Positions 1-64,000 of a DNA stretch of 64,000 nt are shown one piece after another. Position 1 is the stretch's first letter. Each line of letters opens with the position of its first letter. Position numbers and translations under genes: made by a program. The stretch spans positions 1-64,000 of the forward strand of contig JAKASQ010000002.1 in the NCBI GenBank assembly GCA_021828195.1, read 5' to 3'. This stretch comes from Thermoplasmata archaeon. Lineage in GTDB: Archaea > Thermoplasmatota > Thermoplasmata > Lutacidiplasmatales > UBA184. Under the pieces are notes generated by a model, which saw nothing but the letters and a program-made list of their open reading frames with translations, searched no databases and was not told the DNA's origin.

Positions 1-122
1 GGGGTCGTACTTTCGGAAGACCGGCACCTTGGGGGCGGGCATACCCCGCGATAGACGAACCCGGCTATAGTACCGTCGGTCGACCTGCCGTCAGACTCCA
101 CTGCCGGTAATGCTACAGGCTC

Positions 123-509
123 CTAGTAGGTCTCGACCGCGATTCCCGGGATCCTGGAGAAGTCCGAGTCCGTGGTCAGGATCGTGGCGCGGTGATGCTT
201 GGCAACCGCCGCCACGATGAGATCCAGGTTGCCCACCGAACTTCCACGACGAGCGCACTCGCCGCCCAATCGGGCGGCGTCCACGGCAAGCGGCTCGGTA
301 ACATCTAGAACCTCGAGCTGGGAAACGAATTCGAGTGCGCGCGCGAGTCGTTTTCCCCCCTGTGCAAAGGCACCCACCAGGAACTCCGTGAGGTCCGGGG
401 CGGCTATGGCCAGCCGTTCGTTGCGCCGGTCCAATTCGCGGGCCTTGTCGATCGCCCCGGGGACGCCGTTGGCGAGATCGATGCAGAAGGTAGAGTCGAG
501 GCAGTACAT
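123..509 (-). CDS. vapC: VapC-type PIN-domain toxin ribonuclease
   Basis: The 128-aa product has the size and acidic residues of a PIN nuclease: D5 near the start (CLDSTF), E42 (LTEFLVG), D96 (GNLDLIVA) and D114/D116 (TTDSDF), which in this family bind the Mg2+ used for RNA cleavage. It begins 3 nt after the stop of the upstream vapB-like gene on the same strand, so the two form one toxin-antitoxin operon read from the minus strand. Family knowledge predicts cleavage of tRNA or other RNA when free and inhibition when bound to VapB; the actual target cannot be read from sequence. All acidic positions are present, so it looks intact. Confidence 0.88.
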   Translation of the reverse strand: MYCLDSTFCIDLANGVPGAIDKARELDRRNERLAIAAPDLTEFLVGAFAQGGKRLARALEFVSQLEVLDVTEPLAVDAARLGGECARRGSSVGNLDLIVAAVAKHHRATILTTDSDFSRIPGIAVETY

Positions 510-512
510 GCT

Positions 513-758
513 TCATCCCCACGCGAGCCGGACTCTCTCCGCGCGCCTCTGATCTCCCTCGCGAAGGGCAGAGTAGATCCGTTTGAGTTCTCTGCGCTCC
601 TTGGCATTGAGGTCGCTCCAGATCCCTGCGAACTCCGAGAGAGGTTGGCGGGGCCGCGCGAGTCGCTTCACGGCTTCGCTGAAGCTTTCGGTGCTCTTCT
701 TGCTTCGGCGAAGCATTTCGTAGGCCTCCTCGTCCAGGGCCACTGTCCGCGTTGCCAT
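513..758 (-). CDS. vapB: VapB-family antitoxin
   Basis: A small (81 aa) charged protein beginning MATRTVALDEEAYEML, the usual opening of archaeal VapB antitoxins (an N-terminal beta strand followed by helices that dimerise and bind DNA), with a Lys/Arg/Glu-rich C-terminal half that would wrap around the toxin. It precedes vapC by 3 nt. An upstream in-frame ATG at 773 would add five residues, but the 758 start lies about 26-32 nt from a TATA box and matches family starts, suggesting a leaderless mRNA. Like other VapB proteins it probably represses its own promoter with VapC. Confidence 0.8.
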   Translation of the reverse strand: MATRTVALDEEAYEMLRRSKKSTESFSEAVKRLARPRQPLSEFAGIWSDLNAKERRELKRIYSALREGDQRRAERVRLAWG

Positions 759-793
759 ATATGTTGCAAACACATGTTAGTCCTATATATCGG
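755..793 (-). promoter_or_regulatory. vapBC promoter with TATA box and palindrome
   Basis: A TATATAT run at 784-791 sits about 26-32 nt upstream of the vapB ATG at 758, the archaeal TATA distance for a leaderless transcript. The start codon itself lies inside the palindrome CATATATG (756-763), a plausible place for autoregulation by a VapBC complex. The TATA run is nearly symmetrical and could also serve the plus-strand membrane protein gene. Positions are seen; the function is inferred. Confidence 0.5.
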
Positions 794-1042
794 TCATGCC
801 ACCCGTCTCGAGGAGCACGAAATGCGTCCAACGCACCGATGCGGGATCCGGCGACTCCCGCGGGGTTTGCGAAGGCCCCGGGCCCCGACCGGCTCTCGAT
901 TTCCTTCGACCTCGACGATCCCTCGGACCATGTTCCCTCCGCTTCGGCTTTCCGAAGGGTGATCCAAGAGAGAGCATCGGGGGCCGGAGGTCGTTTCGTA
1001 CGAACACTCCCCTCATGGCCGATCGAAGGGTGGTTCCGTCGA

Positions 1043-1897
1043 ATGCCGGCGGGCACGGACCCGGATCCCACCGCTTCGGAACGTCGGGCGATCCTGCGAC
1101 TTCTTCTCGGAGTCGGGCTGATCTTCGTACCGATGGGACTCTACCCGGGAAACTGGACGACGACCTACTCAGCCGCGCTCGATAGCCGGTGGGAGATACT
1201 CGCCATCGCGGTCTTCGTGAGCCTGGCCGCGGGCGCCACGATGGTGGCCACCTCCCTACGTGACCTCATGCGCGCCTGGTCCACCCGCGGCATTGCCACG
1301 GCGCGGGGCGCGCTCGCGCGGAATCTCCTCGCTCCTCGACACCGCCGTGCGCTCTACCTCTCCGCTGCGTTCTACGCGATCCTCTTTGCGTTCGTGGCGA
1401 GTCTCTACAGCCTCGATCTGTCGGGCCCCGGGATCGCGGCCGCGAGCTACCCCTCGGCGACGAACGTCCTTTGTTGCGGTTATGTCGGGATCACGCCGAC
1501 GGCCGTCCTCGTGGTCACACCATCGTTCGAGCTCGTGGTCTACCCCCTCGTGCTGGTCATCCTCTTCACCGCCACCCTGCTCTTCGCGCTGAATGTGACC
1601 TTGACCGTCGCCCTCTTCCGATCGCGGGCCTCGCGGGCGTCCTCGGCAGGATCTGGAGCCCTCGGCGGGGTCGCTGCCCTTCTCGTGAACTGCCCGGCGT
1701 GTGGAACGTTGCTCCTGTGGAACATCGTCGCCGGAACGAGCGCCGCGGCGTTTCTCACGGGCTTTGTCACGTACTATTACCCGCTGCTCGCCCTGGCGTT
1801 TCCCCTGGCCGTCTTCGTCCTCATATGGACCGCGCGACGTCTCGCCCGGTTGGCGGGCCGCGGGGAGGCGTGCCTACGCCCGGCCCCCGGGCGATGA
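1043..1897 (+). CDS. polytopic membrane protein with CPACGT motif
   Basis: An integral membrane protein of unknown function. From this start (284 aa) about six hydrophobic segments are visible: LLLGVGLIFVPMGL, the WEILAIAVFVSLAAG stretch, a segment around YAILFAFVASLYSL, PLVLVILFTATLLFAL, a segment containing NCPACGTLLLW, and a final YYYPLLALAFPLAVFVLIW. The Cys pair CPAC inside a membrane segment, plus a further CC pair (NVLCCGYVG), hints at redox or metal binding but is not diagnostic. The frame is open upstream to 752; an ATG at 839 would add a hydrophilic 68-residue N-terminus, so the start is uncertain. It stands alone between vapBC and the convergent radical SAM gene. Confidence 0.6.
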   Translation: MPAGTDPDPTASERRAILRLLLGVGLIFVPMGLYPGNWTTTYSAALDSRWEILAIAVFVSLAAGATMVATSLRDLMRAWSTRGIATARGALARNLLAPRHRRALYLSAAFYAILFAFVASLYSLDLSGPGIAAASYPSATNVLCCGYVGITPTAVLVVTPSFELVVYPLVLVILFTATLLFALNVTLTVALFRSRASRASSAGSGALGGVAALLVNCPACGTLLLWNIVAGTSAAAFLTGFVTYYYPLLALAFPLAVFVLIWTARRLARLAGRGEACLRPAPGR

Positions 1898-2002
1898 CCG
1901 GCGGGTCCTGAGGGGCTTTCCCCCGGCTCGGAGAAGGAGCGGCGACGGACGCTGATCCGATCAGGGCGGGAGTTGAAGAGGGGTCCGATTTCCGCCCGCC
2001 GA

Positions 2003-3154
2003 TCAACCGCCGTCGGCGAAGGCGCCCGTGGTCCACACACATGCGGGATCCGAGGCGAGGGCGTCACCGGTGGTGGCATAGGCCCGAGCCCGGCTTCCTC
2101 CGCAAGCCTCCCGTAAGGAGCAGGCACCGCATGCGCCCGTGAACGCCCTTCGCCGGATCTGTCGCAGGAGCTCGTGGGATCGGTAGATCGAGGGCAGGTC
2201 CCCGTCCTTGACGTTTCCCAGCGTGTAGGGCAGGAGTCCTCCGGGGTACACGGTCCCGTCGTTGGCCACAAAGAGGATTCCGTCCCCGTCAAGGGTGCCT
2301 ACCCGCGCGAGCCCCGACGGCATGCTGGGTGCTCCCTCCAGCGTGGTGAGGTCCGAGCGGAGGGCGCGGTACAGCGGGTCGTCCCAATACTCGCCCCGTT
2401 CTTCCCGCATCCGGAGGACACGTCGCAGGAACGGGGCCTCCACGGTGCGGACCGTGATCCCATACCGAGAGGCGTCGTACAGGAAGTTCGCGACGCTCTC
2501 GCACCCGATAGGCGGAAGGTCGTGGGTATCTCCCTCCGCCCCGCGGCCGACCCTGATGAGGAAGAAGAGCTCCCACGCGCGGACATCGAGCTGCCGAAGG
2601 ATGTGGAAGATCTCCGGGAGCTCTCGGACGGTCTCGGCCATCACGGTGGTGTTGATCTGAACGCGGAGCCCGAGGTCCCGGGCCTCCCCAGCCGCTTGCA
2701 ACGTGCGCTCGAAGGTCCCGTCCTGCCGACGGATCGCGTCGTGGGTCTCAGGACGGGAACCGTCTAAGCTGAGGGAGAGCGCCGATGCGCCCACATCGGC
2801 CAGCCGCGAGAGCGTGTCGCGGGTGAGTCCCTGCGAGACCGCGGGCGACACGCCGAAGCGCAGGCCGAGGTCCCGAGCGTACGCGAGGAGATCGAACAGA
2901 TCCCGGCGTCGCAGGGGATCGCCCCCGGTGAAGATCACCGTCGGAGGATGCTCGCCGAAGGATGCTACTTGGTCCAGGAGCCGAAGCCCCTCGGCTGGGG
3001 AAAGTTCGCCGGGCAGGGGGTCCGGGATCGCGGAGGCCCGACAGTGAACACAGGACAACGGGCAGGCCCTCGTCATCTCCCAGAAGAGGAGGAGGGGCGC
3101 CTGAGAGTAATCTCGGGAGTGGTGTCCCGGCGGACCCCCCGGATGGGGGCTCAT
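2003..3154 (-). CDS. radical SAM/SPASM protein, heme-biosynthesis (AhbD/NirJ-like) type
   Basis: The 383-aa product has the radical SAM cluster motif CPLSCVHC (C31, C35, C38 from this start), the FTGGDP glycine motif and a Cys-rich C-terminal SPASM region (CGACSLREAC, then DPAC) that would hold auxiliary Fe-S clusters. The architecture matches the NirJ/AhbC/AhbD group and the related TIGR04053 family, whose members act on tetrapyrrole side chains. Its ATG overlaps the PPOX stop as ATGA, so it is the third gene of a ferrochelatase-PPOX-radical SAM operon; this fixes the start and rejects the longer open frame to 3238. A role in heme maturation is likely; the exact reaction is unknown. Confidence 0.82.
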   Translation of the reverse strand: MSPHPGGPPGHHSRDYSQAPLLLFWEMTRACPLSCVHCRASAIPDPLPGELSPAEGLRLLDQVASFGEHPPTVIFTGGDPLRRRDLFDLLAYARDLGLRFGVSPAVSQGLTRDTLSRLADVGASALSLSLDGSRPETHDAIRRQDGTFERTLQAAGEARDLGLRVQINTTVMAETVRELPEIFHILRQLDVRAWELFFLIRVGRGAEGDTHDLPPIGCESVANFLYDASRYGITVRTVEAPFLRRVLRMREERGEYWDDPLYRALRSDLTTLEGAPSMPSGLARVGTLDGDGILFVANDGTVYPGGLLPYTLGNVKDGDLPSIYRSHELLRQIRRRAFTGACGACSLREACGGSRARAYATTGDALASDPACVWTTGAFADGG

Positions 3155-4578
3155 GCGGCGGCCTCCATGGGCACGAGCGCTTCCGTGGAGAGGAACGAGG
3201 AGACGCCTCGTGCGGCCCGGTCCGCATCCTCGATGCAAGCCGGGACGCCGATGCCGCGATACGCGCTACCCGCCAGGAAGAGGCCCGGCACGGTGGTCCG
3301 CGCGGACTCGATGGTGGCCACCCGCTCCGCGTGATCGACGTCGTACTGGGGGTGGGCGTTCTGCCATCGATGGACCCGGGCGAATTCCGGAGGTCCACGA
3401 AGGCCCAGGAGAGGCGTCAACTCCTGAACGGCCAGGTCCGCGAGCGCGTCATCGGGTCGATCCAGGACGGAGGCTTCTCGTACCCCACCGTAGAACGCCC
3501 GCAGCAGGACGTGCCCGGAGGGGGCCCGTCCCTCGAACTTGGAGGAGACCCATGTGCAGGCCTTGAGGTGGACACCTTCCGTACGCGGCACGAGGAGGCC
3601 GGACCCGTCCAGTGGCCGACAGGCATCCGCAGGGAAGGCCAGTGAGATCACCGCCGAGGAAGCGTACGGGATGGCATGGAGTGCGTCCGCCAGTTTCGGT
3701 TCAAGTTTCTCGAGGAGTCGTGCGGAAACAGGAGCGGGAGTGGTCAGGAGGACGGCCTCCGAGCGGAGAGCGCTCCCGTCGTCGAGGGGGATCTCGAAGC
3801 TCCCCGGCCTTCCCCGCTCGATGGCGAGGGCCCGAGTGCCGGGTCTCCACGCCACATCGGGTGTCTGTGCCACGAGGGCATTCACGAGCTCAGACATCCC
3901 GTTGGGGAAGCTGGCGAACGGTCCCGGGAGGGTGGGATCTCGGACGGGTCGTGAGCGTGCCGCCGCCTGAAGACCACGGAAGACACTACCGTGCTCCCGC
4001 TCGTAGGCGAGAAACTGAGGCAGCAGGCTCGACATGCTCAACTGCTCCGGATCCCCGGCGTGGATACCGGCCACGAGGGGATCGGCGATCCGCTCCAGAG
4101 CCTCCCGGCCCAATCGTCGACGGACGAAGGAAGCGAGGCTCTCGTCCTTCTGCTCCCGTCGTGCCGGCACCAGCGGCTCGACCGCGAGACGGGCCTTCCC
4201 TCGCAGGGAGAGGAGGGAACTTCGGACCATGGGGCCCAGCCGGGGCGTGGTCAGCAGTGCGAGCCCCTCCGGGAGGGGCACGAGGCGCCCGCGGCGCGCC
4301 ACGTAGACCCGGCGGTGAGCGGGGCCCTGGAGTCGTCCCCGCAGGCCCAGCATACCGGAAAGTTCGACCGCCGTCGCCGTCAGGGTGAAGAAGGAGTCGA
4401 CCCCGCTCTCGATGAGATAGCCCTCGTGCCGCTCCGTTCCGATGGACCCGCCGAGGCGGCTCCTCCGCTCCACGAGGGTGATCGCGAGGTCGTCCGGGGA
4501 TGGAACCGTCCGTCGCAACCGGTAGGCGGCCGCAAGGCCGGTCACTCCGCCGCCGAGGATCACGACGCGCCGCGTCAC
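3151..4578 (-). CDS. hemY: protoporphyrinogen oxidase
   Basis: A 475-aa flavoprotein with an N-terminal Rossmann FAD motif (VVILGGGVTGLAAAYRL, about residues 5-21), a second dinucleotide-binding patch (ERRSRLGGSI) and the C-terminal FAD-contact segment FLAGSAYRGIGVPACI typical of HemY/HemG-type oxidases. It would oxidise protoporphyrinogen IX (or coproporphyrinogen III in the coproporphyrin branch) before metal insertion. Its ATG overlaps the ferrochelatase stop (ATGA at 4575-4578) and its own stop overlaps the radical SAM ATG, so all three are co-translated. The enzyme is uncommon in archaea, which usually make heme from siroheme. Confidence 0.9.
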   Translation of the reverse strand: MTRRVVILGGGVTGLAAAYRLRRTVPSPDDLAITLVERRSRLGGSIGTERHEGYLIESGVDSFFTLTATAVELSGMLGLRGRLQGPAHRRVYVARRGRLVPLPEGLALLTTPRLGPMVRSSLLSLRGKARLAVEPLVPARREQKDESLASFVRRRLGREALERIADPLVAGIHAGDPEQLSMSSLLPQFLAYEREHGSVFRGLQAAARSRPVRDPTLPGPFASFPNGMSELVNALVAQTPDVAWRPGTRALAIERGRPGSFEIPLDDGSALRSEAVLLTTPAPVSARLLEKLEPKLADALHAIPYASSAVISLAFPADACRPLDGSGLLVPRTEGVHLKACTWVSSKFEGRAPSGHVLLRAFYGGVREASVLDRPDDALADLAVQELTPLLGLRGPPEFARVHRWQNAHPQYDVDHAERVATIESARTTVPGLFLAGSAYRGIGVPACIEDADRAARGVSSFLSTEALVPMEAAA

Positions 4579-5573
4579 ACGGTCAGCCTCGGGCGCACGG
4601 CTTCGGCCATGGCCTCGATGAATTTCGGGTCGACGTTCAACGACGGCGTACGCTCGAGCCGCACCCCGAGGCGCTTCGCCCGCTCCTTGGCCTCTACGTC
4701 GACGTCGTACAGGATCTCGAGGTGGTCCGAGACGAAGCCGAACGGAACGATGAGGATCGCCTTCTCGCCCTCCTTTCCGAGATCCTCGATGGCCTCTTCG
4801 AAAGGCGGGCCGAGCCAGGGATCGGCGGTGCGGCCGGCGCTCTGGTAGGCCAAACGGGAGCGGATCGGCGGGAGTCGGGCCCGGATGGCTTCCATGGTCT
4901 CAAGGAGTTCCTTCTCGTAGGGATCCCCCTCCGCCAAGATCTTCCGGGGGAGGCTGTGGGCCGTGAACAGGACGTACGGATCGGGGAAGCCGTCCTGTGC
5001 GAGCGTCGCGAGGCTCGCGGCGACCCTCTCGGCGAACGCGTCGGCGAGGGCGGGGGCGTCGTTCCACGAGTCGACGTAGGCTACCTCGAGGGAGAGCGCT
5101 TGCGTGCGGACAGCCTCCTTCACCGCGTCGAAGTACGCCCCCACGCTCATCCGTGCGTAGTAGGGCGTGAGGCAGAGGGCGACGACCTTCCGAAACCCGT
5201 CCCGAGCGATTGCCGCTACGGTCTCGCGGATGTACGGATGCCAGTGGCGCATTCCCACGTAGGCCCGGACGCTGTAGCCCTCCGAGGCCAGTTTCACTTC
5301 GAGCGCCATCGCCTGGCGCGTCGTGATCTCTCGGAGAGGAGACTTGCCTCCGATCCGGCGGTACCGTTCACGGAACTCCGCCACCAACTCGGGAGGCGTG
5401 GGCCGGCCGTGGCGGACCTCGCTCAGATACCCCGCGACATCTTCGAGGGAATCTGGCCCGCCGACAGCCATCGCCAGAATGGCGCTCGTCTTCGTCTGCG
5501 TATCGGCCCTCTTCCACCTCCGGATCACGGTGGGCGGATCGGAGGAGGCTCGAGCCATGCGCTCGTCTTTCAT
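4575..5573 (-). CDS. hemH: ferrochelatase (proto- or coproporphyrin type)
   Basis: Inserts Fe2+ into a porphyrin, the last or next-to-last step of heme synthesis. The product (332 aa from this start, close to the usual 310-330) opens with the family signature AMAVGGPDSLEDVAGYL, continues with IGGKSPLREITTRQA, and carries the catalytic-His motif TAHSLP and the C-terminal PFGFVSDHLEILYDVD with its conserved acidic residues. The frame is open to 5756, but the extra N-terminus is not family-like; ATGs at 5573 and 5558 are both acceptable. It is the first gene of the operon with PPOX and the radical SAM protein. Sequence alone does not settle protoporphyrin versus coproporphyrin. Confidence 0.92.
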   Translation of the reverse strand: MKDERMARASSDPPTVIRRWKRADTQTKTSAILAMAVGGPDSLEDVAGYLSEVRHGRPTPPELVAEFRERYRRIGGKSPLREITTRQAMALEVKLASEGYSVRAYVGMRHWHPYIRETVAAIARDGFRKVVALCLTPYYARMSVGAYFDAVKEAVRTQALSLEVAYVDSWNDAPALADAFAERVAASLATLAQDGFPDPYVLFTAHSLPRKILAEGDPYEKELLETMEAIRARLPPIRSRLAYQSAGRTADPWLGPPFEEAIEDLGKEGEKAILIVPFGFVSDHLEILYDVDVEAKERAKRLGVRLERTPSLNVDPKFIEAMAEAVRPRLTV

Positions 5574-5768
5574 AAGTTGAGACCCCGTTTTCGGCGTTGA
5601 GGATCGACGCTTTCCCATGGGATCGAAGGGAGCGAACCCGCAGATAGGGAGCGGTCTCCGCCGGGCGATCCGGCCCTGAGCCTCTGTTGAAACCGTTCCG
5701 AAGCAATCTATCGGGCGCGACGGGGAAGCGTCCGCATCAGAGCACCGTGTGGCCACGATGCCGGAAAC

Positions 5769-7427
5769 CTAGGCGTCGGGGTCCACCGCCGGAGCTCGGT
5801 CGATCCCGATCACCTCATCGATCTCTTCGGTGGTGGGGAGATCGTAGCGCCTTCCCTCGAGATACCTCCGGGCATACAGCGCGGCGACGCGACCCATGCG
5901 CGGCGAGGGGAGCGAGTTCGATACGCGAAGCAGCTCGACCACGGCGATCGCATGACCGAGGTCGTTCAAGACGTCCTTCCCGAAGAACTGCGCCTCCACC
6001 TCCGAGTACGAGGCGAGGGTGTTCAGGGCTTCCTCAATCCGCGCACGTGCGAGAGCGAACGTCGCGGGACCTGTGCGGATCTCCGCTCCGATCCGCTCGA
6101 CCTCGTGGAGCAGAATCCGGTCCGCGCGTTTCTTCGCGATCACCTCCAATAGGTCGAGCGCTTGGATGTTGCTTGGGCCTTCCCAGATCGGGGTGATCAA
6201 CGCCTCTCGGTGCCACCGCTCGATTGGGAACTCCCGCAGGAAACCGAGGCCGCCGTGGAGCTCCATGGCCACCTTCGTGACGTACGCGGACATGTCCGCG
6301 GTCACGTTCTTGGTGATGTGCGTAAGGAGCCGGGCGTAGTGATACCTCGGCCCGTAGGGAGGAGTGTCCGTCCAGGATGTCTGAAATCCCTCGACGGATA
6401 GGAACGCTAGGGCGAGTGCGCCCTCAATGGAGACCTCCAGATCCAAGAGGTCGCGTCGGATCAGTGGGTGATCGATCAGACGCCGCCCGAAGGCGGTTCG
6501 AGTCTGGGTGTAGTAGTACGCCTCGAGGTACGCCTTCCGAGCGATGCCGAGCGCGGCCATCGAGTTCGCGAGCCGAGAGACCATGAGGTTCTCCAGCGTG
6601 TAGTAGATCCCCTGCTCGACGTCTCCGAGCAGCAGGGCGTGCGCGCCATGAAACTCGACCTCGCCCGTCGGTACCCCGACGGTGCCGCTCTTCTTCTTCA
6701 GGCGGCGAACCAGGAAGTTGCGCTTCCCCTCGGAGTCGTGCTCCGGGACCAAGAAGAGCCCGAGACCCTTCGCTCCTCGGCCGTCCGGTCCGACCCGCGC
6801 GGTCACCAGCGCCAGGTGGGCCAACCCCGCATTGCTGGCGAAGTACTTCGTATCTCCATCGATCGTCCATCGTCCCTCGTGCCGGTCGGCCCGCACCCGG
6901 TTGGCGCCGAGATCGCTGCCTCCCTGGATCTCGGTGAACCACGTGGCGCCATACCGGATCGGGTCCTCCTCGCCGATGAGACTCGGCAGGAGCGTCTGGG
7001 CCGAGGCATCTCCGTACTTGTGAATCGCATACGCCGTTTGATTGGTGACCGTGAGGATGCAACCGATCCCCGGATCGGCGATGAGATAGAGGGACGCGAA
7101 ATGCTCGAACCAGTCCCCGCGGCGGTACGGCCCTCGGTTCACAGCCCCTTCCTTCAGGAGCCACTCGAGCGCGCGCATTTCGGAGGGCGCCATCCAGGCG
7201 CGGTCGACGCGTTCCCCGTCCACGCTCCACATGATGTGTTCGGGGTGCCCGAACTTGTCGACGTAATCCGCGACCTCGTACAGGTCCTTCCCAACGAATT
7301 CCCCTACCCGCTCAAGGTCGGGAAGCGTACCCAAGTGAAACCGCAGGATGGCTTGGAACGGGCGATCCAGGGTGAAGTGGTTTCGGCCGTAGGCGTGAGA
7401 GAGGTGGCGATAGGGAGAGTCCGGCAC
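5769..7427 (-). CDS. acyl-CoA dehydrogenase, AidB-like
   Basis: A 552-aa FAD-dependent acyl-CoA dehydrogenase. The flavin/substrate signature TEIQGGSDLGANRVRAD, the middle beta-domain with TIDGDTKYFASNAG, the helical C-domain segments RTAFGRRLIDHPLIRRDL and ELHGGLGFLREFPIERWHR, and PIWEGPSNIQALDLL are all visible. The TExQGGSD form, the length and the long C-terminal extension put it closer to the AidB/isovaleryl-CoA branch than to short-chain enzymes, so its substrate may be a branched or unusual acyl-CoA, or it may be a stress protein. It starts at GTG. No other beta-oxidation genes are adjacent; 195 nt separate it from ferrochelatase downstream. Confidence 0.88.
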   Translation of the reverse strand: MPDSPYRHLSHAYGRNHFTLDRPFQAILRFHLGTLPDLERVGEFVGKDLYEVADYVDKFGHPEHIMWSVDGERVDRAWMAPSEMRALEWLLKEGAVNRGPYRRGDWFEHFASLYLIADPGIGCILTVTNQTAYAIHKYGDASAQTLLPSLIGEEDPIRYGATWFTEIQGGSDLGANRVRADRHEGRWTIDGDTKYFASNAGLAHLALVTARVGPDGRGAKGLGLFLVPEHDSEGKRNFLVRRLKKKSGTVGVPTGEVEFHGAHALLLGDVEQGIYYTLENLMVSRLANSMAALGIARKAYLEAYYYTQTRTAFGRRLIDHPLIRRDLLDLEVSIEGALALAFLSVEGFQTSWTDTPPYGPRYHYARLLTHITKNVTADMSAYVTKVAMELHGGLGFLREFPIERWHREALITPIWEGPSNIQALDLLEVIAKKRADRILLHEVERIGAEIRTGPATFALARARIEEALNTLASYSEVEAQFFGKDVLNDLGHAIAVVELLRVSNSLPSPRMGRVAALYARRYLEGRRYDLPTTEEIDEVIGIDRAPAVDPDA

Positions 7428-8172
7428 GGCCTCACATGGCTTCGGTCTAGTTAACGAGGGTCGGGAATCGCATCGTGGATCGGTCGTCCGATGCCGGGCC
7501 CGTACGATCGCGAATCGCCACGGTGCACTGTACGATCGACCGCGCCATACCCATCGGAGCGGGCGGGTTTAGTGATGGACGATCAGAAGGCGCGTCACCA
7601 TCGAAGGGCCGAAGCAACCTGCTTTCGGGCGGCTCTCGTTTGGTGGCCCGGACCACTTCGGGTGTAGCCCATGCAGGCGCACGCACGACACGGACCATCC
7701 GACGGATGCAGTCGCCTCTGGTGTCGGCAGCCCGCAGTCTCACATTCCGTCGTCACGTAATCCTCGGAGCAATCTGTGAGTTCGGGGGGGCGGATGTAGC
7801 TTCCGCGGCGGTGAAGGGTAGGTTCGGGGCCGTGGTACGCGGAGAGAGCTGATCCGCCCGGGGCCCTTCGCGAGAGAGACGACGAGGACCCATTCCCGAA
7901 CTCTTACGGTGCGCTTCGAACCGCGAGTATATTGACATCGTCATGGAATCTTCGGACCTCCAGCGCGGACCCCTGCGCACGGAGAGCGACGAGGAACGGT
8001 TCCGCGCCCTGTCCGGGTCCGTCTCTCCACTTCGCCACAAACAGCCCAGAACCCTGCTGAGACGGGATCGCCAAGCCGCGTGCGACGAGTTGGCGGAACC
8101 CGCCCTCCGGCAACGACTCGAACGGGGTGGCCAGCATTCCCTTTCTCCGGGGATAGCTCTGCTTCATGGTCT
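7428..8172. other. 745-nt intergenic stretch without a convincing gene
   Basis: Several short open frames exist on both strands, but none shows recognisable motifs or a plausible start context. The best candidate is an 87-codon minus-strand frame (7904-8167) directly after the tbp gene, beginning MKQSYPRRKGML; its composition is not distinctive and no ribosome-binding site stands out, so it is not called. There is no tRNA-like fold or tandem repeat that I can see. It is unusually long for this gene-dense window and may hold a decayed gene or an RNA. Confidence 0.4.
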
Positions 8173-8844
8173 TTACTCCGAGGCGAGGATTCCGTTTCGG
8201 CTTGGCATGGACCGCACCCGGGGCCGAGAGGCGGGACTCCGCGAAGGCGTGGCGAGAATGCCGGCGGAATCACGGCTCGACGCCGGGGTTCGCTCCGGGG
8301 CCAAGAGGCCTGCCTGCCGGAGCTCGGTCGTGATGGTCTGCACGGCAAGTTCGACGTCCGACGGTCGACGGGCTCCGGTGCAGACTAGCTTGCCGCTGCC
8401 GAAGAGGAGCACCACCACGCGCGGCGTCGTGAGACGACAGACCAGCCCAGGAAACTGCTCGGGTTCGTACTCCACGCGGTCCAGACCGAGGGTGACCGCG
8501 ATCGAGTTCAGATTGACTTCGCTCCCCAGGTCGGAGGTCGCGACAATGTTCTGGACCTGGATCTTGGGATGCGGGAGGATCTTCTGGCCGGCCTTACGGA
8601 TCAGCTCGGAGATCGTGCGGACGGCGGCGTCCACCTGATTCCAGCTCTTCCCACCCGTGCAGACGACCTTGCCCGAGCGGAAGAGGAGGATCGCCGTTTT
8701 CGGCTCCTTGAGCCGGTAGATGAGTCCGGGGAACTCCTCCGGATTGTATTCCGCCCCGTCGAGCGCAAGGCCGATCGACTGCAGGTCGAGCACGTCGCCG
8801 AGCGAAGTCGAGGCCACCACGTTCTCGATTCGGATTCGCGTCAT
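8173..8844 (-). CDS. tbp: TATA-box-binding protein
   Basis: The archaeal general transcription factor that recruits TFB and RNA polymerase. The two imperfect repeats of the saddle fold are plain: repeat 1 with IENVVASTSLGDVLDLQSI and PGLIYRLKEPKTAILLF, repeat 2 with VQNIVATSDLGSEVNLNSI and PGLVCRLTTPRVVVLLF, each followed by a GKxVCTG motif. The core fills the usual 180 or so residues; a further tail of about 40 residues rich in Ser, Pro and Arg extends the protein to 223 aa, longer than most archaeal TBPs. The ATG at 8844 lies about 30 nt from a strong AT-rich promoter, fitting a leaderless transcript. Confidence 0.96.
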   Translation of the reverse strand: MTRIRIENVVASTSLGDVLDLQSIGLALDGAEYNPEEFPGLIYRLKEPKTAILLFRSGKVVCTGGKSWNQVDAAVRTISELIRKAGQKILPHPKIQVQNIVATSDLGSEVNLNSIAVTLGLDRVEYEPEQFPGLVCRLTTPRVVVLLFGSGKLVCTGARRPSDVELAVQTITTELRQAGLLAPERTPASSRDSAGILATPSRSPASRPRVRSMPSRNGILASE

Positions 8845-8845
8845 G

Positions 8846-8881
8846 ATGCATATATATACTATTTAAGGATATATTTAAAAG
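8846..8881 (-). promoter_or_regulatory. tbp: tbp promoter
   Basis: On the minus strand the sequence just upstream of the tbp ATG is almost pure A/T in an otherwise GC-rich region, with TTTTAAATAT at 8871-8880 (about 27-36 nt before the ATG) and further TATA-like runs closer in at 8851-8866. The first matches the position of a TATA box for a leaderless mRNA. Overlapping TATA elements could allow TBP to affect its own synthesis, but that is inference. Confidence 0.65.
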
Positions 8882-8924
8882 GGACGGATCGAATCCGCCG
8901 CGGTACCCAGGCGGGTGGCGATCC

Positions 8925-10046
8925 TCAGATGGGCCCGGCGTGCAACGACCCGCAATACCTCGAGAGAAATGGATCGTTCTGGGTCTGGCTCGTGCACAGG
9001 AGCGCCGCGCGTTTTCCCAGGGCCGGAGCGAAGCTCCATCCGAGCCGGAACCCGCCGTTCGCGATGACTAACCGACCCTTCCTTCCGACGATCGGTAGGC
9101 CGTCCGGAGTGCACGGGCGGGATCCGTTGCCGAAACTGAGGACCCGATCGACGGGTACGACTTCCTTCACCGCGGCGAGGATGCTCGGCGCGTGGGAAAG
9201 GCGGTCGGAGAGGTCGAAGTCCCAGCCGCCAGTAACCTTGAGTTCGTTCTCGAACGGGACCACGGCGATCCCCCGGTCCACGAAGATGGTGGCGACCTCC
9301 ACTTTCGCCCGGCTCTGAACGTGCCAGCCGTACCCCTTCACGCCCGTGAGAGGGAGACCGAGCTTGCGTGAGGTCACGCCGGTACTGACCACGACCGCGT
9401 CGAAGTTCGCCGTTGTCCCCCCCACTTGGAGGGTGCCGTCCAGTCCTACATGATCCACGCGCTGGCACACGATCTGGGTCTGGGTCAGTTCGCGGAGCAT
9501 TCTCTGGACGAACCGTTCGGTGTGGACCCATCCGACGGAAGGGTAGAACAGGCTCCCGGCCCAACCCTCCCCCTCCCGCACCTCCACGGGAACGATAGAG
9601 TCCTTCGACGTCGCGACCGTTTGATCCTCCAAGAAATGGGCCCGGTGGTCGTACCGTTCGAGCAGGCCCTTGAGCGTGTACGCGAAATCGTTGTTCTGAG
9701 CGGCCAGCTCCTCGTACCCGGCGACGGACGTTCGCGCCATCTCGCGGAGGACCTCGTCGGTTCCGGGGATGGGATCTCTCTCCAGCTCGCGAAGGCTCGC
9801 GGACAGCCATCTCCCGTCGACGCTTCGAAACGTACAGGTTCCTCCACGCCAGAATCTCCAGACCCGACGAAGGAACGCCAAGGTGTTCGTCCGGTAGGCG
9901 TTGGCCGGCTCGATGATCCCGGCCGCATGATCCGAGCGAGCACCTGGCTTCCCCTCCTCGTAGAGGGTGACCTCTGCGCCCGCCCGCTCGAGATGAAACG
10001 CGGCGAAGAGCCCGACGATCCCCCCGCCAACGACGGCGACCTTCAT
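8925..10046 (-). CDS. FAD-dependent oxidoreductase, DAO family
   Basis: A 373-aa flavoenzyme of the D-amino-acid oxidase/glycine oxidase family. The N-terminus MKVAVVGGGIVGLFAAFHL is the Rossmann FAD motif, followed by the adenine-ribose Glu region (VTLYEEGKPG), and the C-terminus has the family ending SRPCTPDGLPIVGR with ANGGFRLGWSFAPALGK, which closes over the flavin. The ATG at 10046 places the GGGIVG motif immediately after the start, as in the family, so the longer frame to 10175 is rejected. The substrate (a secondary amine, D-amino acid or similar) cannot be told from sequence. Upstream of tbp, no functional link evident. Confidence 0.82.
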   Translation of the reverse strand: MKVAVVGGGIVGLFAAFHLERAGAEVTLYEEGKPGARSDHAAGIIEPANAYRTNTLAFLRRVWRFWRGGTCTFRSVDGRWLSASLRELERDPIPGTDEVLREMARTSVAGYEELAAQNNDFAYTLKGLLERYDHRAHFLEDQTVATSKDSIVPVEVREGEGWAGSLFYPSVGWVHTERFVQRMLRELTQTQIVCQRVDHVGLDGTLQVGGTTANFDAVVVSTGVTSRKLGLPLTGVKGYGWHVQSRAKVEVATIFVDRGIAVVPFENELKVTGGWDFDLSDRLSHAPSILAAVKEVVPVDRVLSFGNGSRPCTPDGLPIVGRKGRLVIANGGFRLGWSFAPALGKRAALLCTSQTQNDPFLSRYCGSLHAGPI

Positions 10047-10259
10047 CGACAGACCCGTTGCCTTCCGAAGGAGTTCAACCCCCTCATCATTGAAAAGCTC
10101 GCCATTCGATCGTGGGCCCTCACGTAGGACCACGTGTCGGTACCGCGGGTGGAGGTCGGGCGAACGCGCTCTCACGTTCCCGAGGGCAGCCGGACCGCTC
10201 GGTTCGAGCTCGGCGCACTTACTAATCCTTGGACTTGTGCACGGTCCGAAGGTTGAGAC

Positions 10260-10646
10260 ATGGCGCGGAGCAGCTGGATAGGCGTACTCGCCGCGTTGGG
10301 CGGGATACTCATCGTCGTGGGAGGGTTCCTAGGGTTCTTTCTCAGCCTCCTCCCGAGCGGCTACGCTGCCCAGTACTCCCTGGGGACGTCGGTCGCGGTA
10401 GCGATCGTCGCCGTCCTCCTCGGGGTCGCCACTCTGATCTTCTCGGGCTATACACGCTACCGGCGAGTGGGGGAAGGCATGGCGGGGGCCCTCGCGTTTC
10501 TGATCCTCGGGGCAATCACGTGGGTGATCGCGGGAGGATGGCTCCTCGTGGTGATCGGCTCGTTCCTGACCATCCTGGCGGGTCTAATCCTCTTGGTCGT
10601 GATCCTCCGGCGCGGGCCCAATGGGCGAAGGTCCGGTCCATCCTGA
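10260..10646 (+). CDS. small four-helix membrane protein
   Basis: A 128-aa hydrophobic protein with four predicted membrane helices: WIGVLAALGGILIVVGGFLG, SVAVAIVAVLLGVATLIF, GALAFLILGAITWVIAGG and the segment around VIGSFLTILAGLILLVVIL, ending in a short basic tail. No catalytic motif or family signature is recognised. It is a single gene between divergent or convergent neighbours. Function unknown. Confidence 0.7.
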   Translation: MARSSWIGVLAALGGILIVVGGFLGFFLSLLPSGYAAQYSLGTSVAVAIVAVLLGVATLIFSGYTRYRRVGEGMAGALAFLILGAITWVIAGGWLLVVIGSFLTILAGLILLVVILRRGPNGRRSGPS

Positions 10647-10762
10647 CATCGCGCGCGATCTCTCGCAGCGCCGTAACTTGGCTGGAAACGCTGCGTCAGA
10701 CCGAAACGGCAGGGAGTTCCCATGCTCGCGGCCGGGGCCCCGAGCCTCGGATCGGCACGATC

Positions 10763-11446
10763 CTACGCGCGGCGCTTCTTCTCGAGCATGAGGGCGTAGT
10801 GGTACGGACCTAGATCCCACTCGGCGTTGGTCTCCAGGCCATATCCCTCCAGGGTGCGTCGGGCTTCCGTTGCGGCGAGCCGATGTTCCACCGGTGGACC
10901 TCCCGGGGTTGATTCCTTCTTCCAGTCCACGTCCACGAGGCGACCTCCCGGACGAAGGATCCGTACGGCTTCCGCGACGGTCGCTGGTGGCACGCCGTGG
11001 AGGACGTTGGCCAGGAGGACGCGATCCGCGAGCTCGCCGGGAAGGGGCACGTGATCCGGCCGAGAGACCAGAGCTTCGATATTGGATCGGTGCCGTTCGG
11101 CCGCCCGCTCCCGGATCAGGTCGATCAGCTCTTGGGAGACATCGACGGCGTAGACCCGACCGGTCGGCCCGACGCGTTCGCTCGCCGGAAAAGTGTAGAA
11201 TCCTGAGCCGGCGCCCACGTCGACGACCGTCATGCCGGGTTGAAGACCGACCCGGCTCCATAGGTTCCGTGCATCCTCCGACCGGTGGCGATCGGGACTC
11301 TCCAGAACGGCACTCGCACGTTCTCGCGTCCAGACCTCCTCGTGCATCTTCCGATGATCCGTATGATGGTGAGACTTCGGACGATGCTCGGGGTGCCGGG
11401 CGGGCACCTCGGCCCGGCGATCGCGGTTACGCTTCTGCGGAGGCAT
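10763..11446 (-). CDS. class I SAM-dependent methyltransferase
   Basis: A 227-aa methyltransferase of the UbiE/Methyltransf_11 type: motif I TVVDVGAGSGFYTFP, an acidic motif II residue (VYAVDVS), motif post-I around ADRVLLANVLHGV and RILRPGGRLVDVDW. Substrate unknown. From this start the N-terminus is rich in His (PEHRPKSHHHTDHRK), and the gene overlaps the end of the DUF302 gene by 20 nt; an ATG at 11347 would remove the His-rich stretch and give a 194-aa protein. Both starts are possible. It sits in a minus-strand run with DUF302 and OsmC genes, a set often seen in stress or detoxification contexts. Confidence 0.8.
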   Translation of the reverse strand: MPPQKRNRDRRAEVPARHPEHRPKSHHHTDHRKMHEEVWTRERASAVLESPDRHRSEDARNLWSRVGLQPGMTVVDVGAGSGFYTFPASERVGPTGRVYAVDVSQELIDLIRERAAERHRSNIEALVSRPDHVPLPGELADRVLLANVLHGVPPATVAEAVRILRPGGRLVDVDWKKESTPGGPPVEHRLAATEARRTLEGYGLETNAEWDLGPYHYALMLEKKRRA

Positions 11447-11825
11447 CCACGGCTTCCTTCAGGCTCTGCTCAATCTCCGCTCCCATGCGCTCGAGCTTGG
11501 GCCGCGGCAGGAACGCGCCGATCAGGCTCGTCGGTCGTTGAAGGGTGATTCGCGTTCGGCCCTGTTCGGAGGAGACCTCCAGCTTACACGGGAGGAGGAT
11601 CGCCACTTCGCGGCTCACGCTGAGCGCGGCGAGGGCATGCCTCGGGGAACAGACGTCGAGCAGAACGATCGGCTCGATTACGGCCTCGGTCTTCTCCAGG
11701 AGGATGTCGTGAACGCGGACGGTGGAGAGGATGCCGAACCCGCGTCGCTTCAGCTCGGCTCCGAGACGGGCGACGGCCTCCTCCACTCCTTCCGTGGAGA
11801 ATCGTTCGTACGTCGAACTCTCCAT
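11427..11825 (-). CDS. DUF302 domain protein
   Basis: A 132-aa protein with the DUF302 pattern: an N-terminal VEEAVARLGAELKRRGFGIL helix-strand, the central VLLDVCSPRHALAAL segment with a conserved Cys and the LPCKLEV strand. Structures of this family show an alpha/beta fold often linked to sulfur or redox genes; no enzymatic role is established. It lies between an OsmC-family peroxide-stress gene and a methyltransferase on the same strand, which supports a redox or detoxification setting. Confidence 0.8.
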   Translation of the reverse strand: MESSTYERFSTEGVEEAVARLGAELKRRGFGILSTVRVHDILLEKTEAVIEPIVLLDVCSPRHALAALSVSREVAILLPCKLEVSSEQGRTRITLQRPTSLIGAFLPRPKLERMGAEIEQSLKEAVDASAEA

Positions 11826-11853
11826 GGTGATCCCCTACCTCCTGCGCGATCTC

Positions 11854-12381
11854 TTACCCGCGCGGATGAGCTCCCGGGCGAAGGGCCGGCTGAGAGTTTA
11901 TCGGTTCGCTCGCAACGAGGTCCGCCGGTGAAGGCGCCGCCTCGCGAACGGCGCTCCCGAGCGAAGGTGCGAGCACCCGAGCGACCACTTGAACGGGGAC
12001 GTGCGCTTGCTCGAAGAGGACACCTACGGGGCAGATCCGGAGCGTCACCCTTAGTGTCGTCTCCACCTCCTCGCTCGACGCTTCGGTCCGAACTTCAAGG
12101 GTGCCCGCGACCCGCTGGATGGTCGGAGCTCCCTTCGGTCGCTCGGCCCTCAACGCAACTCGCATGTCGACGAAGCGTAACTTCCGCCTCTGGGCTACGA
12201 GCCCGAAGATCGTCGTAATGCATCCGGCGAGGGAGAGCACCATCAACTCGAGCGATGAGGTGCCGGCATCCGTCCCATCTTCATCGGACGGTAGGTCGAC
12301 GGTCACATGGTGACCGCGTCCGTCGTCCAGCCGGGTCCTGAAGCCGCCCTCCCAGGCTCCGTGCGCTTCCATACCTACCAT
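11854..12381 (-). CDS. OsmC/Ohr-family protein
   Basis: A 175-aa OsmC-like protein. The two reactive cysteines of the family are present, one in SLAGCITTIF and one in RICPVGVLF; in characterised members they reduce organic hydroperoxides. The beta-rich N-terminal half (WEGGFRTRLDDGRGHHVTV) and the central helix before the first Cys also fit. The last 30 or so residues (SPADLVASEPINSQ onward) extend past the usual domain. First gene of a minus-strand run with DUF302 and a methyltransferase, consistent with an oxidative-stress cluster. Confidence 0.85.
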   Translation of the reverse strand: MVGMEAHGAWEGGFRTRLDDGRGHHVTVDLPSDEDGTDAGTSSLELMVLSLAGCITTIFGLVAQRRKLRFVDMRVALRAERPKGAPTIQRVAGTLEVRTEASSEEVETTLRVTLRICPVGVLFEQAHVPVQVVARVLAPSLGSAVREAAPSPADLVASEPINSQPALRPGAHPRG

Positions 12382-12520
12382 CCTAGTAACACAGATGCAG
12401 AGTAGAAGGGAGCGGAGTCAACGCCACTTGACCCTCTTTGCGGCGGATGGAAGACGGTGCTTCTCGAGCATGGATCGCTCCTCTCGACCACCGGGGGCAA
12501 CGAGGGAACGCGCGCGATCA

Positions 12521-13186
12521 TCAAGGACTCTTCCGTAGCGAGGGGCGGTGGGTCCGCGACTCTCCGCGAGGCCGCCCAGGGAGGAAGCGACCGGTCTCGG
12601 CCATGAGCCGCTGATATTCGGCCCCCAGACGCGGGGAGCGGGCAAACATCCGCTCTTCCACAGCTGCGCGGTACTCCGCGAGCGCGAAGAGCACGATCGC
12701 GTCGATCGCAACGACCGGGCTGAGAAAGAGGAGCGTGGTTCCGATCGACAGGAAGAGGATCGCCGAGTACATCGGGTGTCGAATCCAGCGGTACGGACCG
12801 CCCCGGACGATCGGCTGGGTCTCGGTGATCTGGATCTTCACGGTCGTGTATCGACCGAGGGTGCGTAGTGCCCAGCCAACCAGCAGCGCACCCCCGACCC
12901 ACACGACGAATCCGACGGCCTGAACGAACTCATCCCCGGGGAACCCGAACGTCCATGGGCCGAGGTAGGTAGCGTGGGGGACCAGCAGGACCAGGAGCGT
13001 GTAGAGCAGCAGGATCGAAACTGCTGCGAGCCATACGATCTCGGTCCACGGGGGGACGCCTTCCTCGGTCGCTACCAATTCCTTCGGCCGGTGCTGGGGC
13101 AGACTAGGGCGAGCGAGCGCCACGGCCACCGCGAGGATGAGGAGGGCCGTGAAGGCGAGGCCCTGGGCCACTTCGAGACCGAACAT
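12521..13186 (-). CDS. isoprenylcysteine carboxyl methyltransferase-like membrane protein
   Basis: A 221-aa polytopic membrane protein of the ICMT/PEMT family. Four to five hydrophobic helices are visible, ending with the SAM-binding signature GPYRWIRHPMYSAILFLSIG and the C-terminal EERMFARSPRLGAEYQRLM that follows the membrane re-entrant helix in this family. It probably methylates a small lipid or isoprenoid acceptor; archaea lack classic prenylated CaaX proteins, so the substrate is unknown. It is a separate gene, 139 nt from the OsmC gene downstream on the same strand; that gap shows no clear gene. Confidence 0.85.
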   Translation of the reverse strand: MFGLEVAQGLAFTALLILAVAVALARPSLPQHRPKELVATEEGVPPWTEIVWLAAVSILLLYTLLVLLVPHATYLGPWTFGFPGDEFVQAVGFVVWVGGALLVGWALRTLGRYTTVKIQITETQPIVRGGPYRWIRHPMYSAILFLSIGTTLLFLSPVVAIDAIVLFALAEYRAAVEERMFARSPRLGAEYQRLMAETGRFLPGRPRGESRTHRPSLRKSP

Positions 13187-13264
13187 GCTGCTCCCGATAT
13201 TGTTCTTCTGCGCGGACTCAGGGAAAGCGGGCTGGAAAGGGTTGTGGCCGAACAGAGGGATTGC

Positions 13265-13531
13265 CTACCGGGTGAAGAACGGCGTCACCTCGCGGATCGT
13301 CCGTTGGGTCGGGAGCCCGACGCTCTGGTACAAGCCCTCGAGACCTTCAGCGCTCGGAGCCTCCCACACGCAGTGGGCTTCGGTGGCGTTCGGAACGCCC
13401 ACGATCGAGATCGGCCGGAATCCCGTTGGGATCTGGCCGTTCTTCGCGGAGGCGATCGCCCCCTGCACTTTCGCGATCACGGTCTTCGTGTCTGCATCCT
13501 TCCACTTGTGGCTGATTTCGTAGGTCGGCAT
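13265..13531 (-). CDS. small conserved hypothetical protein (ferredoxin-like alpha/beta fold likely)
   Basis: An 88-aa protein starting MPTYEISHKWKDADTK. The alternation of strands and helices (YEISHKW, KVQGAIASAK, GFRPISIVGV, EAHCVWEAPSAEGLEGLYQ) resembles small dimeric alpha/beta-barrel or DUF3303/DUF4242-like proteins, but no family is firmly recognised. The Trp/Cys/Glu in HCVWEA and Tyr in LEGLYQSVG may form a pocket. Divergent from the HTH_10 regulator at 13632. Confidence 0.6.
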   Translation of the reverse strand: MPTYEISHKWKDADTKTVIAKVQGAIASAKNGQIPTGFRPISIVGVPNATEAHCVWEAPSAEGLEGLYQSVGLPTQRTIREVTPFFTR

Positions 13532-13631
13532 TTTTCATCACCTCGAGGAGGCCTCGTACCGAGAAGAGCAGGTCCGTTGCGAATGCAACGGGCTTATTGC
13601 TCACAGGACGGTGTGGCCAAGGGCAGAGCCG

Positions 13632-14363
13632 GTGCGGATCGTACATCTCCTGATCCAACACCCCTGTCCCCTGTCCGCGCCGGTGACGGCCTCTGCGCGA
13701 GGGCTGCGGGTGACCCACCTCTGCCACCGTGGGAAAGAGACGACTCTCGAGGCCCATTCACCGGATCCGGTGGATCTCGCTCCGCTCCTCGAAACGTACC
13801 GGAACGCGGGGGGCATCGAGCTTTTCCGCGAGGGAGATGGGTCAGCCGCGCTCGTGCGATTCGCTACATGCGCGTGCTGTCGCAGCGGCCGGGTGATTCC
13901 CACGATCGAGGCTGCGGGCAACCTCTACCTTCCGCCCTCGATCTACTCGGTGGAAGGTGAGACGTATCAGTTCCTGGTCCCGGAGGACGGTCTCGATAAC
14001 GAGGTCCTCGCAACGCTGCCCGCGGACGTCCGCGTGCTCCGGATCGGGACCCGAGCATTGACTTCGCTGGGGTTCGAGGACACCTTCCTCGTGCCGGTCG
14101 GCAATCTGCTCTCCAATCTCACACCGCGGCAACGCCAGGCGATCGTGCTCGCGTTCGCCCGAGGGTACTACCGAATCCCTCACGCCGTTACGACCGGAGA
14201 ACTCGCGCAAGCGCTGGAGATTTCGCGGGAGGCGTTCGACGCACTGCTCCGAAAGGCCGAGAACAAGCTGCTGGCCGCGCTCTTCCCCTACCTAGCAGCC
14301 CAGTCGGCCTCCCGAGAGAGCCCGATCTCCTCCGCCCGATCCGCAGGAGCCCCCGATTCATGA
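13632..14363 (+). CDS. HTH_10 (bacterio-opsin activator-like) transcriptional regulator
   Basis: A 243-aa archaeal regulator. The N-terminal half (RIVHLLIQHPCPLSAPV) resembles the sensor region of bacterio-opsin-activator-like proteins, with a Cys pair (TCACCRSG) that could bind metal or sense redox. The C-terminal HTH_10 domain is clear: NLTPRQRQAIVLAFARGYY, then VTTGELAQALEISREAF as the recognition helix unit. The GTG at 13632 gives the family-like N-terminus; the frame is open to a GTG at 13611. A TATA-like CTTATTG lies at 13592-13598. Its stop overlaps the ATG of the C39-like peptidase gene (ATGA), so the two are co-translated. Confidence 0.83.
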   Translation: MRIVHLLIQHPCPLSAPVTASARGLRVTHLCHRGKETTLEAHSPDPVDLAPLLETYRNAGGIELFREGDGSAALVRFATCACCRSGRVIPTIEAAGNLYLPPSIYSVEGETYQFLVPEDGLDNEVLATLPADVRVLRIGTRALTSLGFEDTFLVPVGNLLSNLTPRQRQAIVLAFARGYYRIPHAVTTGELAQALEISREAFDALLRKAENKLLAALFPYLAAQSASRESPISSARSAGAPDS

Positions 14364-15061
14364 GACCCTCACGCACCGGCCCGAGGCTGAAATCCGCTCG
14401 GCGGCGCAGGGACGTACGATCCAAGGGCGGAAGCGCATCCCTAGGCAAACCCTCCCCGCCCCGCTCCCCGACGCGCTTCTGGCCCCAGCACTCGCCATTC
14501 ACCTGCGGCCCGGCGGCGCTCGGCAACGTCCTCCAACAGATCGCCCGGCACCGGCCCCCGGACGTTACGGCGGAGGAGATCCAGATCTGGAGGGAGAGCA
14601 CCGCTCTCGTGTGTCCCGGCTCGCACCCTCTCGGTCTCGCGCTTGCAGCCGTGCGAAGAGGGTCCTCAGCGGTCGTCCAGATCTCCGGGCCGCGCCCGTG
14701 GCTCTGGAGGCATATTCTTTCAGAGCACGCTGGACCCGAAGCCTTGCGCATCTACCGCGCGGCGGAGCAGCGACTCCGGCAAGAATGCACGGAGCGGGGG
14801 ATTCGCGTCCGTTCCTACCGCGAAGGGCCGAGCCGGGCCGGCTCTAGCGCCGGGCTCCTGCTCGTAGATGCGAGGAGCGTAGGCGCACCCCACTCCGACC
14901 CCCACTGGGTAGGGCTCGTCTCCCGGGGCCGAGATCTGCAAGTCTTCGACCCGCTTCGGCGATCGCCTTACCGCTCAGGGCGCTCGCTGGACGACTGGAA
15001 GAAGCGCGCCGGGTTCCAGGGAAGCAAGGTATGGATCGCCCTCCTCCCGCTTCGCGGCTAG
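14360..15061 (+). CDS. C39-like cysteine peptidase family protein
   Basis: A 233-aa protein with the papain-like C39 triad pattern: QHSPFTCGPAALGNVLQ (candidate catalytic Cys49 with the preceding Gln forming the oxyanion hole), DPHWVGLV (His) and LQVFDPLRRSPY (Asp). Such stand-alone C39-like proteins occur as peptidases or as peptide-processing or transglutaminase-like enzymes, often without the ABC exporter fused to true bacteriocin C39 proteases. The first 40 residues are basic and low in complexity, with no signal peptide. It overlaps the HTH_10 regulator by ATGA, so the two probably act together; its substrate is unknown. Confidence 0.7.
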   Translation: MRPSRTGPRLKSARRRRDVRSKGGSASLGKPSPPRSPTRFWPQHSPFTCGPAALGNVLQQIARHRPPDVTAEEIQIWRESTALVCPGSHPLGLALAAVRRGSSAVVQISGPRPWLWRHILSEHAGPEALRIYRAAEQRLRQECTERGIRVRSYREGPSRAGSSAGLLLVDARSVGAPHSDPHWVGLVSRGRDLQVFDPLRRSPYRSGRSLDDWKKRAGFQGSKVWIALLPLRG

Positions 15062-15123
15062 CATGCGGAGGGCCCCGACACCCTCGAGCACCCCGTGGGT
15101 AGACCGTCGGAGCCGTCCGCGGC

Positions 15124-15300
15124 CTAGGAGACCACGGGGATGTTGGCCCCATCGGCCTTGAAGCCCGCGGCACGGTGAGCCCCGTCACAGTACGGCTTCT
15201 TCGAGGAGTGCCCGCACCGGCACAGGGCCGCCGCGACCTTCCCATCGACGATCACCAGGTTCGGCCCGTTCTCCGCGACTTGGACCTCGATCTTCGTCAT
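15124..15300 (-). CDS. CDGSH iron-sulfur domain protein
   Basis: A 58-aa protein with the CDGSH [2Fe-2S] signature CRCGHSSKKPYCDGAH: three Cys and one His ligand. This start (MTKIEVQVAENGP) gives the compact single-domain form; the frame is open to 15423, but the added N-terminus looks like translated non-coding DNA. An AT-rich CCTTAAT element on the minus strand at about 15321-15330 lies 22-30 nt upstream, consistent with a leaderless transcript. Members are redox or cluster-transfer proteins; the partner here is unknown. Confidence 0.88.
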   Translation of the reverse strand: MTKIEVQVAENGPNLVIVDGKVAAALCRCGHSSKKPYCDGAHRAAGFKADGANIPVVS

Positions 15301-15476
15301 CAGTTCATTCAGGACCTCTGGGATTAAGGCGGGTCCGTTTCCTCGGGTACACCAGCTGGTTCCGAGCCCACCGGCTCCGAGGGGAGGGACCGGCTCGCCA
15401 GTCGCCGGCCCCTCCCGCGGCATCCGAAATCGTATAGGGTCATGGCGGCCTACACTCGGTGCTGGAGATCGAGACG

Positions 15477-15716
15477 ATGAGCGCCACAGAGGAGATTCTG
15501 GGAAAGGGAATGGTCGAGGGACTGATCGGCGCCTTGAGCGACAAGCACACCCAGTTGGACCTGCGGTTGAAGGGGGTGACGTTCAATCTGGTCGGGGCTC
15601 CCGTCAAGCTCGAAATGAACGGGACGGTGTCGGTCTCCGTTCACATGCGGGACCTCACCAAAGAGGAGACGGCCGCGCTCGCGGCCGCCCACATCGCCGC
15701 CACCAAGGCGACCTAG
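15477..15716 (+). CDS. hypothetical protein, 79 aa
   Basis: A short protein (MSATEEILGKGMVEGLIGAL...) with an N-terminal amphipathic helix, two or three predicted beta strands (LDLRLKGVTFNLVG, KLEMNGTVSVSVHMRDL) and an Ala-rich C-terminal helix (EETAALAAAHIAA). No family is recognised. It overlaps the 3' end of the convergent gene at 15713 by 4 nt. Codon third positions are GC-rich, as in neighbours. The upstream ATG at 15459 is an alternative start. Confidence 0.55.
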   Translation: MSATEEILGKGMVEGLIGALSDKHTQLDLRLKGVTFNLVGAPVKLEMNGTVSVSVHMRDLTKEETAALAAAHIAATKAT

Positions 15717-16078
15717 ACTAGACGCAGCAATGCGGGTAGAGCGCCGAGCTCTACGCGGATGTTGCCCGTGAGGGCGCTCGCGCCCCTTCCGAGCCACGCG
15801 ACCGGGCGCTTCCCTACCCGGAGGGTCACCGTCCAGCCGAGCTCCGAGAGCCGCCGAGGTATCCGGAGCCCGTGTCGCATCTCCCTGAATCCTCCCGATA
15901 GAAGGAGGCGTGGGAGCTCCTTGGCGAGGGTCTTGACGGGGGCCAGATCCACCTCCAGGTTGCGTCGGTCCGCGTCCATCTCGATCCACGGGATCCCGTC
16001 CCAGTCGATGCTCAGCTGCCCTCCGCTGATCTGCTCGATGAGGGCGAGGCCCATCGGGGCGGGAGGGGATCGGGCCAT
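15713..16078 (-). CDS. hypothetical protein, 121 aa
   Basis: An unrecognised 121-aa protein. It has an N-terminal LALIEQISGG helix, a strand pair GIPWIEMDADRRNLEVDL and a basic, Leu-rich second half (LPRLLLSGGFREMRHGLRI, WTVTLRVGKRPVAWLG). No membrane segments or metal motifs. It converges with the 79-aa gene downstream, the two stops overlapping by 4 nt. Possibly a small lipid- or ligand-binding protein; this is only a guess from the pattern. Confidence 0.55.
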   Translation of the reverse strand: MARSPPAPMGLALIEQISGGQLSIDWDGIPWIEMDADRRNLEVDLAPVKTLAKELPRLLLSGGFREMRHGLRIPRRLSELGWTVTLRVGKRPVAWLGRGASALTGNIRVELGALPALLRLV

Positions 16079-16288
16079 GCTCGTGGAGAGCTCGGCCCCT
16101 TAACCCTCTTCCGGCCCGTTGCGAGGTTGACTGAAAACCTCCTGGTCCCCGATAGGGCCGGATGCCCGGTCGACACGGCCCGGGACGGGCTCGCCGTTCA
16201 CGAATCGCTCCAGTCGTTCTAGGTCAAGTCTTGAGTCAACCGCGCCCGTTCCCAAAGCGTTAAGCCTCCGGTCCCAGAGTGGTCCCCG

Positions 16289-17254
16289 ATGCGCTACGTG
16301 GTGCTGGGAGCGGGCGGGAGCATCGGTAACGCCGTCGCCCGATCCGCGGCCGCGCGCGGTCACACGGTCCGAGCCGTGGCCCGTCACCCAGAGCTCATTC
16401 CGGATCTCCCCGCGGGAGTGGAACGATGCCGTGCCGACGTGCTCGATGCTGCCGCGACGACCGCCGCATGCACGGGGGCCGACGTGATCATCCATGCGGT
16501 GAACGTGCCGTACCCCGGCTGGGCCGAGCTCGTCCCTCGGATCGCGGCCAATGCACGGAGCGCCGCGGAGGCCACCGGGGCGATCCTGGGGTTCCCCGGA
16601 AATGTGTATCCGTACGGCGTGCCCCAGACGAACCCCGTTCTGGAGAGCCATCCGTTCGCGGCCACGACCGTCAAGGGGCAACTGCGGGCCGAGATCGAGC
16701 GCGACTCCATGGCCGCTCACGCGGCGGGGAAGATCCGGCTGGTGCTTCCTCGGTATCCGGATTTCTACGGCCCGAACGTCCTGAACCCGTTGCTCGCCCC
16801 GATATTCGACGGGGCGATCTCGGGCAAGGGCTGCCGCTGGCCGATCGATGCGGATCTTCCGCATGAATTCATCTTCATCGATGACGCCGCGACGGCCATG
16901 ATCCGTCTCATCGAGACACCCGCGGCCCACGGGATCCCCGTGCACGTCCCCGGGCCCGGAACCCTACCCGCTCGGGAGTTCGTCCGATTGGCGTACGCGG
17001 AAGGCGGGCATTCCGAGAAGCTCAGCATCTTCGGGCGCGGGGCGTGGCGCGTGGCCGGCACGTTCAACGCCGAGATTCGCGGAGCGTACGAGATGGCGTA
17101 TCTGTTCGAAACCCCCGTGGTGTTGGGGGGATCGCGGTACGATTCTCTCGTGGGGGAATCTCGCCCGACCACTCCCTATCCCGAAGGTATCCGTCGTACG
17201 GTCGCGTGGTTCCGTTCACCGTCGCGCGGGTCCGGAACGAGCACCCGGCACTGA
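16289..17254 (+). CDS. NAD(P)-dependent epimerase/dehydratase (extended SDR)
   Basis: A 321-aa extended short-chain dehydrogenase. The N-terminal [25 protein letters not shown] carries the GxxGxxG nucleotide motif; NVYPYG supplies the Tyr region of the family, and [11 protein letters not shown] followed by [12 protein letters not shown] is the usual substrate-binding half. The classic YxxxK is not obvious, so this may be an atypical SDR acting as a reductase or regulatory protein. A GTTAAG element at about 16259-16264 may be its TATA box. Its end lies 59 nt before msrB on the same strand. Confidence 0.83.
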
Positions 17255-17313
17255 ACGGCGGCCTGAACGAGCGTTCACTGCGGCGTAATAACTCGGCGTG
17301 GATATGCCTCGAC

Positions 17314-17703
17314 ATGGCCGGAGAGACGACGACCTCCTTCCGCAAACTCACCCGCGCGGAAGAGGCCGTGATCGTGCATCACGGCACCGAGCGACCGTTC
17401 TCCGGAGAGTACGAGCACCACTTCCAGCCCGGGACATATGTGTGCAAGAGATGCAGTGCTCCGCTGTATCGATCAAACAATAAGTTCGACGCTCGATGCG
17501 GCTGGCCGAGCTTCGATGACGAGATCCCCGGGGCGGTGAAGCGACTGAGCGATCCGGACGGAATGCGTGTCGAGATCCGGTGCGCGCGCTGCGACGCGCA
17601 TCTCGGCCACGTCTTCGAGGGCGAGGGGCTCACTTCCAAGGACACCCGCCACTGTGTGAATTCGATCTCCCTCCAGTTCGTCCCCGCAGCCGATGCACGT
17701 TAG
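17314..17703 (+). CDS. msrB: peptide-methionine (R)-S-oxide reductase
   Basis: Repairs the R-sulfoxide of oxidised methionine. The 129-aa protein has the MsrB core: [21 protein letters not shown], two zinc-binding CxxC pairs (CKRC and CARC), [20 protein letters not shown] and the catalytic segment [12 protein letters not shown] with the nucleophilic Cys. The ATG at 17314 matches family starts; upstream sequence in the frame belongs to the SDR gene region. A CGTAATAAC element around 17284-17292 is a plausible promoter. Confidence 0.94.
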
Positions 17704-17924
17704 CCGTCTCCTTGCGGTCCGTCGCATCGGACCGGCCCGTCGTACCGTGCGCACGGCGAGCCGGGTGGCCCCGCAGCTCGCCTCGCCCGGATCCGAAAGC
17801 CGGGAATCGCGCTTCGCACCGTTCCAACGCTCGTTTGGATGCCGGTCCATCCTGCATGGCCCCCGATATGGAAGAGGTTCCTAACCCGGCGCGATCGACC
17901 GATCGCGAGCAATCAACTTCGACG

Positions 17925-18272
17925 CGACGCCCCGTCCGGGCCTCCCGAGACGTTCATCCACTGCTGGTGCGGGACGATGGTCCCCCACTCGCTCGCCGGC
18001 TTGGCCGCGGGGGTGGGACGGCTCGGGAGGCGATTGGGAACCGGAGCGGGGGCGCCTCGGCCGAGCTCCCACGTGCTTCGCCGCTCCGGAGCTACACTCC
18101 CCGAGGAGGTACTCCTCGGATCTCCACATCCATCCCTCAACGGAGTGTATCGGCCATCCAATCGTTCCTACGGCACGAGAACGTCGCCACCACGATGTGA
18201 TACCTCCAGGAGAACCCGGCACGTCAGCGGCGAGCGCTCGAGCAATTCGGCTCGGCGCTCCCGTGGGTATAG
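17925..18272 (+). pseudogene. decayed tyrosine recombinase (C-terminal catalytic part)
   Basis: Pieces of a tyrosine integrase can be read in order but in two frames. In the frame ending at 18198 a DVHPLLVRDDGPPL stretch and GTAREAIGNRSG resemble the segment before the catalytic box. The box II-like HVLRRSGATL (His at 18070) is in a second frame. The first frame then resumes with IQSFLRHENVATTM, a TGA stop at 18198-18200, and YLQENPARQRRALEQF to a terminal TAG at 18270-18272. The HxxxxTTxxYL pattern is box III with the tyrosine nucleophile. So at least two frameshifts and one nonsense codon are present. No N-terminal DNA-binding half is recognisable. It lies just upstream of the ars operon. 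Confidence 0.72.
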
Positions 18273-18353
18273 GGCGCCCCCATCGGAGGGCCCGACGTTC
18301 TGGGGTGTGTGCCCGACACGGGCATTCGGCCCTCCGAGGGGCCGAGAACGCCT

Positions 18354-18406
18354 GGTGAATATCGTGTTCACCACCATCTACATATATCGTGTTGATAGTA
18401 GTCGAC
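18354..18406 (+). promoter_or_regulatory. arsR promoter and candidate operator
   Basis: A perfect 6-bp inverted repeat, GGTGAA-(7 nt)-TTCACC (18354-18372), precedes a TATA-like ACATATATCG (18380-18389), which lies about 18-27 nt from the ATG at 18407. The decamer ATATCGTGTT occurs twice, at 18359-18368 and 18384-18393, 25 bp apart. The geometry suits an ArsR dimer covering the promoter. Repeats are seen directly; operator function is inferred. Confidence 0.55.
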
Positions 18407-18775
18407 ATGATGGCCGGAGCGAAGGTCGAACTAGGTCTGGTCCCTCGGCTCGAACGACTCACGGGGGAGGACGCGAGCTGTTGCGTCCCGGAGTATCGTG
18501 CGCTCTCTCGTGAAGTGACCCATGCGCAGGGATTCGCGCAAGCCCTGACCCGAGCGCGTGCGCTCTCCGATAGGAGTCGAATGACCGCAGTCATCCTCCT
18601 TCGCAGGCGCCCGGAGCTGTGCGCCTGCGAGATCCAGGCCGTCCTCGGGGTCTCCCATGCCACGGTCAGCCACCACATGCGGATCCTGTCCAACGCCGGG
18701 ATCGTTCAAGGCCGTCGGAAGGGGAAGTGGATGTACTATCGTCTCGCTTCGGCGGCGGGGGTCGACATCCCGTGA
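18407..18775 (+). CDS. arsR: ArsR-family arsenic-responsive repressor
   Basis: A 122-aa winged-helix repressor and first gene of an arsenic operon. The metalloid-binding ELCACEI motif (equivalent to ELCVCDL of ArsR) lies in the recognition unit, followed by the HTH helix GVSHATVSHHMRIL and the wing GIVQGRRKGKWMYYRL. An additional Cys pair (ASCCVPEY) near the N-terminus might add metalloid ligands. The frame opens at a GTG at 18389, but the ATG at 18407 sits correctly behind the TATA element. Its stop overlaps the next start as GTGA. It would leave the DNA when As(III) binds. Confidence 0.88.
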   Translation: MMAGAKVELGLVPRLERLTGEDASCCVPEYRALSREVTHAQGFAQALTRARALSDRSRMTAVILLRRRPELCACEIQAVLGVSHATVSHHMRILSNAGIVQGRRKGKWMYYRLASAAGVDIP

Positions 18776-19587
18776 TCGATCCGACGACCGATACGGATAC
18801 GGTCCGAGCTCAGGTCCGAGAGCGATACGCGGCCCAAGCAAGGAACGGAGAGGTCGTCTCCGGGGGATCCGCCTTGTCCTCCTGCTGTGGGAGCGGCGGT
18901 GTCTCGTGCGGCGACGCCCGTTCCCCGTCGCTGGCGCTCGGTTACTCGGCCGCCGATCTGAACGCACTCCCGCAGGGTGCCGACCTCGGCCTGGGGTGCG
19001 GCACGCCCGGAGAACTCGCCGACCTCCGACCCGGTGAGGTCGTGGTCGATCTGGGGAGCGGAGCGGGCATCGACTGCTTCATCGCCGCCCGCCGTGTCGG
19101 GCGCAACGGTCGGGTGATCGGGGTCGACATGACGCCCGAGATGCTGGCGAAGGCCCGCGACCTCGCAAAGACCTCCGGCGATCTGCCCGTGGAGTTTCGG
19201 CTCGGCGAGATCGAGCACCTACCGGTCGCCGACGCGTCGGTGGATGTGGTGATCTCGAACTGCGTCATCAACCTCGTAGTCGACAAGGGCCAGGTCTATC
19301 GCGAAGCCTTTCGGATCCTTCGACCGGGGGGCCGGATCGCCATCGCGGATGTGGTCGCAACTCGCCCGATCTCCGCCGCCATGCGGGCCGACTCGGACCG
19401 ATGGTGTTCCTGCTCTTCGGGGGCGATCACCTCCTCGGAGGTCTCCGCCCTGCTGCAATCCGCCGGCTTTGCCGACATATCGATCGAGATTCCGTCTGCG
19501 GGCGAGTCCCCGGAGTCCCTCCAAGGGCAGGACGAGATCGGGGTGGTAGCGGCGTCCGTTCGAGCGCGCAAGCCCGGGAGGAGCTGA
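18772..19587 (+). CDS. arsM: arsenite S-adenosylmethionine methyltransferase
   Basis: A 271-aa arsenite methyltransferase. Motif I is VVVDLGSGAGIDCF, with the ArsM-type opening LGLGCGTPGELADLRPGE. The arsenic-binding cysteines are in place: the SSCCGSG pair (C38/C39), C76 (LGCGTP), C164 (ISNCVINLV) and C214 (WCSCSSGA), matching the four conserved Cys of algal and bacterial ArsM. The GTG at 18772 overlaps the arsR stop (GTGA), fixing the start. It converts As(III) to mono-, di- and trimethylated species using SAM, either for detoxification or volatilisation. Confidence 0.92.
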   Translation: MIDPTTDTDTVRAQVRERYAAQARNGEVVSGGSALSSCCGSGGVSCGDARSPSLALGYSAADLNALPQGADLGLGCGTPGELADLRPGEVVVDLGSGAGIDCFIAARRVGRNGRVIGVDMTPEMLAKARDLAKTSGDLPVEFRLGEIEHLPVADASVDVVISNCVINLVVDKGQVYREAFRILRPGGRIAIADVVATRPISAAMRADSDRWCSCSSGAITSSEVSALLQSAGFADISIEIPSAGESPESLQGQDEIGVVAASVRARKPGRS

Positions 19588-19592
19588 ATCCG

Positions 19593-20039
19593 GTGCCCAA
19601 TCGACTGGTCGTGTTCATCTGCGTCGAGAATGCGTGCCGCTCGCTCATGGCCGAGGCGATGTTCAACGCGAGCTCGCCTCCCGGCTGGCAAGCGACCTCG
19701 GCGGGGACCGTGCCTTCGCCCTCTTCGAATCCACGAACCCTTCCCATGCTGGCCGAGATCGGCCTGGCGCTCCCCGATCATCCTCCGCGGCTGCTCACAA
19801 AGGAGTTGATGGATCGCGCCGATCTGCGCGTGACGATGGGGTGCCTCGATGACGCGAGCTGTCCCGCACATCTCAAGGAGCTGGAGCTTCGCGATTGGGG
19901 CCTGCGCGATCCGGCGAGGTTGGACGATGCCGGGTTCCGTGAGGTCCGAGATGACATCCGGCAACGGGTGGATCGCCTTCGGCTCGAGATATCGCTGCAC
20001 GACCGAAGGCTCGGCCGTACGCGGGCCCCCTCCGCGTGA
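19593..20039 (+). CDS. arsC: arsenate reductase, low-molecular-weight phosphatase type
   Basis: A 148-aa protein of the LMW tyrosine phosphatase/thioredoxin-coupled ArsC family. The P-loop CVENACRS (C10-X5-R16) is the active site; SAGTVPSPSSNPRTLPMLAEIG and the later Cys in GCLDDASCP fit the reductase branch, which needs extra cysteines for the disulfide relay. The start is GTG at 19593, preceded by GGAGGAG 12-18 nt upstream, and lies 5 nt after arsM. It would reduce arsenate to arsenite, feeding both ArsM and the aquaporin downstream. Confidence 0.85.
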   Translation: MPNRLVVFICVENACRSLMAEAMFNASSPPGWQATSAGTVPSPSSNPRTLPMLAEIGLALPDHPPRLLTKELMDRADLRVTMGCLDDASCPAHLKELELRDWGLRDPARLDDAGFREVRDDIRQRVDRLRLEISLHDRRLGRTRAPSA

Positions 20040-20731
20040 AGCCTGCGTTACCTCTCCGGTGCGCCGCCGAAGTGGCGGGCACAGCTCTCCTGGTGGGAAT
20101 CGGCACGGCATCGATCGTCCTCGAGGCGAAGACCGGCGGCGTCGCGCCGTGGGTCCTTGCGGTGGCCTGGTTCGCCGCGGTCACCCTCCCGGTCTTCGCG
20201 TTCGTCAGCATCTCGGGTTCCCACCTGAACCCGGTCGTCACGGTCGCGCTCGCCACGAGCGGTCGCATCGCCTGGGCGGAAGCCCCGGCGTACATCGTCT
20301 CGCAGTTCGCCGGAGCGTTTCTCGGGAGTGCTGCGGTCCTGTCCGGTCTTGGGAACTACGCCAGTCTCGGCGCGACGGTTCCGCAGAACGGCGAGGTTGT
20401 CGGCGCGTTCGTGGGTGAGTTTGCGTTCAGCGCGCTCCTGGTCGCGGTCGTGTTCCACCTCGCGGATCGCGGAGAAGGACCCGGGTCCTGGCGGCTCTTC
20501 CTACCGGGGATCGTGGTGGGCCTATCGACGTTCTTCATCGGGCCGGTCAGCGGGAGCTCGCTGAATCCGGCGCGGACGGTTGCTCCGGCCGTGCTGTCGG
20601 GGGTCTACACCGACATCTGGGTGTATCTCATCGCGATCCCGATCGCGGCGATCGCGGTCGCGCTCGCATGGAAGCCCCGTTCCGCGGACATTCTCGATCG
20701 CGGCCCCGGCCGGGCGGATGACCTCAGCTGA
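20036..20731 (+). CDS. MIP/aquaporin-family channel of the ars operon
   Basis: A 231-aa major intrinsic protein with six hydrophobic helices and the two half-membrane loops: SGSHLNPVVTVAL (NPV in place of the usual first NPA) and SGSSLNPARTVAP. It starts with GTG overlapping the arsC stop (GTGA), so it belongs to the arsenic operon. By analogy with AqpS of Sinorhizobium meliloti, which lets arsenite made by ArsC flow out down its gradient, it probably serves as the As(III) (or methylarsenite) exit route; no ArsB or Acr3 pump is seen in the window. The water versus metalloid selectivity is inferred. Confidence 0.85.
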   Translation: MKPALPLRCAAEVAGTALLVGIGTASIVLEAKTGGVAPWVLAVAWFAAVTLPVFAFVSISGSHLNPVVTVALATSGRIAWAEAPAYIVSQFAGAFLGSAAVLSGLGNYASLGATVPQNGEVVGAFVGEFAFSALLVAVVFHLADRGEGPGSWRLFLPGIVVGLSTFFIGPVSGSSLNPARTVAPAVLSGVYTDIWVYLIAIPIAAIAVALAWKPRSADILDRGPGRADDLS

Positions 20732-20842
20732 AACGGGGAGACGCGCGACCGGTAGAGCTCTTCCGCCCACCTCCATGGGTACGCCGCCATGGCGTCCCGC
20801 AAGCGAGCTCCACGCCATGCACTACCCCCGCACGGCTCGTCC

Positions 20843-21634
20843 ATGTCCGACGTGAGCCGGAATCGCGCGGACTGGGAGAGAACCAGCGCGGCCTACGAGC
20901 GGCGGTGCAAGCATGTGCTCGGCGGCCGCTCGGCGATGGCGTGGGGACTGTGGCGGACCCCAGAATCCACGACCCAGTACTTGGGTCCCGTTCGGGGCCG
21001 CTCGGTCCTAGAGCTCGGATGCGGCGCGGCCCGATGGGCGACTGCCCTCGCCAAGAAGGGCGCGCGCCCCACCGGCCTCGATCTGTCTTTGACCCAGCTC
21101 GCCCACGCGCGCCGGGAGCTTCGACGAGCCCGAGTACAACTGCCCCTCGTTCGCGGGAGCGCCGAGGCGATACCGTTCGGCGCGGACTCCTTCGACATCG
21201 TCTTTTGCGACTGGGGGGCGATGACGTTCGCCGATCCACGAAGGACGGTGCCGGAGTGCGCGCGGGTGCTGCGCGCCGGAGGGATCCTGGTCTTCGCCAC
21301 CGCGAGCCCGATCCGATTCCTCACGTACGATCCGCAGAAGGATCGGCAGTCTCGACGGCTGAGGCGGGACTACTTCGGCATGCACCGCGTCGAGTGGGAG
21401 GACTCCGTCGAGTTCCAGGTCCCGTATGGAGAGTGGGTGGATCTGTTCGTTCGCCACGGGTTCGTCATCGAACGGCTGGTCGAGACCCGGGCGCCGGCGG
21501 GAGCGAAGACCCCCTATCTCTCCGCGGCCGACTCCGTCTGGGGAACGCGGTGGCCGATCGAGTGCATCTGGCGTGTTCGCAAGGATAGGACCGGCCGCTC
21601 CAGAGAAGTTCGGCACGCCGCTCGGCGGGTCTAG
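20843..21634 (+). CDS. class I SAM-dependent methyltransferase
   Basis: A 263-aa methyltransferase. Motif I is SVLELGCGAARWATALA, motif II GLDLS, post-I ADSFDIVFCDWGAMTF and motif III VLRAGGILVFATASP. The segment LWRTPESTTQYLG preceding motif I and the C-terminal EWVDLFVRHGFVIERLVETRAP are common in small-molecule methyltransferases. The start MSDVSRNRADWE was chosen over an in-frame ATG 54 nt upstream. Substrate unknown. It follows the ars operon by 111 nt and precedes polD large subunit on the same strand; no clear functional link. Confidence 0.8.
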   Translation: MSDVSRNRADWERTSAAYERRCKHVLGGRSAMAWGLWRTPESTTQYLGPVRGRSVLELGCGAARWATALAKKGARPTGLDLSLTQLAHARRELRRARVQLPLVRGSAEAIPFGADSFDIVFCDWGAMTFADPRRTVPECARVLRAGGILVFATASPIRFLTYDPQKDRQSRRLRRDYFGMHRVEWEDSVEFQVPYGEWVDLFVRHGFVIERLVETRAPAGAKTPYLSAADSVWGTRWPIECIWRVRKDRTGRSREVRHAARRV

Positions 21635-21664
21635 GTTTAAGCCCGACCGCGACGATGGGGCGTC

Positions 21665-24600
21665 GTGGAATCCTATTTTCGACGGATCGAGGCATCGGTC
21701 GACCGCGCGTACGCGGTCGCGGAAGCCGCCCGTCGTAAGGGGCTCGATCCCACTCTCACTCCGGAGATCCCGCGCGCCCAAGACATGGCCGGGCGCGTGG
21801 AGAAGTTGCTGGCCCACCTCGATATCGCCGGCGTCTCCGAGGAGATACGGGCCCTCGCGGAACGCATGCCACGGGAGGAGGTGGCGGTCGAGATCACCCG
21901 ACGCCTCGCCCGCGACCAGACACGCGCGGGCGGGCTCGTCAAACGGGTCGACGCCGCACTCCGGGTCGGGCTCGCCATCCTGACGGAAGGGATCCTGGTC
22001 GCTCCTCTCGAAGGGTTGGCCGAGGTGCACCTGACTCCCGGGCCCGACGGGACGCCGTTCATCGAGCTGCACTACGCCGGTCCGATTCGCGCCGCCGGCG
22101 GGACCGCGCAGGCGCTCTCGGTCCTGCTCGCGGACATCGTCCGAAGGGATCTCGGGCTCGCTCCGTACCGTCCCGAGCACGCCGAGGTCGAGCGCTACAA
22201 GGAAGAGATCCCGCTGTACAAGTTCCACCAGCATCTGCAGTACGTTCCCTCCGCGCACGAGATTGAGATCGTCGTGCGCCACGTCCCCGTGTGCATCTCG
22301 GGGGAATCGACCGAAGGGGATGCCGAGGTGAGCGCTTGGCGCAATCTCCCTCGGGTCGGGACCAATGGCATCCGAGGGGGAGCCTGCCTCGTCATCGCCG
22401 AGGGGCTTTGCCAGAAGTCCGCGAAGTTGCAGAAGATCGTGGAAAAGCTCCAGATCCCAGACTGGGGGTTCCTCAAGGAGCTCGGCCACAGCCGTCTCGA
22501 TGACGACCACGGAACACCCAAGTACCTGACGGAGGCCGTGGGCGGGCGTCCGATCCTCGCCCATCCGGGCCGCCCCGGCGGTTTCCGACTCGTGTACGGG
22601 CGCGCTCGAACCACCGGGCTCGCCTCGTGTGCGGTGAACCCCGCGACGATGATCGTGCTCCACAACTTTGTGGCCGTGGGAACGCAGGTCAAGTTGGAGT
22701 ACCCGGGGAAAGCGTCGGCGATGAGCCTGTGCGACCTCGTGGAGGGACCGATCGTGGAGCTGGACGATGGCGCGCTGACCGCGATCAACGACGCCCCACG
22801 CGCCCGGGAGCTCGTTTCCCGGATTCACCGGATCGTGGACATCGGAGAACTTCTGGTCTCCTTTGGGGAGTTCCTGGAGAACAACCGCCCGCTCGCCCCG
22901 GGAGCCTACACGCTCGACTGGCACCGCGAGGAACTGCGAGCGGCGGGCGCACCGCTCGAAGAAACCGTCGATCCTGCGTCGTACGAAGCGGCGGTGGAGA
23001 TCGGGCGCACGTGGGGCGTTCCGCTCCACCCGCGCTGGCTGCTCTTCTGGCACGACCTGACCTCGGCCGAGATTCGCGCCATCGGGGAGTTCGTCGAGCG
23101 TTGCGGCAACTGGCGCGACGGGGCCCTGGAGCTACCGTGGGACGTGGCGTGGCGCGAGGTCCTAGTCCGGCTCGGATTCCTGCATTACCGCACGGCCGCC
23201 GGGGCGATGCGCGGAAATCCGGATGCGAGCGCGGCGCTCGTCGGCACGCTGGGCCTCGGCATCGAGGGCGGGCAACTGCTCCGTCAGGTTCCGCTCGACC
23301 CGCTTGATCCCGATCCGTTGAGCTACGCGAGCCGTCTCGCGCGGATCCCCATCCCGGCAAGGGCCCCGTCCCGGATCGGGGCGCGCATCGGTCGGCCAGA
23401 GAAGGCCCACCAGCGGAGCATGAAGCCGAACGTGCATGCGCTCTTCCCCATCGGCGAAGCCGGAGGCTCCCGGCGCTCCGTCTCGCAAGCCGTGCGCGAG
23501 ACGGTCAAGGCCGGTGTGAACGTTCCCCTGGGAGTCCGCCAGTGCGGGGCGTGCGGCCGACGCACGGTCTGGACCCGATGCTCCTGCGGTACCCACACCG
23601 AGCCGACGGGCGCGGTGCAGAGCCAACCGTTCCCCGTGGCCCAGATCTGGGGCGAGGCGCTCCAGGGTCTCCGCCTGAAACGGACGCCCGAGGTCAAAGC
23701 CGTGAAAGGCCTCACCTCTCCGGGCAAGACGCCCGAGCGGATCGAGAAGGGGATCCTGCGTGCCCACCACGGGATATCGGTCTATCAGGATGGCACCGCC
23801 CGGTTCGATCTCACTGACCTTCCGCTCACACACTTCCGGCCCCACGAGATCGGGACCGACATCGCCACGCTCCAGGGGCTGGGGTACACCTCCGACTGGA
23901 GCGGGGCACCGCTCGTAAGCATCGACCAGCTTGTCGAGCTCGCTCCCCAGGATCTGATCGTCTCTCGTTCCTGTGGCGAGTACCTCCTCCACCTCTCCCA
24001 GTTCGTGGACGACGAACTCGTCCAGATGTACCACGGAGACGCGTTCTACCGGGCCGCGGGGATCGACGCCATCCGGGGCGCGCTCGTGATCGCGCTCGCG
24101 CCGCATACCTCGGGAGGGGTTGCGGGGCGGATCATCGGGTTCACCGAGGCCGAGGCATGCTTTGCCCACCCCATCTTCCATGCCGCCAAGCGGCGGAACT
24201 GCGACGGGGACGAAGACTCCGTGACGCTCCTGCTTGACGCGCTGCTGAACTTCTCCCGGGCGTTCCTTCCCGACAGCCGAGGGGCGCTCATGGACAAGCC
24301 ACTCGTACTGACCACCCGCCTCAACGCGACCGAGGTCGACAAGGAGGCTCACAACGTCGACATCGGAGCCCGCTATCCGCTCGCGTTCTACCACGCCGCG
24401 CTCGAGCGCCGGTCGCCCAAGGAAGTGGAGGGCCTGTTCGATACCGTAGGGCACCGCACTCGCGGTGGACCGACGTTGTCGGAGTATGCCTTCACTCACG
24501 ACACGCGCGACATCGCGGGGGGCCCGGTCCGCTCCGCCTATCGCGACGATCTATCCATGATGGAGAAGGTCGAGCAGTCCTTCCTCCTCGCGGCCCAGAT

Positions 24601-24976
24601 CCGCGCGGTCGATGTGGGGGACGCCGCGACGATCCTCCTCAACGGACACTTCCTGTTGGATATGATGGGGAACTTGCGCGCCTACGCCACCCAGAGCTTC
24701 CGCTGCAAGAGCTGCAACTTCTCCTACCGTCGGCCGCCGCTCTCGGGCCGGTGCAATCAGGTCGCCGGACGCAACGGGCGCTGTGATGGAGCGCTCGCGC
24801 CCACGGTCTTCGAGGCCTCGGTGCGCAAGTACCTCGCGCTCTCACAGGGACTCGCCTCGACCCCGGGGGTCACGCCGTACGTCCGCCAGCGGATCCAGGT
24901 TCTCGCCGACTCGCTGGCGACCCTGTTCCCGGAGAACACGGCCCAGACCACGCTCGAGACCTACCAGGCGGCGTAG
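21665..24976 (+). CDS. polC: DNA polymerase II (family D) large subunit DP2
   Basis: The catalytic subunit of the archaeal replicative polymerase PolD; 1103 aa from a GTG start. The N-terminal MESYFRRIEASVDRAYAVA region, the HYAGPIRAAGGTAQALSVLL block, and the catalytic aspartates in NCDGDEDSVTLLLDALLNF are diagnostic. Zinc-binding clusters are visible at CGACGRRTVWTRCSCG and near the C-terminus (CKSCNFSYRR with a later RCNQ...GRCDG). Many DP2 genes carry inteins near the active site; this one is continuous. The small subunit DP1 is not in the window. PolD occurs in archaea other than Crenarchaeota, which supports the taxonomic reading. Confidence 0.97.
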   Translation: MESYFRRIEASVDRAYAVAEAARRKGLDPTLTPEIPRAQDMAGRVEKLLAHLDIAGVSEEIRALAERMPREEVAVEITRRLARDQTRAGGLVKRVDAALRVGLAILTEGILVAPLEGLAEVHLTPGPDGTPFIELHYAGPIRAAGGTAQALSVLLADIVRRDLGLAPYRPEHAEVERYKEEIPLYKFHQHLQYVPSAHEIEIVVRHVPVCISGESTEGDAEVSAWRNLPRVGTNGIRGGACLVIAEGLCQKSAKLQKIVEKLQIPDWGFLKELGHSRLDDDHGTPKYLTEAVGGRPILAHPGRPGGFRLVYGRARTTGLASCAVNPATMIVLHNFVAVGTQVKLEYPGKASAMSLCDLVEGPIVELDDGALTAINDAPRARELVSRIHRIVDIGELLVSFGEFLENNRPLAPGAYTLDWHREELRAAGAPLEETVDPASYEAAVEIGRTWGVPLHPRWLLFWHDLTSAEIRAIGEFVERCGNWRDGALELPWDVAWREVLVRLGFLHYRTAAGAMRGNPDASAALVGTLGLGIEGGQLLRQVPLDPLDPDPLSYASRLARIPIPARAPSRIGARIGRPEKAHQRSMKPNVHALFPIGEAGGSRRSVSQAVRETVKAGVNVPLGVRQCGACGRRTVWTRCSCGTHTEPTGAVQSQPFPVAQIWGEALQGLRLKRTPEVKAVKGLTSPGKTPERIEKGILRAHHGISVYQDGTARFDLTDLPLTHFRPHEIGTDIATLQGLGYTSDWSGAPLVSIDQLVELAPQDLIVSRSCGEYLLHLSQFVDDELVQMYHGDAFYRAAGIDAIRGALVIALAPHTSGGVAGRIIGFTEAEACFAHPIFHAAKRRNCDGDEDSVTLLLDALLNFSRAFLPDSRGALMDKPLVLTTRLNATEVDKEAHNVDIGARYPLAFYHAALERRSPKEVEGLFDTVGHRTRGGPTLSEYAFTHDTRDIAGGPVRSAYRDDLSMMEKVEQSFLLAAQIRAVDVGDAATILLNGHFLLDMMGNLRAYATQSFRCKSCNFSYRRPPLSGRCNQVAGRNGRCDGALAPTVFEASVRKYLALSQGLASTPGVTPYVRQRIQVLADSLATLFPENTAQTTLETYQAA

Positions 24977-25044
24977 CGACCCCCCCGGGAGCGTATCTCC
25001 TTCCGCGGAACGGCCAAATACACGGCGGCCGCTCCTTCGAGCGC

Positions 25045-25145
25045 GGGCTTGTGGGGTAGTCTGGACTATCCTGTCGGCCTTCGAAGCCGACGACCTGGGT
25101 TCGAATCCACCCGCCTCGCGGGCGGCGAAACTCCCAGCAAGCCCG
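25045..25145 (+). tRNA. tRNA-Arg (anticodon UCG) with a T-loop intron
   Basis: A full cloverleaf can be drawn after removing 26 nt. The acceptor is GGGCTTG (25045-25051) with CAAGCCC (25138-25144) and discriminator G25145. U8 and A14 are present, the D-loop has GG (25063-25064), and the D-stem is GGGT/TCCT. Anticodon stem TCGGC/GCCGA encloses loop CTTCGAA, giving anticodon TCG at 25081-25083. T-stem CTGGG (25095-25099) pairs only with CCCAG at 25133-25137, past an insertion; the mature T-loop reads TTCGAAT. CCA is not encoded. A CAAATA element about 25-30 nt upstream may be the promoter. Standard search without non-canonical intron models could miss or mis-end this gene. Confidence 0.85.
25106..25131 (+). 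other. 26-nt tRNA intron at T-loop position 59/60
   Basis: The insertion folds as a bulge-helix-bulge-like element. UUCG (25100-25103) pairs with CGAA (25126-25129) as a 4-bp central helix. A 3-nt bulge ACU (25130-25132) lies on the 3' side, and the intron stem CCGCC/GGCGG (25111-25115 with 25121-25125) closes the other side behind a 7-nt 5' bulge. Cutting two nucleotides into each bulge (after A25105 and after C25131) restores an exact 7-nt T-loop and 5-bp T-stem. The 5' bulge is longer than canonical, so this is a relaxed motif. Confidence 0.75.
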
Positions 25146-25196
25146 CTCCCCACTCCGCCTCCGGGACCGCCGGACGGTCGATGACGCGTTCCGACG

Positions 25197-25276
25197 GCAT
25201 TTATGGTGGGCGACGGCTCCTCATTTGATGAAGGAGGAGAGCGTAGGCTCTCCACGCACCTGGATGGGAGGTCGGA
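25197..25276 (+). promoter_or_regulatory. aceA promoter and leader with hairpin
   Basis: A TATA-like GCATTTATGG (25197-25206) lies about 70 nt upstream of the isocitrate lyase ATG, giving a leader of roughly 45 nt. Within it a perfect 7-bp hairpin GGAGAGC-GTAG-GCTCTCC (25236-25253) is followed by GGGAGGTC, a good ribosome-binding site 4-8 nt before the ATG. In a window where many transcripts look leaderless, a structured leader on a carbon-switch gene suggests regulated translation or mRNA stability. Confidence 0.5.
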
Positions 25277-26626
25277 ATGAAGGTGACGCATGCGATCGCG
25301 GAGGCCTGGAAGTCCGACCCACGCTGGCAGGGTGCGTTGCGACCGTACCGGGCGGAGGATGTCGCCCGGCTGCGCGGCTCGGTCCACATCGAGTACACGC
25401 TCGCCACGCTCGGGGCGGAGCGCCTGTGGAAGCTGCTCCATACCGAGGCGTACCTGCCCACGCTCGGCGCGATGAACGGCTCCCAAGCCGTACAGATGGT
25501 CGAGTCGGGCCTGCCGGCGATCTACGCGAGCGGTTGGCAGGTCGCCGCCGATGCCAACGATGCCGGCCAGACGTACCCAGACCAGAGCCTCTACCCTGCG
25601 CTCAGCATGCCGACCCTCGTCCAGCGGATCAACAACGCCTTCCGTCGCCAGGATGAAAAGCAGCACGCCGCCGGAAGCACCGCCAAGTACTGGTACGCCC
25701 CGATCGTCGCCGACGCCGAGGCGGGGTTCGGCGGCACGCTCAACGTCTTCGAACTGACCAAGTCCCTGATCGAGGCCGGCGTGGCCGGACTGCACATCGA
25801 GGACCAGCTCGCCTCCGTGAAGAAGTGCGGACACATGGGCGGCAAGGTCCTCGTGCCGACGCGCGAGTTCAACCAGAAGCTCTGGGCGGCCCGTCTCGCC
25901 TCCGATATCCTGGACGTACCGACGGTCATTGTCGCCCGGACCGACGCCCGCTCGGCCCGGCTCATCACGAGCGACATCGACCCCCGGGATCAGGAGTTCA
26001 TCACGGGCGAGCGGACGCCCGAAGGGTTCTACGTCATCCGCGACGGGCTCGAAGCGGCGATCGCGCGGGGGATCGCCTACGCGCCGTACGCGGATCTCGT
26101 ATGGTTCGAGACCGGCGGGCCGGATCTCGATGAAGCCCGCGCCTTCGCCGAGGCGGTCCATGCGAAGTACCCGGGAAAGCTCCTCGCGTACAACCTCTCC
26201 CCGTCGTTCAACTGGCGGCGCAAACTTCCGCTCCGAACCATCGAGCGGTTCCAGGAACAGATCGGCGATCTCGGGTACAAGTTCCAGTTCGTGACCCTCG
26301 CGGGATTCCACGCGGTGAACCTCTCCATGTTCAAGCTCGCGAGCGATTACCGGGAACGCGGAATGCTCGCCTACTCCGAGCTCCAGGAGGAGGAGTTCGC
26401 CGCGGAGCCTCTCGGGTACCGCGCCGTCAAACACCAGTCGTTCGTCGGTACGGACTACTTCGACGAGGTCGCCCAGGTCCTCTCGGGGGGTCTGACCTCA
26501 ACGCTCGCGCTACAGGGCTCGACCGAGTCCGAGCAGTTCCACCCCCACGGGACTCCCGCTCCCGAACCATCCACCGCTTCGAAGGACCGTACCCGCCCCG
26601 GGGTCGAATCGGGCAAGGTCGTCTAG
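25277..26626 (+). CDS. aceA: isocitrate lyase
   Basis: Splits isocitrate into glyoxylate and succinate, the first step of the glyoxylate shunt used for growth on acetate or fatty acids. The 449-aa protein has the active-site motif [11 protein letters not shown] with its catalytic Cys, the metal-binding DAEAGFGG, and the substrate segment YNLSPSFNW. The last 40 residues are Ser/Pro/Thr-rich and may be flexible. A strong Shine-Dalgarno precedes the ATG. Malate synthase is not in the window; the acyl-CoA dehydrogenase at 5.8-7.4 kb would supply acetyl-CoA in the same physiology. Confidence 0.96.
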
Positions 26627-26650
26627 ACCCCCGGGAGCCGCCGGCGACCG

Positions 26651-26962
26651 ATGCCGAAACACCCCACGAGCTACTTCCTCGTGCATCAGGGACCCGGCCC
26701 GAACTGGGACCCTTCGCGGCCGAGGCGCGAACAGGCGAACTGGGAGGAGCACGCGGCGTTCATGGACGCGCTCGTCGCCGACGGGTTCATCCTGCTCGGA
26801 GGGCCGGTCGACACCAGGCACGCCGTGTTGCTCGTCGATGCGGAAGACAAGCATGGGATCGAAATCCGGCTCTCGAAGGATCCCTGGAGGTCGATGGGGA
26901 TCCTCCGCATCGAGAGGGTCGCACGCTGGGAGATCCTTCTGGATTCCCGTGATCGAACCTAG
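26651..26962 (+). CDS. YciI-like domain protein
   Basis: A 103-aa protein with the dimeric alpha/beta-barrel pattern of the YCII family: SYFLVHQGPGPNWD at the start, the helix HAAFMDALVADGFILLGGPV with the GGP turn, and WRSMGILRIERVARWEIL at the end. The family contains small enzymes or binding proteins with a conserved His-Asp pair; here H36 and D41 (WEEHAAFMDAL) would correspond. It follows aceA by 24 nt on the same strand and may be co-transcribed; its stop overlaps the end of the convergent gene at 26959. Confidence 0.75.
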   Translation: MPKHPTSYFLVHQGPGPNWDPSRPRREQANWEEHAAFMDALVADGFILLGGPVDTRHAVLLVDAEDKHGIEIRLSKDPWRSMGILRIERVARWEILLDSRDRT

Positions 26963-27264
26963 CGGAAGTACCCCGGAGCCGGACTCTTCTCGGCGCGCTT
27001 CTCCTCGTCCGCCTTCGCGGCCTGGAGGACGTCGATCGCGTAGAGCGCGGCGAGTGGGATCAGGCGGATCCGTCCCTTCTCCTCGCCCGGGCCTCCGAGC
27101 TCGATGGCGAGGGAGCTCTCTCCCCCGATGGAAACGAGGCCACGGAAGAGGCCCACCGATTCGAGCGCCTCGTCCTTCGGACCGGCGGATTGGACGCGCA
27201 CATGGGATCGGTTCGTGAGAGTCACGGGGACGGTCTTCTCGGCCGCCGAGCCCGGGGCGGTCAT
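26959..27264 (-). CDS. hypothetical protein co-translated with an HTH regulator
   Basis: A 101-aa beta-rich protein (KTVPVTLTNRSHVRVQSAG, SLAIELGG, GRIRLIPLAALYAIDVLQA) with a charged C-terminal tail. No family is recognised; the small-barrel-like pattern could suit a nucleic-acid or ligand-binding domain. Its ATG at 27264 overlaps the regulator stop (ATGA), fixing the start and implying coupled translation, so it may modulate that regulator. The 3' end overlaps the YciI gene by 4 nt. Confidence 0.65.
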   Translation of the reverse strand: MTAPGSAAEKTVPVTLTNRSHVRVQSAGPKDEALESVGLFRGLVSIGGESSLAIELGGPGEEKGRIRLIPLAALYAIDVLQAAKADEEKRAEKSPAPGYFR

Positions 27265-27785
27265 CGCGACCCTCCGCGCCCGCTCGGGGCTTTGGGCGCC
27301 GACGCGATCTTCTCGGGCGTCGGCGCCGTCTTTCCTTGCTCGATCAGCCGCTGCAAGTGATTCACAGTCTCTCGGTAGCGTCGGAGGGCGTTTTGGGCAT
27401 GGGCTTCGGTGATGTTCCAGGCCTCGGCGACATTGCCGTAGCGGATCCGGTAGCCCTTGCGACCCTTGCCGGCGTCGTTCGCGCCTCCGACTTCCTCCAG
27501 CAGGTCGAGCGACTTGAGCTTGTTGATATGGCGGTACACGGTCGGCTTCGAGGTCCTCAGTACCGCTGTGAGTTCCTCGATGTACCACGGTCGATGGGGG
27601 TCGCGCAGGAAGCACTCCCGCACCAAGCGGTAGGCGAGGCTCGAAGCGATGGGGCCCTCGGCCCCGCGGCCCTCCTCGCCTTCCGGTAGATAGCCCACCA
27701 GCCGCAGGAACTCACGGAGGACCTCGTCCACGTCCGTGATCGGACTCAGAGGCGTGCTGTAGCGAAGTGAGAGCTCGAAAGGCAT
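27261..27785 (-). CDS. winged-helix transcriptional regulator
   Basis: A 174-aa DNA-binding protein. A winged helix is visible at about residues 65-110 (YIEELTAVLRTSKPTVYRHINKLKSLDLLEEV) followed by a helical C-terminal part (AHAQNALRRYRETVNHLQRLI) likely to dimerise. It is divergent from the molybdenum hydroxylase operon with only 102 nt between, and a minus-strand CTTTAACTC element near 27814-27822 could be its own promoter. The spacing makes control of the Mo hydroxylase genes plausible; not proven. Confidence 0.8.
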   Translation of the reverse strand: MPFELSLRYSTPLSPITDVDEVLREFLRLVGYLPEGEEGRGAEGPIASSLAYRLVRECFLRDPHRPWYIEELTAVLRTSKPTVYRHINKLKSLDLLEEVGGANDAGKGRKGYRIRYGNVAEAWNITEAHAQNALRRYRETVNHLQRLIEQGKTAPTPEKIASAPKAPSGRGGSR

Positions 27786-27887
27786 CGGCTCGGGAGCGAG
27801 AGACCTGCTCGGAGTTAAAGGCGGCGACCTCCGAGGCCCAGATCCGTGCCAAACGATATCCCAAAATCGACCTTGGCATGAGCCGGA

Positions 27888-28745
27888 ATGGCTACGTTCT
27901 CGTTCGTTCAGCCCTCCACCACCGATGAGGCATTGGCGGCGCTACGGCTCGGAGAGCCCGGTGAGACGATGATCGTCGCGGGAGGCACCGATGTGCTCTT
28001 CGGCCTGGAGGGCCGGCGGATCCCTCTCAAGCGGGTCGTATCGCTCCGCCATCTCCCGTGGAAAACGCTCTCCTGGGCCGGCGAGTCGCTGCGGATCGGA
28101 AGCACGCTCCCCCTTCGAACATTGGAGAGGGACCCCGACCTGCGTCGCCGCATCCCCGGCCTGTGGCAGGCGGTGCGAGCGGTCGGCAGCGTCGCGCTGC
28201 GCCACCGGGCCACCCTCGGCGGGAATCTCGTGCGTAGCTCACCCGCGTCGGACCTCATTCCGATCCTCCTCGCGCTCGATAGTGAGGTCGATATCATCGG
28301 GATGGAGGGCGAGCGATCCCTTCCGGTCGACCAGTTCGTACGGGCCTCTCGCACGACCGCCCTCGGATCCGGCGAGCTGATCCGGTCGGTCGCGATCCCC
28401 GAGGCGCGCGCGTCGGCCTTCCTGTGGCAACGGGTCCGGCCCGCGAACGACATCTCGCAGGTAGGCGTGGCGGTCGCGTATTCGCCATCCCGGAAGGGGT
28501 GGAGGATCGCGGTTGGCGGTGTCGTCCCACGGCCCGTGCTCCTTCCCCAGGCCGAGCGCCTCCTCTCGGGGCCCTTCCCGGGAGCCGCGGAGCTTCGGGC
28601 GGCCGCTCAGGAGGCGTCGATGCGGGTGCCGTTCGCCACCGATCGGCGTGCGACCGAAGAGTACCGCCGTCAGCTCGTCGCGACCCTCCTCCAACGCGCC
28701 GTCCGCGCGGCGGGGTCTCACCCCTCCTCTCCGGGGGTTCCGTGA
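27888..28745 (+). CDS. molybdenum hydroxylase FAD-binding (medium) subunit
   Basis: A 285-aa FAD subunit of the xanthine dehydrogenase/CO dehydrogenase family (CoxM-like). The two flavin motifs are present: IVAGGTDVLFG and ATLGGNLVRSSPASDLIP. It would pass electrons from the 2Fe-2S subunit to an acceptor. The stop overlaps the GTG start of the small subunit (GTGA), so the three subunits, in the order M-S-L, form one operon. The Cys/Tyr pattern that binds a 4Fe-4S cluster in 4-hydroxybenzoyl-CoA reductase is not seen. Confidence 0.9.
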   Translation: MATFSFVQPSTTDEALAALRLGEPGETMIVAGGTDVLFGLEGRRIPLKRVVSLRHLPWKTLSWAGESLRIGSTLPLRTLERDPDLRRRIPGLWQAVRAVGSVALRHRATLGGNLVRSSPASDLIPILLALDSEVDIIGMEGERSLPVDQFVRASRTTALGSGELIRSVAIPEARASAFLWQRVRPANDISQVGVAVAYSPSRKGWRIAVGGVVPRPVLLPQAERLLSGPFPGAAELRAAAQEASMRVPFATDRRATEEYRRQLVATLLQRAVRAAGSHPSSPGVP

Positions 28746-29218
28746 CCGCCTCCCCCGCCCGCCTCACGGTCAACGCCGTCCCGGTCGATCTGACCCCGGT
28801 CCCGGTCGACGAGCGCCTGCTCGACACCGTGCGTTGGCGCCTCGGACTCAAGGGAACGAAGGACGGATGCCGGACGGGGGATTGCGGCGCCTGCACCGTT
28901 CTCATCGATGGCCGAAGCGTCCTCTCGTGCCTCACCCTCACGCACGAATTCGCGGGGGCCTCGGTCACGACCGTGGAAGGGTTGGAGGGAGACCCCACGG
29001 CGGCCCGGGTGCGTGCGGCGTTCGAAATGGAGGGCGCGTTGCAATGCGGGTACTGCACCCCGGGCTTCGTGGTCGCCCTCACCTCCCTGCTCAAGGAGCT
29101 CGGAGCGGAAGCATCCGCCGAGGAACTCACCGAGGATCTGGGCGGGAATCTCTGTCGCTGTACCGGATACACCGCGATCGTGCGGGCCGTGCGCCGGGTT
29201 CACGAGGAGATGCCATGA
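28742..29218 (+). CDS. molybdenum hydroxylase 2Fe-2S (small) subunit
   Basis: A 158-aa CoxS/XdhC-like subunit with two [2Fe-2S] clusters. The plant-type ferredoxin motif is CRTGDCGACTVLIDGRSVLSC, and the four-helix C-terminal domain has QCGYCTPGF and NLCRCTGYTAIV. The GTG start overlaps the medium-subunit stop, and the stop overlaps the ATG of the large subunit. It relays electrons from the Mo site to FAD. Confidence 0.93.
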   Translation: MTASPARLTVNAVPVDLTPVPVDERLLDTVRWRLGLKGTKDGCRTGDCGACTVLIDGRSVLSCLTLTHEFAGASVTTVEGLEGDPTAARVRAAFEMEGALQCGYCTPGFVVALTSLLKELGAEASAEELTEDLGGNLCRCTGYTAIVRAVRRVHEEMP

Positions 29219-31413
29219 CGTTCACGGTCCGACCCGACGCCGACGCGAAGCTGCGGGGGCAGGTCGCATTCGCAACGGACCTGAGCGTCCCCGGAATGCT
29301 CTGGGGTGCCCTCGTGCCCGCGCCGGTGGCCCGCGGCCGGATCCGCTCGATCGACCTTGGACCGGCCCGGGCGATCGACGGAGCGGTCGCGATCGGCCCC
29401 GCGGACCTTGCACGATGGCTCCCGAGCGCGATCGGAGATGCCGAACGGCCGGTGTTTCCCACCGACCGGATCCAGTACCACAGCCAGCCCCTCGCCGCCG
29501 TTGCCGCGCCGACCCGGGAACTCGCCCGGCGGGCGGCTCGGGCCGTTCGCGTGGATGTGGAACCCCTTCCTCCCATCGAGGAGATCGAGGGCTTCGATCC
29601 CGCCCATCCAGGCCCGGACCACCCGGAGGTCATCGCCCATGTGCTCGCGCGACACGGAGACCTAGACGCGGCGTTCGGTTCCGCGGACTTCGTTCTCTCG
29701 GAAACGTACCGCACCGCGGGCGTCTGCCAAGTGGCCCTCGAACCGCACGCGTGCATCGCGGAGATCCGGGGGGAGGTCTGGCATGTCACCACCTCCACCC
29801 AGACCCCGTTCGGGACCCGAGAGGACCTCGCCTCGATGCTCGGTCTGCCCGAGGAGCGCATCGTGGTAGAAGGGACCTGGGTCGGAGGGGGCTTTGGAGG
29901 CAAGGGAGCCCCGCTCGTCGAGCCGTACGCGCTCTTGCTGGCGCGGGCGAGCGACCGGCCCGTCTGCCTCGCGCTGAGCTACCGCGAGGAGTTCCAACTG
30001 GGTCGGACGTCCCTCCCTTCGATCGTGCGGATCGAGAGCGCGGTGAAGGGAGGTCGGATCACCGGCCGGAGGGCCCACTGGCGGCTCGACGCGGGCGCGT
30101 CCCTCCCGGGGAGGGACTTCACGACCGGGTACGCGATCGGGTTCATCCTGGGCCCGTACCGGATCCCGGCGATCGAGATGGAGGGGTACGCCTTCCGGAC
30201 GAACAAACCCCCGCTCGGACCGCATCGAGCCCCCATGGCCCCCCAGTGCGTCTTTGCGGAGGAGTCGCACATGGATCATCTCGCGGCTCGCTTGGGCGTG
30301 GATCCCGTAGCCTTCCGACGGAGCCACGTTTGGAAGGAAGGCGACCGTACGCATCTCGGCCAGAAGGTGGGACCGTTCGGCCTCGACCGATGCCTCGAAC
30401 GAGCCGGGGCGCTCGCGGCCACGTGGAGGAAGGACGCCGCTCCCAACACGGGAGTGGCCATGGGCGTCGGTTTCTGGTCGACGGTGACGGGCGCTGGAGG
30501 CGAGGCCCGGCTCGTCCTATCGCCCACGGAACTGAAGATCATCGAAGGAGAGCGGGAGATCGGAAGCGGCAGCGTGATCCGGGGGATCGTGGCCGTAGCC
30601 GAAACGGTCCTGGGGATCTCGCGCGACCGCGTGCGGGTCGACTACCACGACACGCGCTCCGCCCCGTTCGATTCGGGGGTCTTTGGGAGCCGGACGCTCG
30701 CCGCGCTCGGCCAGGCCGTGCAGAAGGCGGCCCTCGTCCTTCGGGACGAGCTCGGGAAGCGACTCTCGGTCCCCGCCGACTCCGTGCGGCTCACCGAAGA
30801 GAACGGCGAGCTCGTGGCGGTGTCCGGTCGGCACCGAGCGCTCATCCGCTCGCTCCTGACCGAGACGGAGCTCGCCGCCGGAGGGCTCACCAGCGAGGGC
30901 CGGCATTACGGAACGTCGGGGGAGATCGATACCGCTCGGATCGTGGAAGGAACGTTCTACCCGTACACCGACTTCACGGGGGCGGCGCACGTGGCGATGG
31001 TCAAGGTCGATCCCGAGACCGGAGCGGTCCGGGTCATGCGGTACGCCGCGTTCCAGGACGCGGGCAAGATCGTCGATCTCCCGACCGCACAGGGCTCGAT
31101 CGAGGGCGGGGTCGCGATGGGCCTCGGCACGGCCCTGACGGAGGAGACGACGTGGGCCGAGGACGGGCACCTTTCGAACGCCGGGCTGCTCGACTACCGC
31201 ATCCCTACCCTCGGCGAGATCCCACCGATCGAGGTCCACTTCGAGGAAGGGTTCTCCGGCGCGGGTCCGTACGGGGCGAAGGGGCTCGGCGAGCCCCCCA
31301 TCATCCCGGTGCCGGCGACCGTGGGCAACGCGATCTTCGCCGCCTCGGGCGCGGCGATGACGGAGATCCCCATGACCCCGGAGCGCGTCGCGCGCGCCCT
31401 TAAGCTTCTGTAG
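29215..31413 (+). CDS. xanthine dehydrogenase-family Mo-binding (large) subunit
   Basis: A 732-aa molybdopterin subunit. The conserved blocks QVALEPHACIAE, GTWVGGGFGGKGAP (Mo-cofactor contact) and the C-terminal GPYGAKGLGEPPIIP with the base Glu are all present, so it should be an active hydroxylase. The loop carrying the CO dehydrogenase Cys (AYxCSFR) or the form II AYRGAGR is replaced by GPHRAPMAPQ, so it is neither canonical CODH form; an aldehyde, purine or other heterocycle is the likelier substrate. The ATG overlaps the small-subunit stop. The gene runs 13 nt before purP, linking it to purine metabolism by context only. Confidence 0.88.
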   Translation: MTFTVRPDADAKLRGQVAFATDLSVPGMLWGALVPAPVARGRIRSIDLGPARAIDGAVAIGPADLARWLPSAIGDAERPVFPTDRIQYHSQPLAAVAAPTRELARRAARAVRVDVEPLPPIEEIEGFDPAHPGPDHPEVIAHVLARHGDLDAAFGSADFVLSETYRTAGVCQVALEPHACIAEIRGEVWHVTTSTQTPFGTREDLASMLGLPEERIVVEGTWVGGGFGGKGAPLVEPYALLLARASDRPVCLALSYREEFQLGRTSLPSIVRIESAVKGGRITGRRAHWRLDAGASLPGRDFTTGYAIGFILGPYRIPAIEMEGYAFRTNKPPLGPHRAPMAPQCVFAEESHMDHLAARLGVDPVAFRRSHVWKEGDRTHLGQKVGPFGLDRCLERAGALAATWRKDAAPNTGVAMGVGFWSTVTGAGGEARLVLSPTELKIIEGEREIGSGSVIRGIVAVAETVLGISRDRVRVDYHDTRSAPFDSGVFGSRTLAALGQAVQKAALVLRDELGKRLSVPADSVRLTEENGELVAVSGRHRALIRSLLTETELAAGGLTSEGRHYGTSGEIDTARIVEGTFYPYTDFTGAAHVAMVKVDPETGAVRVMRYAAFQDAGKIVDLPTAQGSIEGGVAMGLGTALTEETTWAEDGHLSNAGLLDYRIPTLGEIPPIEVHFEEGFSGAGPYGAKGLGEPPIIPVPATVGNAIFAASGAAMTEIPMTPERVARALKLL

Positions 31414-31426
31414 GAGTGCCGGAGCG

Positions 31427-32584
31427 ATGGTCCTCCCTCGCAGCGAGATCGTCGAGATCGCGAAGAAGTATCCCCCGCGCCCTTGGATCGGCGCCGTCGG
31501 GTCGCATTCCGCGATCGACATCGCGGACGGCGCTGTGACGGAAGGATTCTCCTCCCTCTTGTTCTGCGAGAGCGGCCGCGACGCCACCTACGCCCAGTAC
31601 TTCCGCACTCTGCGAGATCCGGACGGCACCCCTCGCCGGGGGTGCGTCGACGAGGTCTGGACGTACGCCCACTTCCGGGACATCGCGCATGCGACCGAGC
31701 AGGCCAAGATGCGCGAACGCGGGGTCCTGTTCGTTCCGAACCGTGCCTTCTCCTCCTACCTTCCCATCGACACCATCGAGGAGGAGTTTCGGGTCCCGAT
31801 CGTCGGCTCGCGCGCGATGCTGCGCATCGAGGAGCGCACCGAGCGAGAGAACTATTACACGCTGCTCGAGGGAGCCGGAGTGCCGATCCCTCGGGCGATC
31901 CCCTCGCCCGACCGGATCGACCGACTCTCGATCGTGAAACTGCCGCACGCCACGCGCCGGCTCGAACGTGGGTTCTTCACCGCGGCGAGTGCCGAGGAGT
32001 ACCGGAGCAAATCCGCCTCGCTGGTGGCACGGGGTACGATCATGCCGGCCGACCTCCTGACCGCGCGGATCGAGGAATACGTGCTCGGCCCCGTGTTCAA
32101 CTTCAACTTCTTCTTCTCCCCCCTCGCCCCCCGCGAAGAGGCGCTCGAACTGCTCGGCGTCGACGAGCGACGAGAGAGCACGCTCGACGGCCTCGTACGC
32201 CTGCCCGCCGCGCAGCAGCTCGAGCTGCACGAATCCGCACGGATACCCGACTTCACCGTGGTCGGTCACGGAACCCTGACGGTGCGCGAGTCGATCCTCG
32301 AGGAGATCTTCCGGATGGGCGAGAAGTTCGTGGACGCGGCACGGATCCGCTACCCTCCCGGCATCATCGGACCGTTCTGCTTGCAGACGTGCATCGACCG
32401 CGAAGCGCACCCGATCGTGTTCGACGTCGCGGCCCGGATTGGCGGTGGGACGAACGTGCACCTCGCTCTCGGACACCCGTATGGCAACGCGTTGTACCGG
32501 GGTCCGATGAGTTCCGGTCGCCGGATCGCCCTCGAGATCCGCCGCGCCCTCGAGGCCGAGCGATTGACGGAGATCGTCACATGA
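31427..32584 (+). CDS. purP: IMP biosynthesis enzyme PurP (FAICAR synthetase, formate-dependent)
   Basis: The archaeal ATP-grasp enzyme that makes FAICAR from AICAR, formate and ATP in purine synthesis. The 385-aa protein has the family features YPPRPWIGAVGSHSAIDIADG, the ATP-grasp core with VLGPVFNFNFFFSPL, the metal-binding DVAARIGGGTNVHLALG and the signature GNALYRGPMSSGRRIALEI. An AGGAG site precedes the ATG. It lies between the Mo hydroxylase large subunit (13 nt) and gcvT (ATGA overlap), so it is part of a five-gene plus-strand run. Confidence 0.93.
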   Translation: MVLPRSEIVEIAKKYPPRPWIGAVGSHSAIDIADGAVTEGFSSLLFCESGRDATYAQYFRTLRDPDGTPRRGCVDEVWTYAHFRDIAHATEQAKMRERGVLFVPNRAFSSYLPIDTIEEEFRVPIVGSRAMLRIEERTERENYYTLLEGAGVPIPRAIPSPDRIDRLSIVKLPHATRRLERGFFTAASAEEYRSKSASLVARGTIMPADLLTARIEEYVLGPVFNFNFFFSPLAPREEALELLGVDERRESTLDGLVRLPAAQQLELHESARIPDFTVVGHGTLTVRESILEEIFRMGEKFVDAARIRYPPGIIGPFCLQTCIDREAHPIVFDVAARIGGGTNVHLALGHPYGNALYRGPMSSGRRIALEIRRALEAERLTEIVT

Positions 32585-33771
32585 CGGAGATCGCCGGTCC
32601 CGCACCCGCGGGGAAGCTGTTGCAGACGCCGCTCATCGAGTTCCACCGCGCGCACGGGGGTCATCTCGTCCCGTTCGCGGGCTGGGAGATGCCGTTGTAC
32701 TACTCGGGCATCATCGCGGAGCACACGGCGGTGCGATCCGGAGCGGGCCTGTTCGACGTCGGTCACATGGGGATCCTGACCGTCACCGGCGGAACCGCGG
32801 GGGCCTTGCTCTCCCGCCGAACGACCATCAACGTCGAGAAGATCGCCCCGGGGCAGGTGAAGTACGGATTCTTCCTCCAGATGGGCGGGGGCATCGTCGA
32901 CGATCTCCTGGTCACGCGTCTGGACGCCGGCACCGGACCGACCCCATCGTACCTGGTGGTCCCCAACGCTGGCCGCGCGTTCGAGATCCAGCTCATCCTC
33001 CAACAGCATCGCCACCCCGACGCTACGGTCGAGCGGTGGAACGGTCGCGTGACCATCCTCGCGGTCCAGGGTCCGAAGTCGCGGACGTTGCTCGAGAAGG
33101 AGTTCGGCTGGTCGCTCGCAGGTCTCGGCTTCTACCGAAGCCGGTTCTTCCCCGCGGAGCGGGGTGGTCCGGGAGCCAACGACGGAACGATCGGTGGGGC
33201 GATCCCGGGCGATCTTGACCGCCGGATCCTCGTCAGCCGCACCGGATATACGGGGGAACTAGGCTACGAGCTGTTCCTACGGGGAGATCGCGCGCGGGCG
33301 GCCGCCGATCGCCTCGTCCAGGGCGGGGCGCTTCCCTGCGGGCTCGGGGCGCGCGACACGCTGCGCCTGGAGAAGGGCTACCTGCTCTCGGGCCAGGAGT
33401 TCCTGCGGAACCGCTCGCCAATTCAGGCCGGCCAGGATCGGTTCGTGGAGTTCGATCATCCCTTCGTGGGCCGAGAGACCCTGGAGGTCGAGCAGAAGGA
33501 GGGGCCGGCCGAGCGCCTCGTGGGCCTGCGCGTCAACTCCGAGGGAGCGGTCCCCCGCCACGGGACCCCCGTCCGTCGAGCCGGGCAGCCGATCGGGACC
33601 GTGACGAGCGGCGGAATGTCTCCCAACCTGCACGTCGGCATCGCGCTCGCGTACCTCCCGAAGGAGTATACGCAGCCGGGCACACAGGTCGAACTAGAAC
33701 TGCGAGGACGCGAGGTACCCGCCGAGGTCGTTCCCCTTCCGTTCCTCCCGGCGACGAAGGCACCAGCGTAA
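32581..33771 (+). CDS. gcvT: glycine cleavage system T protein (aminomethyltransferase)
   Basis: A 396-aa tetrahydrofolate- or tetrahydropterin-dependent aminomethyltransferase. It opens with TPLIEFHRAHGGHLVPFAGWEMPL, has the folate-site Asp in AGLFDVGHMG, and the later blocks SRTGYTGELGYELF, LGARDTLRLEKGYLLSG and TSGGMSPNLHVGIALAY. Its ATG overlaps the purP stop. GcvH and GcvP are not in the window. Linkage with purP, which uses a one-carbon unit, suggests shared one-carbon metabolism. Confidence 0.93.
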   Translation: MTEIAGPAPAGKLLQTPLIEFHRAHGGHLVPFAGWEMPLYYSGIIAEHTAVRSGAGLFDVGHMGILTVTGGTAGALLSRRTTINVEKIAPGQVKYGFFLQMGGGIVDDLLVTRLDAGTGPTPSYLVVPNAGRAFEIQLILQQHRHPDATVERWNGRVTILAVQGPKSRTLLEKEFGWSLAGLGFYRSRFFPAERGGPGANDGTIGGAIPGDLDRRILVSRTGYTGELGYELFLRGDRARAAADRLVQGGALPCGLGARDTLRLEKGYLLSGQEFLRNRSPIQAGQDRFVEFDHPFVGRETLEVEQKEGPAERLVGLRVNSEGAVPRHGTPVRRAGQPIGTVTSGGMSPNLHVGIALAYLPKEYTQPGTQVELELRGREVPAEVVPLPFLPATKAPA

Positions 33772-33796
33772 TCATCGCGCATCCGCTCCCCGAACG

Positions 33797-34681
33797 ATGG
33801 CACCGCGGCACCGCCGGGTGGGGTCGAAGAGTCGGTCGGTCGCTCGAGCCGCACGGGCGGCACTCGAGGAAGACCGATTTCGCTCCGACCGGACGACCTC
33901 GCTCGTTCTGCTCGGCCCCGCACCCGCCGAGGCACGGGTGATCGCCCAGGCCTCGGGCCGCCTCTCCGGGATGGCGCCCGCCCTCGCATGCGCTCGGATC
34001 GGGCGCCTGCGGATCGTTCGGGCGCTTCGGGACGGAAGCCGGCTTCGCCGCGGGAGCGTGGCCCTCGTCCTACGAGGGGACGCCCGTCGCATGCTGGGGG
34101 TGGAGCGGACGCTCCTGAACTATCTGATGCACCTGTCGGGGATCGCGACCGCGACGACGAGGGCGGTCGAGCGTGTACGCTCCGCACCCCATCCCCCTCA
34201 GATCTGGGCGACGCGCAAGACCACGCCCGGGATGCGGGATCTCGAGAAGGAGGCGGTCGTTCATGGCGGGGGCCACCCTCACCGGCGGGATCTCTCCGAC
34301 GCGGTGCTCGTGAAGAGCAACCACCTCGCCCTCGTCCCGCTCCGTCCGACCCTCGCCGGGGTTCGATCCCCTCGCGGCCGAACCCTGAGGATCGAGGTCG
34401 AGGTGCGAAACGTTCGAGAAGCGATCGCCGTTGCCCGGGCCGGCGTCTCCCGCATGCTGATCGACAACGCGACCCCCGCCCGCGCGCGAGCGATCGTGGG
34501 CGCCCTCCAACGTGCCGGTCTTCGTTCCGGCCGCTGGATCGAGCTCTCCGGCGGTCTCACACCTCAGAACGTGAGAGCGTACGCCGGGGTGGGCGCCGAT
34601 GCGCTGAGCCTCGGGGCCCTCACCCATTCGGCTCCCGCGCTACCGTTCCGCATGCAGGTTCGCCCGACGCAGCGGGCTTAA
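33797..34681 (+). CDS. nadC: nicotinate-nucleotide pyrophosphorylase (carboxylating)
   Basis: Converts quinolinate and PRPP to nicotinate mononucleotide in NAD synthesis. The 294-aa protein carries LNYLMHLSGIATATTRAVE, the PRPP-site signature WATRKTTPGMRDLEKEAV, and the quinolinate-binding HGGGHPHRRDLSDAVLVKSNH, then the barrel end IELSGGLTPQNVRAYAGVGAD. It is 32 nt upstream of nadA on the same strand; the two catalyse consecutive steps. Aspartate oxidase or dehydrogenase, needed to start the pathway, is not in the window. Confidence 0.95.
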   Translation: MAPRHRRVGSKSRSVARAARAALEEDRFRSDRTTSLVLLGPAPAEARVIAQASGRLSGMAPALACARIGRLRIVRALRDGSRLRRGSVALVLRGDARRMLGVERTLLNYLMHLSGIATATTRAVERVRSAPHPPQIWATRKTTPGMRDLEKEAVVHGGGHPHRRDLSDAVLVKSNHLALVPLRPTLAGVRSPRGRTLRIEVEVRNVREAIAVARAGVSRMLIDNATPARARAIVGALQRAGLRSGRWIELSGGLTPQNVRAYAGVGADALSLGALTHSAPALPFRMQVRPTQRA

Positions 34682-34713
34682 GACACGACGCGAACTAGAA
34701 CGTCGAGGAAGCC

Positions 34714-35619
34714 ATGTCGCTCGAGGCCGAGGTGCGTCGGCTCAAGGAGGATCGCAACGCCGTCCTCCTCGCGCACAACTACCAGCGCCCCGAGGTGCAG
34801 GATATCGCCGACTACGTCGGGGACTCCTTGTACCTGTCGCGCACCGCGATGGAAGCGGACCGCCCCGTAATCCTCTTCGCGGGCGTCCGCTTCATGGCCG
34901 AGACGGCCAAGATCCTCAATCCCACCAAGACCGTCCTCCTGCCCGACCTGAAAGCAGGATGCGCGCTCTCCGACTCGATCACGGTCAAGCAGCTGCAGAG
35001 CTGGAAGTCCGCCCATCCCGGGGCGGCGGTCGTGGCGTATGTCAACACCTCGGCCGAAGTCAAGGCCGAGTCCGATTACTGCTGCACGAGCTCCAACGCG
35101 ATCCGCGTCGTGAACTCAATCCCGGCCGACCGGGAGATCCTCTTCCTCCCTGACATGTTCCTGGGGGACTACGTCCGCCACCAGACCGGCCGCAAGATGC
35201 ACCTGTGGGTCGGGGACTGCCCGGTCCACGCGAAGATGCGCCCGGAGGACCTCGTGCGGGCCCGTTCCGAGCATCCCCGCGCGATCGTCCTCGCGCATCC
35301 GGAGTGCGGGTGCTCCACGCAGGCGCTTCCGCACGTCGACCGGGTGCTCTCGACGGACGGGATGGTCCGGTTCGCGAAAGAGACCCACGACCCGGAGGTC
35401 CTGGTGGCGACCGAAGTGGGGATCCTCCATCGGATGCGTCAGATCAACCCGACGACCCGGTTCTTGCCGATTGATGCCGGGACGATCTGTCCGTACATGA
35501 AGGAGATCGATCTCCTCGACATCCGAGATTCTCTGCGTGACATGCGCCACGTCATCGACGTGCCGCCGGACGTGGCCGCACGCGCCCGCCGCGCGCTCGA
35601 GCGCATGGTCGCCTCCTAG
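34714..35619 (+). CDS. nadA: quinolinate synthase A
   Basis: The [4Fe-4S] enzyme that condenses iminoaspartate and dihydroxyacetone phosphate to quinolinate. The 301-aa protein has AHNYQRPEVQDIADYVGDSL at the start, and the three cluster cysteines fall in KAGCALSD, HPECGCST and GTICPYM, the usual positions. GDS and the YVNTSAEVKAESD block are also conserved. A GAGGA site precedes the ATG. Directly after nadC. Confidence 0.96.
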   Translation: MSLEAEVRRLKEDRNAVLLAHNYQRPEVQDIADYVGDSLYLSRTAMEADRPVILFAGVRFMAETAKILNPTKTVLLPDLKAGCALSDSITVKQLQSWKSAHPGAAVVAYVNTSAEVKAESDYCCTSSNAIRVVNSIPADREILFLPDMFLGDYVRHQTGRKMHLWVGDCPVHAKMRPEDLVRARSEHPRAIVLAHPECGCSTQALPHVDRVLSTDGMVRFAKETHDPEVLVATEVGILHRMRQINPTTRFLPIDAGTICPYMKEIDLLDIRDSLRDMRHVIDVPPDVAARARRALERMVAS

Positions 35620-35628
35620 GCCCCGAGC

Positions 35629-37305
35629 TCATCCGCGTCTCTCCTGCGTCGCTCGTGGCGCGAGGAGCTGCTCGATCTCCGCTCGGCTCCGCGCATTGAG
35701 AATCTGGGCGGCGTTCGCCTGTGCACGGCGGGCCAATCCCAGGGCCACCGGGAACGTGGGATCGTCGGGCGAGCTCCCGAGCCCAGTGGGGATCGCGAGG
35801 GTCCCGTTGCGCGCGCGAACTTCACCGCCCCCGATCGAGTCCAGGCGACTCGGACCGGGGCCCATCTCGAGCGCTGCGTCGTGGGATGCCGCCCAGTCGA
35901 TCCAGGCCCGCCGCTCTTTGTCGGTGCCCGCGGGCGGCGCGGTCGGATCGAGGTGGGCGATGACTAGGGTAGGTAAGAACGCCTTGCGAGAAGCGGGCGC
36001 GGGGCCTTTCGTGGGTCGCCGAACGAGATAGTCGAGCTCCATCCCTTCGGGTCCGGTCCCCGTTCCAGCCACCTCCCCGACTAGCCAGACGATCGGCATC
36101 CCCGAGGGTCGTTTTCCGTGGAGCTCCCCGAGCCGCTCCAGGGCCCCCCGTTCGATCTTCACCGATCCCCCCTCGACCGAGGTGCCAGCGACGACCGCGC
36201 CCACGTACTCCATCCGTCGCCGTCGGGCCTCGGCGAGCGTCGCCTCGATGTCCTCTCTTGTCGCGTTCGGAGGAACGTGCCAATGGAGTTCGCCACGCAC
36301 ATCCCGCTCCGTGACCAGCTCCGGAAGGGTTCCGGCCGCGGCGGCCTCGATCTCACCACGGTTCTCGCGCAACTCCGGCGGGATCCATGCGAGCTTCAAA
36401 GCCGCATAGACCTCGTCCTCGGTCGCGCCCCCGACGCGCTCTTCTCCCTGAAAGATCCCGTACTCGTTGATCTTCAGTCCTCGATCGCGAGCGATCGTGC
36501 GCAGGTGCACGTTGTGGTCCTTGGATCCTGTGAAGTACACGAACGCTGCGCCGAACTCGTTGGACGCGACCACACGAACGTCGACCTGGAGTCCGCTGTC
36601 CAGGCGAACGGTCTCCTTCGTTTCTCCCCGGAGCAGCACCTCATGGACCCCGGGAAGCCCCGACACGACGTCGAAGACTCCCTTCGCATCCGGGCTGGAG
36701 GCGAGCAGATCCAGGTCCCCGACGGTCTCGCGACGGCGACGCAAGCTTCCGGCGGCCTCGATCCGTTCGACCCGCCCCGTCGCGCGGATCGCGGCCAGGA
36801 GCCGTTGCGCCACGGCATAGGCCTCGGTCAGAGGAATGCGCGTGCCCACGCGCGCGGCGGTCGGACCCAGAGCGGACCGCAGGAGCTCGATCTTCCGCGG
36901 ACCGATGCCCGAGACCCCTTCCAGACGGTGGGCGTCGATCGCCTCCCGCAGCTCCTTCGGGCTCGTGATGTGCAGCTCGACCCAAAACCGACGAGCCGTC
37001 TTCGGCCCCACCCCCGCTAGGCGCATCAGCTCGAGAACTCCCGGCGGGACCTCGGATCGGATGCGATCATAGTAGGCGATCCGGCCCGTCTTCAGGTACT
37101 CCTGGATCTTCTCCGCGATCGCGTCCCCGATGCCGGGGATAGTATCGAGCTCCTTGCGCTCCGCGACCGCCTTCAGGTCCTCCGTCAAGGTCTCGATCGA
37201 ACGGGCGGCCCGACGGTAGGCTTCCGGTTTGAATCGCTCTCCCTCGAGATCGAGGAGGTCGGCGATGGCGCGAAGGATCTCCGCGGCCTCGGCGTTGGTC
37301 GGCAT
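35629..37305 (-). CDS. PolX-family DNA polymerase with degenerate PHP domain
   Basis: A 558-aa X-family polymerase. The N-terminal 8-kDa/fingers region has two helix-hairpin-helix motifs (TIPGIGDAIAEKI; GVGPKTARRF; VSGIGPRKIELL); the palm has the AGSLRRRRETVGDLDLL motif with GS and DxD metal ligands, and DVRVVASNEFGAAFVYFTGS. The C-terminal PHP domain is present in outline (VRGELHWHVPPNATREDIE) but the expected TDHS and later His/Cys metal ligands are not seen (YVGAVVAGTS), so its 3'-5' exonuclease activity is probably lost. Likely role in repair-gap filling. Start chosen at MPTNAEAAEIL; the frame is open a further 30 nt. Confidence 0.88.
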   Translation of the reverse strand: MPTNAEAAEILRAIADLLDLEGERFKPEAYRRAARSIETLTEDLKAVAERKELDTIPGIGDAIAEKIQEYLKTGRIAYYDRIRSEVPPGVLELMRLAGVGPKTARRFWVELHITSPKELREAIDAHRLEGVSGIGPRKIELLRSALGPTAARVGTRIPLTEAYAVAQRLLAAIRATGRVERIEAAGSLRRRRETVGDLDLLASSPDAKGVFDVVSGLPGVHEVLLRGETKETVRLDSGLQVDVRVVASNEFGAAFVYFTGSKDHNVHLRTIARDRGLKINEYGIFQGEERVGGATEDEVYAALKLAWIPPELRENRGEIEAAAAGTLPELVTERDVRGELHWHVPPNATREDIEATLAEARRRRMEYVGAVVAGTSVEGGSVKIERGALERLGELHGKRPSGMPIVWLVGEVAGTGTGPEGMELDYLVRRPTKGPAPASRKAFLPTLVIAHLDPTAPPAGTDKERRAWIDWAASHDAALEMGPGPSRLDSIGGGEVRARNGTLAIPTGLGSSPDDPTFPVALGLARRAQANAAQILNARSRAEIEQLLAPRATQERRG

Positions 37306-37365
37306 TCGGATCCCCCCGTCGGTACGCCCCCTCAAGGCATAGGCGTTGGGGAATCGCCGCAGACC

Positions 37366-38157
37366 TTACGGGGGGCGGTCGGCGCCGGCGTCGATCCATG
37401 CCAGCCGGTCGAGAGTTCGGAACCCGAGGCGTTCGTACATCCGGCGGGCGGGATCGTTGTCCTCCCGTACGTAAAGCGTGGGGCGGGCTCCGGCGGCACG
37501 CGCGGCGGCCATGGCGGCGGCCGTGAGGGCTGCGCCGTGCCCACGACCGCGTGCCCTGGGTTCGACGTAGATGCCATTGAGGACCCAGATGTCGGGAAGC
37601 CGGACGCCGGCGGTGGCCGCCCCTACGATGCGGTCGCCCTCGAACGCGCCCCACGCGACGTTCACGGCCGGATCGAACGTTCGATACCCGTTCACGAGCG
37701 GACTGTCGATCGTCCCGGCCCACGCGCGAAGTCGCTCGGCGTCGAGCGCGCCCACGGCACGGGCCGAGGAAGGCGAGGCTGAGACCGGGGTCCGGGGAAG
37801 CTCGGCTACGAGCCGGAGCACGGAGTACGCATCGACGGGAGCGAGGGCGCTTCGAACCCGGGCTCCTACCTCCTCGGGTACGACCGCGACGACCGGCCGC
37901 GGAGGAAGTGCCGACGCCAACGCCGCGGCCTCATCTCCGGGTCCGACCCAGTGCACGATGGTCGCTTTCGAATCGCCCGACCACACTAGGAGGTAGGCCA
38001 AGGTCGTCTGGGCCGTTCGGTACGAGACGAACCGGGCCCGGATCGGTTCGTGATCAAGATCCCATAGGGCGTAGGCATGCCGGACGGGGTCCTTCCGGGA
38101 CGCCTGGAGCAGCCACGCCCGATCGATGCCATCGATTACCATCCCGGGGCGGTTCAC
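37366..38157 (-). CDS. GNAT-family N-acetyltransferase
   Basis: A 263-aa protein with a C-terminal GNAT domain: strand VAWGAFEGDRIVGAATAGV, then ILNGIYVEPRARGRGHG-like acetyl-CoA pyrophosphate loop (VEPRARGRGHGAALTAAAM) and the closing PTLYVREDNDPARRMYERLGF. The N-terminal 130 residues form a second, GNAT-like or regulatory half without a clear motif. Substrate unknown. It lies upstream of the PolX gene on the same strand, 60 nt apart. Confidence 0.83.
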   Translation of the reverse strand: MNRPGMVIDGIDRAWLLQASRKDPVRHAYALWDLDHEPIRARFVSYRTAQTTLAYLLVWSGDSKATIVHWVGPGDEAAALASALPPRPVVAVVPEEVGARVRSALAPVDAYSVLRLVAELPRTPVSASPSSARAVGALDAERLRAWAGTIDSPLVNGYRTFDPAVNVAWGAFEGDRIVGAATAGVRLPDIWVLNGIYVEPRARGRGHGAALTAAAMAAARAAGARPTLYVREDNDPARRMYERLGFRTLDRLAWIDAGADRPP

Positions 38158-38255
38158 CTCCTAGCCATGCCATCGGCATAGTTATCGTGCGACAGGCGCA
38201 CGCCGAGCGCGGGGGCTCCGGGCAAGGGTAAATCTCGACCTGCCGTCCACCCTCC

Positions 38256-39143
38256 GTGGTCCGCGTGCATCGGCCAACCCCGGAGTTCGCGGGCCACCTG
38301 CGCGTCCTGTACGACCGCTTCCCCTTCGATCGGTCGCTTGCCGATGACCCGATCTCGGTGGTACGTCCCCTCGCGTTGGATCCACGGCGCGGCGAGATCG
38401 CGGGGATCTTCGCTGCCACGCTCGCGATCGGGAACACGACCGCGATCCGCGGGGCGATCGGCCGGCTCGCGGATGCTGCGGATGGAGACCTCGGCTCGTT
38501 CATCACCACGATCCCCTCCGTTGAACGGCGGAAGCGGCTGCGTGCGTTCCGGCATCGATGGATCCGCGGCGATCAGCTCGCGTACCTCTCAGATCGCCTC
38601 GAAGCGATCTACGCGTCGGATGAGACGCTCGAGTCGATATTCGCAAATGGGATGCGGGACGGAGGCTTCGCGGATGGACTGGATGCGCTCGCACGGCGAT
38701 TGCGCTCGCCCGCCCGTCCCCGGGGTCCGCGACCCCCCCGTGGCTACCGAGCGCTCTTTCCGAGCCCGCTCGACCCGAGCCACAGCCCAGCGAAGCGACT
38801 GACCCTCTTCGTGCGCTGGATGGTCCGCGCGCGATACCCCGATCTCGGATACTGGCACACCGTCCCGACCGGAGAGCTGCGGGTCCCGCTCGACCATCAC
38901 GTCCACTGGATCGCGTACCATCTCGGGCTGACCCAGCGGCGGACCCGATCGTGGGCCACGGTCGAGGAAGTGACCCGAGCGCTGCGCGAGATCGATCCCA
39001 TCGACCCAATCCGGTTCGACTTCGTGCTCTGCCACACGGGGATCTCGGGAGACTGCCCGAAGGAGCGGGACCTTCGCATCTGCGGACCATGCGCGGTCCG
39101 ACCGGACTGCCGCTTGTGGCACGGGCGACGGAGCGCGGCATGA
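38256..39143 (+). CDS. TIGR02757/DUF2400 family protein with endonuclease III-like Fe-S motif
   Basis: A 295-aa protein matching the TIGR02757 pattern: FPFDRSLADDPISVVRPL, HSPAKRLTLFVRWMVRARYPDLGYWHTV and LRVPLDHHVHWIAYHLGL, ending in the cysteine cluster GDCPKERDLRICGPCAVRPDC, the C-x6-C-x2-C-x5-C form that holds a [4Fe-4S] cluster in endonuclease III-like glycosylases. The family is thought to be DNA-related but has no proven activity. GTG start at 38256; a GGTAAATC element about 25-30 nt upstream suits a leaderless transcript. Its stop overlaps the next ATG. Confidence 0.8.
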   Translation: MVRVHRPTPEFAGHLRVLYDRFPFDRSLADDPISVVRPLALDPRRGEIAGIFAATLAIGNTTAIRGAIGRLADAADGDLGSFITTIPSVERRKRLRAFRHRWIRGDQLAYLSDRLEAIYASDETLESIFANGMRDGGFADGLDALARRLRSPARPRGPRPPRGYRALFPSPLDPSHSPAKRLTLFVRWMVRARYPDLGYWHTVPTGELRVPLDHHVHWIAYHLGLTQRRTRSWATVEEVTRALREIDPIDPIRFDFVLCHTGISGDCPKERDLRICGPCAVRPDCRLWHGRRSAA

Positions 39144-39535
39144 GCATCGGGTCCTCGCCGTTCATCGATCCGCGCATCATCGACCGGTTCCGCACCGCCG
39201 GTCGGTCGATCCAGTGGCAGTCGGTGGTGCCGAACGAGGGGGGAAGCTCCCGTGCCCGCATCGCTACCCTGCACGAGCAGCCCGCGCGCGTCGAAGAACG
39301 AGAGACCGTGTCGGGCCGTGAGATGATCGTGGACTCGGGCCCGGTGGGAGCGCTCGTCTTGGTCCTCGAGGTCGATCGCCACGGACTCCCCCACGCCCTC
39401 GATCCGGTCGCCGGAGGGGAGACCGAGGGATTCCCCGAGGGGGCGTTGAGGGCGATCTGGGGAACCGGGCCGGTGCCGGCCCCGGGCGCGGTTTGGAAGG
39501 ATGTCCTCAATCTCGCGCGCTATGCCTTGCGCTAG
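39140..39535 (+). CDS. hypothetical protein coupled to the TIGR02757 gene
   Basis: A 131-aa protein of unknown function whose ATG overlaps the TIGR02757 stop (ATGA), so the two are co-translated. Visible features: FIDPRIIDRFRTAGRSIQWQ, a strand-rich centre (REMIVDSGPVGALVLVLEVD) and WKDVLNLARYALR at the end. No metal or catalytic motif recognised. Coupling suggests it works with the Fe-S protein upstream. Confidence 0.65.
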   Translation: MSIGSSPFIDPRIIDRFRTAGRSIQWQSVVPNEGGSSRARIATLHEQPARVEERETVSGREMIVDSGPVGALVLVLEVDRHGLPHALDPVAGGETEGFPEGALRAIWGTGPVPAPGAVWKDVLNLARYALR

Positions 39536-39664
39536 CCGACGGTGCGGATCGCCGTTCGTTCGGTCGGTCCGAGCGCTCGGAGTGACCTCGTTACCTCGGA
39601 GAGCACGCGCCCAACAACGATTATCTGCCTCCGCGGGAACCCGTTCCACCCCGCTGGTCGATCC

Positions 39665-41398
39665 ATGACCTCCAAGGCCCCCTCCAACGCCTCCGCGAGC
39701 GCGCCGGTGATGACCGCCGCCGGTGGTCGCGTCTACGATCCACGCGCGGCGACGATCGTCCTCGTGATCATCGCCGGCATGGCACTGATGGTCACGTACG
39801 TCGAGACGATGGTCCTGCCGGCCTTCTCGACGTTCCAGACGTTCTTCGAACTTCCCGCTACCTCGCAGTCGACGGCGACGATCACCTGGATCGTCTCGGC
39901 GTATCTCCTCGTCGGAACGATCGCCACTCCGATCTTCGGCCGTCTCGGGGACATCTACGGCAAGAAGCGCATGCTGCTGGTCGCCATGTCGATCTACGCG
40001 GCCGCGGTCACGGTGGCCGGGTTCACTCCGAACATCGGTTCGGCGCTCGGAGTCTCCACCCCCCACCAGATCTACCTGTTGATCGGCGTTCGTGCGATCC
40101 AGGGGATCGGGATGGGGATGTTCCCGCTCGGGTTCGCGATGCTACCCGAGGTCTTCCCCGCGGCCCGGGTCGGCGAGTCGCAGGGGATCGTTTCAGCCAT
40201 GTTCGCGGCGGGGGCCGCGCTCGGACTGGTCGGAGGCGGCTGGATCTCCCAGAGCTACGGTTGGCAGGTAACGTACCACACGGTGATCCCGGTCGCGATC
40301 ATCCTGGTCGTGGCCGCCGCCCTCCTCTTGCGGGAGTCCCCGATCCTCGTACAGGAGTCGGTCGATATTCCCGGGGTGTCGAGCTTAGGGTTCGGTCTCG
40401 CGATGCTCTTACTCGGGATCACGGAAGGAGCGGATTGGGGATGGACGAACTTCAACGGGGCCGCGCTCGGTCCGCTCCCCTGGGGGGTTCCGGAGTTCTT
40501 CATCCTCGCCGCGGTCGGTTTCGCGTTCTTCGTCTGGTGGGAGGATCGGGCGAAGGAGCCGGTCGTGCGTCTTGCCTCGCTCAAGATCCGGAACATCCTG
40601 GTCAGCAACGTCAACGGGCTTCTCGTAGGGGTCGCCATGTTCCTGATGTTCGTGTCCGACACGATCCTCTTCGAGTACACGCTCAACACCGGGTCGAGCC
40701 CGCTCGGGCCGTTGAGCGGCTACACCGGGCCGGGCTTCGGGGTCACTCCGCTGACCATGGGACTGCTCACGTTGCCTGCCGCACTCGGCATGCTCACCTT
40801 CGGCCCGATCCTCGGACGTAGGGTCGGGCGCGTCGGCCCCAAGCCGATCATGATGCTCGGCTTCACGCTCATCTCGGTCGGCGGCTTCGGCCTGATCTGG
40901 TTCAACCACATCCTGATCGCGGTGGTCATCCTGCCGATCCTCGTCCTGGTCGGCATCGTGGGCGTGCTGATCGCGATGTCCAATGTGATCGTCCTGTCGG
41001 TCTCCCCGAAGGAGCTCGGAATCCAGACGGGGATGAACCAGACGTTCCGCAACCTCGGTTCCGCGATCGGGCCGGTGCTCGTCGCGAGCATCCTCGCGAG
41101 CTTCACCACGACCTACCTCCTGACCTACTCGGGGGGCACGATCCCGGTCAGTGGGTTCACCGATGCCGGCTTCCAGACCTGCTTCGCTGCGGTCACGTTA
41201 CTCGGCGTCGTGGGCTTCGGGTTCAGCCTCGCATTGAGGAACTACCGATTCGCGGCCGACGGAACGCGCGAGGATGCGGGAGCGCGCAACGGAGCGCCGG
41301 CGAGCCCCCGGCCCGGCGAAGGGGCACGGCCCGAGGTCGTTCATCCCGCCCCTCCCGGCCCCTCGACCGTGCTCTCCTCGGGCAAGCGATTGTCTTAG
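39665..41398 (+). CDS. MFS drug/metabolite transporter, 14-helix DHA2 type
   Basis: A 577-aa major facilitator with about 14 hydrophobic helices. The loop 2-3 motif appears as GRLGDIYGKKRMLLV, and a repeat of the motif lies in the second half (GRRVGRVGPKPIMML). Helix 5 region IQGIGMGMFPLGFAML and MNQTFRNLGSAIGPVLVASI are typical of DHA2 exporters. The C-terminal 50 residues are hydrophilic. ATG at 39665 gives a normal cytoplasmic N-tail; the frame is open to 39542. A decayed tandem copy follows directly. Substrate unknown. Confidence 0.88.
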   Translation: MTSKAPSNASASAPVMTAAGGRVYDPRAATIVLVIIAGMALMVTYVETMVLPAFSTFQTFFELPATSQSTATITWIVSAYLLVGTIATPIFGRLGDIYGKKRMLLVAMSIYAAAVTVAGFTPNIGSALGVSTPHQIYLLIGVRAIQGIGMGMFPLGFAMLPEVFPAARVGESQGIVSAMFAAGAALGLVGGGWISQSYGWQVTYHTVIPVAIILVVAAALLLRESPILVQESVDIPGVSSLGFGLAMLLLGITEGADWGWTNFNGAALGPLPWGVPEFFILAAVGFAFFVWWEDRAKEPVVRLASLKIRNILVSNVNGLLVGVAMFLMFVSDTILFEYTLNTGSSPLGPLSGYTGPGFGVTPLTMGLLTLPAALGMLTFGPILGRRVGRVGPKPIMMLGFTLISVGGFGLIWFNHILIAVVILPILVLVGIVGVLIAMSNVIVLSVSPKELGIQTGMNQTFRNLGSAIGPVLVASILASFTTTYLLTYSGGTIPVSGFTDAGFQTCFAAVTLLGVVGFGFSLALRNYRFAADGTREDAGARNGAPASPRPGEGARPEVVHPAPPGPSTVLSSGKRLS

Positions 41399-41439
41399 CG
41401 GACCCCTAGGAGCCCCGGGCCGCGTCCGCAGCCCAGGGA

Positions 41440-42895
41440 TCGAGTTGGGAGTTCTTCCCACCGCGACGAGCGCATCCGCGTCCGTCTTCGCCGCCGTGGG
41501 CGGAGGGCGCTTCGATCGTCACCAGGCCTTGATCGCGCTGGTCATCATTGCCGGGATGGTGTTCATGATCGCCTACGTCGAAACGATGGTGATCCCCGCC
41601 TTCGAGACGTTCTACAACTTCTTCGATCACCCATCGGACACGACGATCGCCGGGATCCTCTCGGCGTACCTGCTCTTCGGGACGATCGCGACCCCGATCT
41701 TCGGCAAGCTCAGCGACATCTACGGCAAGAAGAAGATGATGCTGGTCGCATGACGATCTACGCTGGCGCCGTGCGCGCCACGGGTTTCTCCCCGAACATC
41801 GAAGCGACGTTCGGAGTCTCGCGCGCGGATCAGATCTATTTCCGGATCGGCTTGCGGGCGGTCCAAGGGATCGGCATGGGGATGTTGCCCCTCGGGTTCG
41901 CGATGTTGCCCGAACTGTTCCCGGCCGACCCGATCGGCCGGGCCCAGGGCCTCATCAGCGCCATGTTCGCGGCGGGGGCGTGTCTCGACCTGGTCGGGGG
42001 TGGCTACCTCGCCCAGACGTACGGCTGGACGTTCAGGTATCACACGGTCGTCCCCGTGGCGCCCCTCCTCCCGCTCCTCGCGGCGTGGAAGGCTCCCGAG
42101 TCGATGACCCGAACGGCCTCGAGCATCGACATTCCCGGCATCATGGCCCTCGGGCTCGGGATCGCGGCCGTGATGCTCGGCATTAGCGACGGGTCGGTCC
42201 GAGGTTGGACGAACTTCTCGTCGATCTACTTCGGTCCGGTCCCCTGGGGCGCGCCGGAGTTTTTCCTCGCGAGCGTCCTCCTCCTGGGGTTCTTCGCGTA
42301 CTAGGAAGGGCCCACCCGAGAGCCGGCGATACGACTCGCTTCGCTCCGCGTGCGCAACATCCTCGTCGCGAACGTCGATGGGTTCGTCGTGGGAGCGACG
42401 ATGTTCCTATCGTTCACCCCGAACACCTACCTCATCGAGCTACCGTATCCGCCCGGCTTCGCACAGCCGGAGTTCATCATGGGGTTGATCGTGCTGCCCG
42501 GCGCCGTCTCGATCCTGGTGCTGGGGCCGCTCTTCGGCCGATGGGTCTCGCGTTGGGGACCGAAACCGGTCCTGCTGATGGGCTTCGCCCTGATGGCCAT
42601 CGGCGGGCTCCTGCTCACCCAGATCGCCGACCCGAGCCAGAGCACGTTCTCGACCGGGAGCGGATTCCCTGTCCCGGTGCTGATGGTGATCGCGCCGATG
42701 CTGCTCTTCGCCGGCAATACCGCCGCGCTGATCGCGGTCTCGAACGTGATCGTGCTCGGCGTGCAGACCGCCATGAACCAGGCGTTCCGCAACCTCGGCA
42801 GTGCGCTCGCGCTCCGCAACAACACGCGGGGAGCGACGGTCCCCTCGGGCGCGAACGCCGAACCCGCACCGCCCGGCGGCACCCCGACGATCTAG
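41440..42895 (+). pseudogene. degraded tandem copy of the MFS transporter
   Basis: The sequence aligns with the intact transporter just upstream from helix 1 to the C-tail, but is broken. A 1-nt deletion at about 41750 (GTCGCATGACG against GTCGCCATGTCG in the intact gene) shifts the frame. A TAG at 42302-42304 replaces a Trp codon in FFAY*EGPTREPAIRLASL (intact: FFVWWEDRAKEPVVRLASL). The SPKELGI segment is missing after VIVLG, and about 60-65 residues are missing between NLGSA and LALRN, removing the last helices. The 5' end is uncertain because no ATG stands out; TTG near 41445 may have been used. It cannot make a functional transporter. Confidence 0.85.
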
Positions 42896-42902
42896 GGCGT
42901 GC

Positions 42903-45686
42903 CTAGGAGCAACCGCTGGTCGCCCCGCAGACCGTGCACGCGTAGCACGTCCCGCTGCGCACCATGATCCCACCGCAGATGTGGCACGACGGAGCGTCCT
43001 CCGACATCCCTCCCGTAGAGGGAGGAGGGGGGACGAACGCATCGAGGGGCTTGACGTCGAGGCGCACGGTCGGGGCCACCGAGACCGGCGTTGGCATGCC
43101 GCCGTGGCCGTTCCCGTTCAACTCCGAGGGGTTGTCGAGCCCGATGGAGTGTCGTTCCTCTTCGGTCAGGAACTCGATCGCCATCCAGCGCGCGACGTAG
43201 TCCGGGATCGACTTCGCGAAGCGGACCTTCGGGTTGTTGGTCGCACCGGCGGGCTCGAAGCGCATGTGAGCGAGCTTGCGCACCAAATCCTTGAGCGGCA
43301 CCCCGTGCTGGAGCGCCATCGACATCGAGATCCCAAGGGAATCCATCAGGCCGTTGACCGTCGAGCCTTCCTTCGTGACCCGGAAGAACAGCTCGCCGGG
43401 GCGCCCGTCGGGGTACAGCCCGACCGTGACGTAGCCGTCGTGGCCGCCGACCTGGAAGTGGTGCGTGATCGCCTTGCGCTCGTCCGGGAGGCGCTCGCGC
43501 TGGGGGGTCCGCGGACCGCCCGCGATCTTCGCCGTGCCCTTGCCGGTCTCGAACGGCTGGGAGGCCTTGCAGCCGTCCCGGTAGAGCGCGACCGACTTGA
43601 TCCCCAGCTGCCAGGCTTCGAGGTAGATCTTCTCGATGTCCTCCACCGTCGCGTCGTTCGGGAGGTTGATCGTCTTGGAGGCCCCTCCCGATAGGAACGG
43701 CTGGACGGCGCCGAGCATGTGCAGGTGGCCGAGCGGGCCGATCGTTCGGTGGCCGCCCATCGGTGCGAGCGCACAGTCGAACACGTTGAGGTGTTCCGGC
43801 TTCAGGTCCGGCGCCCCCTCGATCGTTCCGTTCTTCTCGATGTGCGCGACGATCCGCTGGACCTCCGCCGGAGAGTAGCCGAGCGCGACGAGCCCGTCGG
43901 GGACCGTGCGGTTGACCATCTTGATCGCGCCGCCTCCGACGAGATTCTTGGTCTTGACCAGCGCGAGCTCGGGCTCGAGCCCGAGGGTATCGCAGCCCAT
44001 CAATAGGCCGATCGTGCCGGTCGGAGCGATGACGGAGATCTGGGCGTTGCGGTAGCCCCAGAGCTCGCCGGCCTTGACCGTGTCGTGCCAGCGGTCCGCG
44101 GCGACCCGTGCGAACGAGGTGAGGCGCGGATCGTTCGCCGGGATCTTGTCCGCGGCCGCAGAGTGCTTGCTCATGACGCGCAGCATCGGGGCTCGGTTCT
44201 TGTCGAACCCCGCGAACGGGCCGACGCGCTTGGAGATCTCGGCGCTCATGTGGTAGCCCTCCCCGGAGAGGACCGCGGAGATCGAGGCCGCAAGCGAGCG
44301 GCCCGCGTCGGAGTCGTAGGCGAGTCCGTAGTGCATCAGGAGCGCACCGAGGTTCGCATACCCGAGACCGAGAGGCCGGAAGTCATGAGAATTCTGGGCG
44401 ATCGCGGCCGTGGGATAGCTCGACGCGTCGACGAGGATCTCCATCGCGAAGATCATCGTGCGAACGGCCTGACGGAACAGCTCGATGTCGAAGCTTCCTC
44501 GCGCATCGAGGAATCGCATCAGGTTGATCGACGCGAGGTTGCACGCCGTGTCGTCGAGGAACAAGTACTCGCTGCACGGGTTGGAGGCGTTGATGCGCCC
44601 GGAGTTGGCGCAGGTGTGCCAGTCGTTCGTGACGTCGTCGAACTGCACGCCGGGGTCGCCACAGCGCCAGGCGGCGACGGCGAGCTTCCGCCAGAGGTCG
44701 CGGGCCTGGTAGGCCTTCGCGATGGCGTGATCGGTGCGATTGTACGTCTTCCACTCGCCGTCCCGCTTCACCGCCTCCATGAAGGCGTCCGGGATGCGGA
44801 CGGAGTGGTTCGCGTTCTGGTAGGCGATGGAGGCGTACGCGGAGTCGGGATCGGTGCCATCGAAGTTCGCGCTGTATCCTTCGCGGATGAGTGCGGCGGC
44901 CTTGTCCTCCTCCTTGACCTTGCAGTCGATGAACTCGGCGATGTCGGGGTGATCCATGTTGAGGATTACCATCTTCGCCGCGCGGCGCGTCGTCCCGCCG
45001 GACTTGATCACGCCGGCGAGGGCGTCGAACGCACGCATGAACGATACCGGGCCCGAGGCGATCCCCCCTCCGCTCAGGTGCTCGTGGCTGCCGCGCAACT
45101 GCGAGAGGTTCGATCCCGTGCCGCTACCGCCTTTGAACAGGCGTCCTTCGCTCGTCGCGAGGGCGAGGATCGAATCCATGTCGTCGGTGACCGATTGGAT
45201 GAAGCAGGCGGAGCACTGGGGCGGTTCGCGGACCCCAACATTGAACCAGACGGGGCTGTTGAACGCCGCCATCTGCTGGACCATGAGGTAGGAGAGGCTC
45301 TCCTCGAGCTGCGTGGACTCCTCCGGGAGATCGAGATAACCGAGCTCGAGGCCCTTGCGCGCGATCCAGTGGCATACGCGCCGGATCATGCCGTCGACCG
45401 AGTCTTCGCGGCGGCCCTGGATAATGCGGAAGTACTTCGACGCGGCGATGTTGATCGAGGTGTCCGACCACGACGTCGGCGCGTGGATTCCCTTCAGCTC
45501 GAAGATCGTCTTGCCCTCAGCGTTCTTGATGATCGCGTCGTAATTTCTCCACTCGACGGTGTCGAACGCGGCTTTCCCTCTCGGGGTGAGGCGGGGGACC
45601 GGGATCGGTTCGTCACCGTAAGCGGTCGTCGGTCGGCTGTGGGCCTCCTCGTTCGTGGGGGTGGCTCGCTTCTTTGCTAGTGCCAT
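42903..45686 (-). CDS. nrdJ: adenosylcobalamin-dependent ribonucleotide reductase (class II)
   Basis: Makes deoxyribonucleotides without oxygen dependence. The 927-aa protein has the active-site segments FNSPVWFNVG, PPQCSACFIQSV, NPCSEYLFLDDTACNLASINL (finger-loop Cys and Glu) and PTGTIGLLMGCDT, and the C-terminal redox/zinc region CHICGGIMVRSGTCYACTVCG. The TSCD-B12 family architecture, with the LHHFQVGGHDGYVTVG-like stretch (HHFQVGGHDGYVTVG), indicates NrdJ rather than class I. Start at ATG 45686; the frame is open to 45812, but that part is not family-like. Cobalamin need implies uptake or synthesis elsewhere. It has a long upstream region with a perfect inverted repeat. Confidence 0.95.
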   Translation of the reverse strand: MALAKKRATPTNEEAHSRPTTAYGDEPIPVPRLTPRGKAAFDTVEWRNYDAIIKNAEGKTIFELKGIHAPTSWSDTSINIAASKYFRIIQGRREDSVDGMIRRVCHWIARKGLELGYLDLPEESTQLEESLSYLMVQQMAAFNSPVWFNVGVREPPQCSACFIQSVTDDMDSILALATSEGRLFKGGSGTGSNLSQLRGSHEHLSGGGIASGPVSFMRAFDALAGVIKSGGTTRRAAKMVILNMDHPDIAEFIDCKVKEEDKAAALIREGYSANFDGTDPDSAYASIAYQNANHSVRIPDAFMEAVKRDGEWKTYNRTDHAIAKAYQARDLWRKLAVAAWRCGDPGVQFDDVTNDWHTCANSGRINASNPCSEYLFLDDTACNLASINLMRFLDARGSFDIELFRQAVRTMIFAMEILVDASSYPTAAIAQNSHDFRPLGLGYANLGALLMHYGLAYDSDAGRSLAASISAVLSGEGYHMSAEISKRVGPFAGFDKNRAPMLRVMSKHSAAADKIPANDPRLTSFARVAADRWHDTVKAGELWGYRNAQISVIAPTGTIGLLMGCDTLGLEPELALVKTKNLVGGGAIKMVNRTVPDGLVALGYSPAEVQRIVAHIEKNGTIEGAPDLKPEHLNVFDCALAPMGGHRTIGPLGHLHMLGAVQPFLSGGASKTINLPNDATVEDIEKIYLEAWQLGIKSVALYRDGCKASQPFETGKGTAKIAGGPRTPQRERLPDERKAITHHFQVGGHDGYVTVGLYPDGRPGELFFRVTKEGSTVNGLMDSLGISMSMALQHGVPLKDLVRKLAHMRFEPAGATNNPKVRFAKSIPDYVARWMAIEFLTEEERHSIGLDNPSELNGNGHGGMPTPVSVAPTVRLDVKPLDAFVPPPPSTGGMSEDAPSCHICGGIMVRSGTCYACTVCGATSGCS

Positions 45687-45783
45687 GTACAGGCCTCTTC
45701 CCGGAGGATCAACGCGGATGTCGGACCGCAAGCGGTCACCGGCGCTACGACTCCGCGCGCTATCTCGACCTCGGTGAGGCCGC

Positions 45784-45810
45784 GAAACGCCCTCGAGAAA
45801 CGGGCGTTTC
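45784..45810 (-). repeat. perfect 9-bp inverted repeat upstream of nrdJ
   Basis: GAAACGCCC (45784-45792) and GGGCGTTTC (45802-45810) with a 9-nt loop, about 98-124 nt upstream of the nrdJ ATG. A TATA-like AAGATATACC on the minus strand at about 45896-45905 would place this hairpin in a leader of some 180 nt. It could be a repressor (NrdR-like) site or an RNA structure. Confidence 0.5.
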
Positions 45811-45963
45811 ACGCCGTGAGGCAGTGAGATGGAACGCGGGCGCCGATGCGCGGGACACCCGACGTGAACCCTCCAACACTGAGCAGAAGCGACGCGGTAT
45901 ATCTTAGCTCTGCCTCGTCGTCTCGATTTTCGCGCGTGGAGTCACGTTCGTCGCGTTCCGCCG

Positions 45964-46134
45964 TCATCGCGACGGCGTACGTGGGGCCGACGCGGCCGGG
46001 GGCGGGAGGATCCGCAGGGTACACCGCATGAGGACGCCGCAGTCCCCACAGAACATCCCCTCCTCGGCGACCCAGAGGTAGGCGCCGCAGCGATCGCACT
46101 TCCGAGGATCGCCGAAATCGTTGCGGCAGACCAT
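45964..46134 (-). CDS. small zinc-ribbon protein, 56 aa
   Basis: A short minus-strand frame beginning MVCRNDFGDPRKCDRCGAYL. It contains two CxxC pairs, CDRC and CGDC (in EEGMFCGDCGVLMRC), plus flanking Cys, spaced as in a rubredoxin-like zinc ribbon, followed by a Pro/Ala-rich tail and TGA at 45964. Small zinc ribbons of this kind are common in archaea and usually bind nucleic acid or protein. Lies between nrdJ and the repeat protein gene. Confidence 0.65.
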   Translation of the reverse strand: MVCRNDFGDPRKCDRCGAYLWVAEEGMFCGDCGVLMRCTLRILPPPAASAPRTPSR

Positions 46135-46216
46135 GGCTTCACCCGGGGCGAGGGGCGCGGAGGCTTAGACCGTCGCTCGGAGGAGCATGGAGTGGAGTCG
46201 GTGGTTGACCGCTCGG

Positions 46217-46258
46217 GAGAAAAATAGGGGAGGGACCTCTCCCGGAGGAAGGGTCCCT
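46217..46258 (-). terminator. hairpin plus T-run after the 71-aa gene
   Basis: On the minus strand, GGGACC and GGTCCC (46253-46258 and 46233-46238) pair across a 14-nt loop that can fold further (TCCTCC with GGGAGA), followed by CCCCTATTTTTCTC (46217-46230). A stem followed by a T-rich run 20-60 nt after the stop at 46279 is a reasonable archaeal terminator. Confidence 0.5.
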
Positions 46259-46278
46259 TCGAAAGTACGGGGTTCCGT

Positions 46279-46494
46279 TCAGGCGTTCTTCATCTTGGCG
46301 CGCGCGATGTAGCCCTTCTTGTCCAAGAAGTACATGTAGCCGGCCTGACGAACGATCTTCTCCGTTCCGACCTTCGCCTTGCGGCCGCTCTTGTTGAGCT
46401 TCGTGGGGGTCTTCCACAGGTACCCGTCCTTCCCGAGGTAGTACAGATATCCGTTCTCTCGCTTGATCTGCTCCTTGCCGATTTTCTCCGCCAT
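46279..46494 (-). CDS. small basic protein with two GYxY-LxK-GYx repeats
   Basis: A 71-aa Lys-rich protein made of two similar units: residues 7-28 with IKRENGYLYYLGKDGYLWK and residues 45-66 with EKIVRQAGYMYFLDKKGYIAR, joined by KLNKSGRKAKVG. The repeated Gly-Tyr-aromatic hairpins suggest a small beta protein, perhaps nucleic-acid or ribosome associated given the basic charge. A minus-strand CTCTAAATAGG element at about 46529-46538 would be a promoter 35-45 nt upstream of the ATG, and a terminator follows, so it is a single-gene transcript. No named family is recognised. Confidence 0.75.
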   Translation of the reverse strand: MAEKIGKEQIKRENGYLYYLGKDGYLWKTPTKLNKSGRKAKVGTEKIVRQAGYMYFLDKKGYIARAKMKNA

Positions 46495-46550
46495 GCTAGA
46501 GGCCTCACCGGCGAGAAGATTGGCCCCCCTATTTAGAGCTGTCTTCCCAT

Positions 46551-47807
46551 TTACGGCGGTGGAGTACGGATTCCCTGACGATAAACTAGGGCCGGAAGCG
46601 ACCCGATCCGGTATGGGATGCGATCCGCGGAATCGAGCGCGAAGAGCGCGAAGTCCGCGCTCCGTTCGACCGCGATCGAACCGGCCCGGTGGGCGATGCC
46701 CGAGGCATGCGCGGCGTTGACGGTCGCGGCGGTGACCGCCTCCCTCGGCGAGAGCCGGGCGCTGTACACGGCGTGGGCCAGCACGAGCGGCATCGCCTCG
46801 ATCCAGGAGTTCGGAGAGCAGTCCGAGCCGAGCGCTACGGAGACGCCGGCGTCGACGAGCGCCCGACCGGGGCTCGCCCGGCCGGCGAGGGAAGCGAACG
46901 GGGTCACGGGCAGGATCACCGCCGTCACGCCGGCCCGCGCGAGGAGCTCAAACTCTGGGCGACCGTCCTCCAATAGGTGCTCCGCCGAATGAGCCTCGAG
47001 GCGGCTCGCGAGTCGCGCGCCGCCCGATAGGGCGAACTCGTCGGCGTGGATCTTGATCCCCAGGCCGAGAGCGAGGGCCGTCCGAAGGATGCGCTCGGAC
47101 TGGCGAACACTGAAGAACCCCGGTTCGCAGAAGACGTCGCAGAATCGCGCGAGTCGCTCCGCAGCCACGATCGGCAACGTCCGGCGGGCGATTTGATCCA
47201 CGTAGGCATCGGACCGCCCGCGGAACTCCGGAGGGATGGCGTGCGCGCCGAGATAGGTCGGAACCACCTCGAACCCCGTCCGCGACGCGAGGCGACGGAT
47301 CAGGCGCAGCAGACGAAGCTCGCCCGCGTGCGAGAGGGCGTAGCCACTCTTGATCTCGAACGCGGTCGTGCCGAAGAGCGCCATCCGGCGCATCCGGTCC
47401 TCGGCCCAGGCGAGCAGGGTCGCGGACGAGGCCCGCCGCGTAGCGCGCACGGTCGAGTAGATCCCCCCACCCCGGCGAGCGATCTCGGCGTAGGGAACAC
47501 CTTGGATCTTGAGAGCCAGCTCGGGGGCCCGATCCCCGGCGTAGAGCAGGTGGGTGTGCGCGTCCACGAACCCCGGGATGACCGTGCCGCCCTGAGCGTC
47601 CACGTGCGCCCCCCCTCGGCGGAGGCGGATCTCTCGGCGGGCCGCTCGATTGCGGCCGATCCAGGCGAAGCGGCCGTCTCGGACCGCGAATGCCGCATCG
47701 TGGCAGAGTCCGAGATCCTCCATGCTCTCCCCAATGCGTGGGACCGGACCCGCGGATAGAGTCGCGAGCTCCCCGATCCCAGTGACGAGGAGATCGGCGC
47801 GGATCAT
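46551..47807 (-). CDS. hutI: imidazolonepropionase
   Basis: The amidohydrolase of histidine degradation that opens imidazolonepropionate to formiminoglutamate. The 418-aa protein has the metal motif VDAHTHLLYAGDR, TTAFEIKSGYALS, KIHADEFALSGGARLA with EAHSAEHL, and VALGSDCSPNSW, all family marks. The ATG at 47807 overlaps the rnz stop (ATGA), so the longer frame to 47990 is rejected. HutH, HutU and the formiminoglutamate enzymes are not in the window. Confidence 0.9.
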   Translation of the reverse strand: MIRADLLVTGIGELATLSAGPVPRIGESMEDLGLCHDAAFAVRDGRFAWIGRNRAARREIRLRRGGAHVDAQGGTVIPGFVDAHTHLLYAGDRAPELALKIQGVPYAEIARRGGGIYSTVRATRRASSATLLAWAEDRMRRMALFGTTAFEIKSGYALSHAGELRLLRLIRRLASRTGFEVVPTYLGAHAIPPEFRGRSDAYVDQIARRTLPIVAAERLARFCDVFCEPGFFSVRQSERILRTALALGLGIKIHADEFALSGGARLASRLEAHSAEHLLEDGRPEFELLARAGVTAVILPVTPFASLAGRASPGRALVDAGVSVALGSDCSPNSWIEAMPLVLAHAVYSARLSPREAVTAATVNAAHASGIAHRAGSIAVERSADFALFALDSADRIPYRIGSLPALVYRQGIRTPPP

Positions 47808-48706
47808 GGCTGCCGGATCAAGTGATCGAGGAGATCGCGCGCCGCTTGGGACGGAGGGAAGAGGACCCGGGCCTCGGTCTCGAGAGGTTCGACCTCCTTG
47901 TATCGGGAGGAGAAGTGGGTAAGGAACAGGGTCTCGACCTGTGCGTCGCTGGCGAGTTGGGCGGCTTGGCGGGCGGAGGAGTGTCCCCACTTGTTCGCCT
48001 CGGCCTCGATGTCGGAGGAGGTCGTGGCCTCGTGAATCAGAAGGGTCGCGCGGTGGGCGAGGCGTCGGATGTCCTCGCAGGGACTCGTGTCCCCTGAGTA
48101 AACGATCGAGCGGCCCGGCCGTGGCGGCCCCTGGAGGTCGGCGGCGTGGACGATCCGGTCTCCCACGTGGACCGGTTCGCCCAATTCCAACCGGGCGAAG
48201 TCCTTTCCCTTAATCCCCATCGCCCGGGCCCGTTCTGCGTTGAACCGTCCGCGTTTGGGGCCTTCCTCGAGCCGATAGGCGATCGTCGGCACCGGGTGCT
48301 CGGCGTGCGCGGTTCGGATGCGGTATCCGTCCAGCTCTACCGTCTGGTCGGGGGCGAGCGGGTGGATCTGGATCGGGAATCGCTGGGTGTAGTAGCCGAG
48401 GTGCAGCGCCCGCTCGACCATCTCCTTCGCGTCCGGAGGGCCATAGATGTCGAGGGGCTCGGTCCGGTTGTTCAGGTTCATGCTCTGAACGAGGCCGGGG
48501 AGGCCGAGGAAGTGGTCCCCATGGAAGTGGGTGATGAAGATGCGGCGCACCCGCATGAACGATGCCGTGGATTGGAAGAACTGACGCTGGGTTCCCTCCC
48601 CGCAATCGAACAGGACGAGCTCGCGCTCCGTGTCGAGCGCGATCGCGCTCGCCGATCGCTCCTTGGTGGGCCAGGAGCCGGCGGTGCCAAGGAACGTCAA
48701 GCGCAT
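47804..48706 (-). CDS. rnz: ribonuclease Z
   Basis: The tRNA 3'-end endonuclease of the metallo-beta-lactamase fold. From ATG 48706 the 300-aa protein starts MRLTFLGTAGSWPTKER, and carries LVLFDCGEGTQRQF, the zinc motif THFHGDHFLGLPG, the YSGDTSPC and LIHEATTSSD segments, and LTHFSSRY. It would trim precursors such as the CCA-less tRNA-Arg in this window. It is the first gene of a two-gene unit with hutI; upstream it is divergent from the thioredoxin-fold gene. Confidence 0.92.
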   Translation of the reverse strand: MRLTFLGTAGSWPTKERSASAIALDTERELVLFDCGEGTQRQFFQSTASFMRVRRIFITHFHGDHFLGLPGLVQSMNLNNRTEPLDIYGPPDAKEMVERALHLGYYTQRFPIQIHPLAPDQTVELDGYRIRTAHAEHPVPTIAYRLEEGPKRGRFNAERARAMGIKGKDFARLELGEPVHVGDRIVHAADLQGPPRPGRSIVYSGDTSPCEDIRRLAHRATLLIHEATTSSDIEAEANKWGHSSARQAAQLASDAQVETLFLTHFSSRYKEVEPLETEARVLFPPSQAARDLLDHLIRQP

Positions 48707-48779
48707 CGGGAAACCTACCCACAAAGGAGTCAAAGGGCCATCGGACGACGAGAGAGGGTAGGCGCCGGCCGACGTAAAG

Positions 48780-50000
48780 GTGGAAATACACTGCTCGTCT
48801 CCCGCAGACGTGGTCGACTGGGACCGGGTCGAGGAACTCAAGCAGAAAGGGTGGGACTGGAATCGGATCGCTGCCGATCCCAAGGTCTCCTTCCACCCCG
48901 ATAGCTCGGTCCAACAGGCGGGACCCGCGCTTCGTCGACTGTACTACCGGCGCCAGTCCCGAGCGGGGCGGGAGGCCCCCGCAGCTCCTACGAAGAAGAT
49001 CGACCCCAGCGTGGAGCGCAAATGGTCCATCGCCCGAGCCGGGTACCTGCTGACCCCGATCTTCGGAATCTGGTTCCTCATCGCCTATGTGGCCCCCTCT
49101 CCGGTAGGACTCCTGGTATCGGCGATCCCCTGGCTCGCCCTCGCCCTTGCCATCGCGGTGATCCTGCTCGCCGTCGGGCTTCTACGCTCCAACAAGCGCT
49201 GGACGAAGGTCTTCCGCGGAACCCTCATCTGGGGGGTGGTCGGAGGGATCGCGATCGCTGGGGTGATTGGCCTCGCGGGCTCGCTGATCTACGGGTGCCC
49301 GTACCTGCCACCGTCCTCCTCCCTGACGACCCAATCCGCGAGCGGACAGCCCTCCCAAGGCGTCCCTGCTTGGCAATCCGGAGGCATGGCGCCGTGGCAG
49401 GACGGCGGCAAACCGATCGTGTACTTCTACGCCGCGACCTGGTGTCCGTACTGTTCGGCGGCGAGTTGGTCGATATGGAAGGCGCTCACGTCGTACTCCA
49501 CGTCCGTGACGAACGTTCAGACGGGGTTCTCGAGCCTCACGGATACCGCCCCGGGCACGCCGGAGATCATCCTCGCCAACGCGGCCGTCGCTTCCTCTTC
49601 GATCAGCTGGAAGGTATCGGAGGATACCTCGGACGTGCAAGGTAACTTCCCCGGGACGGCCAACTGCTACCAGCAGGCGTACGTGAGCGCGTATTCCGGC
49701 GGCGGCATCCCGTTCATGGTAATCAACGGACAGATCGTCCACGCCGGTCAGATCAACCCGCCCGGAAACCTCGCGGCTTACAATTACGCGAGCACGAGCG
49801 GAACCGGCGCCAACCAGGTGAAGCAGCAGGTCGCGAACGAGAGCGGTCCGGCTTGGAACCAGGTGAGCTTCCAGGCGTACTGGATCATGGCGTTCATCGC
49901 GCACGTGCTAGGGACCCCCGTCTCGCAGTTATCGACCCAATACGGATGGTCCGCCGCGACGACCTCCGCCGTCCAAGCGGACGTGAACCAGATTACGTAG
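48780..50000 (+). CDS. membrane-anchored thioredoxin-fold protein (DUF929 type)
   Basis: A 406-aa protein. The N-terminus (VDWDRVEELKQKGWDWNRIA) is soluble, followed by three membrane helices (GYLLTPIFGIWFLIAYVA, LALALAIAVILLAVGLL, GIAIAGVIGLAGSLIYG), then a Ser/Gln-rich linker and an external thioredoxin-like domain with the active site ATWCPYCSAAS. The rest of the domain (GIPFMVINGQIVHAG) has the cis-Pro segment. This layout fits DUF929 proteins. It is 7 nt upstream of a VKOR gene, so the two probably form an exported disulfide-forming pair. Start is GTG at 48780; a GTG at 48810 is an alternative. Confidence 0.8.
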   Translation: MEIHCSSPADVVDWDRVEELKQKGWDWNRIAADPKVSFHPDSSVQQAGPALRRLYYRRQSRAGREAPAAPTKKIDPSVERKWSIARAGYLLTPIFGIWFLIAYVAPSPVGLLVSAIPWLALALAIAVILLAVGLLRSNKRWTKVFRGTLIWGVVGGIAIAGVIGLAGSLIYGCPYLPPSSSLTTQSASGQPSQGVPAWQSGGMAPWQDGGKPIVYFYAATWCPYCSAASWSIWKALTSYSTSVTNVQTGFSSLTDTAPGTPEIILANAAVASSSISWKVSEDTSDVQGNFPGTANCYQQAYVSAYSGGGIPFMVINGQIVHAGQINPPGNLAAYNYASTSGTGANQVKQQVANESGPAWNQVSFQAYWIMAFIAHVLGTPVSQLSTQYGWSAATTSAVQADVNQIT

Positions 50001-50007
50001 GGTCAGG

Positions 50008-50457
50008 ATGCAGACTCGTACCGTCCGCACGGTCGTCTACCTCGCCGCCGGGATTGGGATGGTCATTTCGATCTTCGCGGCCGCGGAACTCCTCGACACC
50101 GCGCTCCGGTCGGTCTGCTCGTACAGCGCCTTCTTCTCCTGCTCGGCCGTCGACTCAAGCGGGAAGACGACCTTCCTTTGGATCCCCGACTATGCCTGGG
50201 GGATCGGGGGATTCATCGGCATCATGATCGTGAACGCCCTGGCCGAGAGCCGACCGGACGACAATCTCGGGGCCTACGGGCTTCTCGCCCTCACCACCGC
50301 GGGGATCGGGCTCGCGCTCTACTTCCTCTACGTCGAACTCGCCCTGATCAATGCGTTCTGCGTGGTCTGCTTCGCGGCGTACCTCGCGGGGTTCGCCGCG
50401 TGGGCCGGGGCGATCGAACTCACTCGCCGGACGCGGATCGCGAACGCCCCGGCCTAG
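50008..50457 (+). CDS. vitamin K epoxide reductase (VKOR) family protein
   Basis: A 149-aa four-helix membrane protein with the VKOR cysteines: the loop pair C37 and C45 (VCSYSAFFSCSAVDSS) and the active-site CVVC (C118, C121) in the last helix. The conserved Ser/Gly region WGIGGFIGI also fits. In bacteria and archaea VKOR replaces DsbB: it re-oxidises a thioredoxin-like partner using quinone. The partner here is the DUF929 protein 7 nt upstream. A quinone pool is implied. Confidence 0.88.
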   Translation: MQTRTVRTVVYLAAGIGMVISIFAAAELLDTALRSVCSYSAFFSCSAVDSSGKTTFLWIPDYAWGIGGFIGIMIVNALAESRPDDNLGAYGLLALTTAGIGLALYFLYVELALINAFCVVCFAAYLAGFAAWAGAIELTRRTRIANAPA

Positions 50458-50533
50458 GGGTCCCCGGGGCCCCGTTCCGGTCCCCGGATTTCGCTCCACC
50501 ACCGGCGGGGAGTCGATCCGTTGGCGGCTCGCC

Positions 50534-50541
50534 TTATATAT
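50534..50541 (+). promoter_or_regulatory. TATA box of the atpKEC operon
   Basis: TTATATAT in GC-rich surroundings, 33-40 nt upstream of the atpK ATG at 50574. That gives a start of transcription near 50564 and a leader of about 10 nt. It is the clearest TATA box on the plus strand in this region and marks the K-E-C genes as a separate transcript. Confidence 0.65.
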
Positions 50542-50573
50542 CCGGCCCGGAGTGGTGCGCGGGGTCGAGTCGA

Positions 50574-50795
50574 ATGGCGGTGGATACGTATGCCACACTG
50601 GCGGCTGGGATCGCGATCGCAGGTGGATTGATCGGAACGGGCATGGCCCAGTCCGGGATCGGCGCGGCCGGTATGGGCATCATCGCCGAAAAGCCGGAGA
50701 AGTTCGGGCAGGTCCTGTTCTTCTTCGTGATTCCCGAAACGCTGTGGATCATCGGATTCGTGCTGGGGATCATCCTGCTGCTCGGGATCCTCTAA
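50574..50795 (+). CDS. atpK: A-type ATP synthase subunit K (rotor proteolipid c)
   Basis: A 73-aa proteolipid of two membrane helices: ATLAAGIAIAGGLIGTGMAQSGIG and QVLFFFVIPETLWIIGFVLGI. Glu55 in VIPETLWII is the ion-carrying carboxylate of the rotor ring; no Na+-site pattern is obvious, so proton use is assumed. The short two-helix form is typical of Thermoplasmata and many other archaea. First gene of the plus-strand K-E-C operon, 13 nt before subunit E. Confidence 0.93.
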   Translation: MAVDTYATLAAGIAIAGGLIGTGMAQSGIGAAGMGIIAEKPEKFGQVLFFFVIPETLWIIGFVLGIILLLGIL

Positions 50796-50808
50796 GGGCG
50801 CCGCGGCC

Positions 50809-51360
50809 ATGAGCCTCGAACGCCTCGTGGGAGAGATCCGCGCTCGCGCGGAACTCGAGATCACGACGGCCGATGCGCAGGCGAAGATCGAGTCCGCGCG
50901 TATCGCGAACGAGCGAGACCAACGTCTGGAAGCGATCCGCTCCGAAGCGGCGCGAACGACCCAGATCGAGACGAGCCGGGAGCGTGCCCAGCGCCTCGCG
51001 GCGGCGAAACTGAGGGCCCGCCAGGGCCTCTACGAGGCTCGCGAGGCTCGCCTTACGGACGCGATCGGAGAGACGCGGGAGCTTCTGCACGAGTACACGA
51101 AGTCCTCCGAGTACCCGAAGGTCCTCGAGCGAATGGTCGCCGCCGCCCGCCAGGAACTCGGCGCTTCCGTGCGCATCTCCGGTCGCTTGGAGGACGCGGA
51201 ACGCATCCGCTCGATCACCGGCGGGTCGTTCGATCCGACTCCCCGTACGATGCTCGGAGGGCTGATCGCGGAGACCCCCGACGGGAGTCGCCGCCTCAAC
51301 TTCTCCTTCGACGAGCTGCTGCGGCTGCGCGAGGACCGGGTTCGGGAACTCCTGGCGTAG
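50809..51360 (+). CDS. atpE: A-type ATP synthase subunit E
   Basis: A 183-aa peripheral-stalk subunit. The first 100 residues are a charged, heptad-like helix (IRARAELEITTADAQAKIESAR, ARTTQIETSRERAQRLAAAKLRAR shown in part), the coiled coil that pairs with subunit H, and the C-terminal half is the globular cap that binds subunit B (GGLIAETPDGSRRLNFSFDELL). Size and layout match archaeal AtpE. It lies between atpK and atpC with short spacers. Confidence 0.9.
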   Translation: MSLERLVGEIRARAELEITTADAQAKIESARIANERDQRLEAIRSEAARTTQIETSRERAQRLAAAKLRARQGLYEAREARLTDAIGETRELLHEYTKSSEYPKVLERMVAAARQELGASVRISGRLEDAERIRSITGGSFDPTPRTMLGGLIAETPDGSRRLNFSFDELLRLREDRVRELLA

Positions 51361-51368
51361 GACGGACG

Positions 51369-52445
51369 ATGGGCGCCAACCCCTACGCGAGCTCCCACGG
51401 CCGCCTGCGGGCGGACTTCACGGCCTTCCTGCCGAAGGACCTCTTCGCCCGCATGCTCGCCGCGAAGGACGTCGGCGAGATCGTCAAGATGCTCGACGGC
51501 ACGGCGTACTCCTTCGATCTCAATCAGGTCCGGGCGACCCACCAGGGTATCGCGCTGATGGAGATTGCGGTGAACCGTACGTTCGTTCGGCGCAATCGGC
51601 ACGCCTTCGAGGCTACGCCGTTCTCCGGCCGACCCGTGGTGGGGGCGTATCTGCGGCGCTGGGACATCGAGAACATCAGTCTCATCCTTGCCTCCAAGGC
51701 GAAGGGCCGATCCATCGGCGACACCGAGCAGGAGCTCGTCTCGAGCCGGGACACGCCCGCCGGTCTCATCGCGGGTAAGCTCAGCCTGGACGACTTCCGC
51801 AACCTGCTCGCCCAGCCGAGCGTGGAGGCGATCGCGAACCAGCTCGTGAAGTTCGGTTACGGGGCCGCGCTGCTCCCGCTCGTGGAGGAGTACTCGCGCA
51901 GCCACGACATCTTCCCGCTCCTGCATGCGCTCACGGTCCAGTACTACCACGACGTCCTCGAGGCGGCGAAATTCTTCCAAGGCGACGAGTGGGTCGTGCG
52001 CCAGTTCCTCCAGAGCGAGATCGACGTGCGCAACGCGCTCCTCCTGCTGAAGGGCAAGGATGTCGGACTCTCGCTCGACCCGGTCATGACCCGGTTCATC
52101 GACGGGGGCACGATGGCCTCCTCCGCGACCGCCGACCCGTACGGGGCCCGCAACGTCCCCGAGCTCGTCGAGCGGCTCACCGCCCGCTTCCCCACCCTCG
52201 TCGAGGGGCTGCCCGAGTATGCCGATCACGCGAGCCTGACGGGCTTCGAGGCGGTGCTCCAACGCGAGCGCGCAGTCGCGGAGGCGAAGCGGATGCGGAC
52301 CTACCCCCTATCGCTCGCAGGCATCTTCACCTACCTACTGCTCTCCGAGCTCGAACGATCGGACCTTCGTCGAATCTCCTTCGGGAAGATCTACGGGGTG
52401 GCGGTGGAACGGATCCAACCGCTGCTCGTCTCCCCGCGCCTCTAA
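51369..52445 (+). CDS. atpC: A-type ATP synthase subunit C
   Basis: A 358-aa subunit C (V-type d homologue), the funnel that sits on the rotor ring and joins it to the central stalk. Family blocks include YASSHGRLRADFTAFLPKDL, YLRRWDIENISLILASKAKG and the C-terminal YPLSLAGIFTYLLLSELERSDLR with KIYGVAVERI. Last gene of the plus-strand operon; its stop lies 19 nt from the stop of convergent atpI. Confidence 0.92.
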   Translation: MGANPYASSHGRLRADFTAFLPKDLFARMLAAKDVGEIVKMLDGTAYSFDLNQVRATHQGIALMEIAVNRTFVRRNRHAFEATPFSGRPVVGAYLRRWDIENISLILASKAKGRSIGDTEQELVSSRDTPAGLIAGKLSLDDFRNLLAQPSVEAIANQLVKFGYGAALLPLVEEYSRSHDIFPLLHALTVQYYHDVLEAAKFFQGDEWVVRQFLQSEIDVRNALLLLKGKDVGLSLDPVMTRFIDGGTMASSATADPYGARNVPELVERLTARFPTLVEGLPEYADHASLTGFEAVLQRERAVAEAKRMRTYPLSLAGIFTYLLLSELERSDLRRISFGKIYGVAVERIQPLLVSPRL

Positions 52446-52464
52446 GGCGAGGGGGCACCCCGCC

Positions 52465-54498
52465 CTACGCGGGGACGGGAGGCGCCTCGGACGATGAGAT
52501 GAACGGCCCGCCGACCGGCGAGGTCCCGACCGCGCTCGCGGCCGTGGCTTCCGGAAGCGCCGACGTGGTGTGCGTCCGCTTCCCGCCGAACGGGCGGAAC
52601 GGTCGGCCGTTGCCCGTGTAGAACTTCGAGAAGTACTCCACGAAGATCAGACGCGCGCCCTGGATCCCGGGCTCGAAGACCCCGAGGATCACGTTGAACG
52701 ACTGGCCGATGAGGAGGACGAGCAGCCCGACGACGATGAGGAAGCTGCCGTGGTGGATGAGGTGGAAGCTGATGAAATTGATGACGCTCGCGAGGATGAC
52801 GCTCGCGAGCAAGATGCCCACGAGACGAGTGTAGGAGAGGATGTGGCTCACCACCTCGATGAGCCCCATGACGCCCGTCTGGATCCCCTCGCCCGCCACC
52901 ATGAGGACGAGACCGCCGATGACGGCCGAGAGATAGAGGATGAAGAGCGGGTGGGAGAACGTGTCGGTCTTGTAGATCACCGAGAGCCCGAGGAAGGCGA
53001 TCCCCCACGCGAACACGATCCCGCCGACCTTCGCGATGGTCCCGCGGATGCGGCGGTGGAAGTACTCCTTCAAGGCGCCGAAGAGGAAGCCGAGCGTCAC
53101 CATCCCGAGCCCGATGAACCCCGCGACGAGGAGCAAGAGGCCCACGTTCACGCCGGGCTGGATCGGTGCGACGTAGCCGAAGTACGTGTGCAGCGGCGTG
53201 AACCCGAAGAACTCGTCGAGCACGAGGCCAAGCGCGATCGCGATGGCGCATCCCGGGAGGAGCGCGTAGCCGAGCTGTTGCATTCCTTTCGGGCCCATGA
53301 TCATCTTGACGAAGTTGCGGCCCTTCTTCGGTAGGTGCTGGGCGCCGGGGAACCCCCGGATCATCCAGATCGAGACCCCGAGGATGACGAGCCCGTACCC
53401 AAAGTCACCGAGCATGAAGCCGAAGAAGATCGGGAAGACGATGGCGAAGACGAGCGTCGGGTCCCACTCGTCGGCCTGCGGGAGCGAGTAGAACCGGATG
53501 AAGAACTCGTAGCGCCGGATGCCCGGCGGGTTGTCCAAGAGGGTCGGCGCCTCCTCCTCAGTGGGAACGAGGTAGAAATGCGCGCGCTGACGGCTCGCGA
53601 GGTCCACGGCCGCCTCGAGGCGCCGCAGGTCGCGCTGGGGGGTCCAGCCCTCGATGGCGAAGGTGACGCGGCCCGCGCCGAGCTTGGTGTAGACCTCGAA
53701 GAGCCGGTTCTGGATGGAGAGTGCTTCCTCAAGGCCGGCGATCGTCGGGTACCACTGCGTCGAGAGGACGGTCAGCCGCGCGTGGATTTGCGCCCGGCGC
53801 TCGTCGATCGCGGCACGTCGCGCTTCGAGGCGGGTACGCTCTTCGACGACCGTACCCTGGAGGTGGGGGATCGGGGAGAGCTGGACCGCGCTCGTCGTGG
53901 CGACGCGCGAGACGATCTCGGCCTGATCGCGTGGAGCGAGCAGGAGGAACCGGCCCGGGATGTCCCCGGCGAAGAACATCGCCTCGGCCTCGGGCGGGAC
54001 CGCCGCGCGCAGCGCGTCGTACGTCTCGGGGTCGGTCTCCCCCAGGAAGATGAGGTAGCTCTTCGGGTCGAGGTAGGAGAGCGGAGCGTGGTAGAAGGAG
54101 AGCTTCCCAAGGAGATCGAGGGTTTCCCCGATCGAGCGGGTCTCGCTCTGGAGCTGGTCGTCCTCACGCTGGAGCGCGCCGACGATGTCATCGACCTCGG
54201 CCGTGGGCACGCTCTTCGCGGCGGCGAGCGTGGCGTCGAGGTCTTGGAAGGTCTGGACCGCCCCCACGGGGACGGGAGGAAGCGCGCTCTTGAGTCCCCG
54301 GAAGCGAAGCGCCTCGTCCCCCACGACCCGTTGGAGCTCATTGCCGCGTTCCGGGTCGAGGTACCGTAGGGTATCGGTGCTGACGGTCTCGACTTGGGTG
54401 ACCCCGAGGTCGTGGAGCGTAGTGAGGACGGCCTCGCGGTCCTCCTTCAGACCGACAATGCCGATCTTCTGCATCTTGACCGGCCGAAGAATCCCCAT
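52465..54498 (-). CDS. atpI: A-type ATP synthase subunit I (stator a)
   Basis: A 677-aa ion-channel subunit. The N-terminal half is soluble (MGILRPVKMQKIGIVGLKED; long helical hairpins around residues 60-270), and the C-terminal half has seven to eight helices starting PTLVFAIVFPIFFGFMLGDFGYG. The channel Arg region is in THILSYTRLVGILLASVIL-like sequence (SHILSYTRLVGILLASVI). It ends with a hydrophilic 40-residue tail. Last gene of the minus-strand operon; convergent with atpC. Confidence 0.93.
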   Translation of the reverse strand: MGILRPVKMQKIGIVGLKEDREAVLTTLHDLGVTQVETVSTDTLRYLDPERGNELQRVVGDEALRFRGLKSALPPVPVGAVQTFQDLDATLAAAKSVPTAEVDDIVGALQREDDQLQSETRSIGETLDLLGKLSFYHAPLSYLDPKSYLIFLGETDPETYDALRAAVPPEAEAMFFAGDIPGRFLLLAPRDQAEIVSRVATTSAVQLSPIPHLQGTVVEERTRLEARRAAIDERRAQIHARLTVLSTQWYPTIAGLEEALSIQNRLFEVYTKLGAGRVTFAIEGWTPQRDLRRLEAAVDLASRQRAHFYLVPTEEEAPTLLDNPPGIRRYEFFIRFYSLPQADEWDPTLVFAIVFPIFFGFMLGDFGYGLVILGVSIWMIRGFPGAQHLPKKGRNFVKMIMGPKGMQQLGYALLPGCAIAIALGLVLDEFFGFTPLHTYFGYVAPIQPGVNVGLLLLVAGFIGLGMVTLGFLFGALKEYFHRRIRGTIAKVGGIVFAWGIAFLGLSVIYKTDTFSHPLFILYLSAVIGGLVLMVAGEGIQTGVMGLIEVVSHILSYTRLVGILLASVILASVINFISFHLIHHGSFLIVVGLLVLLIGQSFNVILGVFEPGIQGARLIFVEYFSKFYTGNGRPFRPFGGKRTHTTSALPEATAASAVGTSPVGGPFISSSEAPPVPA

Positions 54499-54528
54499 CG
54501 AACCTCCCGCTCCGAATGCGAACCGGCG

Positions 54529-54882
54529 CTACTTTCCACGGAACGAGCCGAGCACCGCGTTCAGGATCTCCTCGGAGCGCTCGGCCGGTCCCTTGCCCGT
54601 ACCCACGCGGGCGGCCGCGGCAGCCCGCTCCCCGTCCGCCGCGATCCGCGCGGCCTCGCGGTCGGCGATGTCGCCGGCTTGCTTCAGGGCGAGCTCGCGG
54701 CTCTCCTCGGCGGAGGCGCGCTCGGCCTTCACGATCGCATCGGTTTCGGCGTTCAACCGGTCGAGCACGGCCCTGCGAGCGGTGGCGGCCGCGCGGACCT
54801 TAGCTTCCCACTCGAGCTCGGCCTCCTTGACCCGTTTCAAGTCGTCGAGAGAGCCCATCGTTCCATCGAGGTTCGCGTGCAT
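54529..54882 (-). CDS. atpH: A-type ATP synthase subunit H (peripheral stalk)
   Basis: A 117-aa, almost wholly helical, Ala/Glu/Arg-rich protein (LDDLKRVKEAELEWEAKVRA, SAEESRELALKQAGDIADRE), the expected coiled-coil partner of subunit E. Position directly upstream of atpI is as in other archaeal clusters. The ATG at 54882 follows a GGAGG site 12 nt upstream and lies 5 nt after the stop of a 46-aa membrane ORF; the longer open frame to 54969 would overlap that ORF and is not family-like. Confidence 0.85.
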   Translation of the reverse strand: MHANLDGTMGSLDDLKRVKEAELEWEAKVRAAATARRAVLDRLNAETDAIVKAERASAEESRELALKQAGDIADREAARIAADGERAAAAARVGTGKGPAERSEEILNAVLGSFRGK

Positions 54883-54887
54883 GAGTT

Positions 54888-55028
54888 CTAGCTTCCTCCA
54901 GTGATCTTCACGAGCAGGTAGAGAAAGAGCGCGAGCGCGCCGATCTTGATCGCGGCGGAGGCGAGCCACCAGCTGTGGAAGCGCCGCAGCGCGACCGTCG
55001 TGGCATCAGGCGCTGGCGACGACGACAC
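54888..55028 (-). CDS. 46-aa single-helix membrane protein in the ATP synthase operon
   Basis: A short minus-strand frame between atpD and atpH. It starts at GTG 55028, 6 nt after a strong GGGAGG site that lies inside the end of atpD, and ends with TAG at 54888-54890, 5 nt before the atpH ATG. The product begins MSSSPAPDATTVALRRFH, has one membrane helix (WWLASAAIKIGALALFLYLL) with a basic flank and ends VKITGGS. It overlaps atpD by 23 nt and fills the whole gap between the two ATPase genes, so the operon is gap-free if it is real. No known subunit matches. Function unknown; an accessory membrane subunit is possible. Confidence 0.6.
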   Translation of the reverse strand: MSSSPAPDATTVALRRFHSWWLASAAIKIGALALFLYLLVKITGGS

Positions 55029-55656
55029 TCGCTTCCTCCCGTTCCATCTTGCGCTTGACGGCCTTGAGCATGCTGAACGAGTCGCGTTCGAGCTCGTCGA
55101 AGCGGAACTTGATGTAGCGCACGGTCGCCTCGAGCCGCGGGATCAGCACGTTCTCGATCGCGCTCGCCCGGCGCTTGGTCTTCTCGATCTCGAGCAGGAG
55201 ACGCCGGAGCGCGTTCTCCTTCTCGGCGATGTCGAGCACGACCTGGTAGATGCCCTGGAAATGGCGGATCGACTCGTGCACGGAGGTCGGGAGGTCGAGG
55301 ATCGTCGCCGCGGTGACGGGGACGTACTCGCCGTGATCGACCTTCGGCGTGCGCACGCCCATGACGTTGCGCGTCGAGACCTCGACCGGGGTGAGGTCCG
55401 GAAGGAGCATGGAAATGTTTTCGAGTCGCGTCGGCCCCTCGCTCATCTCTGCCATGCGGATCGATTCGTAGCCGCGGGCGATCCGCTGCTGCAGATCGCC
55501 GCGGAGCTTCATCGCCTCGCGGGAGAGGTTGAAGAACTCCGCGATCAGGGCCGAACGCTTCAACTTGAGCAGATTGAGACCCTTCTTCGCGAGGAGGATC
55601 CGGCGGCGCGTCTGCAAGAGGACGAGCCGTGTCGGTCGGACGTTCTCGAGCACCAT
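55006..55656 (-). CDS. atpD: A-type ATP synthase subunit D (central stalk)
   Basis: A 216-aa rotor-shaft subunit. The N-terminal helix VRPTRLVLLQTRRRILLAKKGLNLLK and the C-terminal helix ALRRLLLEIEKTKRRASAIENV, ending LIPRLEATVRYIKFRFDELERD, form the antiparallel coiled coil that turns inside the A3B3 head. Starts 19 nt after atpB. Ends with a short Val/Ala tail overlapping the small membrane ORF. Confidence 0.93.
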   Translation of the reverse strand: MVLENVRPTRLVLLQTRRRILLAKKGLNLLKLKRSALIAEFFNLSREAMKLRGDLQQRIARGYESIRMAEMSEGPTRLENISMLLPDLTPVEVSTRNVMGVRTPKVDHGEYVPVTAATILDLPTSVHESIRHFQGIYQVVLDIAEKENALRRLLLEIEKTKRRASAIENVLIPRLEATVRYIKFRFDELERDSFSMLKAVKRKMEREEASVVVASA

Positions 55657-55675
55657 CTTCCCACCTCGGGCGACC

Positions 55676-57088
55676 CTACGTCGCCTTCTTCGGACGGTAC
55701 TTCTGGATGAACTCCGGCTTGATGCGCTTCAGTTCCGAATCGGGGAGCTCTCCGAGGATCTTCCAGCCGAGATCGAGGCTCTGGTCGATCGTCCGGTCCT
55801 CATCGGGGCGTTGGTTGACGAACTCCGACTCGAACTGGTCGGCGATCTTGAGGTAGATCCGGTCCACGGTACTGAGCGCTTCCTCTCCGACGATCGCCGA
55901 GAGTGCGCGTTGGTCCTTCCCTGTCGCGTAGGCCGCGAACAATTGGTCGGCGACCCCACGGTGGTCCTCGCGGGTGCGCTCCTTCCCGATCCCTTGGTTC
56001 ATGAGACGGGAGAGCGACGGCAGCACATCGATCGGGGGGTAGACGCCGCGGCGTTGGAGTTCCCGACTGACGTAGATCTGACCTTCCGTGATGTAGCCTG
56101 TGAGATCGGGGATCGGGTGCGTCACATCGTCCGCGGGCATCGTCAGGATCGGGAGCTGGGTGATCGAGCCCTTGCGGCCCTTGATCTTGCCGGCGCGTTC
56201 GTAGATCGTCGCGAGGTCGGTGTACATGTACCCCGGGTATCCCCGACGGCCCGGCACCTCTTCGCGCGCGCTCGCGATCTCACGAAGCGCTTCACAGTAG
56301 TTCGTCATGTCGGTGAGAACGACCAAGATGTGCATGTCGCGCTCGTAGGCGAGGAACTCGGCGGTGGTGAGCGCCATGCGCGGAGTGACGACGCGCTCCA
56401 TGGACGGATCGCTCGAAAGGTTCAGGAACACGACGGCCCGCTCGAGCGCCCCGGTCGATTCGAACTCGCGCAGGAAGTAGTTCGCTTCCTCGCTCGTGAT
56501 CCCCATCGCAGCGAAGACGATGGCGAAGCTCTCGTCGGAGCTCCGCAGTTTCGCCTGGCGCACGATCTGGGCCGCGATCTGGTTGTGCGGGAGACCGGCT
56601 CCGGAGAAGATCGGGAGCTTCTGCCCGCGCACCAGGGTGTTGTTGACGTCGATGCTCGAGATTCCCGTCTGGATGAACTCGCTCGGCTCCTCCCGCGAGT
56701 ACGGGTTCATCGCATTCCCGACGATCTCGAGCCGGGTTTCGCTGACGATCTTCGGGCCCCCGTCGCGCGGCTCTCCGAGGCCGTTGAAGACCCGGCCGAG
56801 CATCTCGTCCGATACGGCGAGTCGGGCGACCTCGCCCGTGAACTTGACGCTCGTCGCCTCGATGTTCATGCCCATCGTGGGCCCGAACACCTGGACGATG
56901 GCGAGCCCCTTGCGCGAGTCGAGCACCTGGCCCTGACGACGCTCCCCGTCGGGGAGCTGGATCTCGACGATCTCTCCGTAGGCGGCGTTGGCGACATCGC
57001 GCAGGAAGAGCAAGGGTCCCGCGACCCGTTCGACCGTGCGGTATTCGATCGGAACTCCGCTCCCCGGTGCGGCCTTTCCTTGCGCCAT
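55676..57088 (-). CDS. atpB: A-type ATP synthase subunit B
   Basis: A 470-aa non-catalytic nucleotide-binding subunit. It lacks a full Walker A (the matching loop is [21 protein letters not shown]), as expected for B, and has [53 protein letters not shown] and [21 protein letters not shown], all characteristic. Its start abuts the atpA stop (1 nt apart). Confidence 0.96.
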
Positions 57089-58852
57089 CTAGGCTCCTCC
57101 CGCGCTCGCGACCAGGCCCTGGACCGTCTCGGTCATCTCCGTGTCGAGCGCCTCGAACTGGGTTGCGGCCTCCGCCTCAGGGATCCACTTCATCCGGGAA
57201 AGCTTGGTCCTCAGCGGCAGGCCCTGGAGCTGGGCGACCGTGACCCCGCGGGTGATCGCGTCCTGCTCGCGGTCCGCGAAGCCGAGGATCGCGCGGAGCA
57301 TGCGATACTGCTTGTTGATGGAGGTGTACGTGTCGACGTCGTCGAAGGCGCTCTGCTGCAGGTAATCCTCGCGCAGCATCCGCGCGATATCGAGGATGCC
57401 TTTCTCCCGCTCGGGCAGCGCGTCGACTCCGACCAGCTGTACGATCTCCTGGAGTTCGGACTCCTTCTGGAGCAGGGCGAGGGCGCGCTGACGCAGTCCG
57501 GCGAACTCCGGGGAGAGGTTGGCCTGGTACCACGGCTCCAGGTCACCGACGTAGAGCGAGTAGCTCTGCAGCCAGTTGATCGACGGGAAGTGCCGGCGCG
57601 ACGCGAGAGAGGCGTCGAGCGCCCAGAACACTCGCGTGACGCGCAACGTGTTTTGACTGACCGGCTCGGAGAAGTCCCCTCCGGGAGGCGACACGGCTCC
57701 GACGACGGTGACCGAGCCGGTTCGATTCTCTCGAGAGAGCGTGACGACTCGGCCCGCGCGCTCGTAGAACTCGGCGATGCGCCGACCGAGGTACGCCGGA
57801 TAACCCTCCTCACCCGGCATCTCTTCGAGGCGGCCGGAGATCTCACGCATGGCCTCCGCCCACCGGCTGGTCGAGTCGGCCATGAGCGCGACATCGTAGC
57901 CCATGTCCCGGTAGTACTCGGCGATGGTGATCCCCGTGTACACGCTCGCTTCGCGGGCCGCGACGGGCATGTTAGAGGTGTTGGCGATGAGGATCGTCCG
58001 CTCCATGAGCGGGCGTTTTGATTTCGGGTCGATGAGGTTCGGGAAGGTGGCGAGCACCTCCGTCATCTCGTTGCCGCGCTCCCCGCATCCGACATAGACG
58101 ACGATGTCCGAGTCCGCCCATCGGGCGAGTTGTTGCTGGATGACCGTCTTACCCGAACCGAACGGGCCGGGAACGCAGGCGCTACCTCCCTTTGCCACGG
58201 GGAAGAACGTATCGACGACCCGCTGGCCCGTCACGAGCGGGATCGAGGGCGGGAGCTTACGCGCGACGGGCCGCGGAACCCGCACGACCCAGCGCTGGGT
58301 GAGGCCGAGAGGCTGGCGGCCGCCCGCGGTCTCGAGCTCTCCGATCTTCTCCCGGATCGTGTAGCTCCCGCTCGCGAGCGAGACGATCTTGCCCTCCCCG
58401 CCGGGAGGGACCATGATCTTGTGCAGGATGAGCGGGGTCTCCTGGACGGTGCCCAACACCTCGCCCGGGCCCACCTCGGTCCCGACCTTCGCAATCGCCG
58501 TGAAGGCCCACTTCTTAGTCTCGTCGAGCGGAGGCGCGACGAATCCGCGCGTGATGAAATCCCCGAGGTTCTTCTGGAGCACCTCGAGCGGGCGTTGAAC
58601 TCCATCGTAGATGGACTGCAATAGGCCGGGGCCGAGCTCCACCGAGAGCGCTTGGCCCGTGTTCTCGACGGGATCGCCCGGCCGTACTCCGGTCGTATCC
58701 TCGTAGACCTGGACCGTAGCGGTACCGCCGACCAGGCGGATGATCTCCCCCACCAGACCGAGCGTTCCGACACGGACGACATCGAACATCTTCGCGCCCG
58801 CGAGCTCTTCGGCGATGACGACCGGTCCGGATACACGTGCTACGACTCCCAT
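57089..58852 (-). CDS. atpA: A-type ATP synthase catalytic subunit A
   Basis: The catalytic subunit, 587 aa. Features: MGVVARVSGPVVIAEEL at the start, the archaeal non-homologous bulge region, Walker A GPFGSGKTVIQQQ, and VYVGCGERGNEMTEVLATFP, MADSTSRWAEAMREISGRLEE and SPPGGDFSEPVSQNTLR. No intein, which some archaeal atpA genes carry. ATG at 58852 matches family starts; the open frame to 58990 overlaps atpF and is rejected. Preceded by atpF with 19 nt between. Confidence 0.97.
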   Translation of the reverse strand: MGVVARVSGPVVIAEELAGAKMFDVVRVGTLGLVGEIIRLVGGTATVQVYEDTTGVRPGDPVENTGQALSVELGPGLLQSIYDGVQRPLEVLQKNLGDFITRGFVAPPLDETKKWAFTAIAKVGTEVGPGEVLGTVQETPLILHKIMVPPGGEGKIVSLASGSYTIREKIGELETAGGRQPLGLTQRWVVRVPRPVARKLPPSIPLVTGQRVVDTFFPVAKGGSACVPGPFGSGKTVIQQQLARWADSDIVVYVGCGERGNEMTEVLATFPNLIDPKSKRPLMERTILIANTSNMPVAAREASVYTGITIAEYYRDMGYDVALMADSTSRWAEAMREISGRLEEMPGEEGYPAYLGRRIAEFYERAGRVVTLSRENRTGSVTVVGAVSPPGGDFSEPVSQNTLRVTRVFWALDASLASRRHFPSINWLQSYSLYVGDLEPWYQANLSPEFAGLRQRALALLQKESELQEIVQLVGVDALPEREKGILDIARMLREDYLQQSAFDDVDTYTSINKQYRMLRAILGFADREQDAITRGVTVAQLQGLPLRTKLSRMKWIPEAEAATQFEALDTEMTETVQGLVASAGGA

Positions 58853-58871
58853 CGATGCCTCCCAACCTTCG

Positions 58872-59210
58872 TTACGTTGGAACGGAAAGTGAAACGCCCA
58901 GGACGCGCTTCGCGAGCGCGTCGATCCCCTCGACATCGTACGCTCCGCTGGGCGTCGGCACGAAGACAACGAGTGGGCGGAGCGAGGCATCGGCGTGGGT
59001 GCGCTGGGCTTCCGTGAGCTGGAGGCGGATCGACTGGCTCGCGATGACGAGCCCGAACTCTCCGCTCCCCATCACGTGCTGGAACTCCTTTGCGGCGGTC
59101 GCTTCGGTGACCTCGATCACGTCTTTGAGGCCGACCAGGCGGAATCCGATAGCGAGCTCACGCTCGCCCAAGACGACGGTGCGCGCGCTTTCCTTCGTCG
59201 TTTCGGGCAC
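58872..59210 (-). CDS. atpF: A-type ATP synthase subunit F
   Basis: A 112-aa Rossmann-like stalk subunit: VVLGERELAIGFRLVGLKDV at the N-terminal half, FGLVIASQSIRLQL in the middle and a C-terminal helical part. First gene of the minus-strand F-A-B-D-(ORF)-H-I operon. A GTTAAATAGG element on the minus strand 22-32 nt upstream indicates a leaderless transcript starting at or next to the ATG. Confidence 0.88.
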   Translation of the reverse strand: MPETTKESARTVVLGERELAIGFRLVGLKDVIEVTEATAAKEFQHVMGSGEFGLVIASQSIRLQLTEAQRTHADASLRPLVVFVPTPSGAYDVEGIDALAKRVLGVSLSVPT

Positions 59211-59230
59211 AGCGCCTCGTTCTGGGAAGA

Positions 59231-59242
59231 GCCTATTTAACG
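59231..59242 (-). promoter_or_regulatory. TATA box of the atpFABDHI operon
   Basis: Minus-strand CGTTAAATAGGC centred about 26 nt from the atpF ATG at 59210, the standard distance for a leaderless archaeal mRNA. Confidence 0.6.
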
Positions 59243-59315
59243 CCTGCTCCGGCCGGTGAGCCGAAGGGTCCGGAAGGAGGGCTCGAACGCCGATGCGAAC
59301 ACGAGCCGGGGCGGC

Positions 59316-59594
59316 TCACTTGTAGATCGAATTGTGTACGTGGCCCTCGTCGTCGGTGATGATGATGCACTCGCCCTCGCACTCGAACAGGCACGCTTCG
59401 CAGACGATGCACTCCGGACCGTTTACGGCGACGGATTTTTCGCCCCGGTACTGGAACTTGGCCCCGATCGCGGCGTCATCGACCACGTCGGGGAACTGGT
59501 CCCGCGGTCTGAGCTCGAAGACGTTGACCGGGCAGACATCCCGGCAGTGCGCGCACCCCGTACACTTCTCGAGCTGGATCTCGACCTGAACCAT
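59316..59594 (-). CDS. 2x[4Fe-4S] ferredoxin
   Basis: A 92-aa ferredoxin with two cluster motifs: CTGCAHCRDVCPVNVF and CIVCEACLFECEGEC. The 25-residue insert between them (FELRPRDQFPDVV onward) is longer than in minimal bacterial ferredoxins and resembles dicluster archaeal ferredoxins. A low-potential electron carrier; partner oxidoreductases are not adjacent. Minus-strand CCGTAAATACG at about 59629-59639 may be the promoter. Confidence 0.92.
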   Translation of the reverse strand: MVQVEIQLEKCTGCAHCRDVCPVNVFELRPRDQFPDVVDDAAIGAKFQYRGEKSVAVNGPECIVCEACLFECEGECIIITDDEGHVHNSIYK

Positions 59595-59902
59595 TCCGGC
59601 GGCCTCGAGTCGAAACCACTAGGAGTGCGTATTTACGGTTTGGCCTGCTCGGCAGGTACCGGTCGAGGTTCCGACGCCCGGGATGGCCCTCGAGTCGGGC
59701 TGAACGGACTTAAGTCCTTACGACCCCCGGCGGCTTTGAATCAGAACCCCCCTGAAGGGCCGTCCTGAATCAAAACCTCCTCGGCGTGAATCGGAGCTCG
59801 CCGGTTCGCGCCACCTTTCAGCGTTCGGCCTAGGCAGAAAGTGGAAGGCACTTGTAGCCGGACCACTATCCGCCGCTTGTCCGATTCTCAGGAGGCGGTA
59901 GG
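59595..59902. other. 308-nt intergenic region between ferredoxin and the DNA methyltransferase
   Basis: No gene seen. It holds the ferredoxin promoter (59629-59639), a perfect 12-bp palindrome GGACTTAAGTCC at 59706-59717, and a direct repeat TGAATCARAACC at 59737-59748 and 59766-59777 (29 bp apart). A GGAGG site at about 59890-59895 serves the methyltransferase. These elements are candidates for controlling the methyltransferase-nuclease gene. Confidence 0.5.
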
Positions 59903-61468
59903 GTGGCGAGTGGCAACGTGCTGTTCTTCGGAGACAACCTTCCGATCCTTCGGAAGCCGGAGTACTTTCCGCCGGCGTCGGTTGACCTGATCTACCTCGA
60001 CCCGCCGTTTAGTTCGGGTCGGAACTACAACGTCCTGTTCACCGAGACGAACGGGAAGGACTCCGGGGCGCAGAAGGAGGCATTCACAGATACCTGGCAT
60101 TGGGACATGGCGGCGGCATCCGCCTTCGCAGACGCGGTCGAAACGGGCGGTCCCCGAGTCGCGGCGGTGATGGACGCGTTCAAGCGAATCCTCCACGAGT
60201 CCGACACAATGGCCTACCTCTCGATGATGGCCCCTCGCCTTGTGGCGCTCCGCGGGGTGCTGAAACCGAGTGGGTCAATCTATCTTCATTGCGATCCGAC
60301 GGCGAGCCACCACCTCAAGATTCTGATGGACTCGATCTTTGGACCCGAGTGTTTCCGGAACGAGATCATCTGGAGCTACCGTCGGTGGCCGACCCCGACC
60401 AAGTTCTATCAACGGATGCACGACGTAATTCTGTTCTACGCGGCCGACGCGGACGGGCCGGGAACCTTCAACGTCGAGTACGAGCCGAACAGCCCGAGCT
60501 ATGTCAAGAGATTCAAGGGGAAGACGCAGATGCTCGACCCCGAGACGAAGACCCGTAAGATCACATTGGAGGCCAAGTCTAGGGGGATGCCACGCCGCGA
60601 CGTATGGGACCTGTCGATCATCGCCGGCTTCAAGAAGGAACGGCTCGGCTACCCTACGCAGAAGCCCGAGACGCTGCTGGAGCGAATCATCTGCACGAGC
60701 AGCAAGAAGGGCGACGTGGTCCTCGATCCGTTCTGCGGTTGCGGCACGACGATTGCGGTGGCGCAGGCCCTCGGTCGGCGGTGGCTCGGAATCGACATCA
60801 CCTACCTTGCCATCGGACTCGTGGAGCGGCGGCTGAAGCATGCCTTTGGCGCCGACGTTGCGAAGGGATGGACGGTCGTCGGCCAGCCAGTGACGGTCAA
60901 AGAGGCGGATGCTCTGGCTCATCGGGACCGCTACCAGTTCCAGTGGTGGGTCCTCGACAAACTCGATGCGTGGCCCCGGGACAACGTGAAGAAGAAGGGG
61001 GCCGACCAAGGAGTAGACGGAGTCATCAACTTCCAGGAGTCGCCGAACAACCCCGTTCGGACCATCCTGATACAAGCCAAGTCTGGTGGGGTTCATCGAA
61101 GCGACGTGGCGACTCTGTCAGGAGACATGGGGCGGGAGGGTGCCGTGATCGGGGCGCTGGTGACCTTGGAGCCGACTACCGACGATATGCGAAGGGAGGC
61201 TGCCAGCGCGGGGTTCTACACCCCGGAGGACCCCATCGGAGCGGGGCGCCCGAGATACCCGGCAATCCAGCTTCTGACGATTGCCGACATTCTTGAAGGC
61301 GGCAAGCGAATCGAGTTCCCGGAGAAGGGGAACGTTACCTTCCGTAAGGCGCCAGTAGCACAGAAACGTCCATCGGGCCGGCTACGGCCATTGACCGAGG
61401 ACGGAGAAGGGGACGAGGACGACGGTGATCCCTTACCACCCGAAAATGAACAGGAGGAATCCGGATGA
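59903..61468 (+). CDS. site-specific DNA methyltransferase fused to an Mrr-like nuclease domain
   Basis: A 521-aa protein. The N-terminal 320 residues are a beta-class amino-methyltransferase: motif IV DPPF (33-36) precedes motif I DPFCGCGTT (275-283), and the family start YLDPPFSSGRNYNVLF is clear. The C-terminal part (about 345-470) has GADQGVDGVI (366-375) followed by ILIQAKSGG (388-396), the D...(Q)xK pattern of Mrr-type PD-(D/E)XK nucleases, then LVTLEPTTDDMRREAASAGFY. So modification and a restriction-like domain sit in one chain. Acidic low-complexity tail. GTG start with a GGAGG site. Probably a modification-dependent or self-contained restriction enzyme. It converges with the kinase operon. 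Confidence 0.85.
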   Translation: MASGNVLFFGDNLPILRKPEYFPPASVDLIYLDPPFSSGRNYNVLFTETNGKDSGAQKEAFTDTWHWDMAAASAFADAVETGGPRVAAVMDAFKRILHESDTMAYLSMMAPRLVALRGVLKPSGSIYLHCDPTASHHLKILMDSIFGPECFRNEIIWSYRRWPTPTKFYQRMHDVILFYAADADGPGTFNVEYEPNSPSYVKRFKGKTQMLDPETKTRKITLEAKSRGMPRRDVWDLSIIAGFKKERLGYPTQKPETLLERIICTSSKKGDVVLDPFCGCGTTIAVAQALGRRWLGIDITYLAIGLVERRLKHAFGADVAKGWTVVGQPVTVKEADALAHRDRYQFQWWVLDKLDAWPRDNVKKKGADQGVDGVINFQESPNNPVRTILIQAKSGGVHRSDVATLSGDMGREGAVIGALVTLEPTTDDMRREAASAGFYTPEDPIGAGRPRYPAIQLLTIADILEGGKRIEFPEKGNVTFRKAPVAQKRPSGRLRPLTEDGEGDEDDGDPLPPENEQEESG

Positions 61469-61545
61469 GTTTGACGCCCCAGTTTGAGAAGAACCGCGCG
61501 CTGGTCGTCTTCAACTCCCCGCCGGTCTCGGAGAGGAGTGGGTAG
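61465..61545 (+). CDS. 26-aa ORF coupled to the methyltransferase, possibly a remnant
   Basis: ATG at 61465 overlaps the methyltransferase stop (ATGA) and opens a 26-codon frame (MSLTPQFEKNRALVVFNSPP...) ending in TAG. The coupling is the same as at real operon junctions nearby, so this may be the start of a former next gene cut short, for example by the recombination that joined the region to the facing operon. Too short to assign. Confidence 0.3.
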   Translation: MSLTPQFEKNRALVVFNSPPVSERSG

Positions 61546-61617
61546 TTGTGAGTTCAACGGTGTGGGATTTCGGCGAGTGATTAACCTGTCAGCTCTGCGG
61601 CCGCACCAAGAAGTGGC

Positions 61618-61660
61618 TTTGAAAATAGATTGCGGCGGGAGGCTGTTTTGAAAACAGATG
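61618..61660 (+). repeat. tandem TTTGAAAAYAGAT repeat with palindrome
   Basis: TTTGAAAATAGAT at 61618-61630 and TTTGAAAACAGAT at 61647-61659 are 29 bp apart and both follow a GGCT. The second copy contains the perfect palindrome CTGTTTTGAAAACAG (61643-61657). It lies between the convergent methyltransferase and nuclease genes; it could be a bidirectional terminator or a recombination junction. Confidence 0.45.
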
Positions 61661-61700
61661 GCCGGTCGTGAAAACGGTTCGGTTGATCTAACGGCCCGTC

Positions 61701-62420
61701 CTAGCGGATGCGGGGCAACGGAATGGAACTTGGCGACGTGGTCGCGCGAACGAACCTTGACAAGGCGAAGAGATAGTGACTGAGGGACCCGGGGGCCGAT
61801 CTCTTAGGTCGTACTAGTACGCGCAGGCTGCCTGCCTGAGGGTCGAAGATCAGAACTCCAACGTTGTACGCCCTGAACTGGCCGAGCCGACGCATGATCA
61901 GCCTTGATGCCTCCTTCGGCAGCACAATGGCCACGCTATGCGCGAACGCACGGTACTGTAGCGCCTGGTACATTCCATGCCTCCAGTCCTTGAGCTTCAG
62001 TTCGTAGGCCCACAACTCTATGTCGGACTCCCGAATGGGGCGAAGCAATCGTACTCCACCAGAGGGGTTTCCCCAAGTAACCCCACACGACGCCAATCGT
62101 GCCAGTATCCCACGGACTGTTCTTGGTGCAAGGTCGGACTTTCTAGCAATATCCTCGACTGAGGTGAGGCGTCTTGGGTCAAGCGCCGCGACTACGCTTG
62201 CTGCGGCCGGAGTAGTGATTGAGGATGCCAATCGGATGGCCCAATCCAATCTTGGACCGGAGAGAGAGGTGGGGGTCAAGACAAAATCGGCGATACCATC
62301 CTTTGCGGTCAGTTCGGTGACCCAATTGCTGATTGTTCTGCTGTGGATACGAAGCTTGCCGCTGTCCAGTGCTTTGTCGAACAGCCGTGACATCGTAGCT
62401 TCGGAGAGGCTAGCACTCAT
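61701..62420 (-). CDS. PD-(D/E)XK nuclease-like protein with inserted HTH domain
   Basis: A 239-aa protein. DGIADFVLTP (D45) and WAYELKLKDWRHGMYQALQ (E140-x-K142) form the D...ExK active-site pattern of restriction-like nucleases. Between them lies a winged-helix segment (LTSVEDIARKSDLAPRTVRGILARL, residues 86-109, given in part), so a DNA-binding domain seems inserted into the nuclease fold. The stretch YQALQYRAFAHSVAIVLP after ExK fits the helix-strand end of the fold. Its ATG overlaps the stop of the 396-aa gene (ATGA). Likely the effector or DNA-binding part of a three-gene system with the kinase. Confidence 0.65.
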   Translation of the reverse strand: MSASLSEATMSRLFDKALDSGKLRIHSRTISNWVTELTAKDGIADFVLTPTSLSGPRLDWAIRLASSITTPAAASVVAALDPRRLTSVEDIARKSDLAPRTVRGILARLASCGVTWGNPSGGVRLLRPIRESDIELWAYELKLKDWRHGMYQALQYRAFAHSVAIVLPKEASRLIMRRLGQFRAYNVGVLIFDPQAGSLRVLVRPKRSAPGSLSHYLFALSRFVRATTSPSSIPLPRIR

Positions 62421-63607
62421 CGCAAACCTACCTCTGCCCGGAACCTCTTAACGGCTCGCTGCCACATCGTTACTTCTCGGGGTCCCGTCATTGGCTCGAA
62501 CGTAACTCCGGCCGACCCTAGGTCACTGTAAGTCGCCTGTGCAACTTTCAGTAGTCCCTCCAAAGCGGTCAATCGCTCGGCGACCTTCTTGTCGGCCGTG
62601 ACCGTCTTGCCGATGTTGGAGAGAACTTTCCAATGGTGAAGGCAGGAGGCCTTCCGCGGCCAGTCCGCCTTGAGAGGATCGTTACCCATCTCCGTGTCAT
62701 AACCGGTGACGGAGATGACATCCGCCAACTTCCCTGCCTGTGCAATCTGATACATTTCAGGATTTACGAAGATGGAGTTCATCAACTGACGGGATGTGTA
62801 CCTCGGCCTTGGTGACCTTCCCCCGGTGGTCGGCATAAATCTGGCGAGAGAGAATTGCCTTAGATTGGAGTACCACCCGGAGCAAATGGCTTCGGCGCCC
62901 GCCGCGAGGAGAAGGGCACCGACGATATCTGTGTAACCGTGGACAACCTCGAATGAATTGCGATTCCCAAGGACGTACGTCAGGTACATCAGATTCACAA
63001 GCACGTCTTCCTCGTAGGACGCAGGATAGCTTGGATCGTTTCGCCGGACACACAGGTAGAATCCCTTGGCATCCAGCGTGGAGATAGCATCCAGGTACTC
63101 GTCTAATGATGCCCGATCTCGGAGTGCCTGTTCATCCAGCGCGAGGGAAATCAAGAGAGGCTTTCCGCTCTTCTTAGATTTCCACTCAGCTATACTCGCT
63201 TGGGCCAGTAAGAGCGCGACTTGGCTTAGGGGATCGTTGAAACTGTTGAACAACACCGTAGGTGACACCCACCGGTCAACGTCGAGACTTGACTGGAACT
63301 GAAGGACTTGTTTGGCGTATCTCCGGACTTCTACCGCGTCGAAGCTGGCTCGGGTCAGGGACCGGGTGTAATAGTCATACAGCGGCAGGTTGCCATCTCT
63401 CGCACCCGAGATCATTGTGACGTAGAACTGAGGGTCCACCATGGACACTCCATGTCGGCCAAACCCCCTCTTGAGACCCGAGGCGTACGAGGCAAGCGCA
63501 CCCGGTTCGTCGTCCCTCGGGCTCAACACGGCGCCGGAGAGACTACCATCGTTGGCGCCATCCTCGACATAACCGCCCTTGCCCCATCCGACTTGGGCAA
63601 ATATCAT
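62417..63607 (-). CDS. unknown 396-aa protein between kinase and nuclease genes
   Basis: No family recognised. Strand-helix alternation is clear (KPLLISLALDEQALRDRA, LDAKGFYLCVRRNDPSYP, VNLMYLTYVLG, FEVVHGYTDIVGALLLAAGA), which suggests an alpha/beta barrel. AEAICSGWYSNLRQFSLARF and the Arg-rich FMPTTGGRSPRPRYTSRQLM are the most distinctive parts. Both ends are ATGA-coupled: its ATG overlaps the kinase stop and its stop overlaps the nuclease ATG. Base composition is visibly less GC-rich than the core genome. Could be a sensor or nucleotide-handling enzyme in a defence system; that is inference from position. Confidence 0.65.
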   Translation of the reverse strand: MIFAQVGWGKGGYVEDGANDGSLSGAVLSPRDDEPGALASYASGLKRGFGRHGVSMVDPQFYVTMISGARDGNLPLYDYYTRSLTRASFDAVEVRRYAKQVLQFQSSLDVDRWVSPTVLFNSFNDPLSQVALLLAQASIAEWKSKKSGKPLLISLALDEQALRDRASLDEYLDAISTLDAKGFYLCVRRNDPSYPASYEEDVLVNLMYLTYVLGNRNSFEVVHGYTDIVGALLLAAGAEAICSGWYSNLRQFSLARFMPTTGGRSPRPRYTSRQLMNSIFVNPEMYQIAQAGKLADVISVTGYDTEMGNDPLKADWPRKASCLHHWKVLSNIGKTVTADKKVAERLTALEGLLKVAQATYSDLGSAGVTFEPMTGPREVTMWQRAVKRFRAEVGLR

Positions 63608-64000
63608 CCCAAGACTCCAACCGAGGTGGACATTGGGCGCAGTTCATCTTGGAGTTTCGAACATGTCCTGTACCGAAGATGTGGTTGTTTCTCCAACAGG
63701 CGCATAATGACGTCGCTGAGTTCCTCAGGGAAACCCGCCCGCACCTGACATGGGTCCTTCGGTCTCTCAGATTGGATGCCGATGATGGTATCCGTGCTCG
63801 ACATTCCGTTCCGATAGTACGGGTGTTTGCCGGTAGCGGCCTCGTACATTGTCACCCCGAGAGAGTACATGTCCGACCGGAAGTCCATGCTGCGTTTCTT
63901 TGGAGTGTCGAGTTGCTCCGGGGACAGGTAGGGCAGAGTGCCGACTGCAAGTCCTGGCGCGGTTAGAGACACGTCCCCGAGATCGAGAGCCATCCCCATA
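63604..64000 (-). CDS. Ser/Thr protein kinase, C-terminal part (gene runs off the window)
   Basis: The last 130 or so residues of a eukaryotic-like kinase. Seen are the DFG-equivalent (LDLGDVSLTAPG), the activation-loop end GTLPYLSPEQLDTPK (APE position), subdomain IX FRSDMYSLGVTMYEAATG and the subdomain XI Arg (KQPHLRYRTCSKLQDEL). The N-lobe and catalytic loop lie beyond position 64000, so the ATG at 63999 is not the real start. The protein ends right after the kinase fold without extra domains. First known gene of the ATGA-coupled operon with the unknown 396-aa protein and the nuclease. Confidence 0.85.
   Translation of the reverse strand, partial: MGMALDLGDVSLTAPGLAVGTLPYLSPEQLDTPKKRSMDFRSDMYSLGVTMYEAATGKHPYYRNGMSSTDTIIGIQSERPKDPCQVRAGFPEELSDVIMRLLEKQPHLRYRTCSKLQDELRPMSTSVGVLG

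Follow-up and report, generated by a model that had tools for sequence, protein, structure and literature searches.

A transposon-like island in a Thermoplasmata archaeon carries a recurrent kinase, TGT-like barrel and nuclease-like cassette with a candidate defence role

Three minus-strand genes end the window (the whole 64,000-nucleotide stretch of contig JAKASQ010000002.1 that was analysed), and they raise the question of whether a Ser/Thr kinase, a protein of no obvious family and a nuclease-like protein work together, and against what. An earlier note on this DNA had described the genes at 61701-64000 as joined by two ATGA overlaps, and both the open reading frame list and the junction sequences agree with this. 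It had also treated them as an operon of three, but the operon comprises at least four genes. Only the C-terminal 131 amino acids of the kinase (63604-63999) lie inside the window. The source contig (442,608 bp) continues past 64000, where inspection, as the note had proposed, supplied the full 312-residue kinase and then a 94-residue AbrB/MazE-like protein, whose gene heads the operon and which matches PF04014 with 26.6 bits (E 5.9e-6; cut-off 24.7). The features are as follows.

59732 to 66787 of the contig: transposon-like island, 7,056 bp, with terminal inverted repeats, an 11-bp direct repeat and an empty site
59903 to 61468, plus strand: N6/N4 DNA methylase fused to an Mrr-type domain (PF01555, E 4.7e-45; PF04471, Mrr_cat, E 1.6e-6)
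61701 to 62420, minus strand: NUC, open reading frame for a 239-aa protein, PD-(D/E)XK-type, split by a MarR-like winged helix
62417 to 63607, minus strand: TGT-like barrel, open reading frame for a 396-aa predicted TIM-barrel protein
63604 to 64542, minus strand: KIN, Ser/Thr protein kinase, 312 aa (PF00069)
64543 to 64827, directly before the kinase gene with no gap: AbrB/MazE-like gene, 94 aa (PF04014, MazE_antitoxin)

The trio lies within the island, the left terminal inverted repeat of which starts at 59734 with one copy of the 11-bp direct repeat just before it. A search of the whole genome located the terminal repeat at the two island ends and nowhere else, and the right part of the island holds a DDE transposase gene and a HEPN gene. 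Two further remarks of the note, that the operon sits beside a DNA methyltransferase-nuclease and that its DNA is less GC-rich than the core, were borne out: N6/N4 methylase and Mrr_cat domains were matched at 59903-61468, and the trio genes have a GC content of 56-59%, compared with about 64-65% immediately outside the island. The methylase-Mrr gene shares the island with the trio, and its link to the system is one of association. With an empty site present in the genome of one close relative, the locus is a clear example of a 7-kb transposon-like unit that carries restriction and candidate defence genes.

The note had named a failure of the three genes to co-occur elsewhere as one observation that would refute its reading. 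Loci were selected on the nuclease motif and nothing else, using a hand-designed degenerate DNA pattern that fixes E, K, W and Q in every sequence retrieved. A relative of the 396-aa barrel is encoded in 98 of the 123 loci when the profile is built from the window and five plasmids, and in 104 (one of them doubtful) with a widened profile. Eighty of these 104 also have a kinase gene; all three genes are therefore found in one stretch in 80/123 loci, which are spread over many phyla, from archaea to Patescibacteria to Bacteroidota. The trio is carried by five plasmids; a search that started from the 396-aa protein yielded four distinct plasmids, three of them with the full trio. Trio-bearing plasmids include one from Polaromonas, and in Bacteroidetes kinase and barrel occur fused, together with the nuclease. 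Nuclease and barrel also occur together in 4/5 viral-contig matches to the motif pattern. The barrel and nuclease genes are convergent in the commonest architecture, and Type I restriction (Hsd-like) genes adjoin or surround the cassette in several loci, a raw count without a control set. Since the trio is found in many distantly related microbes, and here beside a restriction gene, the cassette probably represents an as yet unnamed defence system with a candidate role against viruses or plasmids.

No barrel gene was found in 19/123 loci, of which three have a PIN gene and two a kinase gene; some of the 19 end at the locus edge and others resemble solitary nucleases. Five haloarchaeal plasmid relatives of the nuclease are likewise accompanied by neither kinase nor barrel, thus indicating that the nuclease operates in other settings too. 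Members of the barrel family have diverged too far to be caught by exact peptide patterns and share no sufficiently conserved block of 7-10 columns. Among 101 genomes searched (45 at least 90% complete) the 396-aa protein was found in its own genome only, and an overlapping phylum sample of 292 genomes (159 at least 90% complete) contained no other carrier. As a single query it retrieved no relative from viral contigs or genome contigs, and a Priestia barrel retrieved none from viral contigs. In phage records the window barrel gave one weak match (E 0.4) and a Natribaculum barrel none, and blastn with 1,400 bp of an Acerihabitans locus, which registers DNA similarity only, found no cassette in E. 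coli genomes.

The kinase matches PF00069 both in its in-window part (E 1.8e-12) and at full length (E 4.9e-30), and has the β3 Lys, HRD and DxG motifs of a Hanks-type kinase. Among 84 kinases including this one, regular expressions recovered the Lys in 74, HRD in 82 and a DFG-like motif in 73. The 17 sequences with a miss were read by eye and all have HxD and DxG; the exceptions are L112, with Pro instead of Lys, and L074, which is cut before the Lys. In some loci the kinase gene is replaced by a gene for a SIR2-type protein (five loci) or a PIN protein (six), although most of these loci also contributed to the profiles, and a PP2C phosphatase was detected by profile in 11/123. Profile-profile comparison linked kinase-type to PIN-type barrels (E 4e-22), kinase-type to SIR2-type (8e-16) and SIR2-type to PIN-type (1.5e-14), and by this measure the barrels of all three kinds of locus are one family. 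Because the third gene is exchanged in this way, the core of the system seems to consist of barrel and nuclease. The SIR2 operons are headed by a short gene of about 190-215 codons that is Panacea-like by eye only; the one product scanned had no Pfam match.

The note had placed the nuclease residues D45 and E140xK142 on either side of a winged helix, and these residues, together with Q152, are where it put them. All six sequences found without the motif pattern (the window and five plasmids) share D, E, K, W and Q. In the wider alignment D45 is invariant in 46/46 sequences, while the selecting pattern itself imposes E, K, W and Q there. The insert is optional: 34 shorter relatives align without it and keep the D45 equivalent in at least 90%, with E, K, W and Q invariant by construction. 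The AF2 model (pLDDT 92.8) has a helix at 7-20, strands at 32-39, 42-49 and 137-141 and a helix at 146-156, with the winged helix at about 55-125. The PD-(D/E)XK fold is a tentative assignment: the D...ExK motif with its Q/W helix and the predicted order of secondary structure agree with the α-β-β-β-α-β core, but Foldseek matches fell mostly on the winged helix, which dominated the search. By profile the winged helix matches transcription regulators in the PDB (best E 2.5e-4), and NucS_C gave weak matches in 4/34 short relatives (best E 0.011).

The cassette could also be a toxin-antitoxin or addiction module, in which kinase, SIR2 or PIN protein would be the toxin, barrel and/or NUC the antitoxin and repressor with the winged helix binding the operator, and defence a secondary effect. 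The AbrB/MazE-like gene at the head of this operon, the Panacea-like (by eye) gene at the head of the SIR2 operons, carriage by plasmids and a transposon-like island, and the common use of PIN and SIR2 domains as toxins are all consistent with such a module. We nevertheless consider it unlikely: the catalytic residues of NUC are kept in 6/6 sequences and D45 in 46/46, which would be superfluous for a mere repressor, the winged helix is missing from the 34 aligned relatives, and both core proteins are retained in 104/123 loci.

The 396-aa protein was said to belong to no recognisable family. This stands as far as libraries are concerned, Pfam, NCBIfam and PADLOC giving no consistent match for the 70 members scanned (weak single-member matches only), but the nearest fold is that of tRNA-guanine transglycosylases. 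AF2 predicts a TIM barrel (pLDDT 96, pTM 0.94) of the TGT (β/α)8 type; the best Foldseek match is archaeosine TGT 1iq8_A (E 2.7e-5, with a TM score of only about 0.5), and TGTs make up 16/30 matches at E <= 0.001. The catalytic Asp pair of TGT is D102 and D280 in Z. mobilis numbering. With residue correspondence set by strand order and motif and not by superposition, D58, at the end of strand 3, resembles D102 and is kept in 69/69 sequences, whereas the presumed D280 column reads A31 T20 S14 C2 G2 V1; the pair is thus incomplete. Gln 105 is present in 56/70 members and a weak hhalign alignment pairs it with a Gln of TGT; R250, R264, R269 and Y270 are conserved. The CxCxxC...H zinc site is absent from the window protein and present in 8/70 aligned members and 4/4 SIR2-type proteins. 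Alignment to true TGTs with hhalign had a sensible register at low significance (probability 0.8-8.6%), and the barrel profile found nothing significant among PDB sequences (best E 0.046). The link to TGT is remote and comes from the predicted fold and motif positions, not from sequence profiles. A kinship of fold with Brig1 glycosylases was considered and dropped, as Brig1 has a uracil-DNA-glycosylase fold according to excerpts of PMC11078745 and PMC13160076. The note's concern that the protein might be a housekeeping enzyme finds no support so far: a separate true TGT gene is present elsewhere in the host genome, and the protein is confined to its own genome among those searched.

A fold nearest to archaeosine TGT could point to a guard of translation, where the barrel binds an anticodon loop, senses tRNA damage or modification and releases a kinase, NADase or PIN RNase. 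The anticodons of tRNAs are where TGTs act, tRNA and rRNA are common targets of PIN RNases, and the conserved R250, R264, R269 and Y270 could bind a nucleic-acid backbone. This is improbable, however, because the partner that recurs most constantly has a nuclease fold and in most cases a DNA-binding winged helix, which speaks for DNA, and because neither PF01702 (TGT) nor PUA models in Pfam match any of the 70 aligned barrel members. Still less probable is a restriction-modification-like arrangement in which the TGT-like protein alters bases of host DNA, NUC cuts unaltered DNA and the kinase regulates the switch. Convergent genes, as in the commonest architecture here, occur in some type II pairs, and excerpts of PMC12839542 describe DNA modification by the TGT-fold DpdA in Dpd systems. 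Asp is nonetheless found at the presumed nucleophile position in 0/70 barrel family members, deazaguanine synthesis genes were not noticed in passing in the operons, and the SIR2 or PIN partners would be left unexplained.

We therefore favour, at a probability of roughly 55%, a mobile system against phages or plasmids in which two core proteins are combined with an exchangeable effector; mobility, nearby restriction genes and the swapping of effector-like domains support a defence role. For such a system we infer the following activities, signalling direction, trigger and outcome. Lacking the presumed TGT nucleophile, the barrel would most likely bind a base in nucleic acid without exchanging it, and the PD-(D/E)XK protein would most likely dock on DNA and cut or nick it. 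The core may sense altered bases or replication intermediates of invader nucleic acid and then free the effector, mostly a Ser/Thr kinase and elsewhere either a PIN RNase or a protein with a SIR2 domain and presumed NADase activity, which would halt the cell or the invader; the PP2C phosphatase of some loci could hold the kinase silent. A more specific version is tentative and rather doubtful: a plug-in platform in which a TGT-fold sensor of unusual bases and a winged-helix nuclease at the DNA are joined by a lineage-specific kinase, SIR2 NADase or PIN RNase. The barrel would have lost base exchange and turned into a sensor of, for example, 7-deazaguanines or other hypermodified bases that hide phage DNA. 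Such a defence would detect the same modification that phages use against restriction.

In either case a widespread cassette is at hand, whose core includes a protein family recognised by none of Pfam, NCBIfam and PADLOC and on whose core immunity-type effectors are swapped. If it is a defence system, it adds a core architecture and puts the TGT fold to a use other than the modification of tRNA or DNA, raising the questions of which ligand the barrel has and by what means a single core controls a kinase, NADase or RNase. Among the matches listed in openly licensed PubMed Central literature, no description of the combined kinase, TGT-like and nuclease proteins was found.

Several known systems share parts of the cassette. 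The kinase-kinase-phosphatase module KKP, to which excerpts of PMC11341870 ascribe a role in phage defence, likewise uses Ser/Thr kinases, and PP2C occurs in 11 cassette loci. KKP comprises two kinases and a PP2C, whereas the window island has one kinase and no recognised phosphatase, and the cassette places one kinase beside its core (L134 has a second kinase match further off) together with TGT-like and nuclease proteins. In CapK/CapS and VapK-VapS-VapC, a GHKL kinase and a STAS-wHTH protein are encoded beside immune genes, according to excerpts of PMC13373217; a kinase, a winged-helix DNA-binding protein and a VapC-like (PIN) variant are common to both, but the cassette has a Hanks-type kinase, a nuclease fold and a barrel. 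The Dpd DNA 7-deazaguanine system and BREX-related capture systems, in the portions of PMC12839542 drawn on here, place a TGT homologue in a DNA-conflict operon, as does the cassette in a candidate one. They differ in that HerA, PglZ, DUF6079, DpdB and DpdC were not noticed in passing at the cassette, nor DpdB/DpdC or preQ0 genes among island genes or recurrent flanking families, and in that the cassette barrel lacks the presumed TGT nucleophile. Within the TGT superfamily (TGT, arcTGT, DpdA; PF01702) lie the best fold match and counterparts of D58, Gln 105 and, in some relatives, CxCxxC...H. The cassette barrel is unlike its members in having neither the presumed nucleophile Asp nor a Pfam TGT match (nor, in the window protein, the zinc cysteines), and in having effector-like partners, with no preQ/archaeosine or Dpd genes noticed in passing. 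Type I restriction-modification (Hsd) is connected by position, several loci having the cassette next to or within an Hsd-like operon, an association between otherwise unrelated components. PD-T4-6 of PADLOC is a single-gene kinase system; many of its models match the kinase part (best E 1e-24), which may be generic kinase similarity, and the window kinase sits in a different operon context, beside a barrel and a nuclease-like protein.

Contig sequence past position 64000 completes the kinase (312 aa) and adds a 94-aa AbrB/MazE-like gene directly upstream of it, so that the three-gene operon of the earlier note stands as to the trio but not as to its extent. The three minus-strand genes lie where that note had placed them, with the ATGA overlaps between the kinase and 396-aa genes and between the 396-aa and nuclease-like genes verified. 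The DNA methyltransferase–nuclease that it had seen beside them is a methylase–Mrr fusion on the other side of the trio, inside the window. The features are as follows (contig coordinates):

59732-66787 (7,056 bp; window part 59732-64000): transposon-like island, with an empty site in a close relative, terminal inverted repeats and an 11-bp direct repeat
61701-62420, minus strand: nuclease-like protein, 239 aa
62417-63607, minus strand: barrel protein, 396 aa
From 63604, minus strand: kinase
After the AbrB/MazE-like gene: DDE transposase with SWIM finger (PF01609, E 2.1e-28; PF04434, E 1.4e-5)
Beside the transposase, past the window: HEPN-domain gene (PF05168, E 1.5e-6)

In the close relative, a single contig carries the ferredoxin and ABC permease genes that flank the region with about 150 bp between them, compared with about 7.2 kb in the window's own genome; blastn aligned the two genomes in two blocks (98.4% identity over 731 bp and 97.3% over 2,494 bp), between which the window's own genome holds 7,056 bp extra. 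The insert, which contains the DDE/SWIM transposase, methylase–Mrr, trio operon and HEPN gene, is flanked by the 11-bp direct repeat, present in the relative as a single copy that differs at two positions. The two ends form an imperfect inverted repeat: they agree at 18 of 26 positions, a score that none of 500 random draws from the island interior reached (maximum 17). A search of its own genome, allowing up to two mismatches, placed the terminal motif at this pair of ends alone and gave no match for the reversed control. The lower GC content seen in the earlier reading was confirmed for the methylase, nuclease, barrel, kinase and AbrB genes (53-61%, against 64-65% for two right-flank genes and 64% for the first 590 bases on the left); at 66% and 63%, the transposase and HEPN genes come close to flank level. 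Given the empty site, repeats and GC contrast, the simplest reading makes the trio cargo of a transposon-like unit that was acquired recently. A search of 101 genomes, 45 of which are at least 90% complete, found the barrel only in its own, as did one of an overlapping phylum sample of 292 (159 at least 90% complete). The A-type ATPase genes of that genome suggest an archaeal host.

The trio does recur elsewhere. With the window barrel and its relatives as queries, tblastn against 72,556 plasmid records gave four distinct plasmids, from Natribaculum breve, Priestia megaterium (weak with the window query alone, E 0.06), Polaromonas naphthalenivorans and Gordonia bronchialis. Kinase and nuclease adjoin the barrel on three of them, kinase and barrel being fused into a single 677-aa protein in Priestia; in Gordonia neither was recognised. 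On that plasmid (9040-10248 with 10505-12249) a distant barrel relative lies beside a gene annotated as a phosphotransferase and one that looks nucleotidyltransferase-like by eye, with no Hanks-type kinase or nuclease recognised. Searching from the nuclease side yielded seven further plasmids: those of Arthrobacter and Kocuria carry kinase and barrel with the nuclease relative, and five haloarchaeal ones show no kinase or barrel within the stretches fetched. Two of the five have the nuclease relative (L010, 4905-5717; L011, 4974-5738) in an operon with a site-specific DNA methyltransferase.

The pattern ExKLx[DN]W..[GA]..QA, which reaches only nucleases close to its motif, matched five stretches in viral_contigs and at least 118 in genome_contigs, hence at least 123 loci. 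With profiles built from window and plasmid sequences only, 80 of the 123 listed loci hold nuclease, barrel and kinase, 18 nuclease and barrel, 3 nuclease and kinase, and 22 the nuclease alone, many of those lacking kinase or barrel being ended by the locus boundary. The 123 probably include repeats (the scores within the pairs L018/L038, L032/L097 and L122/L123 are identical, as if each were one sequence listed twice), and some Prevotellaceae and Bacteroidales loci are near-identical. A barrel profile widened with pattern-locus members finds the barrel in 104 of the 123 and not in 19; of the six loci gained, L044, L119 and L131 had helped to build that profile, so that their matches are automatic, L088 and L113 carry SIR2-type operons, and the match in L106, whose gene list has no obvious barrel gene, may be false. 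By record title, the barrel-bearing loci, many of them MAGs, come from Pseudomonadota, Bacteroidota, Verrucomicrobia, Planctomycetes, Chloroflexi, Bacillota, Actinomycetota, Patescibacteria-type groups, Myxococcota, Bipolaricaulota, Hydrogenedentes, SAR324 and Methanosarcinaceae, among others. Five Verrucomicrobia nuclease relatives (L033, L043, L056, L075 and L125) are apparently solitary; by eye, a cytosine-methyltransferase-like gene lies near that of L056 and an HsdR-like gene near that of L125.

Gene order in the 80 listed trio loci is kinase–barrel with a convergent nuclease (52), nuclease–kinase–barrel (10), kinase–barrel–nuclease (9), or a fused kinase–barrel with a same-strand (8) or convergent (1) nuclease. 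The 3′ ends overlap tail to tail in 59 of 67 convergent barrel/nuclease pairs from distant phyla, and antisense or mutual-exclusion control is possible. The kinase of L112 has Pro in place of the expected ATP-binding Lys; this copy may be inactive, or the assembly may be wrong there.

In the nuclease-like protein (AlphaFold2 pLDDT 92.8), the D45...E140xK142 motif first read from the single sequence held up: six sequences found independently of the pattern all keep D, E, K, W and Q. D45 is also invariant in 46 pattern-selected sequences, the window's own among them, as are E140, K142, W146 and Q152, which the selecting pattern fixes. Foldseek returned nothing at E ≤ 0.001 for the model; the best match was AF2093 (2ph7, E 1.1e-3), the others listed being mostly winged-helix proteins. 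The winged helix is an optional insert, since 34 shorter relatives, some short at the N terminus through locus end or trimming, lack it in the interval from D to ExK wherever the D is covered.

For the 396-aa protein, said earlier to belong to no recognisable family, Pfam, PADLOC and NCBIfam indeed gave only weak matches to single members among 70 and none consistent, but its predicted fold is nearest to tRNA-guanine transglycosylases (TGTs). An AlphaFold2 model (pLDDT 96.0, pTM 0.94) from an alignment with 69 relatives (14-38% identity to the window protein) had 30 Foldseek matches in the PDB at E ≤ 0.001, of which 16 by our count, including the best three, are TGTs and the others further TIM barrels and similar enzymes. 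As the TGTs reach TM-scores of only 0.44-0.52 over the query with large rmsd, the predicted kinship is remote; a phage queuine tRNA-ribosyltransferase was the third match in a viral library fold search (E 3.4e-3). Conserved at or near strand ends are D58 (69/69), P116 (69/70), G244 (67/70) and Y270 (67/70), together with an N-L-R-x-F-S stretch. Going by strand order and the roles of TGT residues, we equate D58 with the TGT Asp that closes strand 3, and position 242 with the nucleophile; none of the 70 aligned members has Asp at 242. A zinc motif occurs in 8 of the 70 and in all four SIR2-type proteins, and visual inspection of the Priestia and Arthrobacter sequences also showed CxCxxC.

In some loci, other effector-like genes stand where the kinase is elsewhere. 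In L044, L053, L088, L119 and L131, a 190-215-aa gene, Panacea-like by eye only (the one scanned had no Pfam match), precedes nuclease and barrel and then a 370-600-aa protein, for which two of three scanned matched SIR2_2 (E 2.5e-5 and 3.6e-10) and the third, from L053, had no Pfam match at 0.01; in L113 the locus ends after the first three of these genes. Six listed loci, all but one of Patescibacteria-type groups by name, have a PIN gene (PIN_3 in both proteins scanned), with the barrel in view in L029, L098 and L110 and the barrel side beyond the locus end in L042, L060 and L104. Four of these loci had gone into the SIR2 profile and five into the PIN profile, so that each profile added only one locus. 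Profile–profile comparison indicates that the barrels of the kinase, SIR2 and PIN types form one family.

Among the 149 nearest flanking proteins of the 98 barrel-bearing loci of the first scan, raw counts are five each for type I methylase and specificity-subunit models, with Pfam giving N6_Mtase (5), Methylase_S (4), phage integrases (3) and PP2C_2 (10). With neighbours annotated by profile or by eye, we argue for an enrichment of restriction genes near the cassette. It lies between HsdM-like and HsdS-like genes in L028, L078 and L100 and is followed by HsdS-like and HsdR-like genes in L047 (single genes named by reading), four loci that look closely related and so are not independent. All four have a fused kinase–barrel, the nuclease and a conserved gene of about 160 aa (L028, 6699-7181) beside or inside type I restriction operons. 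PP2C was found by profile in 11 listed loci, and on the Natribaculum plasmid the gene after the barrel encodes a calcineurin-like phosphoesterase.

In the mechanism that we propose as the best reading, barrel and nuclease would sense or process the nucleic acid of an invader and would govern an effector. That the presumed nucleophile has been lost speaks against base exchange by the barrel, and conservation of the Asp and basic residues argues for a predicted role in binding or another chemistry. We infer that recognition would reside in the constant core and lethal output in the variable part; sensing is assigned to the barrel/nuclease core by analogy, because other effector-swapping systems follow the same logic of a constant sensor and a variable effector.
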